In this document: in pieces, positions 1-64,000 of the stretch | Position numbering within the stretch: position 1 is the stretch's first letter | How the letters are laid out: each line of letters starts with the position of its first letter | Assembly (NCBI GenBank): GCA_028247015.1 | Contig: JAOKFJ010000001.1 | Location: 1-64,000, forward strand | Length of the DNA stretch: 64,000 bases | Direction: 5' to 3' | DNA from: Methylophilaceae bacterium | GTDB lineage: Bacteria > Pseudomonadota > Gammaproteobacteria > Burkholderiales > Methylophilaceae | Position numbers and translations under genes: made by a program | The notes under the pieces: generated by a model | What the model was told of the DNA's origin: nothing | Database searches by the model: none | What the model saw: only the letters and a program-made list of their open reading frames with translations

Positions 1-1
1 A

Positions 2-2665
2 AATGCAAGTGCGATTATGTGGTTAGGCCTAACTGGAGATCGCACTATTCAACAATTAAATCTTTACGCAAATAATATTTTAAAGAAAAAATTAGAGACA
101 GTTGATGGTGTGGGTTATGTAACGTTAGGTGGAAGAAGAGATAGAACTATAAGAATCAATTTGCTTCCTGAAAAAATGTCCACATTAAAAATAACTACAA
201 ATGACTTAATTCTTGCTTTTAAGAAAGAGCATATCCAGTTACCTGGTGGCTTTCTTGTAAGGGAGCAATCAGAAAAAATGTTTAAACTAGACCTAGAATT
301 TCATAAAATTAGAGATTTAAAAGAAATGATTGTTGCTTATCGTAATGGTGGGCCAATTAAGATTAAGGACATAGCTGAAGTTAAAGATGGGTTAGATGAT
401 TACAGACAAACGGCCAGACATAACAACAAACCTTCTATTGGTCTTGGAATTATAAAAGTAGCGAATTCTAATACCGTTGATATTATTAATAAAATTAAGG
501 AAAAAGTTGATACTCAAATAAGACCTGGCTTACCTCCAGGTTTAGAGTTAAAGGTTTCAACTGATGATTCGATTTATATTAAATCTATGGTTAAGTCTCT
601 ACAGAATCATATTCTTGAAGGAACTTTATTAGCAGCTCTAGTTGTGTTATTTTTCTTAAAATCTCTTCGCTCGACACTTATTATTGCAGTTGCAATTCCT
701 ATTTCCCTATTTGGCTCTATAGCAGTAATGTATTTTTATGGCTTTACTTTTAACAGCATGACTTTACTTGCTCTAATATTATTAATTGGTGTTGTAGTTG
801 ATGACTCAATTGTAGTACTTGAAAATATTTTTCGACATCAAAAACATATTGATAAAAATATTTTCAATGCTGCTATTAATGGGAGTAAAGAAGTCGTCTT
901 TGCGGTACTCGCCTCCTCATTAGCCTTAGTTTGTATTTTTGCTCCAGTGATTTTTATGGATGGAATCATTGGGCGCTTCTTTGAATCATTTGCAGTTGTT
1001 GTTACTGCTGGAATATTAGTCTCATTAATTATTTCTCTAACATTGACCCCTATGTTGTGCTCAAAGTTTTTAGTAATGCAAGAAAAAGAAATCAGTTGGC
1101 TTAAAAGTTTGAATAATTTCTTTGAAAAACTTGATAAGAATTATAAAAAAATATTAATATGGTCCTTATCCCATAGATTAAAAGTTCTAATATCAAGTCT
1201 AATTATTGTCCTAGCAAGTAGTCTTCTTTTCTCAAAGGTAGAAAAAACTCTAGTGCCTGAACAAGATGAAAGTCGATTTACTGTCAGATTTAAAACGCCC
1301 TTAGGCTCAAATATGGAATATACCTACAATAAATTATTAGAGGTTGAAAAAATTATTAGCCAATATGATAACTATACTGCTAGCGTATTCTCATCGATTG
1401 GATTGGGAAGTCGAGGACAAGTTAATAGCGGTTTTATTAGTGTTAGATTAAAAGAAAAAAATAAGCGCTTACTATCTCAATCTGAAATTATGGAAAAAAT
1501 GAGAATTGATTTTAATAAACTTGCAGGTGTAAAAGCTTTTCCTTCAGGCGTTTCTTTTGCAGGTGGCAGGCGCTCAGAAAAATTACAATTTTCAATAACT
1601 GGGCCAAGCATTGAAAAAGTTGCTACCTTAAGTGATGAGTTATTAATAAAACTATCTGAAAATGAAGAACTAGGAAGGATTGACCTAAATTTACAACTTA
1701 ATTTACCTCAAATGATTTTAGATATTGATCGTGATAAAGCTTCTAGTTTTGGAATTAGTGCTGCTGATATCGCTGAAGCAATTTCAGTTCTAAGTAATGG
1801 ATTGGATATTGCAAGATTTAATGATGAACAAGGGGATGGGCAAAGATATGATATTAGATTAAAAGCAAAAGAAGGCTCATTTGAAAAGTTAAACGATCTT
1901 AATAAAATATATTTAAGGAGTGGGTCCGGAGCACTTGTTAGGCTTGATACGATCGCCTCTTTTCATGAAGAGCTAGGCCCAGCAGTAATGGGGCGTCAAG
2001 ATTTACAATATTCATCAAATTTTTATTCCAATCCAACAATGTCTCTTGGTGAAGCCGTTAAATTAATTGAAAAAGTCAGCAAGAATATTCTTCCTGGCGA
2101 ATATTCAATTGAACTAGAAGGTCAAGCTAAAGAGTTTGCAAAAACGATGAGTAATATAATTTTTGTGTTTATTTTAGCAACTATATTGCTTTATATGGTC
2201 TTGGCTAGTCTTTTTAACTCATTTTTCCAACCATTAATAGTAATGCTAGCACAGCCATTAGCTGTAATTGGAGGAATATTTTTATTGTGGGTCACCGGAA
2301 ATAGTCTTAATATTTACTCAATGATTGGGATGGTTCTTTTAATTGGCCTTGTTGCAAAAAATTCTATTCTATTAGTAGATATGACAAATCAATTAAAGGC
2401 TGCTGGGAAAAAAACAGATCAAGCCCTTCTAGAGGCATGCCCTATCCGCCTTCGTCCAGTGCTAATGACTTCTCTTACATTAATATTAGCATTGATGCCT
2501 GCTGCTTTAGGTTATGGTGCTGGATCTGAATCAAATGGACCACTTGCCATCGCCGTAATTGGAGGAATGATTTCTTCTACTTTACTTACCTTAATTGTTA
2601 TTCCTGCTGCCTATTCCTTATCGGTAGGATTAATTGATAAAAAGAAAAAAAAAGTTAAGGCTTAG
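2..2665 (+). CDS. RND-family efflux permease (HAE1/AcrB-like), 5' end outside window
   Basis: Inner-membrane proton-driven pump subunit of a tripartite drug or solvent efflux system. The frame is open to the left edge of the window, so the listed Met at base 17 is internal; about 150 N-terminal residues of a roughly 1030-residue family are missing. Seen: the TM4 aspartate pair in 'GVVVDDSIVVLENIF', the TM10 lysine in 'GLVAKNSILLVD', and the two blocks of hydrophobic helices separated by porter domains. The membrane-fusion partner should lie upstream, outside the window. The 3' end overlaps the convergent symporter gene by 11 bases. Substrate cannot be told from sequence. Confidence 0.93.
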   Translation, partial: NASAIMWLGLTGDRTIQQLNLYANNILKKKLETVDGVGYVTLGGRRDRTIRINLLPEKMSTLKITTNDLILAFKKEHIQLPGGFLVREQSEKMFKLDLEFHKIRDLKEMIVAYRNGGPIKIKDIAEVKDGLDDYRQTARHNNKPSIGLGIIKVANSNTVDIINKIKEKVDTQIRPGLPPGLELKVSTDDSIYIKSMVKSLQNHILEGTLLAALVVLFFLKSLRSTLIIAVAIPISLFGSIAVMYFYGFTFNSMTLLALILLIGVVVDDSIVVLENIFRHQKHIDKNIFNAAINGSKEVVFAVLASSLALVCIFAPVIFMDGIIGRFFESFAVVVTAGILVSLIISLTLTPMLCSKFLVMQEKEISWLKSLNNFFEKLDKNYKKILIWSLSHRLKVLISSLIIVLASSLLFSKVEKTLVPEQDESRFTVRFKTPLGSNMEYTYNKLLEVEKIISQYDNYTASVFSSIGLGSRGQVNSGFISVRLKEKNKRLLSQSEIMEKMRIDFNKLAGVKAFPSGVSFAGGRRSEKLQFSITGPSIEKVATLSDELLIKLSENEELGRIDLNLQLNLPQMILDIDRDKASSFGISAADIAEAISVLSNGLDIARFNDEQGDGQRYDIRLKAKEGSFEKLNDLNKIYLRSGSGALVRLDTIASFHEELGPAVMGRQDLQYSSNFYSNPTMSLGEAVKLIEKVSKNILPGEYSIELEGQAKEFAKTMSNIIFVFILATILLYMVLASLFNSFFQPLIVMLAQPLAVIGGIFLLWVTGNSLNIYSMIGMVLLIGLVAKNSILLVDMTNQLKAAGKKTDQALLEACPIRLRPVLMTSLTLILALMPAALGYGAGSESNGPLAIAVIGGMISSTLLTLIVIPAAYSLSVGLIDKKKKKVKA

Positions 2666-3875
2666 TAATTTTATCGACAATTAATGTTCCCACTAAATCA
2701 CCTTCAACATTTATTGTTGTTCTAAATGTATCGATTAACCTGTCCATTGGCAGAAGGATAGCTAATGCTTCCAAAGGTAAGCCTAACACCTGTAAAACCA
2801 TTGCCATAGTTACCATCCCGGCACTAGGAATACCTGGGGCTCCAATTGACGCAACCATTGCAGTAAAGAACAAAATAAGCTGCTGAGCTAAGGTCAGATC
2901 CATACCAACTAAGTTTGCAATAAACAATGCTGCTGCTGCTTCATACAATGCTGTCCCGTCCATATTCATAGTAGCGCCTAATGGAAGTACAAAATTAGAT
3001 ACTCCTTTAGAAGTCCTGAAATTATTGTTAGCTACACTCAAAGTAATTGGAAGTGTTGCCGCACTTGAGCTAGTAGCAAATGCGGTAATAAATGCAGGCC
3101 TTCCCTCACTCCATAAATGTATAGGTGTTATTTTAGTTAGAAAAAATAAAATAGTCGGTAGGATTACAATTCCATGAAATAATATCAAAAATATTACAGT
3201 AAAAATAAAAATACCTAACTGCGAAAATAAACTCATATCTTGGCTTGCAACCATATTTACTAAAAGTGCAAATACACCTAATGGAGCAAATAGCATCAAC
3301 CAATGAACAATCTTAAGCATTACCTCATAAAGACTAGTGAAAGTATCTTTGGCTGCCTTAAAGCTACCTTTCCTATCATTTAATGCCACACCAATAATAA
3401 TAGAAAAAACTATCAATGGTAGAATCTTACCGGAAGCAAGTGAATGAAACGGATTTTCAAATAAGCTTAATAAAAACTGTTTAAAAAATTGCGAGATAGT
3501 CATGGTTGACGGAAGATTATTATTAATTGATTGCCATGAATCAATACTTAGCCCTACACCTGGCTGAACAATATTCATAGCAACAAGTGCCAAGGTAATA
3601 GCAATTGACATAGTTACCATAAAATATAAAAAAGTTGACTTCCATATTAGGCTAGATTTCCCACCTCCTCCAAGGTTTGAAACGCCAACGACAATTGAGA
3701 AAAAAACAAGAGGCACTAATATCATTTTTAAACTTTTAATGAAAATTTGTCCAACTAGGTCGGTTGTTATTAATAGATAATCAACAAAAAATAAATTAGG
3801 AAAAAATTTAATCAATATGCCTAGTAATATTCCCATGGCAGCAGATATAAAAATCATTTTATTTATATTCTTCAT
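2655..3875 (-). CDS. Dicarboxylate/amino acid:cation symporter (SDF/DAACS family)
   Basis: Secondary transporter of the glutamate/C4-dicarboxylate family in the inner membrane. At 406 residues it has the family's usual length, with about eight hydrophobic helices. Diagnostic motifs are visible: the serine-rich hairpin 'TAFATSSSAATLPITL', the 'NMDGTALYEA' cation/substrate motif in TM7, and 'GIPSAGMVTMAM' in hairpin 2. Substrate could be glutamate, aspartate, or succinate/malate; the sequence alone does not decide. It abuts the downstream-facing end of the rRNA methyltransferase gene (1-base junction), so it is probably co-transcribed with the minus-strand block running from purM. Confidence 0.92.
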   Translation of the reverse strand: MKNINKMIFISAAMGILLGILIKFFPNLFFVDYLLITTDLVGQIFIKSLKMILVPLVFFSIVVGVSNLGGGGKSSLIWKSTFLYFMVTMSIAITLALVAMNIVQPGVGLSIDSWQSINNNLPSTMTISQFFKQFLLSLFENPFHSLASGKILPLIVFSIIIGVALNDRKGSFKAAKDTFTSLYEVMLKIVHWLMLFAPLGVFALLVNMVASQDMSLFSQLGIFIFTVIFLILFHGIVILPTILFFLTKITPIHLWSEGRPAFITAFATSSSAATLPITLSVANNNFRTSKGVSNFVLPLGATMNMDGTALYEAAAALFIANLVGMDLTLAQQLILFFTAMVASIGAPGIPSAGMVTMAMVLQVLGLPLEALAILLPMDRLIDTFRTTINVEGDLVGTLIVDKITKP

Positions 3876-5144
3876 TTAATCAATTCTCTCTAAAAGAGCT
3901 CCAAAAAATCCATCTGTTTTATGTATATTAGGAAAAAGCTTCAAATAATTTTCACAATCTAATTCTATACCATGTTTCTCTAAAGCAGCTTTGACAGAGA
4001 TCTTAGTAAAGTTCTTATTCACACTTAAAAAATTTTCAACAATCATTTCATTTTCATCATTAAGTAGACTACATGTAGCATAAACTAAGTAACCACCTTT
4101 CTTACATAATGTAGAGGCAGAACTAAGAATTGCTCCTTGCTTATCAATAAGCTCAGAGAGTGACTTTTGAGTTTGACGCCACTTTAAATCAGGGTTTCTT
4201 CTTAATGTGCCTAACCCAGTACAAGGTGCATCGACTAAAACTCTATCAAATTTTCCTTTTAGTCTTTTTATCTTAAGATCATTTTCATTAGCTATTCTCT
4301 GCATCATTATATTTGAACCACCAGACCTCTTAAGTCTTTGCTTTAAGTTTGCTAAACGTCTTTCAGAAATATCAAATGCATAAACACGCCCTGTATTTTT
4401 CATTATGGATGACATGGCTAATGATTTACCACCAGCCCCAGCACAAAAATCTGCCACCATTTGACCTCGTCCTGGACTTAATAGGAAGGAAAGAATTTGG
4501 CTACCCTCATCTTGAACTTCAATATTACCATTCAAGAATAATGAGTGCTTATTAATAGCCGTTCCTCTAGGTAAAGAAATACCTATTGGCGAATATATAG
4601 TAGGTAATATTAATCTCTCGTGCTGTGGAAATGATTCTTTTAAATCATTTATCACCTCGTTCCTTGATTTGTCTTTTAATGTATTAACACGGAGATTTAA
4701 TTGAGCAGGCACTAGTAAGCTTTGAGCTAACATGATTAACTCTTTCTCTGAGAATTGCTTGATTAATTTTTCCCATATCCAATCTGGAAGACTTAATTTA
4801 ACTGGCCAGCTTTTTATTATTTGTTTATTTGATTTTTTATTTTGTAGCCATTCAACTTCATCATCATTAAGCACAGAGGTTAATTCACGTACACTTTTCC
4901 CCAGCATGACCATTAAATATACCAAAATCATTTTTTTGGGGTTCTCATCTTGAACTATTTCTTCTAAGTACCTTTTATTTCTTATGACACCATAAAATAT
5001 TTCAGCAATATTTGATCGATCATGACTACCAAGATTTCTATTTTTTTTAAAAAAATGGCTTAAGTGAACATCTGCTGGATTTTTTCCAATAAAAACTTCT
5101 TTCAAAATATCTGCACATGTTGATACAACAAATTTATTAATCAT
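3876..5144 (-). CDS. RsmB/NOP-family RNA m5C methyltransferase (second paralogue)
   Basis: SAM-dependent methyltransferase that probably makes 5-methylcytosine in rRNA. An N-terminal NusB-like helical region (about residues 1-120) precedes the NOL1/NOP2/Sun catalytic domain. SAM-binding 'DFCAGAGGKSLAMS', the motif IV cysteine in 'LVDAPCTGLGTLRRNPD' and the motif VI cysteine in 'YATCSLLNDENE' are all present. A true RsmB is encoded at 37443-38723 in the fmt operon, so this is a paralogue with a different or unknown target cytosine. It overlaps the upstream DUF3108 gene by 8 bases. Confidence 0.88.
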   Translation of the reverse strand: MINKFVVSTCADILKEVFIGKNPADVHLSHFFKKNRNLGSHDRSNIAEIFYGVIRNKRYLEEIVQDENPKKMILVYLMVMLGKSVRELTSVLNDDEVEWLQNKKSNKQIIKSWPVKLSLPDWIWEKLIKQFSEKELIMLAQSLLVPAQLNLRVNTLKDKSRNEVINDLKESFPQHERLILPTIYSPIGISLPRGTAINKHSLFLNGNIEVQDEGSQILSFLLSPGRGQMVADFCAGAGGKSLAMSSIMKNTGRVYAFDISERRLANLKQRLKRSGGSNIMMQRIANENDLKIKRLKGKFDRVLVDAPCTGLGTLRRNPDLKWRQTQKSLSELIDKQGAILSSASTLCKKGGYLVYATCSLLNDENEMIVENFLSVNKNFTKISVKAALEKHGIELDCENYLKLFPNIHKTDGFFGALLERID

Positions 5145-6192
5145 TTCTTTCCACTTGAATTTTAAATATTTCTTGAGTTATTTTACTTAGATCTTCATCA
5201 GTTATTGATACTTTAAAGGGAAGAAATCCAAAGTCTTTTGCTAGCCATAGATCAATTCTTTCAGGATCTTGATAATTAAATTTTGCTACGTGAGTATAAT
5301 CTATGTTACCTAGCTTACTCTTCATTTGTCCTTCTTCTATGTATTGATAGTTATATGTTTTAAAAATTTTTGCATTTGTAATTGGTATTTGCATTTTATC
5401 AAGAGGGTTTAAGAACATAAATTGAAACATAAAGCTTAATTGGTCTTGAGTCCCCTTAGATAGATTAAAGAAATCTTCTTTATTTTGACGAATAATTTTA
5501 AGCTTATTAGCCTCCCAATCAAAAAAGGCCTCATTTTTTAGCTTATCTCCATATTTATAAAGATAATAATTTGGCTGTATCCCAGCATCATTAATTACCC
5601 CTTCACTTCTTTGAATCAATGATTTTGAATAAATTAATGATGTTATACCATTGGCTTTTGCTTCATATGAAATAACATAACCACTTTGATCGATAACGTA
5701 TTCGATATTAAGAATTCCTACCTCTGATCTATTACTTACTTCTTTATTTTTCTTTTTTCTATCCCCAAATAAGGTAAAGTTATCGATATTGCCTTTATTC
5801 GGAGGCAATTCATGAAATACTTTATATTGCATCTTAATTGATTGTATTTCATCTCCATATGCTTTTTCTTTTTCTGGAATAATTATTTCTTCAACAGGCT
5901 GGCAAAGCTCACAAACCTCTGTGTTATTTATTTCTTCTTTTATATAGCTTTTACTAATTTTAGATGGTGGTTCTTTAACTTTGCTTTGGCTTTGTATTGG
6001 TTGCTTTTTCTTTTTAATTTTATGTATTTTTTTTAAATTATGATTTGTTGAACTCGCTGGTATAGGAATCATCTCAATAAAAAGATGTTCGTCAGATTTT
6101 ATTTCATTAAAAGAAAAATGAATATTACTAAAAAAAAATAAATGGGCTAAAAGAGAAATTACTAATGCAATAATTAAATAATAATATTTCAT
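5137..6192 (-). CDS. DUF3108-like envelope protein with N-terminal membrane anchor
   Basis: Hypothetical protein with one N-terminal hydrophobic helix (about residues 4-26), a lysine/proline/serine-rich linker (about 45-85), a 'CELC' cysteine pair near residue 95, and a C-terminal beta-rich region typical of DUF3108 ('LWLAKDFGFLPFKVSI' near the end). The layout of anchor, basic linker and periplasmic domain recalls TonB-like proteins, but no TonB C-terminal domain is seen. It follows a second, shorter DUF3108 protein by 4 bases, and both sit behind purM as in other Betaproteobacteria. Function unknown; an envelope role is inferred. Confidence 0.75.
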   Translation of the reverse strand: MKYYYLIIALVISLLAHLFFFSNIHFSFNEIKSDEHLFIEMIPIPASSTNHNLKKIHKIKKKKQPIQSQSKVKEPPSKISKSYIKEEINNTEVCELCQPVEEIIIPEKEKAYGDEIQSIKMQYKVFHELPPNKGNIDNFTLFGDRKKKNKEVSNRSEVGILNIEYVIDQSGYVISYEAKANGITSLIYSKSLIQRSEGVINDAGIQPNYYLYKYGDKLKNEAFFDWEANKLKIIRQNKEDFFNLSKGTQDQLSFMFQFMFLNPLDKMQIPITNAKIFKTYNYQYIEEGQMKSKLGNIDYTHVAKFNYQDPERIDLWLAKDFGFLPFKVSITDEDLSKITQEIFKIQVERND

Positions 6193-6196
6193 TTTT

Positions 6197-6910
6197 TTAT
6201 AGTGGTAGGTTTGTCTTAACTATTTTTTGCTTAATTGTTACCCCTAAATTTGTCATCAATTCTAATTTGAGTGGGACTCGATATTTTCCCTTAGAAATCC
6301 ATACATAATGTTTTGAATTTTTTTTTGAAAGAATCTTACCCTCATAAAGCTCAGCAACTATTCTCTTATTATTTACTTCAATAATTTCATCTCTTATTTT
6401 CTTATACCCATAATCACGAATCTTTTTCCCCTCTAAAACAGTAAAGCTATATTCTTTTTGGTTTCTCTTTTCAAAGTTAAATTGATATAAATATATGGCT
6501 AAATCTAAATTTTTAGGCTTTAATTCTAGCAATGATGTTTGGCCTTTATATTTAATCTTTATTTTTTTAGGGGAAGGCTGAAATATTGCAACAATATTTT
6601 TTTTTGGCTTCTTGATATTATTTAGCTTAAATATTTTTGGTATAAATCCACTATTATTAATTATTCCTTCACTATATAACTCCCTATTTCCAATCAGCCT
6701 TAATATTCCGTGTGCTTCGGTAGTTGCCTTCAATGAGTAATTCTTGTTTTTACTCTCATATTTAATATTTATATTTCCAATAAATTTATTGGTCTGTTTT
6801 AATTCATATTCCATATAGAATTGATCTGGAAAATTTTGTGCAGCACTAATTAAATTAGTGAAGAAAATTAACAAAAATAAGAATCTAGTTGATTTCAGTC
6901 TGAAGCTCAT
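6197..6910 (-). CDS. DUF3108 domain-containing periplasmic protein
   Basis: 237 residues with a signal peptide-like start (hydrophobic residues about 8-24, '[15 protein letters not shown]'). The mature part is a single DUF3108-type beta-rich domain, with features such as '[20 protein letters not shown]' and '[17 protein letters not shown]' that are shared with the neighbouring longer protein, so the two are probably related copies. The start overlaps the end of purM by 26 bases. The family has no established biochemical role; export to the periplasm is inferred from the signal sequence. Confidence 0.78.
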
Positions 6911-7934
6911 CGCTTATTCTATTTTTAACAACTCCTACTAAAAAAGATTTTTCACCACAGTCTTTTAATATTTTTAATGCTTGTTCTTGATCCCGAGGAT
7001 TAATAATAATTGCCATACCAATACCACAATTAAATGTTCTATATAGTTCAAGATTGCTAAGATTCCCATTTTCTTTAAGCCATTCAAAAATTCTAGGAAT
7101 TTTCCATGTTTTTCGATCTAATGTTGCTTTTAAATTTTTTGGGAGAATACGAGGGATATTCTCTATAATACCTCCACCAGTAATATGTGCCATTGCATTT
7201 ACTTTCACTAAACTTAGAAGCTTCAGTATTGATTTAACATAAATTCTAGTAGGCATCATCAGTACTTCACCAATTGTCTTTTCATCAAATTCTTGGTTTA
7301 GATCAATATTTGTCTTATCTATAATTTTTCTAATTAAGGAGTATCCATTTGAATGGGCACCCGATGAGGCTAAACCAATAATTATATCGCCATTAGAAAC
7401 ATCACTTCCATCTATAATATTATTTTTTTCAACAGCCCCAACACAAAATCCTGCCAGATCATATTCCCCTTCTGAATACATACCTGGCATTTCTGCTGTC
7501 TCTCCTCCAACCAATGAACATCCTGCAAGAAGACATCCATCAGCTATACCCTTAATTACTTTAGTTGCTGTAGGTACCTTTAAACTTCCACAGGCAAAAT
7601 AATCTAAGAAGAATAATGGCTCTGCCCCTTGAACTAAAATATCATTTACACACATTGCCACTAGATCCTGTCCTATTGTTTCATGGCTATTAAGCTCAAC
7701 AGCTAATTTTAACTTTGTACCTACACCATCTGTTCCTGACACCAAAACTGGGCTCTTAAATTTTTCAGGAATTTCAAACATTGAACCAAACCCACCTAAA
7801 CCGCCTATTACTTCTTTTCTAGAGGTCATTTTTGCAAATGGCTTGATATTTTTAACTAGTTGATCCCCCGCTTCAATATCGACACCTGCATCCTTATATG
7901 AAATAGATTTAGATTGTTTGAATTTTTGAGACAA
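6885..7934 (-). CDS. purM: Phosphoribosylformylglycinamidine cyclo-ligase (AIR synthetase)
   Basis: Catalyses ATP-dependent ring closure of FGAM to AIR, the fifth step of purine biosynthesis, in the cytoplasm. 349 residues, the normal length. Family motifs: '[14 protein letters not shown]', '[11 protein letters not shown]', and '[18 protein letters not shown]'. The start is a TTG codon at 7932-7934 preceded by GAGGATAAATAAC; the next in-frame Met is about 35 residues in and would remove conserved sequence. In related bacteria purN often follows purM; here DUF3108 genes follow directly. Divergently transcribed from hda, as is common in Betaproteobacteria. Confidence 0.96.
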
Positions 7935-8028
7935 GTTATTTATCCTCTGAATAAATTATTACATTACGTATAATAGAATTTTAACTTAATTTACAGCCAA
8001 TAGTTATTTTCATCTTAAAGCTCTTTTT

Positions 8029-8616
8029 ATGGACCAACTTTTACTAAATATTCATCCACCAGCTGAAAAAACACTACAAAATTTTGTAGCTGGGAATAAT
8101 CATGAGTGCCTCGAAGCTATTAATAATTTTATTTACTCTGATAATAATCAATTTATTTATTTATGGGGTGGGAAGGGTAGTGGGAAATCTCATCTTTGCA
8201 AAGCCCTTTCTGCTCATAAAATAACTATAATTGAAGATGTCGATACGTTTAACGAAGATCGTCAAATCGAAACCTTTAACTTATTTAATCAGCATAAGGC
8301 TACTCAAAAAAAAATGTTGCTCACAGGATCAAATGCTCCATCCTACATGGGATTGAGAGAAGATTTTTCGAGCAGATTAAGTTGGGGGCTTGTTTATCAA
8401 TTAAAAGTATTAACTGATAATGAGAAATTATTAGCTCTCGAAAATCATACAAAAGAAAAAGGTATGTCACTTAATCACAATGTTCTAACTTATTGTATGA
8501 AACATTTGAGGCGTGATTTGCCGTCTTTAATTGCTACATTAGATGCTCTTGATGAATGGTCCTTAAAAACTAAAAAACCTATAACGATTCCTTTGCTTAA
8601 GGAATTAGTTGATTAA
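8029..8616 (+). CDS. hda: DnaA regulatory inactivator Hda, shortened
   Basis: AAA+ protein related to DnaA that works with the sliding clamp to stimulate hydrolysis of DnaA-bound ATP and limit re-initiation. The N-terminal clamp-binding-like 'QLLLNI', P-loop 'LWGGKGSGKSHLCKAL' and a sensor/arginine-finger region around 'SSRLSWGLVYQL' are visible, and there is no DnaA DNA-binding domain. At 195 residues it is shorter than typical Hda (about 230): the segment between the P-loop helix and the Walker B-like 'ITIIEDVD' is nearly absent. Regulation is not evident from sequence. Converges on ahpF with a 5-base gap. Confidence 0.88.
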   Translation: MDQLLLNIHPPAEKTLQNFVAGNNHECLEAINNFIYSDNNQFIYLWGGKGSGKSHLCKALSAHKITIIEDVDTFNEDRQIETFNLFNQHKATQKKMLLTGSNAPSYMGLREDFSSRLSWGLVYQLKVLTDNEKLLALENHTKEKGMSLNHNVLTYCMKHLRRDLPSLIATLDALDEWSLKTKKPITIPLLKELVD

Positions 8617-8621
8617 ATTAT

Positions 8622-10172
8622 CTAATGACGAATTAGATAATCAAAGGCCCCAAGCGCTGCTTTTGAACCTTCTCCCATAGCAATAATAATTTGCTTATAA
8701 GGTACAGTGGTTACGTCGCCGGCTGCAAATACACCAGGCAATGATGTTGCCCCATTATTATTAATTTCAATTTCACCATATTTACTAAGATCTAAAGCTC
8801 CATTTACCCAATCAGTATTTGGTACTAACCCAATCTGAATAAATATTCCCTCAATATTTAATTGCTTCTCTTCTTTGGAGCTTCTTTCCATGTATTTTAT
8901 ATGGGTAACTTTATCTGAACCATATATTTCATTTGTTTGAATATTTACCAAGACATCAACATTCTTTAGCGTTTTTAATCTATCGACTAATATCTGGTCA
9001 GCTTTTAATTCAGGCGCAAACTCCAAGACAGTAACGTGGCCAACTATACCAGCCAAATCAATAGCTGCTTCTATTCCAGAATTACCACCACCAACGACAG
9101 CAACATTTCTTCCTTTAAATAAAGGCCCATCACAATGCGGGCAGTATGCTACTCCCTTGCCTTTATATTCTTTTTCTCCTGGCACTCCCAACTCTTTCCA
9201 TCTTGCTCCTGTAGCAATAATAATTGATTTACTCTCAAGCGTTCCTCCACTCTCAAGCTCAACTATGTAATTAGAATTTTCATTCTTAGTTAAATTCTTA
9301 GCTCTCTGAAGGTTAATGATATCAACTTCATATTCTTTAACATGCTCCTCTAATGCTGCAACCAGCTTTGGACCTTCGGTAGCTTTAACAGATATAAAAT
9401 TTTCAATACCAAGGGTATCCATAACCTGCCCCCCAAATCGTTCTGCAACAATACCTGTTCTGATACCCTTTCTTGCCGCATATACAGCTGCTGATGATCC
9501 CGCAGGGCCACCGCCTACTATAAGCATATCAAAAGGTTTCATAGCTGAAATTTTTTCAGCAGCTTTATCAGAAGCTTTTGTATCAATTTTATTAATAATT
9601 TCCTCAAGATCCATTCGGCCCTGTCCAAACTCTTTACCATTTAAATGTATAGTTGGGACAGACATAATCTTCTTGGTATTTATTTCGTCCTGAAATAACG
9701 CCCCATCAATCATGCAATGACTTATGCCAGGATTTAATAGAGATAAAACATTAAGTGCCTGAACAACATCTGGGCAATTATGGCAACTTAAAGAAATATA
9801 TGTCTCAAATAAAAAATCTCCCTCAATATTTTTTATTTGTTCAATTTGTTCGTCAGATATCTTTACGGGATAGCCACCGACTTGAAGTAATGCCAATACT
9901 AGCGATGTAAATTCATGTCCCATAGGAATTCCTGCAAACTGAATACCAGATGATTCATTAGCTTTATTTACTTTAAAGGATGGAATTCTCTCTTTACTAT
10001 CATCAAAAATATTCAATGATACCTTGTCAGACATACCTGATATTTCTTTTAATAAATCTAACATTGTTTCAGATGCCTTTTCTTTATTGGTGAAGGCATC
10101 AATATTCACTGCAGATTCAATTTTGGTTAGGTATTGATTTAATTGTTCTTTTATTTTTATATCAAGTGACAT
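8622..10172 (-). CDS. ahpF: Alkyl hydroperoxide reductase subunit F
   Basis: NADH-dependent flavoprotein disulfide reductase that recharges the peroxiredoxin AhpC. Order of domains: a tandem thioredoxin-like N-terminal region (about 1-195) with the redox pair 'SCHNCPDV', then the FAD-binding and NAD(P)H-binding domains with '[20 protein letters not shown]', the active CxxC in 'YCPHCDGP' and '[14 protein letters not shown]'. 516 residues, full length. It is the last gene of the ahpC-DoxX-small ORF-ahpF minus-strand cluster; a GC-rich hairpin lies just upstream and may uncouple its expression from ahpC. Confidence 0.97.
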
Positions 10173-10199
10173 TCAATATATACTCTTAATTATATAAGG

Positions 10200-10223
10200 A
10201 TTGGGCCAAGACTCTGGCCCAAT
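10200..10223 (-). terminator. GC-rich hairpin between the small ORF and ahpF
   Basis: Perfect 9-bp inverted repeat (ATTGGGCCA / TGGCCCAAT) with a 6-base loop, in a region otherwise very AT-rich. It lies after the stop codon of the 41-aa ORF and 27 bases before the ahpF start. The bases following it on the minus strand are AT-rich but not a clean U tract, so it could be a weak terminator, a processing site or an mRNA-stabilising hairpin within the ahp cluster. Confidence 0.5.
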
Positions 10224-10238
10224 TTCCTCAAGTTTTAG

Positions 10239-10364
10239 TTAAATACAATCTGTTTGGGCTTCCAACCATCTTTTTTGACATTTTTTATCTGCCCCGCAAA
10301 CTTCTTCTATACTTTTCTCTTCGTCATTAATTTTAATAATGTAGAGTTTATTAATTATTTTCAT
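10239..10364 (-). CDS. 41-residue cysteine-containing small protein, unreported in the ORF track
   Basis: Unrecognised small ORF. It begins with ATG inside the last codons of the DoxX gene (14-base overlap) and has a good ribosome binding site (AAGAGGT five bases before the start), so translational coupling is likely. The peptide starts 'MKIINKLYIIKIND' and carries three cysteines in its second half, two of them in 'CGADKKC', with a conserved-looking 'RWLEAQTDC' end. It ends 15 bases before a strong hairpin. Position between a peroxiredoxin and its reductase suggests a redox or metal role, but that is inference only. Confidence 0.6.
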   Translation of the reverse strand: MKIINKLYIIKINDEEKSIEEVCGADKKCQKRWLEAQTDCI

Positions 10365-10767
10365 CGTTACCTCTTATCAAAAAATATAAACCTATAAGCA
10401 ATAAGAATATTTGCTCACTCATAAATAATCGAGGCGTTATGAACCAATCGCTATGAGCAATGCTTAAGGCAACAACCATAATAATCACTATAAGTAATGC
10501 CCCAAATCGAGTTAAAAGACTACCTAAATGATCTCTAAATAGACCACCACAAATTAAAATTATTCCTGCTGTTAATTCGGCTATCGCAACAAAAGAAGCT
10601 AAAGTTTCTGAAAAACCAAAATAATCTATTAACTTTTGTGGGGGCAAAGGAAACTTCCCATAACCATGAAAAAAAAAAGAAATACCAAGCCCTAGTCTTA
10701 AAAGCCATGGGGATATAACCCTAAACTTACTAAAAATTTGATTGGCTCTCTTATCTAAATATTCCAT
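10351..10767 (-). CDS. DoxX family membrane protein
   Basis: 138-residue integral membrane protein with four predicted helices; the N-terminal part holds the DoxX-type 'LLRLGLGISFFFHGYGKF' and 'LTAGIILICGG'. DoxX-family proteins are linked to redox balance or respiratory/thiol pathways in various bacteria, but the exact activity of this subgroup is not established. It lies 33 bases downstream of ahpC and upstream of ahpF, which supports a role in oxidative-stress defence. The 3' end overlaps a 41-aa ORF. Confidence 0.85.
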   Translation of the reverse strand: MEYLDKRANQIFSKFRVISPWLLRLGLGISFFFHGYGKFPLPPQKLIDYFGFSETLASFVAIAELTAGIILICGGLFRDHLGSLLTRFGALLIVIIMVVALSIAHSDWFITPRLFMSEQIFLLLIGLYFLIRGNDENN

Positions 10768-10800
10768 ACGAGTTCCTTATTTAATGGTATAAAAATTTAT

Positions 10801-11367
10801 TTAAATTTTTCCAACTAGGTCCAATGAAGGAGTAAGTGCTTCTTCTCCTGGTTTCCAAGAAGCAGGGCAGGCTTGGTTTGGATTTGCTGCTACGTGCTGG
10901 GCTGCTTGAATTTTTCTAAGAAGATCAGTTGCTGATCGACCAATACCTAGATCATTTACTTCTGCAGTCTTTATAATACCTTCAGGATTAATTATAAATG
11001 AACCTCTAAGCGCTAATCCTGCTTCCTCAATCATTACGTCGAAGTTCCTCGTCATTGTTCCTGTTGGATCTCCAATCATTGGAAACTTAATTTTTTTAAT
11101 CGTATCAGAAGCATCATGCCATGCTTTGTGAGTGAAGTGGGTGTCAGTTGAAACTGTATAAACTTCAACGCCTATTTTTTGAAGTTCGTCATAATGATCT
11201 GCAATATCACCAAGCTCTGTTGGGCATACAAATGTAAAATCGGCAGGGTAAAAAACAACAGCCGACCATTTACCTTTTAGGTCAGCTTCAGTTACCTCAA
11301 CCTCTTTTCCATTATGAAAGGCCGTTGCTGAAAATGGCTTAACTTCAGTATTTATTAATGAAGACAT
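10801..11367 (-). CDS. ahpC: Peroxiredoxin AhpC
   Basis: Typical 2-Cys peroxiredoxin that reduces hydrogen peroxide and organic hydroperoxides. 188 residues, family length. The peroxidatic cysteine lies in '[12 protein letters not shown]' and the resolving cysteine in '[11 protein letters not shown]'. The gene leads the minus-strand cluster with DoxX, a small ORF and ahpF (its reductase). A good ribosome binding site (AAGGAA) precedes the ATG. The upstream gap holds a TATAAT element but I see no convincing OxyR site. Confidence 0.97.
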
Positions 11368-11400
11368 TAGTTTAGTTCCTTATTAAGTTTAAGAAACATA

Positions 11401-11430
11401 ATTATATGGAGAAATTTTTAATATGTATAA
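11401..11430 (-). promoter_or_regulatory. Possible promoter of ahpC
   Basis: On the minus strand TATAAT (complement of 11401-11406) is preceded, after about 18 bases, by TTATAC. The initiation point would fall about 25 bases before the ahpC start codon. The -35 match is weak and the whole gap is AT-rich, so chance occurrence is possible. Confidence 0.3.
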
Positions 11431-11465
11431 TTAATTATAAATATTAATATAATATATTTTACTTA

Positions 11466-12887
11466 TCACAACCCCTTACGAAATAATTCCAACTCTTTTT
11501 GGAGCTCTTTTAATCTTGATTCTACTCGAGACTTTTCATAAAAATTACCATCTTTTGCTCTCACAGCTAGATCTAGAAGTGTAATTGCGTCTTTTATATT
11601 GTAACGATAATAAAATGCTTCTGCTAAATTCTCATGCTGTAATAAAACCTTACCCTCTTTGGCTTGCGCCTTCGACATTAACTCATAAAGGTTAGGGTCT
11701 TCAGGATAGATTAATAAATAATCATTTAATAAATCAATTGCTACAGTTGTATTCGATGACCTAATATAATGTTCGGCTAAGCCATAAACAAAAGCCCTAT
11801 GACTTGGAAAGCTAGATAGCCCTTTCTTATAAAGTTTAGTTGCCTCTGTTATTCTGCCCTCCTGAATTAAAATAATTGCTTCTAAATTAAGCAGCATTGG
11901 ATTGGGTGTCTTTTTTTTCTTTATGTTTTCCAATTCATTTCTTGCCTTAATAATCATATTGCTTCTTAAATATGCATAAGTTAATGCAAAACGTTCCCCG
12001 GCCTCATTAATATATGATTTATTTTTAATATTTGTCTCAAGAATTTTTATGATAGTTTTTTTTTGTTCCAGGAATGCCTTTATCTTTCCCTTAACGTAAT
12101 AGAAATTATCAGAATCCATTCGCTGTTTATATGGATATTCACTCAAACGATTCTGAATATCACTAATTCGATCGCTTGTAATAGGATGAGTTCTTAAAAA
12201 AGCAGGGGCAGCCCCTTGACTAAATTGATTGCCTTTCTGCATAGTCTTAAAAAAATCAATTGAAGCTCTTACATCAAATCCTGCACGATCTAAAATTTTG
12301 ATGCCCTCTCTATCTGCCTCTTGTTCATGCTTTCTTGTGAAATCAAGAGTATTTTGAACCGCAGATGCATTAGCTGCTGTGGAAGTTGCAGCTGCCAGAT
12401 CTGGATTTGAACGAGAGACTAATAAAGCAAAGGCTAGGGCGAGAGTAGTTTTATAGCTATCACGCTTTTGTTTTGCGATAATTCGAGGTAAATGCTTCTG
12501 AGAAATATGAGCAATCTCATGTCCAAGTACACTTGCTAATTCAGATTCCGAATTAGCTGCCAAAAATAAACCTGTATGGACCCCAATTACCCCACCCAAT
12601 GTAGCAAATGCATTAATAGTTGAATCATTTAATATAAAAAACTTTATATCTCGACTTGCAATCGAAGTTCCAGTCAGCAAACGACGACCTAGATTTCCCA
12701 GATAATCATCCACCTCAATGTCATTAACCACTAAAGGATTTTTATTGACCTGGTAAAGGATTTGTTTAGAAATTTTATCCTCATCTGCAGAGCTAAAGAT
12801 TGTGTCCGAAGAACTTCCTAATTCTGGCAATTCATTGGCCATCAGACTAACGCTAAAAAAATAAATCAGTAACAAAAGCTTTTTCAT
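11466..12887 (-). CDS. bepA: M48-family periplasmic metalloprotease with TPR repeats (BepA-like)
   Basis: Zinc metalloprotease/chaperone that in E. coli acts on outer-membrane assembly (LptD/BamA quality control). The zinc motif 'VLGHEIAHISQKH' and the third ligand region 'KHEQEADREGIKIL' are present, followed by 'LRTHPITSDRISDI' and a C-terminal TPR region (about residues 290-470). I take the start at the second Met (12887), where 'MKKLLLLIYFFSVSLMANE' forms a clean signal peptide; the longer ORF from 12923 adds 12 unlikely residues. Divergent from moaC. Confidence 0.9.
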   Translation of the reverse strand: MKKLLLLIYFFSVSLMANELPELGSSSDTIFSSADEDKISKQILYQVNKNPLVVNDIEVDDYLGNLGRRLLTGTSIASRDIKFFILNDSTINAFATLGGVIGVHTGLFLAANSESELASVLGHEIAHISQKHLPRIIAKQKRDSYKTTLALAFALLVSRSNPDLAAATSTAANASAVQNTLDFTRKHEQEADREGIKILDRAGFDVRASIDFFKTMQKGNQFSQGAAPAFLRTHPITSDRISDIQNRLSEYPYKQRMDSDNFYYVKGKIKAFLEQKKTIIKILETNIKNKSYINEAGERFALTYAYLRSNMIIKARNELENIKKKKTPNPMLLNLEAIILIQEGRITEATKLYKKGLSSFPSHRAFVYGLAEHYIRSSNTTVAIDLLNDYLLIYPEDPNLYELMSKAQAKEGKVLLQHENLAEAFYYRYNIKDAITLLDLAVRAKDGNFYEKSRVESRLKELQKELELFRKGL

Positions 12888-12940
12888 TGTTTTAATTATA
12901 GTTAATATAGTATGACGAAACATTATAAAGCGATAAACAG

Positions 12941-13408
12941 ATGCTCACACATATTGATAAAAATGGAAATGCCAAAATGGTTAATATTTCAGAAAAACTA
13001 ATAACGCAAAGATTAGCTATAGCCTCTGGGATAATTACCATGAAAAATAAGACTCTTGACCTGGTAAAATCTCAGAGCCATAAAAAAGGGGATGTTTTAA
13101 CGGTTTCTAAAATTGCTGCAATTCAGGCAGCTAAAAATACTGCTACCTTAATCCCGATGTGCCACCCAGTAGCCCTATCATCGATTGAAATAGAATTTGA
13201 GATTAATGAAAAAGATTTATCAATTGAATGCATTGCAACTACACAATGTTCTGCGCAGACTGGAGTAGAAATGGAAGCATTAACAGCTGTATCTGTTGGT
13301 TTATTAACCATATATGACATGTGTAAAGCTGCAGACAAAGGCATGACAATAACAAATATTAGCCTTCTTAAAAAAACAGGGGGTGCCTCAGGCCTTTGGG
13401 AGAAATAA
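12941..13408 (+). CDS. moaC: Cyclic pyranopterin monophosphate synthase MoaC
   Basis: Second enzyme of molybdenum-cofactor biosynthesis; converts the GTP-derived cyclic intermediate made by MoaA into cPMP. 155 residues, family length. Signature blocks: 'IPMCHPVALSSIEIEFE', 'TGVEMEALTAVSVGLLTIYDMCKA' and the C-terminal 'KKTGGASGLW' corresponding to the family's KSGG motif (Ser replaced by Thr). Isolated single gene facing away from bepA; moaA and other mo-genes are not nearby, except a MoeB/ThiF-like gene at 61 kb. Confidence 0.95.
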   Translation: MLTHIDKNGNAKMVNISEKLITQRLAIASGIITMKNKTLDLVKSQSHKKGDVLTVSKIAAIQAAKNTATLIPMCHPVALSSIEIEFEINEKDLSIECIATTQCSAQTGVEMEALTAVSVGLLTIYDMCKAADKGMTITNISLLKKTGGASGLWEK

Positions 13409-13465
13409 AATAATTAAAACGTGCCTTGTCATAAAGTTTAATAAAGTAAGATTAATTATCTTTTA

Positions 13466-14374
13466 CTATATTTTGTATTTAAAGCGATTAACTATTTCGC
13501 TAAAAATAACTTTTGGCTTTGCGTTGTAAATGTTTTTTTCTTTATCTTGGAAGTAATGGGCTAAAATTCCCCATGGCCTATATCTATTTGGTTCTCCAGG
13601 TCCAAATATAGTAAATGTTCTTGTTTTAACAGCACTTGCTAAATGACCTAAGCCAGAATCATTACCAATAAATAAATCTGCATTCTTAAGTACAGCAGCA
13701 GTTGTAAGTAAATCGAGCTTTCCAGTAAGATTTAAGAAACTACCTTGATATTCTTTTTTGAAATCTGATGTAAACTCATCATCTTTTTTATTGCCAATAA
13801 GAACAACTGAATTAAAATATTTTTTTAACAAATATGCAAGTTGTGCATAGTATTTAGCAGGCCAAATCTTATGAATAGAATTAGCTCCAAGACCAATAAT
13901 TAATAATCGACCTCTTGACTTTAAAAGAATTTTTTTAGCTTTATCTTGCTCTTTTTTATTTAACCAAATAATAGGGTCAGGTAACTTACTTAATCCTTCT
14001 TTAAGAGAAAGAAAGTGCTTCTCAATACTATGAATATTTTTGTCTTTTATTTTGTAAAGCCTGCTTTTCGCTTTAATAAAATATAATAAACCATCAGATC
14101 TAAGATCTACTGCTAAATCGTAATTATTACCCCTAACCTCCTTAATCAGCTTAAATGTTCCTGCTAATCCCTGAGATTTATCTTTTTGGTAAAATTTATC
14201 AACTATTGGACAATGCCTATATAAAATTTCTGACCTTGCATCTCCAATAATATCAATTCTAGCATTTCTATATTTCTGACCTAATCTTATAAGTGTTGGA
14301 ATTGTTAGGATGACATCTCCAATATTAGATAAGGTTACAAATAAAATTTTTTTTACCTGATCTGGTTTACTCAT
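13466..14374 (-). CDS. Glycosyltransferase family 9 (heptosyltransferase-like)
   Basis: 302 residues resembling ADP-heptose:LPS heptosyltransferases. Begins 'KKILFVTLSNIGDVILTIPT', the GT9 N-terminal motif (normally K-x-x-x-G-D). The C-terminal domain has 'LIGLGANSIHKIWPAKYY' and the nucleotide-sugar-binding 'LFIGNDSGLGHLASAV', with 'TIFGPGEPNRYRPW'. It probably adds a core sugar to LPS in the cytoplasm. Overlaps the acyltransferase gene upstream by 4 bases (ATGA), so the two are co-translated. Which sugar or acceptor position is unknown. Confidence 0.88.
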   Translation of the reverse strand: MSKPDQVKKILFVTLSNIGDVILTIPTLIRLGQKYRNARIDIIGDARSEILYRHCPIVDKFYQKDKSQGLAGTFKLIKEVRGNNYDLAVDLRSDGLLYFIKAKSRLYKIKDKNIHSIEKHFLSLKEGLSKLPDPIIWLNKKEQDKAKKILLKSRGRLLIIGLGANSIHKIWPAKYYAQLAYLLKKYFNSVVLIGNKKDDEFTSDFKKEYQGSFLNLTGKLDLLTTAAVLKNADLFIGNDSGLGHLASAVKTRTFTIFGPGEPNRYRPWGILAHYFQDKEKNIYNAKPKVIFSEIVNRFKYKI

Positions 14375-15219
14375 TTATTTACAATCTTTTTAAATCGATC
14401 ATAACTCCAATAGTACTGTGTGGGATTTTTTCTAATAAATAACTCAAGCTCTTTATTAAGATCTAATGAGGTTGAAATATTTTCTCTCTTAATTGATTTA
14501 AAATGAATATCAAATCCTTTTCCATTCTTAAGTCGCTCGCCATAAACCATAATAACTGAAGCTTCAGTTCTTTTTATCAGCTTATTTGTTAAAACCATAG
14601 TGTATGCCGGCCTTCCAAAAAAATCTGCTATTTCTCCCTGACCTTTATCTGCAACTTGATCCGGAAGAATTCCTACAGCTTCCGACCTTTGCAAAGCAGT
14701 CAAAATTTTTCTTAGGCCCGTACCGTCTGCCGGAGCTAAATTAACAAGACCTTTTCTTCTTCCATTAATCATAAGATCGCTCATCCATTTCTTCCTAGCT
14801 TTCCTATACATAATAGTTACTGGATTACTAACACCATAATAGATTGAGGTAATTTCAAAGCAACCCAGATGGGGAGTTAAAAATATTATTCCTTTACCCT
14901 TCTTTTCAGCTTTATCTATAAATTCCTGGCCATGGATTTTTTTAACTAGACTAATAGCTTTTTCTTGCGAAGAACCCCATATATATAGAGTTTCTAAAAT
15001 ACTTTTTCCAAGCTCTTGAGTGTTCACTTTTATTGCTTGAGGAACGTTAACTTTCTCAAATATCCCACAATTTTCTATATTTTCTTTTAGAATTTTATAG
15101 CTTTTCTTGCTTAAAGAAAAATATAGCACACCAAAATATTTTCCCAGAATATGAACAGTCCTCAAGCTCAGCTTAGATAAAAAAAAGGTTAGGGTATACA
15201 GTAATTTTTTTTGAATCAA
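14371..15219 (-). CDS. Lysophospholipid/lipid A acyltransferase (LpxL/HtrB family)
   Basis: Membrane-associated acyltransferase of the lipid A late acylation family. The HX4D-type motif is 'LTPHLGCFE' (His, then Glu in place of Asp, as often in this family), with 'GILPDQVADKGQGEIADFFG' in the second block. 282 residues, normal length. The start is a TTG codon at 15217-15219; no upstream ATG and no nearby alternative. Paired with the GT9 gene (4-base overlap) at the edge of the LPS locus, which supports secondary acylation of lipid A. Confidence 0.85.
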   Translation of the reverse strand: MIQKKLLYTLTFFLSKLSLRTVHILGKYFGVLYFSLSKKSYKILKENIENCGIFEKVNVPQAIKVNTQELGKSILETLYIWGSSQEKAISLVKKIHGQEFIDKAEKKGKGIIFLTPHLGCFEITSIYYGVSNPVTIMYRKARKKWMSDLMINGRRKGLVNLAPADGTGLRKILTALQRSEAVGILPDQVADKGQGEIADFFGRPAYTMVLTNKLIKRTEASVIMVYGERLKNGKGFDIHFKSIKRENISTSLDLNKELELFIRKNPTQYYWSYDRFKKIVNK

Positions 15220-15289
15220 AATATTAAGTTTATTTATTAAGTAATAGTTTATTATATGCTAACAAAATCATAGTTTATGCTTCATATTT

Positions 15290-16504
15290 ATGCATGCCTT
15301 AAAAATTTTTGAAAAATATATTCCATATCTCCTTCCATTTCTTCTAATTTTTTTTAGGGGGCTAGCAGATCTAACTGTCTTACTCATAGGAATGCTTTTT
15401 ATATATAAATCCTATAAGGATTCAAATTGGTTATGGACCAACGAAAAGTGGTTTAAATTTTCTTTAATATTTATCTTATATTTATTAATAATAAATTCAT
15501 CATTAAGTATAAATCCTCATGATTCAATCTTCTATGCAGTTACATTCGTACGATGGCCAATATTCGCGATTGCGCTATATTTCTGGATATTTAAGTCTAA
15601 TGATTCTATCAATAAGTTTCTGGTATCTCTTTCTCTAGTTTTATTTTTTTTAATACTTGATGTTTGGTATCAGTTTATTACAGGTGTAGATATATTCGGT
15701 TATGAAAAATATAGCCCAGGAAGACTTACTGGGCCCTTAAGAAATAATCCCGTAATAGGAATATTTATAACAAAATACCTATACCTATTTCTTACCTCAT
15801 TAATAATTTTTAAAATATTTGATAAAAAATACTTAAGGTTAATATCTCTAATTAGTCTTATTTGTCTTGGATTTATAACTGTTCTAATAACTGGAGAAAG
15901 AATGTCTATCATTCTGTTCACCTCATCAATATTTATAGTTATGACAGGAGCAGGTGGGCATAAGATTGAAAAATTATATGGATTATTAATTACTATATTT
16001 TTGTTATTAGGCTGCCTAGAAATAATGCAATTAACTTATCCCCTTGTAGCTGAAAGAGCAATTAATAGTGTAGTTTATAAATTACAAAATTTTCCGGAAT
16101 CAGATTATGGTATGGTTTTTAGGACAGCCTATCATGTATGGTTACAGAATCCATTATTCGGAGGTGGACTTCATCAATTTAAGGAATTACCAAATTTATA
16201 TGGAATAAATATTTGGGATGGAGCAAAAATTTTTCACCCTCACAACCATCCTTTATCACTACTTGCTGAAACTGGGATAATAGGCTTAGTTTTATTTTAT
16301 ACAATAATCATACAAATACTTATAAAAGCATTAATCCCCGTCATAAATAAAAAAGAATGGTTTAAGTTAGCCCTATTATTTAATTTATTATATATATGCT
16401 TTTTCCCATTTATGACACATTTCAGCTTTCAGCATAATTGGATGAATGCTACGAACTGGCTTATAGTAGGCTTTGTATTGGCATTAGCTAAAAAATATGA
16501 ATAA
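15290..16504 (+). CDS. O-antigen ligase / Wzy-like polytopic membrane protein
   Basis: 404-residue protein with about ten to twelve hydrophobic helices and the Wzy_C (WaaL) signature near the C terminus: 'NPLFGGGLHQF' followed by 'FHPHNHPLSLLAETGIIGLV', where the histidine in 'HNH..L...AE.G' is the family hallmark. It likely joins glycan chains to lipid A-core on the periplasmic face, or acts as an O-antigen polymerase. First gene of a plus-strand trio with two glycosyltransferases; its end overlaps the next gene by 8 bases. Confidence 0.88.
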   Translation: MHALKIFEKYIPYLLPFLLIFFRGLADLTVLLIGMLFIYKSYKDSNWLWTNEKWFKFSLIFILYLLIINSSLSINPHDSIFYAVTFVRWPIFAIALYFWIFKSNDSINKFLVSLSLVLFFLILDVWYQFITGVDIFGYEKYSPGRLTGPLRNNPVIGIFITKYLYLFLTSLIIFKIFDKKYLRLISLISLICLGFITVLITGERMSIILFTSSIFIVMTGAGGHKIEKLYGLLITIFLLLGCLEIMQLTYPLVAERAINSVVYKLQNFPESDYGMVFRTAYHVWLQNPLFGGGLHQFKELPNLYGINIWDGAKIFHPHNHPLSLLAETGIIGLVLFYTIIIQILIKALIPVINKKEWFKLALLFNLLYICFFPFMTHFSFQHNWMNATNWLIVGFVLALAKKYE

Positions 16505-17567
16505 AGTAAAAAATAAGAGCTCATATAAAATTTTCCAAGATCAAAAAAATAATTATGGTCAAAAGGAATTTCAATCTGTAGATTTAAAAAGTAAGCCTAT
16601 TGAAAAAATTTTAATCATTAAATGGGGGGGGATGGGAGATGTCATTATATCTACCGCAATAATAGAAGATATTTTAAAATCTTTTCCTAATGCCCAAGTT
16701 GATATAAATACTTTACCTCAATGGCAGATTATTTTTAAAAATCACCTAGGAATTAATAATATTTGGGGCTTTAATAATAAAAAAGGTCTAAGTACTTTAG
16801 TCCATTTATACAAATGGATAAAAATGGTTAAGATGGAAAATTATAACTTAATCGTTGATTTGCAGACAAATGATAGGTCTAGAATTTATCTTTCAATTCT
16901 TAAATTACTAAGCAACAATACAAAATATATAATTGGTAATCATGCTGTAAAACCATATTCTATTGTTCCGAAAACTCATATAAAAATTACTAATCCATTT
17001 CAAATGATGCAACGAACGATTAATAGTATTGGAATAAAGTCTAATATTTTTTCACCTAAAATTTATACATCAAAATATGACTCCATTAGATCTCGGAGTA
17101 TTCTCAAAGCTAATTCTTTAAAGGACAATAATTTTGTTATTCTTATATGTGGAAGTAATAAAAGAGGGAAAAATAAACGTTGGGGGATAGAAAATTTTAA
17201 TGCCTTAGCAGGCTTAATTCAAAAAAAATATAAATGTAAGTCAGTTCTTATAGGAGGTTCAGATGATATGGAGGAATGTTTGTCTATATCAAGAAATGAT
17301 AAAGCTATAATAAATCTATGCAATAAGACTAATCTTATAGAGCTAATTGAAATATTTTCAAATGCTAAGTTCATCATAAGTAATGATACTGGCACTGCTC
17401 ATTTAGCCTCTTCAACTAAAACTCCTATGATAGTTATTACGGGACCAACAGATCCAAAAAAAGTTAAACCCTTTGGAAAAAAAATTTTAGCACTTCAAGC
17501 AAATTCAAAAGATATGAATGGAATAACCCCAGCTGATATTCTTGATAATATAATTAAAATATTATGA
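16497..17567 (+). CDS. Glycosyltransferase family 9 protein with internal G8 tract
   Basis: 356 residues of the heptosyltransferase superfamily. The N-terminal motif is 'IIKWGGMGDVIISTAIIED', and the C-terminal domain has 'CGSNKRGKNKRWGIENF' and 'ISNDTGTAHLASSTKTPMI'. A run of eight G bases (16624-16631) encodes the Trp-Gly-Gly of the N-terminal motif, around codon 43, in an otherwise very AT-rich gene; slippage there would truncate the protein. A 40-residue N-terminal extension precedes the domain. Overlaps the upstream ligase gene by 8 bases and the next GT gene by 4. Likely adds a sugar in the LPS core or O-chain. Confidence 0.87.
   Translation: MNKVKNKSSYKIFQDQKNNYGQKEFQSVDLKSKPIEKILIIKWGGMGDVIISTAIIEDILKSFPNAQVDINTLPQWQIIFKNHLGINNIWGFNNKKGLSTLVHLYKWIKMVKMENYNLIVDLQTNDRSRIYLSILKLLSNNTKYIIGNHAVKPYSIVPKTHIKITNPFQMMQRTINSIGIKSNIFSPKIYTSKYDSIRSRSILKANSLKDNNFVILICGSNKRGKNKRWGIENFNALAGLIQKKYKCKSVLIGGSDDMEECLSISRNDKAIINLCNKTNLIELIEIFSNAKFIISNDTGTAHLASSTKTPMIVITGPTDPKKVKPFGKKILALQANSKDMNGITPADILDNIIKIL
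16624..16631 (+). repeat. G8 homopolymer inside a glycosyltransferase gene
   Basis: Eight consecutive G bases within codons TGG GGG GGG of the GT9 gene. It is the longest G or C run I noticed in this window. Such tracts in surface-glycan genes of other bacteria mediate phase variation by slipped-strand mispairing; here that is only a possibility. Confidence 0.9.
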
Positions 17568-18619
17568 ACAAAAAGACTATTCTGTGGTGGGGAAGATTTG
17601 ATCCTAATTACTCAAGAAATATGATCATAAGAAAACATCTAAATGAACTTAATTATAGAGTAATTGACTTTAGGCCATTCATAAGTACCTTCGGATTTAT
17701 GGAAGCAATTTTAAGGAATATAGAAAAGCCTGATCTTGTTTGGGTCCCATGTTTTCGTCATAGAGATATACCAAGTGCAAAAAAATGGTCCGAACGATTA
17801 AATATTAAACTTCTTTTTGATCCGCTTATAAGCTCATGGGATAAAGAAGTACATGAAAAAAATAAAGTATACAGTCAAGAATCTTCTAATAAATTAAAAG
17901 ATAAAGAATCGGCACTTCTCAAGAAGGCAGATATTGTTCTCTCTGATACATCTCTTCATGCAGATTTATTCAGAAAAAAATTAGGATTAAGTAAATCAAA
18001 TAATCCAATAGTTTATGTTGGCGCAGAAGAGAGTTTATTTAAACCAGCCCCAAAAAATATTAGCTTAAATAAAAAATTTGACATTTTGTTCTATGGGAGC
18101 TTTATTTCATTACATGGTACAGAAATAATTGTCAGAGCTGCTAAATTAATGTCAGATCAACTTGACATTAAATGGACTTTATTAGGAAATGGGCCAGATT
18201 TAAAAAAATGTAAAATATTAGCTAATGCATTACCTAATGTATTTTTTGAAGATAATATCTCCTACTCATCTTTACCAAAAAGAATTAATAAAGCAGACCT
18301 GCTTCTTGGAATATTTGGCAATTCAATTAAAGCAGAAAGTGTCATACCAAATAAAGTTTTCCAAGCTTTGGCCTGCGGAAAAACAGTTGTCACAAGAAGT
18401 AGTGATGCATATCCAGAAGAATTATCCAAGCTAAATAAAGGTATCATATTTAACAGGTCAAACTCTCCAGATGAATTATGCAGAATAGTAAAAAAAATGG
18501 TTAAAGATCCAATTTTTTTGAATGAAAGTAACAGTCATTCAAGAAAAATTTACTCGGAGTATTTCTCAGAAAAAATTATAAAAAAACAGCTGGTGAATGT
18601 ATTAAAATTAGCTTTTTGA
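17564..18619 (+). CDS. Glycosyltransferase family 4-like protein
   Basis: 351 residues. Two Rossmann-like halves; the C-terminal half has the GT4 features 'FDILFYGSFISLHGTEIIV', 'WTLLGNGPDLKKCK', and 'SVIPNKVFQALACGKTVVTR', corresponding to the usual E-x7-E region. The N-terminal half opens with 'KTILWWGRFDPNYSRN', consistent with an acceptor-binding domain. Third of three overlapping plus-strand genes (O-antigen ligase, GT9, GT4), convergent with another GT4 gene and overlapping it by 12 bases. Sugar specificity unknown; an LPS role is inferred from context. Confidence 0.85.
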   Translation: MNKKTILWWGRFDPNYSRNMIIRKHLNELNYRVIDFRPFISTFGFMEAILRNIEKPDLVWVPCFRHRDIPSAKKWSERLNIKLLFDPLISSWDKEVHEKNKVYSQESSNKLKDKESALLKKADIVLSDTSLHADLFRKKLGLSKSNNPIVYVGAEESLFKPAPKNISLNKKFDILFYGSFISLHGTEIIVRAAKLMSDQLDIKWTLLGNGPDLKKCKILANALPNVFFEDNISYSSLPKRINKADLLLGIFGNSIKAESVIPNKVFQALACGKTVVTRSSDAYPEELSKLNKGIIFNRSNSPDELCRIVKKMVKDPIFLNESNSHSRKIYSEYFSEKIIKKQLVNVLKLAF

Positions 18620-19744
18620 ATGAACTAGATTATTATAAACATTCATAGTATTTTTTAACATATCATCCAATTGAAATAAATTTGTCTCTTTGATTTGAGG
18701 CTTATATTTAATAATTTTTTTTGTTTTCTTATAGAGCTCTAGTATGTTTCTAGATCCCACTAATCCTTCAGGAAATAGTAATTTTAACTGTTCCCCTACG
18801 CCACCATGATTATATCCAATTACTGGAGTTTTTAACTTAATAGACTCGATTACAGTTCTTCCAAATGATTCAGGTTCCAAGGATAAAGAATACACAACCC
18901 TAGATACTGCAATAATATTTTTTACATCAGATCTAAATCCCGTAAACGTAACAAAATCTTGAAGCCCATAATCAATGATTTTTTGCTCTAATTCACATTG
19001 ATATCTATTTTTTTTATTCTTAGCATCTCCAATAATTAACCCGTGTACATTTAAATTATCTTTTTTTAGTCTAAGTAATAATTCTAAAAAATCTTCGTGC
19101 CCTTTTCTTCTAGTAATTCTAGAAGGTATACTTAAAATAATTTTTTTATCTAGTGCTGGAAATTCTCTTTTCCAGGACTTTATCCACCCTTTTGTTAACA
19201 AACAATCTCTTTTATATTCTTTAGGCTCGATACCTCTATAATTTAAAACTACCTTAGATTGATCTACATTGTAGTTTTTCCTTATAAATTTTCTAATTGA
19301 ATTTGATACAACGATAACTCGATCGCCTTTTGTCATAATTGAGCTATATAAGCCTACTGAATTAAATCCATGTACCGTAGTTATAAAATGAGGTCTTATT
19401 TTTTTATCTATTAATTTTAGAGCAATAAAAACTATCCATGCAGGTAGCCTTGATCTCGCATGAATAATGTCAATATTTTTTTTCTTAATGAGTGCTACTA
19501 ATTTAATAATATAAAAAAATGTGAAAATCGATTTCTTACCGATAGACCATTTAATATGAGTACTGCCATTATTTATAAGTTGATCTACCAATCTACCACC
19601 GTTAGAAATTACAATAGAATCATGTCCATTTCTCGAAAGATAGTTTGCAACCTCCAGCGTACCCTTTTCAACTCCTCCAGAAATTAGCGAAGGTAAAACC
19701 TGAACAACAACTAATTTTTTAAAAGTAGTATTAGTTTTTTTCAT
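18608..19744 (-). CDS. Glycosyltransferase family 4 protein
   Basis: 378 residues from the preferred start at 19744, where ATG overlaps the end of the ELM1-family gene by 14 bases; the track's longer ORF from 19783 adds 13 residues that overlap further. N-terminal 'QVLPSLISGGVEKGTLEVA' is the usual GT4 opening (GG-x-E), 'DIIHARSRLPAW' follows, and the C-terminal domain has 'SIPSRITRRKGHEDFLELL' and 'SLEPESFGRTVIESIKLKTPVIG' with the E-x7-E motif. Likely an LPS core or O-chain glycosyltransferase. Confidence 0.9.
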   Translation of the reverse strand: MKKTNTTFKKLVVVQVLPSLISGGVEKGTLEVANYLSRNGHDSIVISNGGRLVDQLINNGSTHIKWSIGKKSIFTFFYIIKLVALIKKKNIDIIHARSRLPAWIVFIALKLIDKKIRPHFITTVHGFNSVGLYSSIMTKGDRVIVVSNSIRKFIRKNYNVDQSKVVLNYRGIEPKEYKRDCLLTKGWIKSWKREFPALDKKIILSIPSRITRRKGHEDFLELLLRLKKDNLNVHGLIIGDAKNKKNRYQCELEQKIIDYGLQDFVTFTGFRSDVKNIIAVSRVVYSLSLEPESFGRTVIESIKLKTPVIGYNHGGVGEQLKLLFPEGLVGSRNILELYKKTKKIIKYKPQIKETNLFQLDDMLKNTMNVYNNLVHSKS

Positions 19745-20744
19745 ATTTTTTGAGAATAAATGCAGCACAATCTTCAGCTTCATTTAAATTTTTACGATTA
19801 ATTGTTAATTTCTTATAGTTTCTTTTATCATCCCAATTACATCTCTTTCGTGCAAAAAGTTGCCTTGTTGCTAGATTTAACCTGTTATTTGGATATGCAT
19901 CAAGACAGAGAAGTCCTACTTGTGCTCCATAGGATAATGCTTCATAGATCATAGAAAATGAATCATTAGTAACCCAAACGTAAGGAGCCTCAGACATTAA
20001 TTCATTAATCCATTCTGGATCACTTTTACGATAGTGCAACTCTGAAGAATTAGTATAAATATCTAAATTTCGAGCATGTATAACATCATCGTCTCTTAAG
20101 AGTTTTCCAGGTTCTATGGCCTTTCGTTTTTCATGTCTTAAATGATTCAGAAAGTTTTTTGGAGTTCTTCTCGATGTAATTAACATAAATTTATCTTTAG
20201 GATTTTGTTTGATTAAATCAATAATTTGTGACTTTATCTTTATATTACTCCACTGATAATTTTTTGAAGGGCCACCTATTAAAATCATACTCTTCCCTGT
20301 TTTATTCTTTTTTCTTTCTTTGATATCTACAAGAGGTCCTTGCGTATAAAATATCTTTGCTTCGCTAGTTAAAATCCGGTCTGGATATTCTTTTTGAGCC
20401 AAAACTCTGTCATGTTCTGGAAGAATACATAAGTCAAACCAACTAGTAGGCATGCTTGGTTTCATTATTAATATCGACATTCCTCCGTAGTATTTTTTTG
20501 CAAATAAAACATATAAATGAGTTTGGTGTCCTGCACCAATAATTAAATTAGGTTTGCTTAAATTTTTTAATTTTTTTAATTTACCAGAAAGTAATGCCAG
20601 GGGAAAAATAGTTTTAGCAGGTAAATCAATATCACATACTTCACAATTTATTTTTTTTGATAATGCATTTATGGCTGCAATAGATTGTTTTTCGTGTCCG
20701 GCTTTACCATCAATGAAGCGCCAAATTGTAATAGATTTCTTCAT
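19731..20744 (-). CDS. ELM1-family (DUF1022) protein
   Basis: 337 residues of the family named after plant mitochondrial fission factor ELM1, which in bacteria is usually encoded in LPS or capsule loci and resembles GT-B glycosyltransferases. Visible: the N-terminal 'WRFIDGKAGHEKQSIAAINAL', 'ILIGGPSKNYQWSNIKI', and 'VWVTNDSFSMIYEALSYGAQVG', the last resembling a nucleotide-sugar binding segment. Starts 1 base from thiO and is followed by a GT4 gene with overlap. Bacterial function is not established; glycan synthesis is inferred. Confidence 0.85.
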   Translation of the reverse strand: MKKSITIWRFIDGKAGHEKQSIAAINALSKKINCEVCDIDLPAKTIFPLALLSGKLKKLKNLSKPNLIIGAGHQTHLYVLFAKKYYGGMSILIMKPSMPTSWFDLCILPEHDRVLAQKEYPDRILTSEAKIFYTQGPLVDIKERKKNKTGKSMILIGGPSKNYQWSNIKIKSQIIDLIKQNPKDKFMLITSRRTPKNFLNHLRHEKRKAIEPGKLLRDDDVIHARNLDIYTNSSELHYRKSDPEWINELMSEAPYVWVTNDSFSMIYEALSYGAQVGLLCLDAYPNNRLNLATRQLFARKRCNWDDKRNYKKLTINRKNLNEAEDCAAFILKKYEKN

Positions 20745-21754
20745 TAGCTTGATTCTAAAATTAGTTTATATATTTCTTCTGCAGACATTGGGGCCATAGT
20801 TAATCCATATCGATAATGTCCAGAATTAATGAAAATATTTTCATAATTTTCAGCTTTCTTAATAATCGGAATATTTCCTTTGGTACCTGGCCTAATTCCA
20901 GCCCAATGATTTTCAGGAATTATCCCTTTCAATTCTGGTACCAATATTGAAGTTTTTTTCATAAGCTCATTTAATGCAGTTGCATCAGTATTTTTATCAA
21001 AACCTACATACTCTACGGTACTTCCAGCTAATATTACTCCGTCTTTTCTTTGTAATATATAAAAATCATCAGAATATAAAATGTGTTTCATATTAACTTC
21101 TATTTTTTTATACTGAATCATTTGTCCTCTCACAGGATAGATAATATCCTCATGATCAATAACTAAATTTGAAGTCCATGCTCCAGAAGTAATAACAAAT
21201 ATATCAGCTTTAATTTGTTCATTTTCTGTTGTAGGCCAACTTTCAATTTTATAGCCTTCTTTTTTTAGTTTTATTAAACTTGTATTTTCTCTAATATTAA
21301 TTCCAATTTCTTGCATAAATAATTTAATTGCTTTCATCAATCTTGGGGGGCGAATTTGAGTCACTTTTGGAAATAAATATGAGGGTAAATTTAAAAATGA
21401 ACACTCATTAAAATTTAAATTATTATTTTTTGCCCAATTTAAAATAGTTTTTTTATCTGAAGGATCAATACATAACAAACTAGATTCAATGAATTCTGAA
21501 TCAATACCAGTAATCTTAAATAATTTTGATGAAAAATTCTTATAGAAATTTGCAGCGTAGATACATAGCTCAAAAACTCTTGGTTCATACTCCCATGGCA
21601 TTAAAGGAAATAAAATACCTGCCCCTGCCCAGCTTGATTCTTTTCCAATTTCATTTTTATCAATTATAGTCACATCATAACCTGACTCTTGAAGCTTAAT
21701 TGCTGTAAGGCATCCAACGATACCAGCGCCTATAACTGCAACTTTTAATGACAC
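20744..21754 (-). CDS. thiO: Glycine oxidase-like FAD-dependent oxidoreductase ThiO
   Basis: 336-residue DAO-family flavoprotein. The N-terminal dinucleotide motif is 'VAVIGAGIVGCLTAIKL', then 'GKESSWAGAGILFPLMPW', and near the C terminus 'HWAGIRPGTKGNIPIIKKA' with 'NIFINSGHYRYGLTMAP', all typical of ThiO, which oxidises glycine to the imine used for the thiamine thiazole. The start is a GTG that overlaps the stop of the antiporter gene (TAGTG). No thiG or thiS is adjacent, so assignment rests on sequence; another D-amino-acid oxidase role is possible. Confidence 0.85.
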   Translation of the reverse strand: MSLKVAVIGAGIVGCLTAIKLQESGYDVTIIDKNEIGKESSWAGAGILFPLMPWEYEPRVFELCIYAANFYKNFSSKLFKITGIDSEFIESSLLCIDPSDKKTILNWAKNNNLNFNECSFLNLPSYLFPKVTQIRPPRLMKAIKLFMQEIGINIRENTSLIKLKKEGYKIESWPTTENEQIKADIFVITSGAWTSNLVIDHEDIIYPVRGQMIQYKKIEVNMKHILYSDDFYILQRKDGVILAGSTVEYVGFDKNTDATALNELMKKTSILVPELKGIIPENHWAGIRPGTKGNIPIIKKAENYENIFINSGHYRYGLTMAPMSAEEIYKLILESS

Positions 21755-23733
21755 TATTTATTTCCATTTATTACATATTTTTCAAAAATATTTAAGTCTG
21801 CCTGCAAGCCTAAAATAACAATTATATCGCCTGATGATAATACTATATCCTCACGTGGTTCAATATTCTCAAGCATATTAGGTCTTCTTAAATGTTGAAT
21901 TTCAATATTAAATTCTTTTAATGGAATACTCTTAATAGGCCTATTTACCACAAAGAAATATTTATCTATTTCAATTGAGTGAAGTTGAAATCGCTCTTGT
22001 AAATTATTATCTTGATCAAGGTCAGTTTCACCAGCAAAAAAACCTCTGAACATCTTATATCTCTCACTTCTAAATACTCTTATTTTCTTTATAACATTAC
22101 TCAATGGAATTCCTAATATTACTAATGCATGAGATGCAAGCATTAAACTCCCTTCTTGAACTTCTGGAACAACATCTGTTGCTCCAGCTTTTTGGAGTGC
22201 CTCAACTGAGGATTCATCTTTTGTTCTCACGATAACAGGTAATTTTGGGTATGCTTCCCTAATAACATTCAATACTTTTTCAGTAGATCTATCATCTGCA
22301 TATGCAATCACAACGGCTTTAGCCCTTTCAATACCTGCAGCTTTCAAAACAATTCTTCTACTTGCATCTCCATACATTACGTTCTCTCCAGCATTAGAAG
22401 CATCATTTACTCGATTTAAATCTATATCTATTGCAATATAATCAATGTTTTCTTCCTTTAAGAACCTCCCCAAGTATTGTCCACTTCTTCCATATCCGCA
22501 TAAAATTACGTGATTAGAAAAATCATGGCCTAAACCTTCTAATTGCTTCATAAGAGTTTCTGTTTTCTTTGAATATCCCTTAGCAATATATCTAGCTATT
22601 CTTCCATTGAATGGAATTAGTATAGGAGCAAATAACATAGATAAAAGACATACCGCTAATGTAATTTGTAAAATATCTCCAGAAATAATTCCACTCTCTT
22701 GTCCAAGAGCCAATATCACAAAGCTAAACTCGCCAGCCTGAGAAAGAATGACACCTGTTCTAATACCAACTCCCAATTCATATTTAAACAAAGTAGTAAG
22801 CAGAGTTATTAGGGCCACCTTAAAAAGTGTGAGGCATAAAAATAAGACTATTATTAATAAAAAATTATTGCCTAGAATATCAAGATTCAACATCATCCCG
22901 ACACTAATAAAAAATAATCCTAATAAAATATTTCTAAATGAAGTTATATCTGATTCAACTTGGTGCCTATATCGAGTTTCGGAAATCAACATCCCAGCTA
23001 AAAATGCGCCTAATGCATAAGAAAGTCCGGCTAACTTAGTTACATAAGCAAAAATAAGGGTAATCATTAACACATTTAAAACAAATAGCTCCCTAGATTT
23101 ATTTTTTGCAACAATTCCAAACCAAAAATTCATTACAGGCTGACCTGCTTTGAAAATAATAAATAATAATAATAAAATTTTTATTACTGAAAAAGAGATA
23201 ATTTCAACTAAATTAGTATCTTGTGCATTGAAAACAGGTATTAAAATTAAAATTAAAATTACTGCAATATCTTGGAATAATAGAATACCAATTGATAGTC
23301 TTCCATGCCGACTATTTAGATCAATACGCTCCATTAAAATTTTTGACACAATTGCTGTTGAAGACATAGTAAGAGCTGATCCGATAATAAACGCAGCTGG
23401 AAGATTTAAACCGAAGAAAATTCCAAAAAGAATAACAGTAAAAATTGTTATAAGAACTTGAGAGCTTCCCAGGCCAAAAAGAATGTTTCTCATCGCATTT
23501 AATTTGGGTAAGCTAAATTCAAGACCTATTGTAAACATTAAAAAAACAATGCCGAACTCAACAAAATGTCTACTTGATTCAGAGTCTGGCAAAATACCAA
23601 ATGCATGGGGCCCTAATACTAAACCAACAACAAAATAGGCGATCATAGGCGGTAATCTTAAATAGCTAAATAAGGCTACCAATAAGACAGAACTTACTAA
23701 TAATAAAATAATTAATTGAATAGATTCAAACAT
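21754..23733 (-). CDS. CPA2-family monovalent cation:proton antiporter with TrkA domains (Kef-like)
   Basis: 659 residues: about twelve transmembrane helices (residues 1-375), a TrkA-N/RCK nucleotide-binding domain starting 'VILCGYGRSGQYLGRFLKEE' (about residue 400), and a C-terminal TrkA-C domain. The antiporter signature is visible in 'YALGAFLAGMLISET' and 'FLMFTIGLEFSLPKL'. It probably exchanges K+ or Na+ for H+ across the inner membrane, gated by nucleotide or redox ligands. No Kef ancillary subunit is adjacent. The gene reads away from kdsD. Confidence 0.92.
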   Translation of the reverse strand: MFESIQLIILLLVSSVLLVALFSYLRLPPMIAYFVVGLVLGPHAFGILPDSESSRHFVEFGIVFLMFTIGLEFSLPKLNAMRNILFGLGSSQVLITIFTVILFGIFFGLNLPAAFIIGSALTMSSTAIVSKILMERIDLNSRHGRLSIGILLFQDIAVILILILIPVFNAQDTNLVEIISFSVIKILLLLFIIFKAGQPVMNFWFGIVAKNKSRELFVLNVLMITLIFAYVTKLAGLSYALGAFLAGMLISETRYRHQVESDITSFRNILLGLFFISVGMMLNLDILGNNFLLIIVLFLCLTLFKVALITLLTTLFKYELGVGIRTGVILSQAGEFSFVILALGQESGIISGDILQITLAVCLLSMLFAPILIPFNGRIARYIAKGYSKKTETLMKQLEGLGHDFSNHVILCGYGRSGQYLGRFLKEENIDYIAIDIDLNRVNDASNAGENVMYGDASRRIVLKAAGIERAKAVVIAYADDRSTEKVLNVIREAYPKLPVIVRTKDESSVEALQKAGATDVVPEVQEGSLMLASHALVILGIPLSNVIKKIRVFRSERYKMFRGFFAGETDLDQDNNLQERFQLHSIEIDKYFFVVNRPIKSIPLKEFNIEIQHLRRPNMLENIEPREDIVLSSGDIIVILGLQADLNIFEKYVINGNK

Positions 23734-23826
23734 AACTTTTAAATGACTTCGGTATATACTTTATTCTACTATTAAACCCTTTTATACTTATGAATTACTA
23801 CAAAAATTATAATTAATAATTAAACT

Positions 23827-24801
23827 ATGGCAAATAAACCAAAAGACATAATAAAAATAGCACAGGAAGTACTTGAAATTGAAGCTCAAGAGATTCTTCA
23901 TGCTAGCAAGAATATTTCGAGTAGCTTTGTTAATGCTGTCAATCTAATCATTGATTGTTCTGGGCGGGTTGTATTAAGTGGAATGGGAAAATCAGGACAT
24001 ATTGCTAGAAAAATTGCCTCAACACTTGCGAGTACTGGAACGCCAGCTTTTTTTATGCACCCTGGAGAAGCAAGTCATGGCGACCTTGGTATGATTACAA
24101 AAAACGATATAGTTATTATTTTTTCAAATTCAGGACAAAGCTTAGAAATTAGTTCAATTATTCCAAATATTAAAAGAATTGGAGCAAAAATTATTTCTAT
24201 TTGCAGTAATTCAAACTCAGACCTGGCCATACAAAGTGATATTCATATCTCTTCTGATGTTAAACAAGAAGCCTGCCCCCTAGGACTAGCTCCAACTGCC
24301 AGCTCAACAGTATCTTTGGCGCTTGGAGATGCGCTAGCAATTTGCATACTAGGTTTAAGAGGATTTACAGCAGATGATTTTGCAGAGTCTCATCCAGGAG
24401 GATCTTTAGGGAAAAATCTTTTAATAAAAATCAAAGACATAATGAGAATAAATAATTCAATTCCCAAGGTTACTCCCCAGTCATCACTTAAAGATGCCAT
24501 TATAATAATAACTAAAAAAATGGTTGGTTTTACTGCAGTCATTGATGAGAAAAATAAACCAGTAGGTATTTTGACAGATGGCGATTTAAGACGAGCATTA
24601 ATAGCAAATAAAACAATAAGTAGTAGTGTGGATGATTGTATGACTAAAAATCCCATTGTCTTAAAATCATCACAATTAGCAATTGATGCCGTGAATATAA
24701 TGGAAAAATCTAAAGTTAATAGCTTTTTAGTTGTTAATGAAAAGAATGAATTAGTTGGTATTGTTAATCTTCAAGATCTACTCAAAGGTAAAGTAATATA
24801 A
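23827..24801 (+). CDS. kdsD: Arabinose-5-phosphate isomerase (KdsD)
   Basis: Converts ribulose-5-phosphate to arabinose-5-phosphate, the first step toward Kdo for LPS. The SIS domain (about residues 35-180) includes 'GRVVLSGMGKSGHIARKIAST' and 'HPGEASHGDLGMI', followed by two CBS domains ('KPVGILTDGDLRRAL', 'NELVGIVNLQDLLKG'). 324 residues, normal length. First gene of a plus-strand operon with lptC, lptA, lptB and rpoN. The Kdo-8-P phosphatase gene kdsC, usually next, is absent: lptC starts 8 bases after the stop. Confidence 0.96.
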   Translation: MANKPKDIIKIAQEVLEIEAQEILHASKNISSSFVNAVNLIIDCSGRVVLSGMGKSGHIARKIASTLASTGTPAFFMHPGEASHGDLGMITKNDIVIIFSNSGQSLEISSIIPNIKRIGAKIISICSNSNSDLAIQSDIHISSDVKQEACPLGLAPTASSTVSLALGDALAICILGLRGFTADDFAESHPGGSLGKNLLIKIKDIMRINNSIPKVTPQSSLKDAIIIITKKMVGFTAVIDEKNKPVGILTDGDLRRALIANKTISSSVDDCMTKNPIVLKSSQLAIDAVNIMEKSKVNSFLVVNEKNELVGIVNLQDLLKGKVI

Positions 24802-24809
24802 TTATAGCT

Positions 24810-25388
24810 ATGGAAAACAAACTATCTTCTATTCTTGTAATTCTTCTCATTTCCTTAATTGCGTTAACTACTTATTGGCTAAAATTAGAAGTCATTAAAG
24901 AGCTGTACTCAGAAAAATCTCTTCTAGCAAGTGGTCCTGACTTCTTTTTAAATGAGTTTTCTACTCAACAAACCACTGAAAATGGTCACATAAAATTTAT
25001 GTTAGCTGGAAAGAAAATGACTAATTATGAACATATTAATAAAACCTACCTCAAAAATCCAAAATTTACTAAATATGAGGAAGGTAGGCCTTATTCTTGG
25101 ATAACTGGAGGTAAAGGAGAAATCACAAGCCTAGGAGATGAAATTATTGTGAAAAATAATGTAACGCTCACTCGAATAGCTACGCCTAAAAAAAAAACTA
25201 TGAAGCTATTCACAGACTCTCTTAATATATTTCCAAACACTGAGTTAGTTAATACAAAGTCGCCAATAAAAATTGTTCAAGAGCCTAATATTGAAATCAA
25301 TGGAGTTGGTATGGAGTATGATAAAAAAGAAAATACTTTTAAGCTTTTAAGTAATGTAAAAGTACACTATGAAAAAATTATTAAATAA
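24810..25388 (+). CDS. lptC: LPS export protein LptC
   Basis: Inner-membrane-anchored periplasmic component of the LPS transport bridge. 192 residues: one N-terminal transmembrane helix (about 6-24), then a beta-jellyroll domain with low conservation but typical segments such as 'GRPYSWITGGKGEITSLGDEI' and 'SPIKIVQEPNIEINGVGMEYD'. Position between kdsD and lptA supports the call. It should receive LPS from LptB2FG and pass it to LptA. Confidence 0.9.
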   Translation: MENKLSSILVILLISLIALTTYWLKLEVIKELYSEKSLLASGPDFFLNEFSTQQTTENGHIKFMLAGKKMTNYEHINKTYLKNPKFTKYEEGRPYSWITGGKGEITSLGDEIIVKNNVTLTRIATPKKKTMKLFTDSLNIFPNTELVNTKSPIKIVQEPNIEINGVGMEYDKKENTFKLLSNVKVHYEKIIK

Positions 25389-25405
25389 AAAATTTATCTT
25401 AGATC

Positions 25406-25927
25406 ATGAATTATAAAAATAAATTTATAGGTTTATATTTATTTTTTTTAACTCCAATGATTTTAGCGGAGCAAGCAGATAGAGATATGCCGATTGAAAT
25501 TGAATCGGACTCTATGATATTAGATGATAATCGTAGTATTAGTATTTACAAGGGGGATGTCATTTTGACACAAGGCACAATGATAATTAAAGGAGATGAG
25601 CTAACTGTGAAAGAAGATAAACAAGGGTTTCAGCATAGCACTTCTAAAGGTAGTCCAACATCCTTCAAACAAAAACGTGATGGAATGGACTCATATATTG
25701 AAGGCAAGGCATCTCGTATAGAATATGACGGACATATGGACAAAGTTCATCTTTATGATAAAGCATCAGTAAAAAGAGGTAATGATACTGTTTACGGTGA
25801 CTACATAATTTATGATGCTAATGCTGAAATTGCTCAAGCAATGTCAGGAAGTACAAAAGATAATTCTGGAAATAATTCAAAGAAAACACGAACAAGAATA
25901 ATTATTTCTCCAAAGAAAAAGAATTAG
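25406..25927 (+). CDS. lptA: LPS periplasmic transport protein LptA
   Basis: 173 residues with an N-terminal signal peptide ('FIGLYLFFLTPMILAEQ') and the OstA/LptA jellyroll domain: 'MPIEIESDSMILDDNRSIS', 'YKGDVILTQGTMIIKGDELTV', 'IEYDGHMDKVHLYDKASV'. Forms the periplasmic bridge carrying LPS from LptC to LptD. The C-terminal tail is basic and asparagine-rich. Seventeen bases after lptC and three before lptB. Confidence 0.93.
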   Translation: MNYKNKFIGLYLFFLTPMILAEQADRDMPIEIESDSMILDDNRSISIYKGDVILTQGTMIIKGDELTVKEDKQGFQHSTSKGSPTSFKQKRDGMDSYIEGKASRIEYDGHMDKVHLYDKASVKRGNDTVYGDYIIYDANAEIAQAMSGSTKDNSGNNSKKTRTRIIISPKKKN

Positions 25928-25930
25928 ACT

Positions 25931-26653
25931 ATGGCTGAACTAACTATTCAAAATTTAAGGAAAAGTTACAAAAAAAAGGTAGTTGTTAAAGATATTTCTC
26001 TTAATGTAAAAAGTGGTGAGGTTGTGGGCCTGCTCGGTCCAAATGGTGCAGGCAAAACAACATCTTTTTATATGATCGTAGGCTTGGTTGCAGCAGAAAA
26101 CGGTTCTATTAAAATTGATCAAAATGAATTAACTAAAATGCCTATTCATAATCGTTCTAAAATTGGTATCTCATACCTTCCACAAGAACCTTCTATCTTT
26201 AGAAAAATGACAGTTAGAGAAAATATTTTAGCTGTATTAGAACTTAGGAAATTTTCAAAGCAAAAAGTAGAGGAAAAGTTACAAGATCTATTAAAGAATC
26301 TAACTATTGAACATATAAAAGATAGTCCAGCAATTAGTCTTTCTGGTGGGGAAAGGAGAAGGGTTGAAATAGCTCGGTGTTTAGCTACTGACCCTAAATT
26401 TATTCTTCTGGATGAGCCCTTTGCAGGAATTGATCCAATTGCAGTCCTTGATATTCAAAAAATTATCACTCAGTTGACCTCATTAGGTATTGGTGTCCTA
26501 ATCACTGATCATAATGTTAGGGAAACATTGGGTATCTGTGATCGAGCTTACATTGTAAATCAAGGAGAAGTTTTAGCGTCTGGTACGCCTGCTGAAATGG
26601 TTTCTAATGAATCAGTAAAAAATATCTATCTTGGTAAAAACTTTGTACTCTAG
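25931..26653 (+). CDS. lptB: LPS export ABC transporter ATP-binding protein LptB
   Basis: Cytoplasmic ATPase powering LPS extraction from the inner membrane. 240 residues. Walker A '[17 protein letters not shown]', Q-loop '[14 protein letters not shown]', signature '[17 protein letters not shown]', Walker B '[15 protein letters not shown]', and switch histidine '[11 protein letters not shown]' are all intact. The transmembrane partners LptF and LptG are not in this window. Six bases upstream of rpoN, the standard proteobacterial order. Confidence 0.97.
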
Positions 26654-26658
26654 ATAAA

Positions 26659-27996
26659 ATGAAGTTAAGTTATAGTGTAAAACTTTCCCAATCACTCAAG
26701 CTTACCCCGCTACTTCAGCAATCATTAAGATTTCTACAGGCATCACAAGCTGAACTAGATGAATTACTCGAAGAATACTTGAATGATAATATTTTTCTTG
26801 AGCGAGAAGAAAATGACAATTATATAAAGCAACCAACCGGAAGTAATCAGTCAAAAAATAATTCAATAAGTTCAGATGATGAATACTATAATATTTTCGA
26901 AAATCAAGCGAAAAATAAAACCTTAAGAGAATACTTAATTGAAAGTTTAGGTATTTTTTCTTTTTCTGAGCGACAACAAATTATTCTTTCTTTTTTAATA
27001 GATGCAATCAATGATGAAGGCTATTTAACAGAAACTTTTGAATCATTAATAGATTCTATACCTCAAGAGCCAATGGTTGAATGCAAGGAATTAGAAGCCT
27101 TGATAAAACTGATTGAAAATTCGTCATTCCCCGGCATTGGGGCAAGAGATTTATCAGAGTGCCTACACTCACAATTAAGTATTATTGGAAATGAAAATAA
27201 AATTATTCAAATTTCAAAATCTATCGTGATAAATCATTTAAATTTACTAGCTAATAAAAACTATGAAGATCTAACAAAAAAATTAAACTGCTCTCGAGAT
27301 AATTTAGGCAAAGCAATTAAAGTTATTACAGCACTTAATCCTAAACCAGGGCTCGCTTTCAAAAAAAATAATACAAATGATTACATAAGGCCAGACGTTA
27401 ATATAATTAAAGATAACGGAATCTGGAAAGTTCATCTAAATGAAGATGAAGTATTCAAATTAAAGTTAAATAATGAACATAAAGGGTACTTTAACGATAT
27501 TCCAGAAGATCAAATAGGAGATTTGAAGGAGAAACTTCAAGAAGCTAAATGGCTAATAAAAAATCTGCAACAACGTGCAATAACTATTATAAGAGTTTCT
27601 CGAGCGATTATGGGCCGTCAAATAGAATTTCTAGAAAAAGGTGAGCTGCATTTGAGGCCCCTCATATTGAAGGAAATATCAGAAGAATTAGATCTTCATG
27701 AATCCACAATCTCCAGAGTAACGTCTAATAAATTTATTCTAACTCCTCACGGAATTTATGAACTTAAGCATTTTTTTGGGTCAAAAATCTACTCAGGACT
27801 AGGAAAAACATTATCCTCAAAGGCAATTTCAGGCAGAATAAAGGATATCACTGATAAAGAAGACTCACTTAAGCCCTATTCTGATGAAAAAATAGTTTTG
27901 TTGCTTAAGGAACAAGGGATTAAAATAGCAAGAAGAACAGTAGCTAAATATAGAGACAAATTACAAATTTTGCCGTCTAACCAAAGAAAAAAATAA
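26659..27996 (+). CDS. rpoN: RNA polymerase sigma-54 factor
   Basis: 445 residues. Region I with the glutamine/leucine-rich 'LTPLLQQSLRFLQASQAEL', an acidic region II, the core-binding domain, the HTH around 'LDLHESTISRVTSNKFILTPHGI', and the C-terminal RpoN box 'ARRTVAKYRDKLQI'. It directs transcription from -24/-12 promoters and requires an AAA+ activator. The only response regulator of that lineage in the window (NtrX, 33.6 kb) has lost its ATPase motifs, so any activator must be elsewhere. Followed by hpf as in most Proteobacteria. Confidence 0.97.
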   Translation: MKLSYSVKLSQSLKLTPLLQQSLRFLQASQAELDELLEEYLNDNIFLEREENDNYIKQPTGSNQSKNNSISSDDEYYNIFENQAKNKTLREYLIESLGIFSFSERQQIILSFLIDAINDEGYLTETFESLIDSIPQEPMVECKELEALIKLIENSSFPGIGARDLSECLHSQLSIIGNENKIIQISKSIVINHLNLLANKNYEDLTKKLNCSRDNLGKAIKVITALNPKPGLAFKKNNTNDYIRPDVNIIKDNGIWKVHLNEDEVFKLKLNNEHKGYFNDIPEDQIGDLKEKLQEAKWLIKNLQQRAITIIRVSRAIMGRQIEFLEKGELHLRPLILKEISEELDLHESTISRVTSNKFILTPHGIYELKHFFGSKIYSGLGKTLSSKAISGRIKDITDKEDSLKPYSDEKIVLLLKEQGIKIARRTVAKYRDKLQILPSNQRKK

Positions 27997-28010
27997 CGAA
28001 AAGGCTTCAA

Positions 28011-28334
28011 ATGAATATAATAATTAAAGCTCATAATTTTGAAATTACCTCCTCTATTGATCAGCATGTTAGAAATAAATTTAAAAAAATTACTAACCAC
28101 TTTGATCATTTAATAGATGCAAAATTTACTCTAAGCTTAGAGAGATTAAATCATATAGCCCAAGTAACAATTCATCTGCCAAAAGCTGATATGCATGCTG
28201 AATCTTCAGATGAGGATATGTATCATGCAATCGAAACAGTGATACAGAAATTAGATCGACAAGTAATTAAATATAAAGAAAAAAATTCTAATCATCATCA
28301 ATCAGATGGTTCAATTAAAAATAAAACGGAATGA
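28011..28334 (+). CDS. hpf: Ribosome hibernation promoting factor, short form
   Basis: 107 residues of the HPF/YfiA family: 'NIIIKAHNFEITSSIDQHV' at the N terminus and 'ADMHAESSDEDMYHAIETVIQKLDRQVIKYK' region covering the conserved helix. Binds the 30S decoding site and promotes inactive 100S ribosomes in slow growth. Short form, with no C-terminal dimerisation domain; the His/Ser-rich tail is brief. Fifteen bases after rpoN. Confidence 0.94.
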   Translation: MNIIIKAHNFEITSSIDQHVRNKFKKITNHFDHLIDAKFTLSLERLNHIAQVTIHLPKADMHAESSDEDMYHAIETVIQKLDRQVIKYKEKNSNHHQSDGSIKNKTE

Positions 28335-28347
28335 ATGATACCTAATA

Positions 28348-28737
28348 ATGATTGGCATACTCTTAGTTACGCATGGTGAAATAGGAAAATCTTTCATAGA
28401 CTGTGCATCACATATACTTGGTAAATCTATCAATTTACTTGAGTGCATCCCAGTAGACCCTAAAAGTAATCTAGAAGAATGTCAGGAATTCATCAATATT
28501 GAAATAAAAAATCTGGATACAGGAACTGGAGTTTTAATCCTAACGGATATTTATGGGGCGACTCCTTCAAATATTTTAAAAAAATTTACTACTCAAGATA
28601 ATGTTGAAGTAATTACAGGGATTAATTTACCAATGCTAATACAAGCAATTACAAATAGAGATGGCAAGCTCTCTCAGGTTACAAGCAAATGCATGCAATC
28701 AGCTGAAGATAGCATTATAAGAATGGATAGTAAATGA
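28348..28737 (+). CDS. PTS mannose-family EIIA-like protein
   Basis: 129-residue EIIA of the mannose type. The phosphoacceptor His lies at residue 9 in 'ILLVTHGEIGKSFIDCA', and 'LILTDIYGATPSNIL' and 'VITGINLPMLIQAI' are family blocks. No EIIB, EIIC or EIID is adjacent, so it is probably part of a regulatory, non-transporting phosphorelay with the next two genes. In related Betaproteobacteria ptsN, hprK and rapZ lie between hpf and this gene; here the gap is 13 bases. Overlaps ptsH by 4 bases (ATGA). Confidence 0.92.
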   Translation: MIGILLVTHGEIGKSFIDCASHILGKSINLLECIPVDPKSNLEECQEFINIEIKNLDTGTGVLILTDIYGATPSNILKKFTTQDNVEVITGINLPMLIQAITNRDGKLSQVTSKCMQSAEDSIIRMDSK

Positions 28738-29003
28738 TAAAGAAAAAAATAAAAATTATTAATAAATTAGGTTTACATGCTAGGGCTTCAAGTAAACTTA
28801 CACAGCTTGCATCGCAATTTAATTCCAAAATATTTATAATAAAAAATAATAAAAAAGTTAATGCAAAAAATATTATGGATATTTTAATGCTCGCTGCGAG
28901 CGTAGATTCAGAAGTTGAAATTGAGGCCAATGGCTCCGATGAGATCGAGGCGATTAAACAAATTGAGAAGCTTTTCCAAAATTATTTTGAGGAGGGTGAA
29001 TAA
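28734..29003 (+). CDS. ptsH: Phosphocarrier protein HPr with Asn at position 46
   Basis: 89 residues. The EI-phosphorylated histidine is His15 in 'NKLGLHARASSKL'. The second regulatory site, normally Ser46 in a 'KSIMGVMML' segment phosphorylated by HPr kinase, reads 'KNIMDILMLAAS': counting from Met1, residue 46 is Asn. Together with the missing hprK this suggests that the serine-kinase branch of the PTS has been lost. Start overlaps the EIIA stop, and the stop overlaps the ptsI start by one base (TAATG). Confidence 0.95.
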   Translation: MIKKKIKIINKLGLHARASSKLTQLASQFNSKIFIIKNNKKVNAKNIMDILMLAASVDSEVEIEANGSDEIEAIKQIEKLFQNYFEEGE

Positions 29004-30727
29004 TGGTATCGTTTAATATTCACGGTGTTCCAGTGTCAAATGGAATTGCTATTGGTACATCTCATTTAGTTTCCAATGCCTTACTAGAAGTTGTACGTTA
29101 TGATATCAAGAATACAAAAATTGATTTTGAAGTTAAAAGATTTAAGAAGGCATTATCTGTAGTAAAAAATGAATTAATCAAAATTAAAAAACAACTTGTA
29201 ATTAATTCTAACTCCCAATTTGCTCCATTTATTGATACTCATTTGATGTTGTTGAGTGATAACAATATATCAAGCGAACCAATTGATAGCATTATAAATG
29301 AGAAATGTAATGCAGAATGGGCAATTAAAATTCAACTAGACCTTATTATTGATAAATTTAATCAGATTGAAGATCCTTACATCAGGGAAAGGAAACATGA
29401 TGTAGTTCAGGTTGCCGAAAGAGTCATCAAGGTGCTTTTGGGTCATCAAAAGCAGAAGATAAAGTTTAAAAATGAAAGTTCAGTTATTTTAGTTGCCCAA
29501 GATATTTCTCCAGCAGATACGCTCCAATTTAAGAAACATAAATATGGAGCATTTATTACAGAAATGGGTGGGGCTAATTCACATACAGCAATTCTTGCAA
29601 GAAGTTTAAATATTCCATCAATCGTTGCCTTACGAAATGCAAAGAAATTAATCAAGAATAATGACACCTTAATTGTTGATGGTAATCAGGGTATTGTTAT
29701 TATTAATCCTAGCACTGCTATTCTTGATGAATATCAATACAAACAGAACCTTTGGGAAATAGAACAAAAAAAACTAATAAAAATTAGAAATGTTAGATGT
29801 AAGACCTTAGGAAATGAAACAATAAAGCTTCTTGCAAATATTGAGGTTCCAGAAGATATTAAATCTGTTAAAGAAAATAATGGTGACGGTATTGGTTTAT
29901 TTCGAACTGAATTTCTATTTATGAATAGAACAACGCTACCTGACGAAGAAGAGCAGTTTAATATTTATAAGTCTGTTGCCAAATCTATGGGAAATCTACC
30001 AGTAGTTATAAGAACTCTAGATTCAGGAGCTGATAAAAATATTTCTGCGGATAACAATAACAAGAATACCTCTGCACTAGGGTTGCGTGCAATTAGACTC
30101 TGTTTATCTGAACCACATCTTTTTACTACTCAATTAAAGGCAATTCTTAGAGCATCAGAGTTTGGTAACATAAGAATTCTTATACCTATGCTTTCTTCAC
30201 TCCAAGAACTAAGACAAACAAAAATGCTGATTGAAAGAGCAAAACAATCTCTTAAAAATTCTAAAATAAAATTTGATAATAAGATTTTAGTAGGTGGTAT
30301 GATTGAAGTTCCAGCGGTTGCCATTAATGCAGATATGTTCGCAAATGAATTGGATTTCTTATCAATTGGAACAAATGATTTAGTCCAATATACACTTGCT
30401 ATTGATCGGACTGATGATAGTGTTTCTCATTTGTATAATTCACTTCACTCTGCAGTTCTTAGGCTAATCGACAACACAATTAAGGCTGGAAAGAAATATG
30501 ACAAAGAAGTCTCAATATGTGGTGAAATGGCTGGTGATCCGAAATTAACAAAATTACTACTTGGAATGGGATTAACAAATTTTTCAATGCATCCTACAAG
30601 CATGCTTACTGTTAAAAAACAAGTTTTATGTTCGGATCCAAAAAAGATAAAAATAAAAGCAAAAAAAATATTAAGGTCTATTGAGCCCGATAATATTGAA
30701 AGCCTAATTCAAGACATTAACAAATAA
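29003..30727 (+). CDS. ptsI: PTS enzyme I (phosphoenolpyruvate-protein phosphotransferase)
   Basis: Transfers phosphate from PEP to HPr. 574 residues, family length. N-terminal HPr-binding/helical domain, the phosphohistidine motif 'EMGGANSHTAILARSLNIP', and the C-terminal PEP-binding barrel with 'GIGLFRTEFLFMNR' and 'LDFLSIGTNDLVQYTLAIDR' and catalytic cysteine in 'VSICGEMAGDP'. All key residues appear intact, so the EI-HPr-EIIA relay should work despite the absence of sugar permease subunits here. Confidence 0.97.
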   Translation: MVSFNIHGVPVSNGIAIGTSHLVSNALLEVVRYDIKNTKIDFEVKRFKKALSVVKNELIKIKKQLVINSNSQFAPFIDTHLMLLSDNNISSEPIDSIINEKCNAEWAIKIQLDLIIDKFNQIEDPYIRERKHDVVQVAERVIKVLLGHQKQKIKFKNESSVILVAQDISPADTLQFKKHKYGAFITEMGGANSHTAILARSLNIPSIVALRNAKKLIKNNDTLIVDGNQGIVIINPSTAILDEYQYKQNLWEIEQKKLIKIRNVRCKTLGNETIKLLANIEVPEDIKSVKENNGDGIGLFRTEFLFMNRTTLPDEEEQFNIYKSVAKSMGNLPVVIRTLDSGADKNISADNNNKNTSALGLRAIRLCLSEPHLFTTQLKAILRASEFGNIRILIPMLSSLQELRQTKMLIERAKQSLKNSKIKFDNKILVGGMIEVPAVAINADMFANELDFLSIGTNDLVQYTLAIDRTDDSVSHLYNSLHSAVLRLIDNTIKAGKKYDKEVSICGEMAGDPKLTKLLLGMGLTNFSMHPTSMLTVKKQVLCSDPKKIKIKAKKILRSIEPDNIESLIQDINK

Positions 30728-30741
30728 AAAAATAGGATAGT

Positions 30742-32778
30742 ATGAATAATAAATCTAACAACCCATTACTCGAAAGGAATTTACTTCCTTTATTCTCCCG
30801 AATTAAGCCTCAACATATTTCACCAGCTATTGACACAATATTAGAAAACAATAGGGAGAAAATATTACAGATTGAAAATTTTTCAGGAAAATTATTATGG
30901 GAAAATTTTATAGAGCCCCTACAAAAGTGTGATGAAAGCCTGAGTAGAGCTTGGTCCCAAGTAAATCATTTAAATGCAGTATTAAATAGTAAAGATTTAA
31001 GGAGCGAATATAATAAAAATCTTTTGAAAATTACAAATTATTACTCTGAAATATCTCAAAATGAGACAATTTATAAGAAATTTAAGCAACTTAAAAGCTC
31101 TCCAGAATATAAATTATTTAATGATGCAAAAAAAAAGGTCGTTGATGATGAATTACTAGGCTTCGAGCTTGGAGGAGTTGATCTACCGGCTACCAAAAAA
31201 AGTGAATACAAAAGAATTAAGGAAGAACTCTCTTCACTAACTTCAAAATTTGAAGAAAATCTTCTAGATGCAACAAATAATTTTCAACTTCATATTACTG
31301 ACCCTATAAAAATAAGTGGATTACCTGAAGACATTATTGTCATGGTAAAAAATAATGCTGAGCAAAAAAATTTAAATGGTTGGTTATTCACTTTAGACTT
31401 TCCTTGTTATATACCAACCTTACAATATGCAGATGATAGAGAATTAAGAAAGGAAATGTATCACGCATATGCGACAAAGGCTTCCGATCTAGGTGAGCCA
31501 TTGTTAGATAATACTAAGAATATTAATGATATTTTAAACCTCAAATCTAAACTAGCCAAAATGCTTAATTATTCAGATTATGCCGCCATGTCACTAAAAA
31601 CTAAAATGGCAAAATCTAGCAATGATGTTACGGAATTTTTATATGATTTAGCTTTTAAAGCAAAATCATCGGCAAAAAAAGATATGCGTGATTTATCTAA
31701 TGAAGCATCTAAAAATGGTATAAAAAATATTGAAGCGTGGGATGTTGCTTATTTTTCTGAAAAAATTAAACAACAAAAATTTAATTTTTCCGATCAGGAA
31801 ATTAAAAACTTTTTCCCAAAAGATAAAGTTCTTATGGGTCTTTTTAATATTGTTGAGAAAATTTACAATATATATATAACTCCAAAAAAAGCTGACACTT
31901 GGAGTAATCTTGTTGAATTCTATGAAATTAGAGGTGAAGACGATAATTTAATTGGACAATTTTACTTGGATTTATATGCTCGAAAAAATAAGCGAGGTGG
32001 TGCCTGGATGGATGAAGCTATTTCAAAGTATAAATTTGTGGATGAATCATCTTTACCTGTTGCCTATCTGACCTGCAATTTCTCTACTCCAATAAAGGGA
32101 AGTGTATCGACTTTTACTCATGATGAGGTTATTACTTTATTTCATGAGTTTGGGCATGGACTTCATCATTTACTTACTGAAATTAATGAATATAGCGTCT
32201 CGGGGATTAAGGGGGTTGAATGGGATGCTGTTGAATTACCAAGTCAATTTATGGAGAATTTTTGTTGGGAATGGTCAGTTGTTCAGAATATGTCAGAACA
32301 TTCTACTAACAAGTCATCTATGCCAAAGGCACTATTTGATAAACTGCATTCATCAAAGAATTTTCAGTCTGGAATGCAAACATTAAGGCAGGTTGAATTT
32401 GCTTTATTTGATATAACTTTGCATAGTTCCTATGATCCTTCCTTAAACAATGTTTTAGATATTTTGGATAATATAAGGAACAAAATTGCAGTTATCAAAC
32501 CTCCCTCTTGGAATAGATTCCCACATAGTTTTTCTCATATATTTGCTGGTGGCTACGCTGCGGGTTACTATAGCTATAAATGGGCAGAAGTTCTTTCTGC
32601 CGATGCATATAGCCTATTTGAAGAAAATGGAGTAATTTCACCCATTATTGGAAAATCTTTTAGGCAAGAGATTCTAGGGAGAGGGGGTTCAAGACCAGCC
32701 CTTGATTCATTTATTGCCTTCCGCGGTCGAGAACCAAAAATTGATGCTCTTCTTAAACATTCTGGGCTAAGTCAATAA
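30742..32778 (+). CDS. prlC: Oligopeptidase A (M3 family)
   Basis: Cytoplasmic zinc metallopeptidase that degrades signal peptides and small oligopeptides. 678 residues, standard length. The zinc motif 'VITLFHEFGHGLHHLL' (HEFGH) and downstream glutamate in 'WDAVELPSQFMENFCWE' are present, with substrate-binding 'FAGGYAAGYYSYKWAEV'. Follows ptsI by 14 bases and precedes the exonuclease III gene by one base, so likely the same transcript. Confidence 0.96.
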   Translation: MNNKSNNPLLERNLLPLFSRIKPQHISPAIDTILENNREKILQIENFSGKLLWENFIEPLQKCDESLSRAWSQVNHLNAVLNSKDLRSEYNKNLLKITNYYSEISQNETIYKKFKQLKSSPEYKLFNDAKKKVVDDELLGFELGGVDLPATKKSEYKRIKEELSSLTSKFEENLLDATNNFQLHITDPIKISGLPEDIIVMVKNNAEQKNLNGWLFTLDFPCYIPTLQYADDRELRKEMYHAYATKASDLGEPLLDNTKNINDILNLKSKLAKMLNYSDYAAMSLKTKMAKSSNDVTEFLYDLAFKAKSSAKKDMRDLSNEASKNGIKNIEAWDVAYFSEKIKQQKFNFSDQEIKNFFPKDKVLMGLFNIVEKIYNIYITPKKADTWSNLVEFYEIRGEDDNLIGQFYLDLYARKNKRGGAWMDEAISKYKFVDESSLPVAYLTCNFSTPIKGSVSTFTHDEVITLFHEFGHGLHHLLTEINEYSVSGIKGVEWDAVELPSQFMENFCWEWSVVQNMSEHSTNKSSMPKALFDKLHSSKNFQSGMQTLRQVEFALFDITLHSSYDPSLNNVLDILDNIRNKIAVIKPPSWNRFPHSFSHIFAGGYAAGYYSYKWAEVLSADAYSLFEENGVISPIIGKSFRQEILGRGGSRPALDSFIAFRGREPKIDALLKHSGLSQ

Positions 32779-32779
32779 A

Positions 32780-33556
32780 TTGAAAATAGCAACCTGGAAC
32801 GTAAACTCATTAAATGTAAGGCTACCACATGTTATAAGTTGGTTAACAGAAAATCAGCCTGATATTCTATGTTTACAGGAAACAAAACAAGTTAATGAAA
32901 AATTTGAACATGATGCATTTAGTGCTATTGGTTACCACTCTTATCACAATGGTCAGAAGACTTATAATGGAGTAGCTATTATTTCAAAGAAAGAATTAAA
33001 TAACATTAATTTTAATCTTCCAAATTTTGAAGACCCACAGAGGAGAATTATTTCAGGAATATTGACTAATAATAATGAGAGTATTTATATAGTTTCTGCC
33101 TATATCCCTAATGGGCAAGCAGTTGATTCTGATAAGTTTATTTATAAAATGAACTGGTTAAATAAATTTTCTGAATGGGTAGAAAAACTTACTAAAAAAT
33201 ATGATGAAATTATTCTTACTGGAGATTTTAACATCGCCCCTGAGGATAATGACTGTCATGACCCAGATGCATGGATTGGGCAAAACCTTGTGTCACCTGG
33301 CGAAAGGGAAGCCTTTAAAAATATTCTTAAAATTGGTTTTCATGATTCCTATAGAAAAATTAATCCAGATCTTAAGGAGTATTCCTGGTGGGATTATCGA
33401 ATGGCTGGTTTTAGAAGAAATCTAGGTATGCGCATAGATCATATTTTAGTCACAACAAAGATGGTGCCAAATATTACACATTCATATATTGATAAAAAAC
33501 CAAGGAAATTAGAACGGCCATCAGACCATACCCCGGTAGTGACAGAGATTTACTAA
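32780..33556 (+). CDS. xth: Exodeoxyribonuclease III / AP endonuclease
   Basis: 258-residue EEP-family nuclease for base-excision repair. Motifs: 'KIATWNVNSLNVRL', catalytic Glu in 'CLQETKQVNEKF', 'ILTGDFNIAPEDNDCHDPDAW', and the C-terminal 'LERPSDHTPVVTEI'. The start is a TTG codon one base after the prlC stop; initiating at TTG gives exactly the conserved N terminus (KIATWN), so this unusual start is convincing. Stop codon is back-to-back with ntrX, with no room for a terminator. Confidence 0.95.
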   Translation: MKIATWNVNSLNVRLPHVISWLTENQPDILCLQETKQVNEKFEHDAFSAIGYHSYHNGQKTYNGVAIISKKELNNINFNLPNFEDPQRRIISGILTNNNESIYIVSAYIPNGQAVDSDKFIYKMNWLNKFSEWVEKLTKKYDEIILTGDFNIAPEDNDCHDPDAWIGQNLVSPGEREAFKNILKIGFHDSYRKINPDLKEYSWWDYRMAGFRRNLGMRIDHILVTTKMVPNITHSYIDKKPRKLERPSDHTPVVTEIY

Positions 33557-34795
33557 TTATTTAATTTTAATATTTAATTGCTTTAATTTTCTGTATAAAT
33601 GAGTCCTCTCAACTCCAGATTTTTTTGATAACTCAGTAACTGATATTTTAGAATTAATGTGAAATTCAAAATATTTTCTTTCAAATTCTTCTCGAGCATC
33701 TTTAAGGACTAAGCTATATAAATTATTATTTTCTATCTTGATATCAGCGATAAAGTTATTCGGACTAGCAACTGAAGTTTCTGAAAAATTAAGATCATCA
33801 GCCGTTATAGTCTCTGTATCAGTATTCTGTATGAGATTTACAATAAATTGGTCCAAAATATCAATTTGAAGAAAATCAGATTTAAGTCTCATTGTATTTA
33901 AAGCAGAAGTATCAAATTCCTTATACCCAATATTAATATTTTTTGATAAATAATAATTTAATATTAAATTTGAAAATTCAGAGATCATATCTATATCATT
34001 ATCAATTGGCATTTTAATGAAATGATTATCAAATAACCATTCATTAGCTACTAGTTTTTTTAGTGTATTTATATCTTCATCTATAATAATGACTTTAATT
34101 TTTTTATTAATTAATAGATTAATTACTTCTCTTAATTCAGTTAAATCATAATTTGATAGGTCACTAAATTTTTTAATTAATAAGGCCGTTTTTCCTTTTT
34201 CCTGGATTTTATTAATCAGAAGTGAATCTAGTTTATTTTTTGAATCGTACACAGAGAAATTATTTCCTAGTAAAAATTCAATGCAAACATTCAAAAAATT
34301 ACCTTCTTTTCCCTCAATAAGAATTAAGTTTTCTTTCTTTAGGTCTTTAAGTCTTTGTCTTAATATTTTGATAACAGGGCTTTCAACATCATTAATAAAA
34401 CTAATATCTAGTTTAGTTATATGAATAGATTTTTTAAGTGCCAATGATATTGTTTTTAGTAATTTTTGGAGTGAAATTGGTTTTTCAAGAAAATCAAAAG
34501 CTCCAATTTTTGTTGCTTCTATTGCAGTATCAATAGTTCCATGTCCTGACATCATAATTACTGGGCAGTTAATTTCCTTATCTTTAGCCCATTGTTTTAA
34601 GAGTGATATCCCATCACAATCTGGCATCCATATATCTAGAAGAATTAGATCGAAACGAATTTTACTTTTAATTTCTCTTGCTTTTACGGCATTTTCAGCT
34701 ACAACTACTTCAAACCCTTCATCCTTAATAATGTCAGACAGTGATTCTCTTATATCTTCTTCATCATCAATAATTAATATTTTAGCTTTTGTCAT
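33557..34795 (-). CDS. ntrX: NtrX-like response regulator with degenerate AAA+ domain
   Basis: 412 residues. Receiver domain (1-120) with acidic pair 'LIIDDEEDIRESL', phosphoacceptor Asp54 in 'ILLDIWMPDCDG' and 'VIMMSGHGT'. The central region (about 130-330) aligns in position with the sigma-54 activator ATPase but lacks Walker A ('LILIEGKEGNFLNV' stands where GESGTGKE would be), GAFTGA and Walker B. The C-terminal Fis-type HTH 'TELSKKSGVERTHLYRKLKQL' is intact. It probably binds DNA under control of NtrY without acting as a sigma-54 activator. Follows ntrY with 1-base spacing. Confidence 0.88.
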   Translation of the reverse strand: MTKAKILIIDDEEDIRESLSDIIKDEGFEVVVAENAVKAREIKSKIRFDLILLDIWMPDCDGISLLKQWAKDKEINCPVIMMSGHGTIDTAIEATKIGAFDFLEKPISLQKLLKTISLALKKSIHITKLDISFINDVESPVIKILRQRLKDLKKENLILIEGKEGNFLNVCIEFLLGNNFSVYDSKNKLDSLLINKIQEKGKTALLIKKFSDLSNYDLTELREVINLLINKKIKVIIIDEDINTLKKLVANEWLFDNHFIKMPIDNDIDMISEFSNLILNYYLSKNINIGYKEFDTSALNTMRLKSDFLQIDILDQFIVNLIQNTDTETITADDLNFSETSVASPNNFIADIKIENNNLYSLVLKDAREEFERKYFEFHINSKISVTELSKKSGVERTHLYRKLKQLNIKIK

Positions 34796-34796
34796 G

Positions 34797-36908
34797 TTAT
34801 TTCTTAGGTAACTTTACAGATACACTTGTTCCTTTATTTTTATTTCTTCTTATATCAATTTTTCCGGAATGTTCTTCTATGATCTTATTTACGATTGCAA
34901 GTCCAAGGCCTGTTCCAGTCGCCTTTGATGTAACGTATGGTTCAAATATTCTACTCATAAGTTCTTTAGAGATCCCCATTCCATTATCCTCAATTGTAAA
35001 TGAAACCCAATTAATATCTTCAACTATATCAATAATTATTTCAGGATTCTTTTCTTTTGCTAATCCATCTTTTGCATTCTCAACTAAATTTATTATAACT
35101 TGTCGTATTTTGTTTTCATCAGCTTTTATTAATATTATTTTATTCGTTACATTGAGTGTAATTTTAATTGTAGTGGACTGATACAATTCGATAATATTCT
35201 CAAGGAGAACTACTAAATTAAATGCTTTAATATTTTTGGCTGTAGGCCTAGAATATTCTGAGAATTCATTTACCATTGTCTTAAGAGCCTGTACTTGATT
35301 TACAATAGTTAAAGTTGATTTCTTTAGCATTATCAAGTCTTCATCACTTAGCTTATCCTTTAATTTATGCTCAATCCTCTCAGCAGATAATTGAATTGGG
35401 GTAAGAGGATTCTTTATTTCATGGGCCAATCTTCTAGCTATTTCTGACCATGCTTGACTTCTCTGACCTTTTGTTAATTCTGATATATCGTCTATAACTA
35501 ATATGTATGAAATATTTTTTTCTCTTTTCAGTGGTGTTATTTGAATTCGAATTATTTCTTCATTATCTTTATTTTTAGTATTAAACTCAAAGCTCTCCTC
35601 TTTTAGAAATGGCTTTGAAAATATTATTGTATTTAGCTTTTTAATAATAGGCTGGTAAATTTTATTTTTTGATATTTCATGAGTAAATCTCACTCCTGTC
35701 ATGTTTATTTTTTTAAATTTAATTATTTTAGATGCTGTAATATTATGAAGCCTAACTACGTTGTTACTATCCAACACAATTACTCCAGATGATAAATGAG
35801 TTAAAATTGTGTCTAGGAAAGCCCTAGCTATTTCTAATCGTTCTCTGCTTTTTTCTGAACTGTTTGTTGCATCATTTAGCTTTACTGTCATGCTGTTAAA
35901 CGATTTAACAAGTAGCCCTAGTTCATCCTTACTATTTTCTGGAATTGTTTTATTATATTTCCCTTTCGCTATTTGTCTCGTCGCTTCAGCTAATAATGAT
36001 ATCGGTTCTGAGATTCTTCGACTAATAACAAACGAGGCTGCAACTGCAGATAGAATTGCAAGAAGTAATACTAGCGTTAAAGTCATTGTATATATTATTT
36101 TCAATGAGCTTCTACTGTATGCAAGCGTTTGATAGTCTTCGTATACTGATTCAACAGATAATGCTATATCAGATATTGATTCAGGTATTGGCTGGGTTAT
36201 CTGGATTATTTTTTCTGGCTTTAATAATTCTTTACGAGGAATTGGCACATATGCTTTCATGAAGATCTTCCCATCTATTTCCTCAATTTTTCCAAAGAAA
36301 CCCTCTGAGGCACGTATTAAATCTTCTTGTTTTGGAAGGACTGGTAAACGAGTTTCATATTCTCCTGAAACACTATATATTTTAGAATTTGTACCAATGA
36401 TAACTGCCTCTTGAATTGAGAATTTTTCTCTCAAATCATTTAATATTTCTGAACTTGATGATTCATCAGTTGCACCAATTGAATATGCCATGCTCTTAGA
36501 TTTTAATTCAATATCTTTTAATAGAATATCTAGCGTTTTCTGGCCAAGGCTTAATCCACCTTGAAGTGCTGATTCTACTTGAACATTAAACCATGACTCA
36601 ATTGACTTTGTTAAAAAACTTACTGATGCTAAATAAACTATTGTTACTGGAATAATAACAACAGTTGCAAATGATAAAACAAGCCTCATCGTTAATCTAC
36701 TTCCTACAATTTCTTTTTTAACATTTTGGAGTAACTTTATTATCTGAATTGTAATGAGAACAACTAATGAACAAACAAAAATGATATTAAAAATTAGTAG
36801 CAGCCTAAATGTATCACTCGATACTAATTCAGAATTTGATAGAGATTTTGCTAATAAAATTAATAACGCTATTCCAATAAAAGCAACAGTGGTAATTATA
36901 TATCTCAA
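34797..36908 (-). CDS. ntrY: NtrY-like membrane sensor histidine kinase
   Basis: 703 residues. N-terminal transmembrane segments, an extracytoplasmic sensor region (about 110-275), a further helix, HAMP ('RISEPISLLAEATRQIAKGKY'), a PAS-like segment ('SGVIVLDSNNVVRLHNITA'), HisKA with phospho-His in 'ARRLAHEIKNPLTPIQLSAE', and HATPase with 'NLVENAKDGL', 'DNGMGIS' and 'TGLGLAIVNKI'. The kinase looks functional. TTG start overlapping the stop of the DUF4390 gene (TTGA). Related NtrY proteins respond to redox or nitrogen; the signal here is not known. Confidence 0.94.
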   Translation of the reverse strand: MRYIITTVAFIGIALLILLAKSLSNSELVSSDTFRLLLIFNIIFVCSLVVLITIQIIKLLQNVKKEIVGSRLTMRLVLSFATVVIIPVTIVYLASVSFLTKSIESWFNVQVESALQGGLSLGQKTLDILLKDIELKSKSMAYSIGATDESSSSEILNDLREKFSIQEAVIIGTNSKIYSVSGEYETRLPVLPKQEDLIRASEGFFGKIEEIDGKIFMKAYVPIPRKELLKPEKIIQITQPIPESISDIALSVESVYEDYQTLAYSRSSLKIIYTMTLTLVLLLAILSAVAASFVISRRISEPISLLAEATRQIAKGKYNKTIPENSKDELGLLVKSFNSMTVKLNDATNSSEKSRERLEIARAFLDTILTHLSSGVIVLDSNNVVRLHNITASKIIKFKKINMTGVRFTHEISKNKIYQPIIKKLNTIIFSKPFLKEESFEFNTKNKDNEEIIRIQITPLKREKNISYILVIDDISELTKGQRSQAWSEIARRLAHEIKNPLTPIQLSAERIEHKLKDKLSDEDLIMLKKSTLTIVNQVQALKTMVNEFSEYSRPTAKNIKAFNLVVLLENIIELYQSTTIKITLNVTNKIILIKADENKIRQVIINLVENAKDGLAKEKNPEIIIDIVEDINWVSFTIEDNGMGISKELMSRIFEPYVTSKATGTGLGLAIVNKIIEEHSGKIDIRRNKNKGTSVSVKLPKK

Positions 36909-37480
36909 TTTAATTCACCTATCTCATATTTTATTAACTCAGACTCTACGTTCCATGATTTATCATTAAAGTTAATTTGTAGCGCTTTTGGTAAATACTT
37001 TTTATCTAATTTAGTTTTTAACTCCAACGTACCTTCCTTTAAATCAATACTAGGACCGATATCCCATTTCTCTATATATGATAATTTTTTAATAGCATCA
37101 TCAATGTTACTAAAATAACTCTTTTGGTCATTCATGTCACTCACCATGTATTTTTGCAATAAACTTTTATACTTTAATTCAAAGTGATATTCCTTTAATA
37201 ATATAAGACGATTAAACCCATATTTATTCTTTTGTGAAATTTTTGCAGTTACTAAGAAGTGAAATGGAATTCCTTTACTTAATGCATCCCTAGCTTCTGA
37301 AAGCAGTGATATAGATTGGTAATAACTTAGAAAGTAATGTCCCTGTTTATAATCTAAACTAATATCCTTAGTTTCAATTATTTGCTCCATTGAGTAAGCA
37401 TAAATTGAGAATAAAACTATATATATTAAAGCTAATTTATTACTAATTTTTTTCAAGTAATGCATAAAATAATCCATCAT
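36905..37480 (-). CDS. DUF4390 domain-containing protein
   Basis: 191 residues from the first ATG; an internal Met at 37465 ('MHYLKKISNKLALIYIV') is an equally good start and leaves a tidy signal peptide or anchor (hydrophobic 12-25). The rest is a beta-rich domain with 'FHFLVTAKISQKNKYGFNRL' and an even spacing of charged residues. DUF4390 genes sit between rsmB and ntrY in many Betaproteobacteria, as here. No biochemical role is established; a periplasmic accessory to NtrY is a guess from position. Confidence 0.82.
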   Translation of the reverse strand: MMDYFMHYLKKISNKLALIYIVLFSIYAYSMEQIIETKDISLDYKQGHYFLSYYQSISLLSEARDALSKGIPFHFLVTAKISQKNKYGFNRLILLKEYHFELKYKSLLQKYMVSDMNDQKSYFSNIDDAIKKLSYIEKWDIGPSIDLKEGTLELKTKLDKKYLPKALQINFNDKSWNVESELIKYEIGELN

Positions 37481-38723
37481 GATTTTCTGAAGGTATAAGT
37501 TGATTCTTGATATGCTTAATATTATTTGGATATATTAATTCAATTTCATTTGCATCTATAAAATCCTTTTTAAATCTTTCCATAACATCTCTATTTTCAT
37601 TACTGAATATTGAACATGTAACATACAATAATTTTCCACCGCACTTTAATAAAGGCCATGCTGACTTCAATAATAGATATTGCATTTCAGAAAATTTTTT
37701 TAGGTCATTCATTTGTCTAAGCCATTTTATATCTACATGTCTTCTGACAATTCCTGATGCGGAACAAGGAACATCTAATAATATTCGATCAAAATGTTCC
37801 CCATCCCACCATAAATTATCATTACATAATTCTCCATGAATTACATTTGCATTCAGCTCTAATCGCCTTAAATTATCAACTATTTTTTTTACTCTTATTT
37901 CATCAATTTCTAGAGCTGTTACATCTACATTTGCATACTCAACAATATTGCATGTTTTTCCTCCTGGTGCGGCACAAGCATCTAATATTTTTTGGTCCCT
38001 CTTAATATCTAATAATTCTGTTGCAATCTGTGCGCCAAAGTCTTGGACTGAAATATTTCCCTCTAAAAATCCTGGAATATCATTTATATTTAGCGGATTC
38101 TTAATAATAAGCCCTGTATTTGAAATTATTTGATGCTCTAACCCATTATTTATTAGAGTCTCACTATATTTTTCAATATTAATTTTTCTTTTGTTTATTC
38201 TAAGAGTAAGTGGTGGGTGTTGATTTCCAATTTCTAGGATTTCTTCCCAATCATTCTTAAATTCAATCTTAACTTTATTTATCCACCAATTCTGATAGCT
38301 AAATTTAGCAACTTGTTCTTGGTTTAATAGTGCGTGTAAATCATCTTTACTTCTTAAATAATTTCTTAATATTGCATTTACAAATTTACTTTTTCTAAAA
38401 TCAATTTTTTTTGCTGCGTCAACCGCCTGATTCACAATTGTAAAATTATTAAATTTTTCTTGGGATAGTTGATAAAGAGCAATATGAATTAAGCATTCTA
38501 CTGTCCTATTTTCTATTTTATTTTTTACTAATTGATCTATTATAAATCTGGATTTACCAAGGAATCTAACTGAGCCATAGGTTAATGCTTTAATTTGTGA
38601 CTCTTGAATATCTATGCTTTTACTTTTACTGCTATTAAAGACTGCGTCAAAACTTTTATCTAAATTAGATCCATTAAGTAGCTTTTCTAAAACTTTTGCT
38701 GACATAAGTTGTGAGTTTTGCAT
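37443..38723 (-). CDS. rsmB: 16S rRNA (cytosine-967-C5)-methyltransferase
   Basis: 426 residues. N-terminal NusB-like RNA-binding domain (about 1-140), then the Fmu catalytic domain with 'DACAAPGGKTCNIVE', motif IV 'LLDVPCSASGIVRRHVDIKW' and motif VI 'LLYVTCSIFSNENR'. The ORF track starts at a TTG (38726), but ATG at 38723 overlapping the fmt stop (TGATG) is the better start. Position after def-fmt is the conserved one, which identifies this copy rather than the 3.9-5.1 kb paralogue as RsmB. Confidence 0.94.
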   Translation of the reverse strand: MQNSQLMSAKVLEKLLNGSNLDKSFDAVFNSSKSKSIDIQESQIKALTYGSVRFLGKSRFIIDQLVKNKIENRTVECLIHIALYQLSQEKFNNFTIVNQAVDAAKKIDFRKSKFVNAILRNYLRSKDDLHALLNQEQVAKFSYQNWWINKVKIEFKNDWEEILEIGNQHPPLTLRINKRKINIEKYSETLINNGLEHQIISNTGLIIKNPLNINDIPGFLEGNISVQDFGAQIATELLDIKRDQKILDACAAPGGKTCNIVEYANVDVTALEIDEIRVKKIVDNLRRLELNANVIHGELCNDNLWWDGEHFDRILLDVPCSASGIVRRHVDIKWLRQMNDLKKFSEMQYLLLKSAWPLLKCGGKLLYVTCSIFSNENRDVMERFKKDFIDANEIELIYPNNIKHIKNQLIPSENHDGLFYALLEKN

Positions 38724-39673
38724 CAAGTAATTTTCTCAATTTTAGTTATTTCATGACCTCTGATAAACGAACTTGCATCCATCCTTGTTTTACCTTCTGG
38801 TTGTAGTTCTATTATTTTAATTACTCCATTTTCTAATTTTAGAATTAACTCTTCATTGTATGTATATAGCTCACCAATACTCATTTGTATACTTTTATCT
38901 TTATTTTTAATTACGTCTGCCTTCCATATTTTAAGAATTTTATCTCTAAAAATAATTGCTGCTCCCGGGTAGGGATTTAATGAATTAATTTTTCGTACAA
39001 TTACTTCAGGCGCATGACACATATTTAATCGTGCTTCTGATTTATTAATTTTCTCAGCATATGTAACTAGTGATTCTCTTTGCTCAACTATAGATATAGT
39101 TTCTTTTTTTTGAATAGATGAAACTATTTGCTTCATTAATATTGCCCCAATATTTGCTAAGTTCTTTGTAACTTCACCAGTCGTAATATTTTTATCTAAA
39201 TCTATACTTTTACTAATTAACATAGGCCCTGCATCTAATTTTTCCACAACCTTCATAATAGTAACTCCTGTAGCCTTATCTCCAGCCTCAATTGCACGAT
39301 GAATTGGGGCCGCTCCTCTCCATCTAGGAAGTAATGATGCATGAACGTTATAGCAACCCATCGGAAATAAAGCTAAAATATTGCTAGGTATAATTAATCC
39401 ATAAGCAGCTACAATTAAAATATCTGCATTAGAGGCCTCTAAGATTTCAAATGCATCATTATCTTTGAGTGAAATAGGTTGAAGTATAGGAATATTTAGC
39501 CTTAGTGCTGTTTTTTTTACCGGGCTGTATGAATTTTTCATTCCTCTACCTGATTTTTTATCAGGCTGAGTTAGCACATGAATTACTTTAGAATAATCAG
39601 TATTTAATGCAATTAAAGTAGGAACTGAAAATTCAGGGGTACCTGCGAATATAATCTTTAGATAATTATCCAT
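38723..39673 (-). CDS. fmt: Methionyl-tRNA formyltransferase
   Basis: Formylates initiator Met-tRNA using 10-formyl-THF. 316 residues. N-terminal 'KIIFAGTPEFSVPTLIAL', the catalytic 'NVHASLLPRWRGAAPIHRAI' region, 'GVTIMKVVEKLDAGPML', and the C-terminal OB-like domain ('INSLNPYPGAAI'). Nine bases after def and overlapping rsmB: standard def-fmt-rsmB operon. Confidence 0.97.
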   Translation of the reverse strand: MDNYLKIIFAGTPEFSVPTLIALNTDYSKVIHVLTQPDKKSGRGMKNSYSPVKKTALRLNIPILQPISLKDNDAFEILEASNADILIVAAYGLIIPSNILALFPMGCYNVHASLLPRWRGAAPIHRAIEAGDKATGVTIMKVVEKLDAGPMLISKSIDLDKNITTGEVTKNLANIGAILMKQIVSSIQKKETISIVEQRESLVTYAEKINKSEARLNMCHAPEVIVRKINSLNPYPGAAIIFRDKILKIWKADVIKNKDKSIQMSIGELYTYNEELILKLENGVIKIIELQPEGKTRMDASSFIRGHEITKIEKIT

Positions 39674-39682
39674 ATATTTAGA

Positions 39683-40192
39683 TTAAAGAACGTCTTTTTG
39701 TTTAGACTGCTTAATCATTTTAGATTTAATCCTACTTTTCTTTAAAGGTGATAAATACTCCACAAAAACTTTACCTAGTAAATGATCTATTTCATGCTGA
39801 ATACATACTGATAATAAGCCATCTGTTTCTAGCTCAAATAAATCACCAGAACCATCTAAAGCTTGAATTTTTATCCATTCTGCTCGCTCAACCTTCTCAT
39901 AAATTCCTGGTACAGATAAACAGCCCTCTTCATAAGCTTGCTCCCCTCTTTTATCAATAATTTCGGGGTTAATTAACACAAGAAGGGAATCTTTACTGTC
40001 AGAGATATCAATGACTATAATTTGCTCATGAACATTGACTTGAGTTGCAGCTAGTCCTATTCCAGGTGCTGAGTACATAGTTTCTGCCATATCTTTAATT
40101 AATTTTTTGTGTTTTTCTTTTACTTCTTTTACAGGGGCAGCTAAATTATGGAGTCGTGGATCTGGATAATTTAAAATATTTAATATTGTCAT
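39683..40192 (-). CDS. def: Peptide deformylase
   Basis: Removes the formyl group from nascent proteins. 169 residues. All three motifs are seen: '[10 protein letters not shown]', '[10 protein letters not shown]' (metal-binding Cys) and '[10 protein letters not shown]' (HEIDH metal ligands). First gene of the minus-strand def-fmt-rsmB-DUF4390-ntrYX block. In relatives, dprA and smg follow on the other side; only smg is present here, transcribed divergently. Confidence 0.97.
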
Positions 40193-40248
40193 TGATTATT
40201 TAATAGTTAGCTGATAAATTAATCTAAATTGAATGCTAATTATATTTC

Positions 40249-40276
40249 TTGTTATAAACATAAACATAATTATACT
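40249..40276 (+). promoter_or_regulatory. Sigma-70-type promoter for smg
   Basis: TTGTTA at 40249-40254 and TATACT at 40271-40276 separated by 16 bases, about 70 bases before the smg ATG. Both hexamers are close to consensus (4/6 and 5/6). The rest of the 152-base def-smg gap is AT-rich without other clear elements. Confidence 0.5.
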
Positions 40277-40344
40277 GCGTACTGCACTTTTTTCTCTTTT
40301 TTCAGTCCATCATTAGTACTAAAGTCAAAATATAAGGGGTTTAC

Positions 40345-40806
40345 ATGCTTGATTTACTAATTTATATGTTCGAAAACTACCTTAGCACTCAAAATCAATT
40401 AGATTTTAATAACATGACACAAGAGTTAGAAGCTGCTGGATTTGATAATGATGAAATTGAGAAAGCGTTTGATTGGTTTTCACAATTGAAATTAATGGCA
40501 GATAAAATACCTCCTAACTCTAAATTAAAAGCTAACGATAAATTAAGGATATTTACCGGCCCTGAATTAGAAAAAATAGCCTGCGATGGATTAGGGTTTA
40601 TATTATTTTTGGAGCAAGCCAAGGTTCTTAATTCAATAGAGCGAGAAATTATAATTGATCGTGCAATGGCGTTAAATCAAAATATTATTTCAGTTGATGA
40701 AGTTCGTTGGATTGTTATGATGACTCTTTGGAACAATGGCAGAGAAAATGACTATCTTTTTGTCGAGGATGCGCTGTATCAAAAAGAACAGCTAAATTTA
40801 CATTAA
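40345..40806 (+). CDS. smg: Smg family protein (DUF494)
   Basis: 153 residues, matching the Smg family: 'MLDLLIYMFENYL' start, an all-helical N-terminal half, 'GPELEKIACDGLGFILFLEQA' and 'VDEVRWIVMMTLWNNG'. Conserved next to def/dprA/topA in Beta- and Gammaproteobacteria; function unproven. Here neither dprA nor topA is adjacent, and the stop overlaps the convergent metF end by 4 bases. Confidence 0.93.
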   Translation: MLDLLIYMFENYLSTQNQLDFNNMTQELEAAGFDNDEIEKAFDWFSQLKLMADKIPPNSKLKANDKLRIFTGPELEKIACDGLGFILFLEQAKVLNSIEREIIIDRAMALNQNIISVDEVRWIVMMTLWNNGRENDYLFVEDALYQKEQLNLH

Positions 40807-41636
40807 CTTTTAATATTATTAATTATTTTAGTAATTATGCCGGATTCATTAAGTGTGTAAAAATGAATGCTTGGCACTCCATACTGAATTAATGTCTCAC
40901 ATAACTCTGATATTACATCAACCCCGAAAGCTCTAAGAGAAACAATATCATCCCCGTAACTTTCAAGCTTTAACCTTAGCCATCTAGGAATTTCTGCACC
41001 ACAATTTGATGAAAATCTTGATAGTTGCTTAATATTATAAATAGGCATAATTCCAGGAACAATAGGCACAGAAATAGATTTCTTCTGACATTCCTCTATA
41101 AACCTAAAATATGCATCCACATTGAAAAAAAACTGGGTAATTGCTGAATTTGCTCCAGCCTCTATTTTTCTTTTAAAATTATTAAAATCATCAGTTGCGG
41201 AATCTGCTTCTGGGTGATATTCAGGATATGCTCCAGCATCAATATAGAAATATTCTCCTGTTTCCTCTCTTATAAAAGAAATTAACTCATTAGCATATTT
41301 AAAATCTCCATGGCTTATTGCTCCTGATGGGTTATCTCCTCTTAGGGCAACTAAATGTTTAATATCATGGGTCTTATACTCATTTAAGAGAGTTCTAATT
41401 TCTTCTTTTGAAGCACTAATACAAGATAGATGGGGCACACCATTATTATTTGATGATTTAATACTTAAAACTGTTTCTAATGTTTTAGCCTTAGTTGAAC
41501 CGCCAGCACCAAAAGTAACGGAAAAAAACTCTGGGTTAAATTCCGATAATATTTTTATTGTTTTATTAAGTTTAATATCTCCCTCCTCAGTACGAGGAGG
41601 GAAGAATTCAAAACTTACTGATGGCATATTAGGCAT
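40803..41636 (-). CDS. metF: Methylenetetrahydrofolate reductase
   Basis: FAD enzyme that reduces 5,10-methylene-THF to 5-methyl-THF, the methyl donor for methionine synthesis. 277 residues. 'SVSFEFFPPRTEEGD' N terminus, 'VTFGAGGSTKAKTLE', 'HLVALRGDNPSG' and 'PIVPGIMPIYNIKQLSRF' are typical of bacterial MetF. An alternative start at Met4 is possible. Three bases downstream of ahcY, so it is under the same SAH-riboswitch leader, linking methyl supply with SAH removal. Confidence 0.96.
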   Translation of the reverse strand: MPNMPSVSFEFFPPRTEEGDIKLNKTIKILSEFNPEFFSVTFGAGGSTKAKTLETVLSIKSSNNNGVPHLSCISASKEEIRTLLNEYKTHDIKHLVALRGDNPSGAISHGDFKYANELISFIREETGEYFYIDAGAYPEYHPEADSATDDFNNFKRKIEAGANSAITQFFFNVDAYFRFIEECQKKSISVPIVPGIMPIYNIKQLSRFSSNCGAEIPRWLRLKLESYGDDIVSLRAFGVDVISELCETLIQYGVPSIHFYTLNESGIITKIINNIKS

Positions 41637-41639
41637 ATT

Positions 41640-43061
41640 TTAATACCGATATGTATCAGTCTTATAGGGTCCATTAATATCCACATCAATATATTTCGCT
41701 TGCTCTTGGGTTAACGTTGTTAGGTCAGCATTTAGTGTGGTTAATTGTAATCTTGCTACTTTTTCATCCAAATGTTTAGGCAACACATGAACACCAAGTG
41801 GGTATTTATCTTTTTCTGAGAATAATTCTATTTGAGCAATTACCTGATTTGCAAAAGAAGAGCCCATAACATAACTTGGGTGGCCTGTTCCACATCCAAG
41901 GTTAACCAGTCGGCCTTTTGCTAAAAGAATAATACGTTTATTATCTGGGAAAATTACATGGTCAACTTGTGGCTTTATTTCTTCCCACTTATATTCTGAT
42001 AATGAGGCAACATCAATTTCATTATCAAAATGTCCAATATTACATACGATAGCTTGGTCCTTCATTGCCCTCATATGTTCATGATTAATCACGTTATAGT
42101 TCCCTGTTGCAGATACAAAAATATCAGCATATTTTGCGGCATATTCCATAGTTACAACACGATAACCTTCCATAGCTGCCTGCAATGCACATATTGGATC
42201 AACTTCAGTTACCCATACTTGAGCTGATAAAGCTCTTAAAGCTTGAGCAGAGCCCTTTCCTACATCACCATATCCACAAACTACTGCAACCTTACCAGCA
42301 ATCATTACATCGGTTGCTCTTTTAATTGCATCGACTAAAGACTCTCTGCATCCATATAAATTATCAAATTTTGACTTAGTAACTGAATCATTAACATTAA
42401 TTGCAGGAAATGCTAATTCATTATCTCTAAACATTTGATAAAGTCGCATAACTCCTGTCGTAGTCTCTTCTGTTACCCCTTGAACATGAGGTAATCTTTC
42501 AGAATACCAAGATGAATTTATTTTTAGTTTATTTTTAATAGCATTAAATAAACAAACTTCTTCTTCAGTAGATGGTTTATCCAAAACAGAAATATCTTTT
42601 TCTGCTTTAACTCCAAGATGAAGTAAAAGAGTCGCGTCCCCTCCATCATCAAGAATCATATTTGTATATTTTTCTTCTGGCCATTCAAAAATACGATGCG
42701 TAAAATCCCAATACTCGTCGAGACTTTCATCCTTAAAAGCAAAAACTGGCGTTCCACCTTCTGCAATTGCTGCGGCGGCATGATCTTGAGTTGAATAAAT
42801 ATTACAAGAAGCCCATCTAACATCAGCACCTAATTCATTTAGCGTTTCAATTAATACCGCTGTTTGAATAGTCATATGAAGAGAGCCAGAAATTCGAGCT
42901 CCTTTTAATGGTTTTTTACTTGCGTACTCTTTACGAATTGCCATTAAACCTGGCATTTCTGTTTCTGCTATTGCGATTTCTTTTCGTCCAAAGCCTGCTT
43001 TGGTAATATCTGCAATAATATAATCTTGATTTGATAGTTTTGGTTCAGTCACTGTATTCAT
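41640..43061 (-). CDS. ahcY: S-adenosylhomocysteine hydrolase
   Basis: Splits SAH to homocysteine and adenosine, with tightly bound NAD. 473 residues from the ATG at 43061, which has an AAGGAA ribosome binding site; the track's longer ORF begins at a GTG inside the riboswitch and is rejected. Seen: '[16 protein letters not shown]', NAD-binding '[19 protein letters not shown]', and the C-terminal '[19 protein letters not shown]'. It leads the ahcY-metF pair and sits behind an SAH riboswitch, so expression should track SAH level. Confidence 0.97.
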
Positions 43062-43081
43062 TTTTTTCCTTAAAAATAAAT

Positions 43082-43127
43082 GTGACCAGTAGGATATCAG
43101 GTTCACCTAGTATCCTGCGACTGGCAC
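43082..43127 (-). terminator. Expression-platform hairpin of the SAH riboswitch
   Basis: Long imperfect hairpin between the aptamer and the ahcY start. On the minus strand GTGCCAGT pairs with ACTGGTCAC (one bulge) and AGGATA with TATCCT; the apical part is AGG-TGAA-CCT. It is followed by ATTTATTTTT, so it could terminate transcription, or hide nothing and only stabilise the leader. Its apex contains GGTGAAC, the perfect complement of GTTCACC in the aptamer. Confidence 0.55.
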
Positions 43128-43135
43128 AGAAAATT

Positions 43136-43202
43136 GGTGAACGCAGTTTACAAATTAAATTGTATTCCAAGCCTGGGAAAAATTTCTCGCAGCGTTCCTT
43201 GG
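43136..43202 (-). ncRNA. S-adenosylhomocysteine (SAH) riboswitch aptamer
   Basis: Leader of ahcY-metF. On the minus strand it reads CCAAGGAACGCTGCGAG, then CCCAGGCTTGG, then a spacer and GCGTTCACC. This matches the SAH-riboswitch (ahcY motif) core: P1 CCAAG/CTTGG and the pseudoknot GAACGC/GCGTTC. Both helices differ from the common CCGAG/CTCGG and GAGCGC/GCGCTC by compensating changes, as I recall the consensus. The family turns genes on when SAH accumulates. Confidence 0.92.
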
Positions 43203-43210
43203 AAGCCTAA

Positions 43211-43239
43211 ATTCTAATATAAATCAATTTAAAAAACAA
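43211..43239 (-). promoter_or_regulatory. Promoter of the SAH riboswitch-ahcY-metF transcript
   Basis: Minus strand TTGTTT (complement of 43234-43239) and TAGAAT (complement of 43211-43216), spaced by exactly 17 bases. Transcription would begin about 7 bases further on, right at the first aptamer helix, which makes the assignment convincing. Confidence 0.6.
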
Positions 43240-43251
43240 ATTAGATAAAAT

Positions 43252-44406
43252 TTAATATTGCTGGAGATGTATTTTCTTATCTAAATTTTCCCAAGTAAAT
43301 TCAGGCTCATCTCTACCAAAATGTCCATAAGCAGCAGTTTTTTTATAAATGGGCCTTAATAAATCAAGCATTTTCACGATACCCTTAGGTCTTAAATCAA
43401 AATTTTCTAACACTAAATCTGAAATTTTTTCGCCACTAAGTTTACTAGTTCCAAAAGTGTCTACCATCACTGATGTAGGTTTAGCGACACCAATAGCATA
43501 GGAGATCTGTACCAAACATTTTTCTGCAAGCCCTGCTGCTACAATATTTTTAGCTACATAGCGAGCAGCATAAGCTGCTGATCGATCGACTTTCGTTGGA
43601 TCTTTTCCAGAAAATGCACCGCCACCATGAGGTGCAGAGCCTCCATATGTATCTACAATAATTTTTCTTCCTGTTAATCCGCAGTCTCCCTGAGGTCCAC
43701 CAATGACAAATCTTCCAGTTGGGTTAATTAAATATTTAATATCTCCCTTAATTAATTCTTTTGGCAAAATTGGTGTAATAATTTCCTGAATTATAGATTC
43801 TCTTAAATCCTTTAATGTAATTTCTGGGGAATGTTGTGTTGATAATACTACTGTATCAATACGGGCTGGCTTGTTATCCTTATACTCTATTGTTACCTGA
43901 GATTTAGCGTCTGGTCTCAACCAGTTTAAACGGCCATCTTTTCTTAACATCGCCTGTCTTTCAACTAAACGATGTGCCAGCCATATAGGTAAGGGCATAA
44001 AAACGTCAGTCTCATTACAGGCATAGCCAAACATTAAGCCTTGATCACCAGCCCCTTGATCCAATGGATCATCCATTGCACCATCAACTCCCTGAGCAAT
44101 ATCAGGAGATTGCTCACCATATTTAATTACTACCTCACAAGTTTTATAATCAATTCCGTAATCCTTATTATCGTAACCAATTGACTGCAAAGTATCTCTT
44201 GTAATTTTTTCATAATCAACTTTTGCCGTTGTAGTTATTTCTCCAGCTAAAACCACAAGATTTGTTGCAGTCAAAGTTTCAGCCGCCACCCTAGCCAAAG
44301 GGTCTTGTTTAAGAATAGCATCTAAAATAGCATCTGAAATTTGGTCAGAAACTTTATCAGGATGGCCCTCTGAAACTGACTCGGATGTAAATAAATAATT
44401 TTTCAT
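43252..44406 (-). CDS. metK: S-adenosylmethionine synthetase
   Basis: Makes SAM from methionine and ATP. 384 residues. '[19 protein letters not shown]', '[12 protein letters not shown]', the P-loop-like '[22 protein letters not shown]' and '[20 protein letters not shown]' are intact. Lies upstream of the ahcY leader on the same strand and divergent from dapF. I see no SAM riboswitch in its short 71-base upstream gap. Confidence 0.98.
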
Positions 44407-44477
44407 ATAGTATGTAAATAAACCTTTAAATAAGTAATAACTCGCTAGAATAGCAAATCATAGGGTTAAAATATAGT

Positions 44478-45314
44478 ATGAAAATTTTATTTACAAAAAT
44501 GCATGGGGCTGGAAATGACTTTATTGTTATCAACCAACTCAAGAAAAGTTACAACCTTACTTCAAAAGAAATAAAACTCTTATCAAATCGACAATTAGGA
44601 ATTGGATTTGATCAATTACTTCTTGTTGAAAAGACAGACTTACCCAATGCCGACTTTAAATATCGTATTTTTAATTCCGATGGGAGTGAAGTTGAGCATT
44701 GCGGCAATGGTGCTAGATGTTTTCTTCTTTTTTTAAAAAATTATGGAATTTCAGATAAGAAAAAAATTACTGTCGAAACAAAGTCTGGGTTAATTTCTTT
44801 ATCTTTTGATGAGAATAATCAAATCTCAGTAAATATGGGATTTGCAAACGATGAACCCGAATCTATTCCCTTTTTACCAAACTACTTATCAAGTCAAACA
44901 ACTTATATAAATGAAGTTGAGTGTTCTTTTTATCCAATTTCTCTCGGTAATCCACATGCAGTTATCAAGCTAGACTCCCTCGATAATGTTGACTTTTCTT
45001 CAATTGGAAAAGAATTACAGAACTCTAAATCTTTTCCAAATAGTGTCAATGTTGGCTTTCTAAAAGTTATTAATAAAAATGAAATAGATCTTAAAGTTTA
45101 TGAAAGAGGAAGTGGCTTAACATTAGCTTGTGGAACAGGGGCGTGTGCCGCATCTGTAATTAGTATTAAAAAAGGATGGGTAATAAGTCCAGTAAAAGTT
45201 AATATGGATGGAGGAGTTCTTATTGTAAATTGGGCTCCAAATCATCAAGCTACATTAATTGGCCCTGCAAAAATTGTATTCGAAGGAGAATTTGATTTAT
45301 TAAATTTTAAATAA
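44478..45314 (+). CDS. dapF: Diaminopimelate epimerase
   Basis: Converts LL- to meso-diaminopimelate for lysine and peptidoglycan. 278 residues. Two catalytic cysteines are visible in 'VEHCGNGARCF' and 'LACGTGACAASV'. N terminus 'FTKMHGAGNDFIVI' is canonical. The stop codon abuts the xerC start directly; the DUF484 gene often found between dapF and xerC is absent. Confidence 0.97.
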   Translation: MKILFTKMHGAGNDFIVINQLKKSYNLTSKEIKLLSNRQLGIGFDQLLLVEKTDLPNADFKYRIFNSDGSEVEHCGNGARCFLLFLKNYGISDKKKITVETKSGLISLSFDENNQISVNMGFANDEPESIPFLPNYLSSQTTYINEVECSFYPISLGNPHAVIKLDSLDNVDFSSIGKELQNSKSFPNSVNVGFLKVINKNEIDLKVYERGSGLTLACGTGACAASVISIKKGWVISPVKVNMDGGVLIVNWAPNHQATLIGPAKIVFEGEFDLLNFK

Positions 45315-46205
45315 ATGAATAATCAAGAATACATACAACACTATTTAGAGTATATAAAATTTGAGAAGCGACTTAGCGCGTTAACTGTAAAAAATTACCA
45401 CCGTGATATAACTTTGTTACTTGAAATTTCATCCAGAAAAGCACTAGATAAATTAACGATTGATGACATTAGAATGAGTGTTTCAAAATTACATGCAAGA
45501 GGGCTTAACGGTAAATCATTATCAAGAATGATCTCTGCCTGGAGAGGTTTATTTGATTTTTTAAACCAACGATTTAATTTTATGCATAATCCGACATTAA
45601 GTATTAGAGCGCCTAAAGACAAAAAACAATTACCCCAAACTCTATCTATTGATCAGACTATGAAACTAGTTTCCATTAAAGATACTTCATTTTTAGGAAT
45701 TCGTGATCATGCAATTATTGAACTATTTTATTCCTCAGGGCTTAGACTTTCAGAACTTATTAATCTTAAAATTCAGGATATAAATTTTGAGGATGGGACA
45801 GTTTCTGTTATTGGCAAGGGAGGAAAAAGTAGAATAGTACCTACTGGAAAAAATGCTATCGATGCCATTCAAAAATGGATAGCCTTACGTAATACTATAA
45901 AAAATATAAGTGGAAAAGATTCGATTTTATTCATAAGTAAATTTGGAAAATGTCTTACTGCTAGAGCTATTCAATACCGATTAAAAATATGGGCAGTCAA
46001 GCAGGGAATTCCTGAAAATATACACCCACATTTATTAAGGCACAGCTTTGCAACCCATATTCTTCAGTCTAGCCAAGACTTACGAGCTGTTCAGGAACTA
46101 CTTGGGCACGCCAATATCAGTACAACACAAATATACACTCATCTTGATTTTCAGCATTTATCCAAAATTTATGATCAATCTCATCCGCGCGCTAAAAAAA
46201 AATAA
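45315..46205 (+). CDS. xerC: Site-specific tyrosine recombinase XerC
   Basis: Resolves chromosome dimers at dif with XerD. 296 residues: N-terminal SAM-like core-binding domain (1-90) and catalytic domain with Arg in 'YSSGLRLSELINLKI', 'HPHLLRHSFATHIL' (HxxR), 'LLGHANISTTQIYTHLD' (H/Y nucleophile). Position after dapF is the housekeeping one, so this is not a mobile-element integrase. Full set of catalytic residues. Confidence 0.95.
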   Translation: MNNQEYIQHYLEYIKFEKRLSALTVKNYHRDITLLLEISSRKALDKLTIDDIRMSVSKLHARGLNGKSLSRMISAWRGLFDFLNQRFNFMHNPTLSIRAPKDKKQLPQTLSIDQTMKLVSIKDTSFLGIRDHAIIELFYSSGLRLSELINLKIQDINFEDGTVSVIGKGGKSRIVPTGKNAIDAIQKWIALRNTIKNISGKDSILFISKFGKCLTARAIQYRLKIWAVKQGIPENIHPHLLRHSFATHILQSSQDLRAVQELLGHANISTTQIYTHLDFQHLSKIYDQSHPRAKKK

Positions 46206-46261
46206 TAAATGCATAGGAATGAGTATTGATGGCTGAAGCAATTTAAATTATAGTGAACGCT

Positions 46262-46462
46262 ATGGACAAAGAAATTAATCTACTTGAAACTAAACTTAAC
46301 CTGTTGGTTAATAAAATTGAAAGTTTAAAAAAAGAGAACTTAGAGATGAAGCCATCCCTTCATCGTGCTCAAGAAGAAGTTGTTTCATTAAAAGCTAAGA
46401 TTAATGAAGCAACGATGAAAATAGAGAATTTGTTAGCTCAGATTCCAGACACAACAATATGA
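46262..46462 (+). CDS. Small coiled-coil protein (TIGR02449/ZapB-like)
   Basis: 66 residues from the ATG at 46262; the track's GTG three codons earlier is less likely. The whole protein is one heptad-patterned coiled coil ('LLETKLNLLVNKIESLKKEN', 'VVSLKAKINEATMKIENLL'). Proteins of this kind are encoded just before zapA in many Proteobacteria and may assist Z-ring assembly, though this is not proven. Its stop overlaps the zapA ATG by 4 bases, so translation is coupled. Confidence 0.82.
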   Translation: MDKEINLLETKLNLLVNKIESLKKENLEMKPSLHRAQEEVVSLKAKINEATMKIENLLAQIPDTTI

Positions 46463-46743
46463 CAAAACAAATTGAAGCCAAAATTCTAGGGCGAGATTTT
46501 AGTGTAGGTTGCCCTGAAGACGAAGAAGAAAGCCTGCTGAAATCTATTAATTACTTAAATCATAAAATAGAGGAAGTACAAAAAACGGGTAATGTAATTG
46601 GGGTTGATAAAACCATCATTATGGCCGCTCTTAATATTACTCATGAATACCTCAATCAAGGAAATAATACTGATATCCACACCATTGGATATAAAGATAA
46701 ACTAACTCAACTTAATCAAATTCTTGACGAGGCTCTAGATTAG
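46459..46743 (+). CDS. zapA: Cell division protein ZapA
   Basis: 94 residues; binds and cross-links FtsZ. N-terminal globular domain 'IEAKILGRDFSVGCPEDEEESL' and a C-terminal coiled coil 'ALNITHEYL...DKLTQLNQIL' region. Followed immediately by the 6S RNA gene, the widespread zapA-ssrS arrangement. Ends 18 bases before the first paired base of the 6S RNA closing stem. Confidence 0.92.
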   Translation: MTKQIEAKILGRDFSVGCPEDEEESLLKSINYLNHKIEEVQKTGNVIGVDKTIIMAALNITHEYLNQGNNTDIHTIGYKDKLTQLNQILDEALD

Positions 46744-46760
46744 GATTAAATTAATATTAA

Positions 46761-46958
46761 GTTCTTTTTGAAGTTGCTTAGGCTATTAATTCCTTGAACT
46801 AGTCTATAGCGTCGGTTCTAAATATTCAGAATGCGGTGCGAGCGCTCACGATTGGGTAACCTTTTAAGGGCTCTTGGCGAGCGAACCTTATGCTTCTTAG
46901 TTTATTACCACTTGAACCTTTGGTTCAGGATGCTGGTCTAGGCAACCTCAAAAAGAAC
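46761..46958 (+). ncRNA. ssrS: 6S RNA
   Basis: Regulator that mimics an open promoter and traps sigma-70 RNA polymerase. A long closing stem joins GTTCTTTTTGA and GTTGCTTAGGC at the 5' side with GTCTAGGCAAC and TCAAAAAGAAC at the 3' side. The interior contains 6S-like blocks: GAATGCGGTGCGAGCGCTCACG, GGCGAGCGAACC and CTTGAACCTTTGGTTCAGG. Location just after zapA is the classic one. Exact transcript ends are not known; the outer 11 pairs may be terminator or precursor. Overlaps the last base of the DUF2237 gene on the other strand. Confidence 0.88.
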
Positions 46959-47323
46959 TATTTTCTTAGCTGATGATATTCCAAATCAGCCAATGAAATT
47001 ATTTCAAGAGCGCCTTCATGAGTAGCTTCAAGAATCACAGGAGGAGCGCAGCCATCCTCCGATGCCTCCAACCATCTACTTGCACATAAACACCAGCGAT
47101 CGCCAGGCTCTAACCCAGGAAAATTAAATTCAGGTCTGGGTGTAGTTAAATCGTTACCTTTTTCTTTTGAATATGTTAAAAATGCTTCATTAACTTCTGC
47201 ACATACTGTATGTTGACCAGAATCTGTCTTACATTGATCACATATACCATTTCTATAATAGCCGGTAATTGGCTCCAAACTGCAAAGCTCTAAAGTACCG
47301 CCTAAAACATTTTTCTTTTCCAT
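46958..47323 (-). CDS. DUF2237 family protein
   Basis: 121 residues. Strongly conserved family signature: 'LELCSLEPITGYYRNGICDQC', 'GQHTVCAEVNEAFLTYSKEKG', 'LTTPRPEFNFPGLEPGDRWCLC' and 'PPVILEATHEGALEII'. Several cysteines occur at family positions, suggesting metal or redox chemistry, but no function is established. Single gene between 6S RNA (convergent) and the EVE protein (divergent). Confidence 0.9.
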   Translation of the reverse strand: MEKKNVLGGTLELCSLEPITGYYRNGICDQCKTDSGQHTVCAEVNEAFLTYSKEKGNDLTTPRPEFNFPGLEPGDRWCLCASRWLEASEDGCAPPVILEATHEGALEIISLADLEYHQLRK

Positions 47324-47389
47324 TTTTCTTCTTCCTCAATTAAACTTAAACTAAGATAACAATAATTCTTCAAATATAGGAAATTTTTT

Positions 47390-47854
47390 ATGCGTTACTG
47401 GCTAATGAAATCAGAACCCTCAGTATTTACAATAGAGGAGCTAGAAAAAGCTCCAAATAAAACAGTCGACTGGATTCCCACAAAAGGTATCAGGAATTAT
47501 CAGGCTAGAAATTTTATGAGAGATGATATGTCATTGGGTGATTTGGCTTTTTTTTATCAATCAAACTGCGATACACCAGGAATTGTTGGAATAATGGAAA
47601 TTACAAAACTTGCCTATCCCGATCCACTTCAATTTTTAAAAGGTAATAAATATTATGATCCAAAATCTTCACCTGATAATCCGCGGTGGCTAAACGTAGA
47701 TATAACTTTAGTTAAAAAATTACCATTAATAGAATTAAAAAAATTAAGAAATTACTCTGAATTAAAAGATATGATGATCTTAAGAAAGGGGAATCGATTG
47801 TCGATTACCCCAGTTTCTCAAAAGGAATGGTTATTTATCAACACGATCTTATAA
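47390..47854 (+). CDS. EVE domain-containing protein
   Basis: 154 residues, single EVE domain of the PUA-like fold: 'MRYWLMKSEPSVFTIEEL', 'GIRNYQARNFMRDDMSLGDLAFFYQSN' region, 'PGIVGIMEITKLAYPDP', 'WLNVDITLVKKLPLIELKKL'. EVE proteins are thought to bind modified bases in DNA or RNA; stand-alone copies are common housekeeping genes. Convergent with the beta-propeller lipoprotein gene, 11 bases apart. Confidence 0.92.
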   Translation: MRYWLMKSEPSVFTIEELEKAPNKTVDWIPTKGIRNYQARNFMRDDMSLGDLAFFYQSNCDTPGIVGIMEITKLAYPDPLQFLKGNKYYDPKSSPDNPRWLNVDITLVKKLPLIELKKLRNYSELKDMMILRKGNRLSITPVSQKEWLFINTIL

Positions 47855-47865
47855 GTATAATTTTT

Positions 47866-48933
47866 CTAATCGTGTGAATGGCCCTGGTGATTTTCTTTTT
47901 GATCTAAACTTCCAATTGCTTTTGGATAAGTTACTATCCCCCATGGGATGCCAGCAACTGGAATACGCTTTTTAATATCTAAAGTTTTTGCATCTATCAA
48001 TAAAACCTCATCTGATCTGCCACAAGCTAACATAATGTTCTTATTATCCGGAGTGAATGTAAAATGCCAACATCTTTTACCTTCAGTTTTTAGCTCATTA
48101 ATCTTGGTAAAATCTTTACCGTCAAATACCTCTAGAGTTTTAGATCTTCCCGCAGCTACATAAAGTTTGTCACCTTTAGAGTTAAAACTTATTCCGTATG
48201 GTGATTTACCTGTATTAACAGTTTTTATATGATTAAATTCTTTATCTAATACAATAAAATTATCACTAAATTCTAATGTTGAGACATAAAAATTACCATC
48301 AGGAGAAACTTTGATTCCTCTTGGTCTCAGTCCATATGGTTCAGTAGAAAAAGTCTTTAATAATTCTCCAGAATCATAGTCATGGATTGTAATAGAGTTA
48401 TCTGCTTCATTGGTCACTATAATTTTCGTGCCATCTTTACTAAATTCAATCCCCTCCGTTTCAGGGCCAGCAGTAATTTCCCTAACTTTTTCTCCCTTCG
48501 CAAGATCAACTACCGCAACTTTTGCAGGAATTTTGTCTTCATCTGCATCATCATCATCATGATGCATTTCACCTTTTGCTGGAGGCTTACCCTTAGATGA
48601 TGGTTCTGTTGATACAAATACTTTACCCTCATGTACTCTCACAAATTCAGGATTAATTCCAACATCAATATTTTTAATCTCTTTAGTTTGTAAATTGATA
48701 ATTGATAGATTAGCATCGGCTTTATTTGCTGTAATTAATAATTTTCCATCATCTGTTACACCAACGCCTCTTGGAAATCCTGCTCCGACTTTAATGTCTT
48801 CAATAATTTCCATTGAATTTAAATCAATGACTGAAACTCCCCCTTTTTGAGAAGTTACATAAGCCTTTCCTTTATCTGAGTTTCCACATCCAATCAAAAA
48901 AATTGATAGTAAAGCTATTTTTATTAAATTCAT
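47866..48933 (-). CDS. YVTN/NHL-type beta-propeller lipoprotein with metal-binding-like segments
   Basis: 355 residues. Signal peptide with a lipobox ('LSIFLIGCGNS'), then about seven repeats of roughly 42 residues ('AYVTSQKGGVSVIDLNSMEI', 'LYVAAGRSKTLEVFDGKDF', 'IMLACGRSDEVLLIDAKTL'), the pattern of YncE/PQQ-associated seven-bladed propellers. A loop between early blades has 'MHHDDDDADEDK' and the C terminus ends with 'NHQGHSHD', both suited to binding metal ions. Ligand and partner unknown. Standing alone between EVE and ilvA. Confidence 0.85.
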   Translation of the reverse strand: MNLIKIALLSIFLIGCGNSDKGKAYVTSQKGGVSVIDLNSMEIIEDIKVGAGFPRGVGVTDDGKLLITANKADANLSIINLQTKEIKNIDVGINPEFVRVHEGKVFVSTEPSSKGKPPAKGEMHHDDDDADEDKIPAKVAVVDLAKGEKVREITAGPETEGIEFSKDGTKIIVTNEADNSITIHDYDSGELLKTFSTEPYGLRPRGIKVSPDGNFYVSTLEFSDNFIVLDKEFNHIKTVNTGKSPYGISFNSKGDKLYVAAGRSKTLEVFDGKDFTKINELKTEGKRCWHFTFTPDNKNIMLACGRSDEVLLIDAKTLDIKKRIPVAGIPWGIVTYPKAIGSLDQKENHQGHSHD

Positions 48934-49027
48934 TTATATCTTCCTTTTTTATAATTTTATTACGATATTATAATATGTCTTAAATAGGAATTGTTCACTT
49001 CTATTCTTTATTTAATTATTTATCAAA

Positions 49028-50554
49028 TTAATCATTTTCGTTATTTTTTCCAAGAAATAATTTATAAGCTTCATTATTAGTCTCATTGATATAGGTATAC
49101 CCAAGATTCTTTAAGAATTCTTTGAATTCTTCTTTGCTTTCTTCATCAACCTGCATACCAACCAACACTCTCCCAATATCGGAACCATGGTTGCGATAAT
49201 GAAATAAACTAATATTCCAATGACCCATTTTTTCTAGAAAATTTAATAATGCCCCAGGTTTTTCAGGAAATTCAAATCTATATATAACTTCATTTTTAGC
49301 TTCTGGGGCATGGCCACCGACCAAATGTCTTAAATGAAGCTTAGCAACTTCGTTATGAGTTAAATCTATTGGTTCAAGAGAGGCTCTTTTTAAAACTTCA
49401 AATATTGATTTAGCTTCATTAAAGTTTTTTACACTAATACCAACAAAAATATTCGCACTATTATCAGTTGAATATCTATAATTAAATTCAGTAATATTTT
49501 TTTCACCAATCAGGCTGCAAAAGGTTTTAAAAGCTCCGGGTTTTTCAGGGATGGTAACAGCAAAAATTGCCTCTCTTTCTTCACCAATTTCTGCTCTTTC
49601 CGAAACAAACCCAAGTCGATCAAAATTCATATTTGCCCCAGAAGCAGTTGCGACAAAAGTTTTTGTTTCAACATTATTTTTTTTAATATAAGACTTTATA
49701 CCTGCTACTGCTAATGCTCCAGCAGGTTCTAAAATAGTTCTCGTATCTTCAAACACATCTTTTATTGCTGCACAAATTTCATCTTTACTAACAACAATCA
49801 TTTCATCAACATATTGCTGACAAATTTTAAAAGGAAGCTCTCCTACTTGCTTTAATGCAGCTCCTTCTGCAAATAAACTAATCCTATCTAAAGTAACTCT
49901 CCTTTTTGCTGCAAGTGATTTTGTCATTGCATCTGCACCCTCAGCTTCAACTCCAATTATTTTTATTTCAGGTTTTACAGCTTTTATATAGGCAGCTATT
50001 CCTGAAATTAAACCCCCGCCTCCAACACAGCAAAAAATAGCATCAATTGGACGAGAGTAATCTTCTAAAATTTCTTTTGCTATCGTTCCTTGCCCAGCTA
50101 TCACTTCTGGATCATCAAATGGATGGACAAATATTGAGCCTTGTTTCTTTTGAATACCTAAGGCATGATCAAAGCATTCATGAAGTGTTTCTCCGTGCAA
50201 GACTACTTTAGCTCCATGGGATTCAACGGCATTAATTTTTATAATAGGAGTTGTTTTAGGCATGACAATTGTTGCCTTACATTCTAAAATTTTTGCTGCT
50301 AACGCTACACCCTGAGCATGATTCCCTGCTGAACAAGCGATAACCCCATTTAAAAGATTCTCATCACTTAAGTTTTTCATTTTATTATAGGCACCACGTA
50401 TCTTAAAAGAAAAAACCGGCTGAAGATCTTCGCGCTTTAATAGAATATTATTATTGAATCTTTTTGATAAATTTAATTGCTTCTCTAGGGGTGTCCTCAG
50501 AGCTGCATCATAAACATTTGCTTTATCTATTCTGTCTTTATACTCATTTTTCAT
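49028..50554 (-). CDS. ilvA: Threonine ammonia-lyase, biosynthetic
   Basis: PLP enzyme that deaminates threonine to 2-oxobutanoate for isoleucine synthesis. 508 residues. PLP lysine in 'PVFSFKIRGAYNKM', glycine-rich phosphate loop 'CCVGGGGLISGIAAYIKA', and two C-terminal ACT-like regulatory domains (from about 335 and 425; 'FAVTIPEKPGAFKTFCSLIG', 'YRFEFPEKPGALLNFLEKMG'). The two regulatory domains indicate the isoleucine-feedback-inhibited form. Divergent from rpiA, 81 bases between starts. Confidence 0.96.
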   Translation of the reverse strand: MKNEYKDRIDKANVYDAALRTPLEKQLNLSKRFNNNILLKREDLQPVFSFKIRGAYNKMKNLSDENLLNGVIACSAGNHAQGVALAAKILECKATIVMPKTTPIIKINAVESHGAKVVLHGETLHECFDHALGIQKKQGSIFVHPFDDPEVIAGQGTIAKEILEDYSRPIDAIFCCVGGGGLISGIAAYIKAVKPEIKIIGVEAEGADAMTKSLAAKRRVTLDRISLFAEGAALKQVGELPFKICQQYVDEMIVVSKDEICAAIKDVFEDTRTILEPAGALAVAGIKSYIKKNNVETKTFVATASGANMNFDRLGFVSERAEIGEEREAIFAVTIPEKPGAFKTFCSLIGEKNITEFNYRYSTDNSANIFVGISVKNFNEAKSIFEVLKRASLEPIDLTHNEVAKLHLRHLVGGHAPEAKNEVIYRFEFPEKPGALLNFLEKMGHWNISLFHYRNHGSDIGRVLVGMQVDEESKEEFKEFLKNLGYTYINETNNEAYKLFLGKNNEND

Positions 50555-50635
50555 AATTTATAGCAATACTCAATAAACATTTCAACGTGTATCATATAAC
50601 CATAATTTTTGTTCAAAACAAAGGGTTTAAATAAA

Positions 50636-51301
50636 ATGGGCTTAACACAAGACGAACTAAAAAAGCAAGTTGCTGATGCAGCGATTAAGTATGTCAAATC
50701 AGGAATTATTGGAGTAGGGACTGGATCTACTGCAAACTACTTTATTGATGCTTTAGCAACGATTAAGCATAAAATTGAGGGGGCAGTCGCAAGCAGCGAA
50801 GCAACGGCTAAACGATTGCAGTCACATGGTATTCAAGTTTTTGATTTAAATACAGTTGATGGAATGGATATCTATGTCGATGGTGCAGATGAAATTACTG
50901 AACACATGCATATGCTTAAAGGTGGGGGCGGGGCATTAACAAGAGAGAAAATTGTAGCCGCCAATGCCAAAGATTTTATCTGTATTTGTGATGAAACAAA
51001 ATTTGTTCCTGTACTAGGAAAGTTTCCTCTACCCGTAGAAGTTCTTCCCATGGCACGAGGTTATGTTGCCAGACAGTTAATAAAATTAGGCGGTCAGCCT
51101 GAATTAAGGGACTTCACTACAGATAATGGAAATATTATTCTAGATGTACATGGCTTAAAAATTTCTGATCCAATTAAGATGGAAAATGAAATTAACCAAA
51201 TTGTAGGAGTTGTGACTAATGGCCTATTTGCATCAAGGCCTGCAAATATACTTCTATTAGCAACACATCAAGGTGTAAAAACCAGTACCTCTAACAATTG
51301 A
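50636..51301 (+). CDS. rpiA: Ribose-5-phosphate isomerase A
   Basis: Interconverts ribose-5-P and ribulose-5-P. 221 residues from ATG 50636 (the track's TTG at 50609 adds 9 poor residues). '[18 protein letters not shown]', '[14 protein letters not shown]', '[18 protein letters not shown]' and '[18 protein letters not shown]' are the family blocks; catalytic Asp and Glu are in the second. Ribulose-5-P is also the acceptor for the RuMP cycle and the KdsD substrate. Confidence 0.96.
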
Positions 51302-51381
51302 GGGTGACTTGGTAAACATAATTAATTTATAATAGTTTATTGTCTGAGGACAATAACAATATTTTTTGGGGGAAATACATA

Positions 51382-52086
51382 ATGGCAGCTGAACATATAT
51401 ACACTCAGTATGATACTGACTTAGAAGCCATACGAGCTAAAGTGCTAGAGATGGGAGGTATCGTTGAAGAACAATTAACTGATTCTGTGTCTTCCCTTAT
51501 GAATGCCGATGCGAAATTAGCTGACAGCGTTATCAAAAAAGATGAGCGAGTTAATTCCCTAGAATCAGAAATTGATGAAGCCTGTTCAGAAATTATTGCA
51601 AAACGCTCGCCAATTGCTAGTGACCTTAGAAATGTATTGATGATGCTAAGAATTATTACAGATCTTGAAAGAATTGGAGATGAAGCTTCAAAGATAGCTA
51701 AAGCAACGCAGCGAATATATGAAAAAGATCGAATGAGTAAACCTCAGACTAAAGAAATTCAATCAATATATGAAAAATTACAATACATGCTAAGAACTGC
51801 CTTAAATTCTTTTGCAAGACTTGATGTTACTGAAACTGTTGCAGTACTTGAAAGTGACAAAGAGGTAGATGGCGAGTACCGTGCCTATATGAGACAGTTA
51901 TTAACTTATATGCTGGAAGATCCTAGAACAATTTCTTTATCACTCGAATTGATGTTTGTTGCTAAATCTTTAGAACGTATCGGAGATCATTCTAAAAATG
52001 TTTCTCAGAATGTTATCTATACTGTCAAAGGAAAAGACGTGAGACATTCTTCAATCAATGAGATTAAGGCTGAACTAAAAAATTAA
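51382..52086 (+). CDS. phoU: Phosphate transport system regulator PhoU
   Basis: 234 residues from ATG 51382, which has a GGGGGAAA ribosome binding site; the track's TTG start adds 14 residues. Two repeats of three-helix bundle typical of PhoU, each with an E/DxxxD metal cluster segment ('IITDLERIGDEASKIAKATQ' and 'MFVAKSLERIGDHSKNVSQN'). It represses the Pho regulon through PstSCAB/PhoR, none of which is adjacent. A TATAAT at 51328-51333 could belong to its own promoter. Convergent with yggX. Confidence 0.94.
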   Translation: MAAEHIYTQYDTDLEAIRAKVLEMGGIVEEQLTDSVSSLMNADAKLADSVIKKDERVNSLESEIDEACSEIIAKRSPIASDLRNVLMMLRIITDLERIGDEASKIAKATQRIYEKDRMSKPQTKEIQSIYEKLQYMLRTALNSFARLDVTETVAVLESDKEVDGEYRAYMRQLLTYMLEDPRTISLSLELMFVAKSLERIGDHSKNVSQNVIYTVKGKDVRHSSINEIKAELKN

Positions 52087-52088
52087 TT

Positions 52089-52361
52089 TTATTTACTAGG
52101 TGGGACGTAACCCGACGCACTGTCAGCACCAAGGCCAAAGAAATAAGCTTCTGTTTGGTCAGTCAGATATTTTCTTGCCTGTGGATCCACTAAACTAAGA
52201 CGATTTTCATTTAAAAGCATAGTTTGCTGTGTTAACCAACCGGCCCAAGCCTCCTTAGAAACATTTTCAAAAATCTTTTTGCCTAGCTCACCGGGGTATG
52301 GAGGAAAATCTAGTCCCTCAGCTTCTTTGCCTAATTTTACGCATTTTACAGTTCTAGCCAT
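52089..52361 (-). CDS. yggX: Fe(2+)-trafficking protein YggX
   Basis: 90-residue small protein, full family length: '[20 protein letters not shown]', '[20 protein letters not shown]', '[16 protein letters not shown]'. The single N-terminal cysteine is conserved in the family. Implicated in iron handling and protection of Fe-S clusters from oxidation. Its stop lies 3 bases from the phoU stop on the other strand. Confidence 0.95.
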
Positions 52362-52420
52362 ACTATCTCCTATTTAGATTATTAATCATACTTGATATCA
52401 CCACTATTAAATAATAGTTT

Positions 52421-52429
52421 TGATATAAT
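52421..52429 (+). promoter_or_regulatory. Extended -10 promoter element before dgkA-like gene
   Basis: TGATATAAT is a perfect extended -10 (TG, one base, TATAAT) 32 bases upstream of the GTG start. No good -35 is seen, as is common with extended -10 promoters. The same nine bases occur before tRNA-Phe. Confidence 0.5.
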
Positions 52430-52460
52430 CACTCTTGATTTTAACAAGAGAAATTAATCC

Positions 52461-52820
52461 GTGAGTAAAAATTTTACCGATACATTAATTGATGTACTTA
52501 AACATTCTATTGAAGGCTTTAAGGCAGATTTTATGAATAAAAAAAATTTTCAACAAGAGATTTCTCTAGCATTGTTCCTAATCATAGTAAGTTTTATTAT
52601 TAGCGAAACAACTATCCAAAAAATATTATTAATTAGTAGTATTCTAATTATGGTAATTGTAGATTTTTTCAATCATAACGTTCTACCAGCAGTTGAAGGG
52701 TTTTCTTTCAACAATCACAATCTTAAATCAGTTAGTCGTATAAAAAATATTACCAAAATCCTAGTATATTTTGCCATTATTAATCTTATATCAACTTGGT
52801 TATTCGTCCTCTTCACTTAA
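52461..52820 (+). CDS. DgkA-like diacylglycerol kinase, active-site residues altered
   Basis: 119 residues, three transmembrane helices, in the size class of DgkA. Aligning by eye with E. coli DgkA, the N-terminal 'HSIEGFKADFMNKKNFQQE' matches YSWKGLRAAWINEAAFRQE and 'VDFFNHNVLPAVEG' matches VEILNSAIEAVVDR. In these blocks the metal-binding Glu28 and Glu76 positions become Lys and Leu, and Lys94-Asp95 becomes Lys-Asn. The fold seems kept while catalysis is doubtful. GTG start after a gap with an extended -10. It may be a decaying gene or a re-purposed membrane protein. Confidence 0.72.
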   Translation: MSKNFTDTLIDVLKHSIEGFKADFMNKKNFQQEISLALFLIIVSFIISETTIQKILLISSILIMVIVDFFNHNVLPAVEGFSFNNHNLKSVSRIKNITKILVYFAIINLISTWLFVLFT

Positions 52821-52873
52821 TTCAGCAAAAATATAATTAGCTTACAAGGTAATTTAATTAAAAAATAAAAGTG

Positions 52874-52882
52874 TGGTATATT
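52874..52882 (+). promoter_or_regulatory. Extended -10 promoter of the btuB leader
   Basis: TGGTATATT (TG, one base, TATATT) lies about 50 bases before the core of the cobalamin riboswitch. The -35 region (TTTAAT, about 18 bases upstream) is weak. It would start the leader RNA near 52889. Confidence 0.4.
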
Positions 52883-52929
52883 CTCAGCACAGTTTGTAGG
52901 TGATGAACTCTTCTAATGTACATTCTTCT

Positions 52930-53078
52930 GAAGATTTCATTGAAACTGGGAAATAGGTGCGTTAAATACAATTCCTATACTGCCCCCGCAACGGTAAGTA
53001 AGCGTGGATTCAAAAAAATAGTCACTGAGAGATCGGGAAGGCTTTGAATCAAATCTTACAAGTCCGGAGACCGGCCTA
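52930..53078 (+). ncRNA. Cobalamin (B12) riboswitch aptamer
   Basis: Leader of btuB. Core blocks in the expected order: GGGAAATAGGTGCG, CTGCCCCCGCAACGGTAAG, GTCACTGAGAGATCGGGAAGG, and the B12 box AGTCCGGAGACCGGCC. These are the signature sequences of the cobalamin riboswitch family. The 5' boundary is approximate. The family shuts off expression when cobalamin is bound. Confidence 0.95.
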
Positions 53079-53097
53079 GAAAACTCACTCTGAAATA

Positions 53098-53110
53098 CAG
53101 CGGGGAGCTG
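53098..53110 (+). promoter_or_regulatory. Hairpin with GCGGGG loop after the B12 aptamer
   Basis: CAGC-GGGGA-GCTG, a 4-bp stem with a G-rich loop. GCGGGG is the perfect complement of CCCCGC in the L5 region of the aptamer (CTGCCCCCGCAA), as expected for the regulatory L5-L13 kissing loop of cobalamin riboswitches. Confidence 0.55.
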
Positions 53111-53180
53111 ATATTTGACTTGTATTTATTTACTCGTAATTTAATTCATCTCATCCAATGTATTTCTATATTTATTAATC

Positions 53181-53196
53181 CATGCGGGGTCGCATG
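53181..53196 (+). promoter_or_regulatory. Second GCGGGG hairpin just before the btuB ribosome binding site
   Basis: CATGCG-GGGT-CGCATG, a perfect 6-bp stem with 4-base loop, ending 11 bases before the btuB ATG and next to the TTAGGA ribosome binding site. It again contains GCGGGG, complementary to CCCCGC in the aptamer. Confidence 0.6.
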
Positions 53197-53207
53197 AATA
53201 TTTAGGA

Positions 53208-55190
53208 ATGCTAATGTTTTATAAAAATCTAATTTTAATTCTTTCGTTAATTTTAACTTCAATTAATGTAAATGCAGAAAACAGTATAGAAACAGAAGAA
53301 ATTATTGTAAAAAAATACCAATACGATAGTCAAGAAAGTCTCTCGCCATACTCCGTAGAAATTCATACAGGAGCTCAAATTGAATTGACCGGAAGTAACT
53401 CCCTTACCGACTATCTTGCTCAGCATAGTTCACTAAATATTGTTCCAGGCTATGGAGATAAAACAAAGCCAAAGATAGACATGAGAGGTTATGGAACTGA
53501 AGCTGGTTATCAGAATGTAGTCATATCTGTCGATGGGCAACGTTTAAATAATATTGATGGGAGCAGTCAGCTCTTAGGTTCAATAGATATAAGTAGTATT
53601 GACAGAATCGAGATTGTTAAGGGGTCAGGATCAGTAAGACATGGGGATGGCGCCATGGCAGGTGTAGTTCAAATATACACTAAAGATTACAGTGGTTATT
53701 CTATAGAAACAGCTGTTGGAAATAATGGAATACTTAAGAAAATTGCGAATGCTGGAATTAATGGAGATAATTTTAATCTATCAGTTAACGTCACCGAAGA
53801 CCGGCATAAAGGATTTAGTGAGAGAGATATCAATGGTGAAAGTGATAGATTTCAAAATAAAACACAAGTCGCTAAATTAAAGATTACTCCAGCAAAAGAT
53901 CTACTTTTAAACTTTGGGGTAACTAGCTCAAGAATTTATACTTACTTGGCGGGACCTATGACTAAAGATGAATTTCATAGCAACCCTGCTCAGAATTCTG
54001 ACATATCATATAATAATTATGATACTGACTCAGATACATATAGTGCGGGACTTGAATATAAAGCCAGTGAAAAACTTAATATTAAAGCAGATTATTACTA
54101 CGAAGATAAACTTTATAATGCTAAGCGTGCTTCCGGGGCTTTATACACTAAGGACTACGAAGGGGTTAATATTGAAGCAGAATACCAAGAGGACAATTAT
54201 ACGATAGCAACAGGTCTCGATTATTTTGAAGGGTCCCGAGAAGATACAACGTATGGGGGGATAACATCAAAAGATAATATTGCCATTTTCGTTGACTCAC
54301 AGTTTCAACCCGCTTGGCTCCCCAAGAACATGGGTCTCTCTGCAGGATTTAGACAAGAATGGGTAGATTACACTCATCTTGATTCGACAGCTAAGACGTC
54401 AACAGACGAATCATTAAATGCTTGGGATATTGGCCTAAATTATGAATTTGATTCTCAATTAAGTTTCTTTGGAAATTATAATCATGCCTACCAAGCTCCA
54501 GATATTGATAGATTTTTTGTTGGAGTATATTCGGGATCTAGTCCCTACCCTTTAATTAGTCGTGCCTTTAATGCATTCATAAAGCCATCAGAAGTAGATA
54601 CCTTAAATGTGGGATTTAACCATATTACTAAACAAAATAAATTAAAGGTTGTTGCCTTTTATTCAGACCTTAAAGATGAGATAGTCTACAACCCCGGTAC
54701 ATTTAAAAATGAAAATATCGATAACTCTGAGAAATATGGGTTAGAGATTCATGATAATTATACATTTAATAATAAGTCCAACATTAATGTAGTCTATAAA
54801 TTCATTGAAGCAAAAATTGGTAAGGATTCACACGCAAAATTTATAGATGGTAAAGCAATGCCAGGGGTGCCTAATAACTCAATACTTGTAAATCTGCAGC
54901 ATAAATTTTCTGAGCAAATGCGATTTAATTTGAGCCATACTTGGAAACAAGATGCCTATATATGGGATGATTTCCAAAATGTTGCTTCTGTAAGACAACC
55001 AGCATATATTTCGACAGATATCGCCGTAAATTATGAGATCAAGGGATTGAATCAATTCAAAAAAGTTAGCCTTTACGGGTCGGTGACCAATTTATTTGAG
55101 CACTACAATGCACTGCAAAGTTATGCTAATTCAATATATCCTTTTAATTTTTCTAGGACGATTATTTCAGGGCTTAAAATTGAATTTTAA
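53208..55190 (+). CDS. btuB: TonB-dependent vitamin B12 receptor BtuB
   Basis: Outer-membrane receptor for cobalamin uptake. 660 residues: signal peptide (about 1-25, ending 'SINVNAENS'), a TonB-box-like segment ('EEIIVKK'), plug domain ('YQNVVISVDGQRLNNIDGSS', 'IDRIEIVKGSGSVRHGDGAMAGVVQIYT'), then a 22-stranded barrel ending with an outer-membrane-type terminal Phe ('LKIEF'). The call to B12 rests on the riboswitch in its leader and the BtuM-like gene next door. TonB/ExbBD and BtuF are not in the window. Confidence 0.93.
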   Translation: MLMFYKNLILILSLILTSINVNAENSIETEEIIVKKYQYDSQESLSPYSVEIHTGAQIELTGSNSLTDYLAQHSSLNIVPGYGDKTKPKIDMRGYGTEAGYQNVVISVDGQRLNNIDGSSQLLGSIDISSIDRIEIVKGSGSVRHGDGAMAGVVQIYTKDYSGYSIETAVGNNGILKKIANAGINGDNFNLSVNVTEDRHKGFSERDINGESDRFQNKTQVAKLKITPAKDLLLNFGVTSSRIYTYLAGPMTKDEFHSNPAQNSDISYNNYDTDSDTYSAGLEYKASEKLNIKADYYYEDKLYNAKRASGALYTKDYEGVNIEAEYQEDNYTIATGLDYFEGSREDTTYGGITSKDNIAIFVDSQFQPAWLPKNMGLSAGFRQEWVDYTHLDSTAKTSTDESLNAWDIGLNYEFDSQLSFFGNYNHAYQAPDIDRFFVGVYSGSSPYPLISRAFNAFIKPSEVDTLNVGFNHITKQNKLKVVAFYSDLKDEIVYNPGTFKNENIDNSEKYGLEIHDNYTFNNKSNINVVYKFIEAKIGKDSHAKFIDGKAMPGVPNNSILVNLQHKFSEQMRFNLSHTWKQDAYIWDDFQNVASVRQPAYISTDIAVNYEIKGLNQFKKVSLYGSVTNLFEHYNALQSYANSIYPFNFSRTIISGLKIEF

Positions 55191-55220
55191 TAAGTTTGTT
55201 TCTGATGTTAAAATTACTTA

Positions 55221-55811
55221 ATGGACAAAATAAATTTTACAATGCAAAAACTACTTACAAAAAATATTTTATTAGCAGTAATGCTGTTGTTTTTAATAAT
55301 GCTTACTAGAGCTAGCCATGAATTAACATCCTTAAACTTACCTGATGCTAGTCTAGCTATTTTTATTGCTGCAGGAATTTTTCTAAAGCTTAGAAAATTC
55401 CTTTTTTTGTTTGTCGCCTTAATTGTATCTGTAGATTTATATATGATTAATATAAATAACATGACGCATATTAATTTCGAGACCAGTTATTTGGGGCACA
55501 TATTTACTTACATTCTTACATGGGAATTAGGAAGAAAGTTCTTGTCTGGTGATAAATCACTTAAAGCAAAATTATTTTTTCCTATTGCCTTCTTCGCAAT
55601 AGCATCGAGTTATACTATTTCTTTTTCTAGCCATTATTTTTTATCAGGGTGGATAAGCAACCCAAATTTTTATGGCGGATTAAGCTTCTTGATAAATAAT
55701 TTCAATGCTTTCTTTATCCCTAATGCAGTTTATTTTGGGTTGTTATATGCTATTTTAAAAATAATCTATAAAATACCAAAATTGTCAGCTCTTAACTTCA
55801 CATCTAATTAG
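55221..55811 (+). CDS. btuM: BtuM-like cobalamin permease (solitary ECF S-component-like), no cysteine
   Basis: 196-residue membrane protein with about six helices. 'ASHELTSLNLPDASLAIFIAAGIFLKL' matches the N-terminal part of BtuM-type proteins, which in Betaproteobacteria lie beside btuB under a B12 riboswitch. BtuM transports cobalamin without an ABC module. The protein contains no cysteine at all; the region where characterised BtuM has the cobalt-coordinating Cys reads 'FETSYLGHIFTYILTWELGR'. Thirty bases after btuB and so co-transcribed. Assignment is by context and topology, thus moderate. Confidence 0.65.
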   Translation: MDKINFTMQKLLTKNILLAVMLLFLIMLTRASHELTSLNLPDASLAIFIAAGIFLKLRKFLFLFVALIVSVDLYMININNMTHINFETSYLGHIFTYILTWELGRKFLSGDKSLKAKLFFPIAFFAIASSYTISFSSHYFLSGWISNPNFYGGLSFLINNFNAFFIPNAVYFGLLYAILKIIYKIPKLSALNFTSN

Positions 55812-55843
55812 TAAATTGTAAACGACCATATCAGACATAAGTT

Positions 55844-55852
55844 TGATATAAT
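55844..55852 (+). promoter_or_regulatory. Extended -10 promoter of tRNA-Phe
   Basis: TGATATAAT, a perfect extended -10, 25 bases before the tRNA. No good -35 at the right spacing (TTGTAA lies too far away). The sequence is identical to the element before the dgkA-like gene. Confidence 0.45.
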
Positions 55853-55876
55853 TCGGCACTTGCTATTCTAATTTAC

Positions 55877-55952
55877 GGCCAGATAGCTCAGTCGGTAGAG
55901 CAGTGGATTGAAAATCCTCGTGTCGACAGTTCGATTCTGTCTCTGGCCACCA
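55877..55952 (+). tRNA. tRNA-Phe (GAA)
   Basis: 76 bases with encoded CCA. Acceptor stem GGCCAGA/TCTGGCC, D arm with GCTCAGTCGGTAGAGC, anticodon arm GGATTGAAAATCC with GAA, T arm ACAGTTCGATTCTGT. Standard cloverleaf; single tRNA, with its own promoter-like element. Confidence 0.97.
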
Positions 55953-56031
55953 ATAATACTTCATATATTTTTCTCTAGCTGCAACAAAATTCCTTTATGA
56001 TATTTTAATAAAGTAAAGGGAATCCTCTTAT

Positions 56032-56916
56032 ATGCAATATAAGATTGGAATTGATTTAGGTGGGACTAAAATAGAATCAGCTGTGCTTGATTCAGATAAT
56101 AATATTTTATTTAGAGAGAGAATCGCTACTCAAAGTCATTTAGGTTCTGAGCATATCCTAAATCAAATTAATATTATTTATAATATGGCTACTGATTCTA
56201 TTAAAAATCAACCTCATACCCTAGGTATTGGGACTCCTGGATCTATTTCTAAAGATACACAGCTTTTAAAAAATTCAAATACTTTATGTTTAAATGGATT
56301 ACCGTTAAAAATAAATATTGAAAAAAAATTAAATAAAAAATTATCTATTGAGAACGATGCCAATTGCTTTACCCTAGCCGAAGCTACTTTAGGGGCAGGC
56401 AAGGAATATTCATGTGTCTTTGGTGTCATCATGGGTACTGGCTGTGGGGGTGGTTTTGTATTTAACAAAAAATTAAGGACTGGTCCTCAGTATATAGCAG
56501 GAGAATGGGGTCATTCTACTATTGATCTAGATGGCCCAAATTGTTACTGTAAAAAAAATGGATGTATTGAAACATATATTTCTGGAAGTGGCTTGGAAAA
56601 AATTATTTCAAATGAGTTAAATACAGAAATTTCATCCTATGATTTTTTAAATAAAGATAAATTTAATATAAAAGAACAACAAATTCTTAATGACTTTTAC
56701 CGATATTTTGGGCTAGCACTATCTAATGTTATAAATATTATAGATCCTGATATCGTTATAGTTGGAGGAGGCTTATCAAACCATAACGGTCTTTATGAGA
56801 ATGGAAAGAGGGAAATTTATAAAAATATTTTTAGTAATGTGCCAACTACCCCTATAATTAAAAATAAATTAGGCGACTCAGCAGGGGTTATCGGAGCAGC
56901 CATAATAGGAATTTAG
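56032..56916 (+). CDS. ROK-family sugar kinase
   Basis: 294 residues, probably a glucokinase/fructokinase-type enzyme. N-terminal ATP-binding 'IGIDLGGTKIESAVLDSD', 'GIGTPGSI', catalytic Asp in 'SIENDANCFTLAEA', 'FGVIMGTGCGGGFVFN', and zinc motif 'CYCKKNGCIETYISG' with conserved cysteines. No DNA-binding domain, so an enzyme and not a repressor. Substrate unclear; fructose or glucose are plausible. Followed by the MAPEG gene after 8 bases. Confidence 0.88.
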   Translation: MQYKIGIDLGGTKIESAVLDSDNNILFRERIATQSHLGSEHILNQINIIYNMATDSIKNQPHTLGIGTPGSISKDTQLLKNSNTLCLNGLPLKINIEKKLNKKLSIENDANCFTLAEATLGAGKEYSCVFGVIMGTGCGGGFVFNKKLRTGPQYIAGEWGHSTIDLDGPNCYCKKNGCIETYISGSGLEKIISNELNTEISSYDFLNKDKFNIKEQQILNDFYRYFGLALSNVINIIDPDIVIVGGGLSNHNGLYENGKREIYKNIFSNVPTTPIIKNKLGDSAGVIGAAIIGI

Positions 56917-56924
56917 GAATAAAT

Positions 56925-57320
56925 ATGATTATGATCACTGCATTATATGCATCAATGTTAGGCTTTATTTATATCAAATTATCAAAAAATATTATCCGAC
57001 TTCGAAGAAAATATAATGTGACCCTTGGTCATAAAAAACATGCTGACCTAGAGCAAGCCATTCGTGGGCATGCAAACTTCTCAGAATTTGTTCCACTTGG
57101 CCTTATTTTATTAGCTTGTCTTGAAATCAATAACGTACATTATTTTGTAGTTTTATCTTTAGGTGGTCTATTTTTTCTAGGCAGAGTATTTCATGCAAAA
57201 TCATTTCTTAAAGAAAAAATAGATAAATCTCTTAGAGTAAAAGGAATGCAATTTACTTTTTGGTCAATTATGCTTATGTCTGGAATGAATATTTTTTCAA
57301 TTCTAGTTTCATTTATTTAA
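56925..57320 (+). CDS. MAPEG family membrane protein
   Basis: 131 residues, four transmembrane helices. 'RRKYNVTLGHKKHADLEQAIRGHANFSEFVPLGL' region has the MAPEG glutathione-binding signature (E-x-A-x-R-x-x-x-N). Bacterial MAPEG proteins are of unsettled function, possibly glutathione transferase or peroxidase. The stop is followed at once by a Fur-box-like sequence serving the next gene. Confidence 0.9.
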   Translation: MIMITALYASMLGFIYIKLSKNIIRLRRKYNVTLGHKKHADLEQAIRGHANFSEFVPLGLILLACLEINNVHYFVVLSLGGLFFLGRVFHAKSFLKEKIDKSLRVKGMQFTFWSIMLMSGMNIFSILVSFI

Positions 57321-57321
57321 T

Positions 57322-57340
57322 CATAATCATAATCATTCTC
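57322..57340. promoter_or_regulatory. Fur-box-like operator upstream of the ferritin-like gene
   Basis: CATAATCATAATCATTCTC matches the 19-base Fur consensus (GATAATGATAATCATTATC) at 16 of 19 positions. It ends 28 bases before a TATAAT (57368-57373) and 65 bases before the ferritin-like gene start, so it would overlap or precede the -35 region. Confidence 0.6.
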
Positions 57341-57404
57341 ATTTCTGCAATTTTATATTACCTAAACTATAATTAGCTACTAAATTTTTTTGGAGAAATA
57401 TAAA

Positions 57405-57854
57405 ATGGCTGATAACACAAAAATAATAAACGCACTTAACACAATTTTAGAACTAGAACTTGCAGGAGTTGTTCGTTACACTCATTATGGACTCATGGTT
57501 TATGGCTATAGTCGTATTCCAATAATTAGCTGGCTTCGTGCTCAAGCTTCTGAGTCATTAGATCATGCAAACCAAGCAGGTGAAGTAATTACTAATCTTG
57601 GTGGTCACCCATCACTCGGCATTGGCCCCCTACTAGAATCACATAATCATGATATTGGAAATATTCTTAGAGAGTCGCTAGAGCATGAAACTATTTCACT
57701 AAATGCCTATAAAGATCTTCTAAAGTTAGTTGAGGGTAATTCAGTTATGCTTGAAGAATATGCGAGAACTATGATTTATACAGAAGAGCTTCATCTAGGG
57801 GAAGTAGATAAAATGTTAAGAAACCCTGGAGATGTTGCTCCTTTTAAGGAATAG
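57405..57854 (+). CDS. Ferritin-like di-iron protein (bacterioferritin-type)
   Basis: 149 residues from ATG 57405 with a GGAG ribosome binding site; the track's TTG start adds five residues. Four-helix bundle with carboxylate/histidine ligands in 'LELELAGVVRYTHYG', 'SESLDHANQAGEVI', 'SLEHETISLNAYKDLL' and 'YTEELHLGEVDKML', the pattern of di-iron ferritin-like proteins. Probably stores or detoxifies iron, or oxidises it. Regulation by Fur is supported by the upstream operator. Confidence 0.88.
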   Translation: MADNTKIINALNTILELELAGVVRYTHYGLMVYGYSRIPIISWLRAQASESLDHANQAGEVITNLGGHPSLGIGPLLESHNHDIGNILRESLEHETISLNAYKDLLKLVEGNSVMLEEYARTMIYTEELHLGEVDKMLRNPGDVAPFKE

Positions 57855-57878
57855 TATATATAGTAATCAATGTATTAG

Positions 57879-57901
57879 ATGGCGTGCTTGCTTGGCGCCA
57901 T
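57879..57901 (+). terminator. Terminator after the ferritin-like gene
   Basis: ATGGCG/CGCCAT 6-bp stem with an 11-base loop, followed by TTTTGACTTTTGC. The U tract is interrupted, so termination may be partial; tusA follows 24 bases later. Confidence 0.5.
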
Positions 57902-57924
57902 TTTGACTTTTGCTTGGAGATGGG

Positions 57925-58155
57925 ATGACTAGATATGATTTTGAAGTAGATGCAATTGGATTGAAGTGTCCAATGCCTATTCTTCGCTGCAAGAAAGGAC
58001 TTAATGCAATAAAGAAAAATCAGGTTTTAAAAATTTCTACTAGTGATAAAAATGCAGCAAAAGATTTGAAAGTATTTTGTAATCAAACTGGGCACGAATT
58101 AATTTCATTAGAGCATGCTGGTGATATTACTTCTTCCTATATTAGGAAAAATTAA
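57925..58155 (+). CDS. tusA: Sulfur carrier protein TusA
   Basis: 76 residues from ATG 57925 (with GGAGATGG ahead); the track's TTG start is five codons too early. '[20 protein letters not shown]' holds the sulfur-accepting cysteine of the CPxP motif. Delivers persulfide sulfur for tRNA 2-thiouridine and other pathways. Overlaps the convergent valS end by 4 bases. Confidence 0.93.
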
Positions 58156-60956
58156 CCTTTTATCTTCTTAAATTGTAACAAAAATTTTTCCCTCGATTGA
58201 CTAAAAATTTCAAGTCGCTCTTTCTCTTGAGAGATAACTTCAGCTGGTGCTTTTTCTACAAAACTAGTATTTCCTAATTTTTTTTCTGCTTTATTAATTT
58301 CAATTTCAAGGCGGGTGATTTCTTTTTGAAGTCTATTTTTCTCTGCTTCTTTATCTACTTCTATATTTAACATTAATTTAAAATCGTCAATTATTGATAC
58401 CGGTGCATCTTTAACAGGTAATTCATCCATTAATTCAACGTCAGATAATTTTGCAAGGCCTTTTAGGTAATCAACATATGTAATTAAAATATCTAAATTA
58501 CCCGACATAGCTAATGGTATTTTAACCGCTGGGGAAATATTCATCTCTCCTCTAAGGCTTCTGCATTGCTCAACCATACTCTTGAGAGTATGCATCCAAT
58601 GAATAGATACTTCATCAATCTTTTCTTTTTTAGCTACTGGATAAGGTTCGAGCATAATCGAATCAGCATTTTTTCCCAACATTGGCCCTATAATTTGCCA
58701 AATTTCTTCTGTTATAAAAGGCATTAGTGGGTGACTCATTCTTAGTATAGTCTCTAGGATAGAAACTAGCGTTCTTCGCGTAGCTCTTTTTTGAGCTTCA
58801 TTTCCATTTTGGAGCTGAACTTTTGCTAGCTCTAAATACCAGTCACAATATTCATCCCAGACAAATTGATAAATTTCTTGTGCCAATAAATCAAATCTAT
58901 ACTCTGAGAAATTTCTCTCGACATTAGACTCTGTTTTCTGAAGAATACTTACAATCCACCTATCAGCCTGTGAAAATTCTAGGTAACCATCGGTACATTT
59001 ACCAAATCCATTATCTTGATCTTCGCAATTCATTAGCACAAACCGTGTTGCATTCCATAATTTGTTGCAAAAATTTCGGTATCCATCACATCTTTGTAGA
59101 TCAAACTTAATGTCTCTACCAGGGCTTGCTAGACTTGCAAAAGTGAATCGTAAAGCGTCCGTCCCATAAGAAGAAATTCCATCAGGAAACTCTTTTTTTG
59201 TTTTATTAATAATTGACTCTTCTTGCTTAGGATTCATTAATCCGTTGGTTCTTTTTTTAATTAAATCATCTAGTGAAATTCCATCAATTAAATCAATTGG
59301 ATCAAGAACATTTCCTTTTGACTTACTCATTTTTTGCCCATCTGCATCACGAATCAAACCATGTACGTATACATGTTTGAATGGTATTTTCTGGGTAATA
59401 TGCTTTGTAAGCATAACCATTCTAGCGACCCAAAAGAAAATAATATCAAAGCCTGTAACAAGAACAGAAGAAGGTAAATATAAGTCTAAGGCTGGGTTAC
59501 TTTTTTCTGGATAGTCAGGAGTCCAGTCTAATGTAGAAAATGGCCATAGTGCCGAAGAGAACCATGTATCTAATACATCTTCATCTCTTACTAATTCTCC
59601 TTGATAGCCATCTTCTTCTGCAATGCTTTTTGCCTCTTCATAAGAGTTTGCAACATATACTTCTTTATTCGTCCCATACCATGCTGGAATTTGATGTCCC
59701 CACCAAAGCTGTCTAGAAATACACCAATCTTGAATATTATTAAGCCATTGGTTATAAGTATTAACCCAGTTTTCTGGATAAAACTTAATTTCACCTTTCT
59801 CAACAACTTCTAATGCCTTCTCAGCAATACTTTTTTTATCGCCAGTAGGCTTTGTCATTGCCACATACCATTGATCTGTAAGCATTGGCTCAATTACCGT
59901 ATTTGTTCTATCACCTCTTGGGATTTTTAATGTATGTTTTTGAGTTTTTAAAAGAAGAGATTCTTTTTTTAAGTCATCAATAATCTTTTCTCTGGCTTTA
60001 AATCTTTCTAGTCCCTGATATAGTTTTGTCCCATTCTCATTAATATATCCATCAAGCGTTAAAATATTAACTATTGGAAGATCATGTCTTTGTCCTACTG
60101 CATAGTCATTAAAATCATGGGCAGGGGTTACTTTAACTACACCAGTTCCAAATTCTGGATCAACATATTCATCAGAAATAATTGGAATTTTTCTATTAAT
60201 TAAAGGAATAAAGGCATATTGTCCAATATATTTTTTATACCTCTCATCTTCTGGGTGAACCATCAATGCTGTGTCACCCAACATAGTTTCAGGTCTTGTT
60301 GTAGCAACAGTTAAAAAGTCACTTTTATTTTCTAATGGATAATTAATATGCCATAAGGATCCACTTTCATCTTCTTGAATAACTTCAAGATCAGAAACTG
60401 CTGTTTGTAATGTTACATCCCAATTAACTAGTCTTTTGCCTCTGTAGATTAAGCCTTCCCGATAAAGCCTAACGAATACTTCAGTAACTGTTTTTGACAG
60501 TCCTTCATCCATGGTGAATCGCTCTCTTGACCAGTCTGGAGAAGTTCCTAATCGTCTCATTTGTTGGGTAATAGTTCCTCCTGAATAAGCTTTCCAATCC
60601 CAAACCCTCTCAATAAACTTTTCTCGACCTAAGTCGTGCCTTGACACTTTTTGTTGATCAAGCTGCCTTTCTACAACAATTTGTGTTGCTATACCTGCAT
60701 GATCAGTCCCTGGCTGCCATAGTGTGTTTTCTCCCTTCATACGGTGATATCGAGTTAGTGCATCCATTAGGGTTTGATTAAATCCGTGACCCATATGAAG
60801 AGTTCCTGTTACATTAGGAGGGGGAAGAAGAATAGAAAATGAATATGGATTATCTAAATCTTCTCCTGATTTATAGTAGCCTTTAGACTCCCAAAATTCA
60901 TACCATTTTTTTTCAATGTCAGATGGGTTAAACGATTTTGATAATTCTTTATTCAT
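58152..60956 (-). CDS. valS: Valyl-tRNA synthetase
   Basis: Class I aminoacyl-tRNA synthetase, 934 residues. HIGH motif '[19 protein letters not shown]', '[20 protein letters not shown]', the editing domain (about 190-350; '[20 protein letters not shown]'), KMSKS motif in '[15 protein letters not shown]', anticodon-binding domain and a C-terminal coiled coil ('[18 protein letters not shown]'). Complete and normal. Confidence 0.98.
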
Positions 60957-61019
60957 TAGAATGTAATTTATGTTTTAACTTATATTATCATGCGAAGTGA
61001 TTTGATGAACTAAATCTAT

Positions 61020-61766
61020 TTACTTTGAGCAGACCTTACAATGTGGATCTTTAATTATCTTTAAAGTTTTCCAGTCCATATCCTTTGCCTCTAAAATAAG
61101 CAATCTACCCATTAGGGACTTTCCAACCTTCAATATTAACTTCATGGCTTCTGCTGCCTGCATACATCCAATAATTCCAACTATCGGAGAAAATACGCCA
61201 TGATCTGAACATCTTAATTCCTCGTCTTCCCCAGAATCAGGAAATAAACATTGATAGCAGGGGCTATCTTGATTTATAAAATCAAATACGCTGACCTGCC
61301 CATCAAAACCTATAGCTGCTCCTGATACAAGAGGCTTCTTTAAATCATAGGCAATTTGGTTTAATGAATATCGAGTTAAAAAGTTATCTGAGCAATCTAT
61401 AATAACATCTACTTCCTTTGCTACATTCTTCATCTCTTTTATATCCAACTTTTTCTCTATTCCAAAAACTTTAACTTCTGGATTAATCTCTTTAAGCGCA
61501 GCTTTTGCAGATAATGCCTTATTAATCCCAATAAATTTATCAGTATGCAAAATTTGTCTCTGAAGGTTGCTTAGATCTACTTTATCAAAATCACATATTG
61601 TGATTTTTCCTATGCCTGCTGCCGCCAGATATATTGATGCTGAAGAACCTAAACCACCTGCTCCAACTATTAATATATGGCTATTTATGAGATTTAATTG
61701 TCCTTCATACTCTATATCAGGTAATAGAATATGTCGGCTATACCTAATTAATTTTTTATCAATCAT
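61020..61766 (-). CDS. moeB: MoeB/ThiF-type E1-like adenylyltransferase
   Basis: 248 residues; activates the C terminus of a ubiquitin-like sulfur carrier (MoaD or ThiS). 'ILIVGAGGLGSSASIYLAAAGIG', 'DFDKVDLSNLQRQILH', 'IIDCSDNFLTRYSLNQIAY', and zinc cysteines in 'SPCYQCLFPD' and 'DPHCKVCSK'. No rhodanese domain. moaC at 12.9 kb favours a molybdenum-cofactor role and thiO at 20.7 kb a thiamine role; one protein may serve both. Confidence 0.93.
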   Translation of the reverse strand: MIDKKLIRYSRHILLPDIEYEGQLNLINSHILIVGAGGLGSSASIYLAAAGIGKITICDFDKVDLSNLQRQILHTDKFIGINKALSAKAALKEINPEVKVFGIEKKLDIKEMKNVAKEVDVIIDCSDNFLTRYSLNQIAYDLKKPLVSGAAIGFDGQVSVFDFINQDSPCYQCLFPDSGEDEELRCSDHGVFSPIVGIIGCMQAAEAMKLILKVGKSLMGRLLILEAKDMDWKTLKIIKDPHCKVCSK

Positions 61767-61791
61767 ATTATTAGCTTTATACTATACGTAT

Positions 61792-62205
61792 ATGTGGAAT
61801 TATAGTTTATTGATTAGAATCATACATAGTAAAAAAATTTTTTTCTTAATACTAATTTTTTTTGTGACAATCGTTCAATGTGCCCCAAAAAAATTCTTTT
61901 CTAGCCCATCTTTCGACGGCTACATATATTTAAAATCTGTAAAGAATGAAAAATATAAAATAAATGCGCTTATAACTTTTAATATTAAAAATGATTTATT
62001 AATATCTAACTTTATTAACTTTAAATTTTATTCTCAACTTATCTCTTATGAATGCGGCCAAAATACTCCAATAATTATTGAGGAACTTCTAACAGAGAAT
62101 CCATATGGAAAAGGTATAAAAAATGAAAGTAAAAGAGAGCTTAAAAAAGCGCAAAATTTAATAAGTCCTTCTTACCCATCATTATTTAAAGAAACATGTG
62201 TATAG
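61792..62205 (+). CDS. Hypothetical exported protein
   Basis: 137 residues from ATG 61792; the track's longer ORF runs antisense through moeB and is not credible. A hydrophobic stretch (about 17-31, 'FFLILIFFVTIVQCAPKK') may be a signal peptide or lipoprotein signal, although 'IVQC' is a poor lipobox. The mature part is lysine/asparagine-rich with 'LISYECGQNTPIIIEELL'. No family recognised. It sits alone, divergent from moeB (25-base gap) and convergent with the transpeptidase gene. Confidence 0.6.
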   Translation: MWNYSLLIRIIHSKKIFFLILIFFVTIVQCAPKKFFSSPSFDGYIYLKSVKNEKYKINALITFNIKNDLLISNFINFKFYSQLISYECGQNTPIIIEELLTENPYGKGIKNESKRELKKAQNLISPSYPSLFKETCV

Positions 62206-62211
62206 ATAAGA

Positions 62212-63420
62212 TTAGGTTCCTCCCTCGTAAATTATAGACCACTGAGAATCTCTTTTAGTCCATATCTGTTGCTTAATCATCTCATTACTTAACAAACTAC
62301 TACTATATTTCTGTTTAAATTGAACCAATATTAGCTCTTGATGATCCCCTGGATATTCAAATAATGAAATATTCTCAATTTTAATTTTTAGGTCCTTTGA
62401 TTTTTTGAATACATTTTTTTTATGAGTTGTCCATTTAAGATAATCATCATTATTATATTTAGCTGAATCTATATAGTAATTTAGGTAGTTATTAATGTCT
62501 TTTTCTTCCCAACTACTTTTCCATCCTTCAATTCTCCTAAGAATCTCATTCTGAACTATATCTATATTTGCAACTTCTCGACTGCTAATTTTGCTCAATC
62601 CAGTATCTGAGATAATTACAGGGGTGCTTGGCTCATCTAAAATATATGCCAACTCATTAATATCAGTATTACTAAGGACTACACAGCCATCACTGGATTC
62701 AGGAGGTCTTGAATATGTTGTGCTTGGAGTTCCGTGAATCCAAATACCATATCCAGTAAAATTATTAAGTCGATCATATGCACTAGGAAAATTTATAGGA
62801 TATGCACCATCTCCATATAAATCTGGAAGTGTTCTTGTAATTTTTTTTTCAATAAAATAAGTTCCAATAGGCGTTTTTTTATCTCCCTCAATTTTTTTTC
62901 CATATCCCTTTTTTCCAACGGAGATATAATAATCTGAAATATATTCTAGCTTGCCCTTATTGTTGCTGAATGCAAATAATCTTGAGCTTTTAACATCCAC
63001 AAAAATTAAATATTTTTTATCTTCTGCCAGTAATACGTTTATTTTAGAACCAATAAGATTTTTATCTACATTATTAAAGCTCTCAATCCTTCTAGATAAT
63101 TCTAACTTTAGATCAGAGATTTTTTCCTTGTACTGCCTTCCAGTATCTGCACTCACCTGATCATAGTTATGGCTTTGTAAAAGAAGTAAGTCCCCATGAA
63201 TCATATGTGCTAGCTTGAAATTTGGATTTATATCGATAAGATTTATTACAGCTTCTAAGGCTGCATCAATTTCTCCTTCTGATATTTTATCCGCGGTCTC
63301 AGCTAATAATTGTTCGGTTTTTTTTAATTTCTGATTGTGGGTTATGTTATCGAGTGCAAATGCGTTACTTGTAAATAAGAGGCTCGCACCAACTAGTATG
63401 GATATAAAAAAATTTATCAT
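62212..63420 (-). CDS. L,D-transpeptidase (YkuD) with C-terminal SnoaL-like domain
   Basis: 402 residues: signal peptide (1-22), a helical TPR-like stretch, the YkuD catalytic domain (about 130-260) with 'GYGIWIHGTPSTTYSRPP' and active-site 'SSDGCVVLSNTDINEL' (His and Cys present), and a C-terminal domain beginning 'IEGWKSSWEEKDINNYLNYY', like the Cds6/SnoaL-like end of some periplasmic transpeptidases. It should cross-link peptidoglycan or anchor a lipoprotein. The preceding gene carries a related C-terminal domain. Confidence 0.88.
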   Translation of the reverse strand: MINFFISILVGASLLFTSNAFALDNITHNQKLKKTEQLLAETADKISEGEIDAALEAVINLIDINPNFKLAHMIHGDLLLLQSHNYDQVSADTGRQYKEKISDLKLELSRRIESFNNVDKNLIGSKINVLLAEDKKYLIFVDVKSSRLFAFSNNKGKLEYISDYYISVGKKGYGKKIEGDKKTPIGTYFIEKKITRTLPDLYGDGAYPINFPSAYDRLNNFTGYGIWIHGTPSTTYSRPPESSDGCVVLSNTDINELAYILDEPSTPVIISDTGLSKISSREVANIDIVQNEILRRIEGWKSSWEEKDINNYLNYYIDSAKYNNDDYLKWTTHKKNVFKKSKDLKIKIENISLFEYPGDHQELILVQFKQKYSSSLLSNEMIKQQIWTKRDSQWSIIYEGGT

Positions 63421-63431
63421 CGCTTTTACTC

Positions 63432-64000
63432 TTAATTCTCAGTATTCTCTTCAATTATTTTGTAATCTCCAGATTCATTAATAATAACTAAGGTCTTATT
63501 TTCCTTATCACTATAATTTCCTGAATTATATGCCTGACTCATATTAATAAACCAAAGGCCCTCTTTAAATTTATATTTAATTTTGGTTAACTGTATATTA
63601 ATCTCTTTCTTATTTATAATTTTCTCGGTTCTTGTTCTTTTCCAATCTTTATAATTTATATCACCCTTAACCTTGAAATATTTTGAATAAGAAGAGAAGT
63701 ATGTCTCTAGATCTTTATCTTCCCATGATGTCTTCCACCTTTCAACAAACAAAGCAAGGTCTGCTAGTTTTTGCTCTTTTGATTTAATTTCAGATTTAGA
63801 AGCAGTGTCAACTAAGTCGTTTCGTTGCATATTTGGACTATAACTAAACAATTCATTAATTAATTGTAATTTATTATTTGCTACCGGGCTTTCATCTAAT
63901 TCAAAAGCTTTTCTATAAGCATCAGACGCCATCCGGGTATATACATCCCCCAAATTAATATGTGCTATTGAGTAACTATTATTGGTTTTTAAAGCCTTTT
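63432..64000 (-). CDS. TPR-containing protein with SnoaL-like C-terminal domain, 5' end outside window
   Basis: The frame is open to the right edge; the track's start at 63953 is an internal TTG, because a TPR-like segment ('HINLGDVYTRMASDAYRKAF') continues upstream. The C-terminal half begins 'VERWKTSWEDKDLETYFSSY' and parallels the end of the neighbouring transpeptidase (W-K-[TS]-S-W-E-[DE]-K-D). It lies 11 bases upstream of the transpeptidase gene on the same strand, so the two are probably co-expressed. Probably periplasmic or membrane-attached; role inferred from the partner. Confidence 0.75.
   Translation of the reverse strand, partial: KALKTNNSYSIAHINLGDVYTRMASDAYRKAFELDESPVANNKLQLINELFSYSPNMQRNDLVDTASKSEIKSKEQKLADLALFVERWKTSWEDKDLETYFSSYSKYFKVKGDINYKDWKRTRTEKIINKKEINIQLTKIKYKFKEGLWFINMSQAYNSGNYSDKENKTLVIINESGDYKIIEENTEN

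Follow-up and report, generated by a model that had tools for sequence, protein, structure and literature searches.

The window, a 64,000-nucleotide stretch of a Methylophilaceae contig (JAOKFJ010000001.1, positions 1 to 64,000), carries the gene order fmt-rsmB-plrP(DUF4390)-ntrY-ntrX, which matches the PlrPSR arrangement described in Bordetella (Table 1). Beta and gamma NtrYX systems share rsmB and a DUF4390 gene upstream (Wolber et al. 2026, PMC13001219), rsmB being the usual upstream neighbour of beta ntrYX (PMC13001219). In Bordetella, PlrP is the periplasmic third component of the PlrPSR system, and genetic evidence in the same study indicates that it restrains the phosphatase activity of PlrS (PMC13001219); the DUF4390 protein PlrP is likely to be the third component of the window's NtrYX as well. 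The HisKA and HATPase domains of NtrY are present, as expected from the original prediction of an intact kinase. Elsewhere in the window, rpoN is followed at 28011-30727 by hpf, an EIIA-type PTS protein, HPr and PTS enzyme I; no sugar permease lies among the ORFs neighbouring this PTS chain, which is presumably regulatory.

Table 1. Positions of the ntrYX locus, the NtrX domains and motif relics, and rpoN within the window
Feature	Position	Strand	Evidence
rpoN (sigma-54), intact	26659..27996	+	PF04552 E 2.4e-60, ORF
ntrX (plrR-type) response regulator, 412 aa	33557..34795	-	ORF, Pfam receiver, orthologues, adjoins ntrY
NtrX Fis-type HTH, residues 361-412, ERTHLYRKLKQL	33560..33715	-	alignment
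NtrX degenerate AAA+ domain, residues 125-345	33761..34423	-	AF2 pLDDT 90, Foldseek, hhalign
NtrX NEWLFDNHFIKMP, residues 251-263, over arginine-finger segment FREDLFHRLNV	34007..34045	-	alignment
NtrX Walker B relic, TALLIKKFSDL, residues 203-213	34157..34189	-	alignment
NtrX Walker A relic, IEGKEGNFLNVCIEFLL, residues 160-176	34268..34318	-	alignment
NtrX receiver, residues 1-121	34433..34795	-	Pfam; phosphorylation-site residues invariant
NtrX Asp54 codon	34634-34636	-	
ntrY (plrS-type) sensor kinase; NtrY_N, HAMP, HisKA, HATPase_c	34797..36908	-	Pfam
plrP homologue, DUF4390	36905..37480	-	PF14334 E 1e-26
rsmB, 16S rRNA methyltransferase	37443..38726	-	PF01189 E 9e-50

The ntrX reading frame opens with ATG and encodes 412 residues with no internal stop. 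Its receiver matches Pfam Response_reg (E 6.5e-30), and all 192 aligned NtrX sequences share D10, D11, D54, S83 and K105 without exception. At the other end of the protein, the E396-K405 run of the HTH is invariant across 39 Methylophilaceae, and the recognition helix is identical between beta NtrX with and without the central domain. On the NCBIfam NtrX equivalog model NF051870 the protein scores 141 bits, below the cut-off of 600. Of 120 genomes just 30 pass this cut-off, and the window's class contributes none, so the threshold seems to fit alpha-type proteins. Orthology is therefore assigned from the ntrY, rsmB and DUF4390 neighbours together with the receiver and HTH, and not from NF051870. 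The window gene represents the OM43 clade among orthologues of betaproteobacterial NtrX/PlrR; its product, the output partner of NtrY/PlrS, is an ordinary DNA-binding response regulator of that family.

Where the locus is complete, nearly every clade member has an intact ntrX frame. Four members of the genus (G004, G007, G009 and G030) have no ntrYX, which is put down to incomplete assembly: none of the four genomes is complete, and G004, G007 and G030 also lack rpoN, a gene found about 10 kb or less from ntrYX in relatives. Separately, ntrY is split into several frames in L139 3057-6404 (G029) and L140 813-3029 (G033), and ntrX is also split in the former; these breaks are probably assembly errors.

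The central domain of NtrX

Walker A, GAFTGA, Walker B, GNVRQL and arginine-finger/sensor-II motifs are all absent from the window NtrX, and the sigma-54 domain PF14532 leaves only a sub-threshold trace (16.7 bits; cut-off 25). The corresponding segments can be located by alignment with the NtrC encoded in the same genome. Specifically, IEGKEGNFLNVCIEFLL (residues 160-176) aligns over LNGESGSGKELVAKAIH, with Leu168 at the position of the catalytic Walker A lysine, while TALLIKKFSDL aligns over the Walker B segment GTLFLDEIGDM, with Lys-Lys in place of Asp-Glu. Additionally, LVANEWLFDN aligns over RFREDLFHRLNV of NtrC, and an IIIDE string at residues 237-241 falls outside the Walker B position. 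The Pfam matches and this alignment bear out the original description of an intact receiver and HTH without ATPase motifs between them; its placement of NEWLFDNHFIKMP at the family's arginine-finger segment agrees with the NtrC alignment, which also puts the P-loop relic and the other motif segments much where they had been drawn.

The fold of the domain is predicted to have survived. An AlphaFold2 model of the whole protein, built with 39 Methylophilaceae sequences, has a mean pLDDT of 85; over its full length it best matches the Brucella NtrX structure 5m7o (E 7.7e-18), with a global TM-score of only about 0.3 because the domains are differently arranged. Modelled alone, the central domain reaches pLDDT 90 and pTM 0.85, and Foldseek matches it to the AAA+ domains of NtrC1, VpsR, FlrC, PspF and NtrX at TM-scores of about 0.5-0.6, led by NtrC1, VpsR (entry 7v2b) and FlrC. 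Profile comparison by hhalign connects the marine-clade domain to beta NtrX (E 8e-11) and gamma NtrX (1e-7). Directly against NtrC the marine profile yields nothing (probability 0.5%), so the link to NtrC runs only through intermediate NtrX profiles; profiles of the freshwater and other Methylophilaceae match NtrC at 2e-24 and beta profiles at 7e-32. The NtrY C-terminal region, used as a negative control, gives no profile match above 5% probability. The profile chain and structure rule out an unrelated replacement domain, in line with the earlier proposal that this is an AAA+ fold in decay rather than another protein altogether. Collectively, the models indicate that the central domain still adopts an AAA+ fold, without nucleotide-site motifs or the sigma-54 loop.

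Per-domain dN/dS was estimated by Nei-Gojobori between the window ntrX and its two nearest orthologues, giving 0.04 for the receiver, 0.13 and 0.20 for the central domain and 0.14-0.17 for the HTH. Across other close pairs the central-domain ratio is nearly always below 0.3; among the pairs listed the exceptions are the distant pair L011/L014 (near 1) and L015/L016 (0.49). The central domain is thus kept under purifying selection, with weaker constraint than the receiver, and this selection could reflect a role beyond that of a spacer.

Distribution of motif and domain loss

The alignment comprises 192 NtrX sequences and an NtrC reference: 30 alpha-type (same phylum, other class, passing the NtrX model), 38 gamma-type (adjoining DUF4390), 26 other beta and 98 distinct Methylophilaceae sequences. 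Not one of the 183 sequences with a central domain, alpha- and gamma-type included, contains GAFTGA. Walker A and B are kept in all 30 alpha-type sequences, and the Walker A lysine in 31 of the 38 gamma-type ones; the seven without it belong to several separate lineages (L143, L145, L148, L152, L157, L175, L177). Among the other betas, the domain is retained in 17 of 26, never with the lysine (0/17), and is absent from nine. All 98 Methylophilaceae sequences have the domain and lack the P-loop, five marine rows having a lysine in the Walker A column without the glycines. Loss of the lysine requires at least five changes, and so also took place several times within the gamma group.

In non-marine Methylophilaceae traces of the motifs remain: GEKGSGTELCAKFIH is one example, the second position of Walker B is acidic in 75/75, and W.G[N/D] is present in 74/75. 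None of these relics is found in the window's marine group. By this comparison, the marine OM43-type clade has the most decayed central domain. The NtrY tree places the betas, Methylophilaceae among them, in a single clade apart from the gamma rows. A tree on NtrY, receiver and HTH requires two losses to account for the domain-less NtrX, and a single clade of these is rejected (p-AU 0.002); the central domain has been excised at least twice among beta NtrX.

The original prediction had read the missing motifs as something this NtrX "has lost". As a recent, local event this does not stand: motif loss is common to the whole orthologous group and not gene-specific. Because no NtrX in the alignment has GAFTGA and no domain-bearing beta NtrX has the Walker A lysine, the loss belongs to the biology of the family, and the working parts for sigma-54 disappeared long ago in the group's ancestors, not in this organism.

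Sigma-54 context

Another GAFTGA protein, which the earlier reader had suggested looking for, is encoded in the window genome (62% complete): an NtrC with GESGSGK, GAFTGA and LFLDE, adjoining NtrB. Weak second PF00158 matches were taken as other AAA+ proteins, their open frames being mostly 750-860 aa. In two related OM43-type genomes, HTCC2181 (G015) and UBA4017 (G025), rpoN is cleanly absent, lptB directly neighbouring hpf within a single contig, and ntrYX is retained; NtrX is thus maintained without sigma-54 in these two genomes. The lptB-hpf junctions lie at L227 9522-9566 (HTCC2181) and L228 13039-13087 (UBA4017), where other clade members keep rpoN. GAFTGA is also gone from the NtrC of HTCC2181 and G025 (LFGIEGNVNAHNDE, LFGMETHASTDTQ), and these proteins are possibly, by analogy, sigma-70-type NtrC as in Rhodobacter. 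Both (L221 in G015, L220 in G025) keep Walker A, and the HTCC2181 protein has also lost the Walker B aspartate (LFLSEI).

Sigma-54 activation by the window NtrX is most unlikely, as had been proposed, and relatives without rpoN keep ntrX. Since the window genome has both rpoN and NtrC, an indirect contact with sigma-54 transcription is conceivable. In a rival reading NtrX would still serve sigma-54 transcription, for example by joining NtrC hexamers or as an anti-activator at NtrC enhancers, and the presence of rpoN and a GAFTGA-bearing NtrC would suit it. However, HTCC2181 and UBA4017 keep ntrYX without rpoN, and ring assembly would lack the arginine finger and P-loop that NtrX no longer has, which leaves continued sigma-54 service highly improbable.

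Mode of action and related regulators

The reading we prefer, with a probability of roughly 0.8, is that NtrX acts at ordinary promoters as a dimeric DNA-binding regulator under phosphorylation control and carries a passive, dead AAA+ domain. NtrY would phosphorylate Asp54, favouring an NtrX dimer that would bind palindromic operators through its Fis-type HTH and activate or repress promoters of the sigma-70-type polymerase with no need for ATP hydrolysis. The central domain would play a passive part, as a spacer or as a scaffold for the dimer, and would matter little enough that other lineages could excise it. The putative action at sigma-70-type promoters is plausible. The alpha NtrX of Sinorhizobium recognises CAAN2-5TTG, for which phosphorylation of Asp53 is required (PMC9223101), and in R. 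sphaeroides NtrX occupies sites upstream of the operon that encodes it and of dcw/cell-envelope operons (PMC7240162); a motif search found no published NtrX site upstream of the window ntrX, ntrY or plrP.

Other readings give the central domain or the gene a different fate. The domain could have turned into a ligand sensor, like those of the cyclic di-GMP-binding VpsR and FleQ; VpsR ranks among its best structural matches and purifying selection still acts on it. Excision of the domain is tolerated in the wider family, however, and a search of 13 genomes from the window's genus, near-complete (99%) ones included, turned up no GGDEF protein; two larger Methylophilaceae that served as positive controls gave 40 and 22. 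Cyclic di-GMP is therefore an unlikely ligand; another ligand is possible, and a sensor role as a whole is unlikely, if the least so of these alternatives. Decay of ntrX into a pseudogene bound for loss in a streamlined genome would fit the absence of every central motif from the marine clade, including the W.GN kept by freshwater relatives, and the central identity of 33% against 71% in the receiver. It is nevertheless highly improbable, given the intact frames noted above, the unchanged receiver residues and recognition helix, and dN/dS far below 1 in every domain. As for a frameshift or misassembly that garbled the central part of an otherwise normal NtrX, the unusual sequence alone speaks for it; it is ruled out by full-length orthologues with 86% and 78% identity in two independent assemblies and by the lack of the motifs in all 98 Methylophilaceae sequences.

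Several published regulators resemble the window NtrX. The paper on the Brucella abortus NtrX structure reportedly describes an NtrX without GAFTGA. That protein (PDB 5m7n/5m7o/5m7p) shares the domain order of the window NtrX and was solved with ATP and ADP, whereas the window NtrX lacks nucleotide-site motifs. Bordetella PlrR resembles it in its neighbourhood (rsmB-plrP-plrS-plrR) and in joining a receiver and a DNA-binding domain with no working AAA+ domain (PMC13001219); the window protein differs in the folded AAA+ remnant of about 220 residues between the two. Herbaspirillum seropedicae NtrX, likened to the window protein by description only, is reported to be without an AAA+ domain and to act on the nitrate genes narK and narX (Bonato et al. 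2016, via PMC13001219 and PMC7240162). VpsR of Vibrio cholerae and the GAFTGA-less NtrC of Rhodobacter and Caulobacter share the NtrC-type architecture and have reported sigma-70 promoters (PMC10274813), but belong to other orthologous groups. The authors of that study predict that Caulobacter NtrC uses ATP, and note that Caulobacter NtrX lacks GAFTGA (PMC10274813).

It is thus already published that beta NtrX are without the AAA+ domain and some alpha NtrX without GAFTGA; what is new here is the survival of a folded domain without motifs in many betas, and its removal more than once. The statement that beta NtrX lack the domain (PMC13001219, citing Bonato et al. 2016) does not apply to every beta, because 17 of the 26 other betas and all Methylophilaceae keep it in degenerate form. 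A broader scenario is offered tentatively and seems to us doubtful as a whole: the motor may have been dismantled in order, from GAFTGA to the P-loop lysine, the other motifs and, at least twice, the entire domain, with the selected Methylophilaceae remnant taking on a new structural or sensing role unlike the excised forms, and with NtrC of the HTCC2181 lineage starting along the same path.

For the family, these results refine the published view that beta NtrX lack AAA+, many of them retaining a folded but motif-less domain, and they provide a series of intermediates from a working AAA+ activator to a plain two-domain response regulator. Automatic annotation of such methylotroph genes as sigma-54-dependent nitrogen regulators needs correcting.
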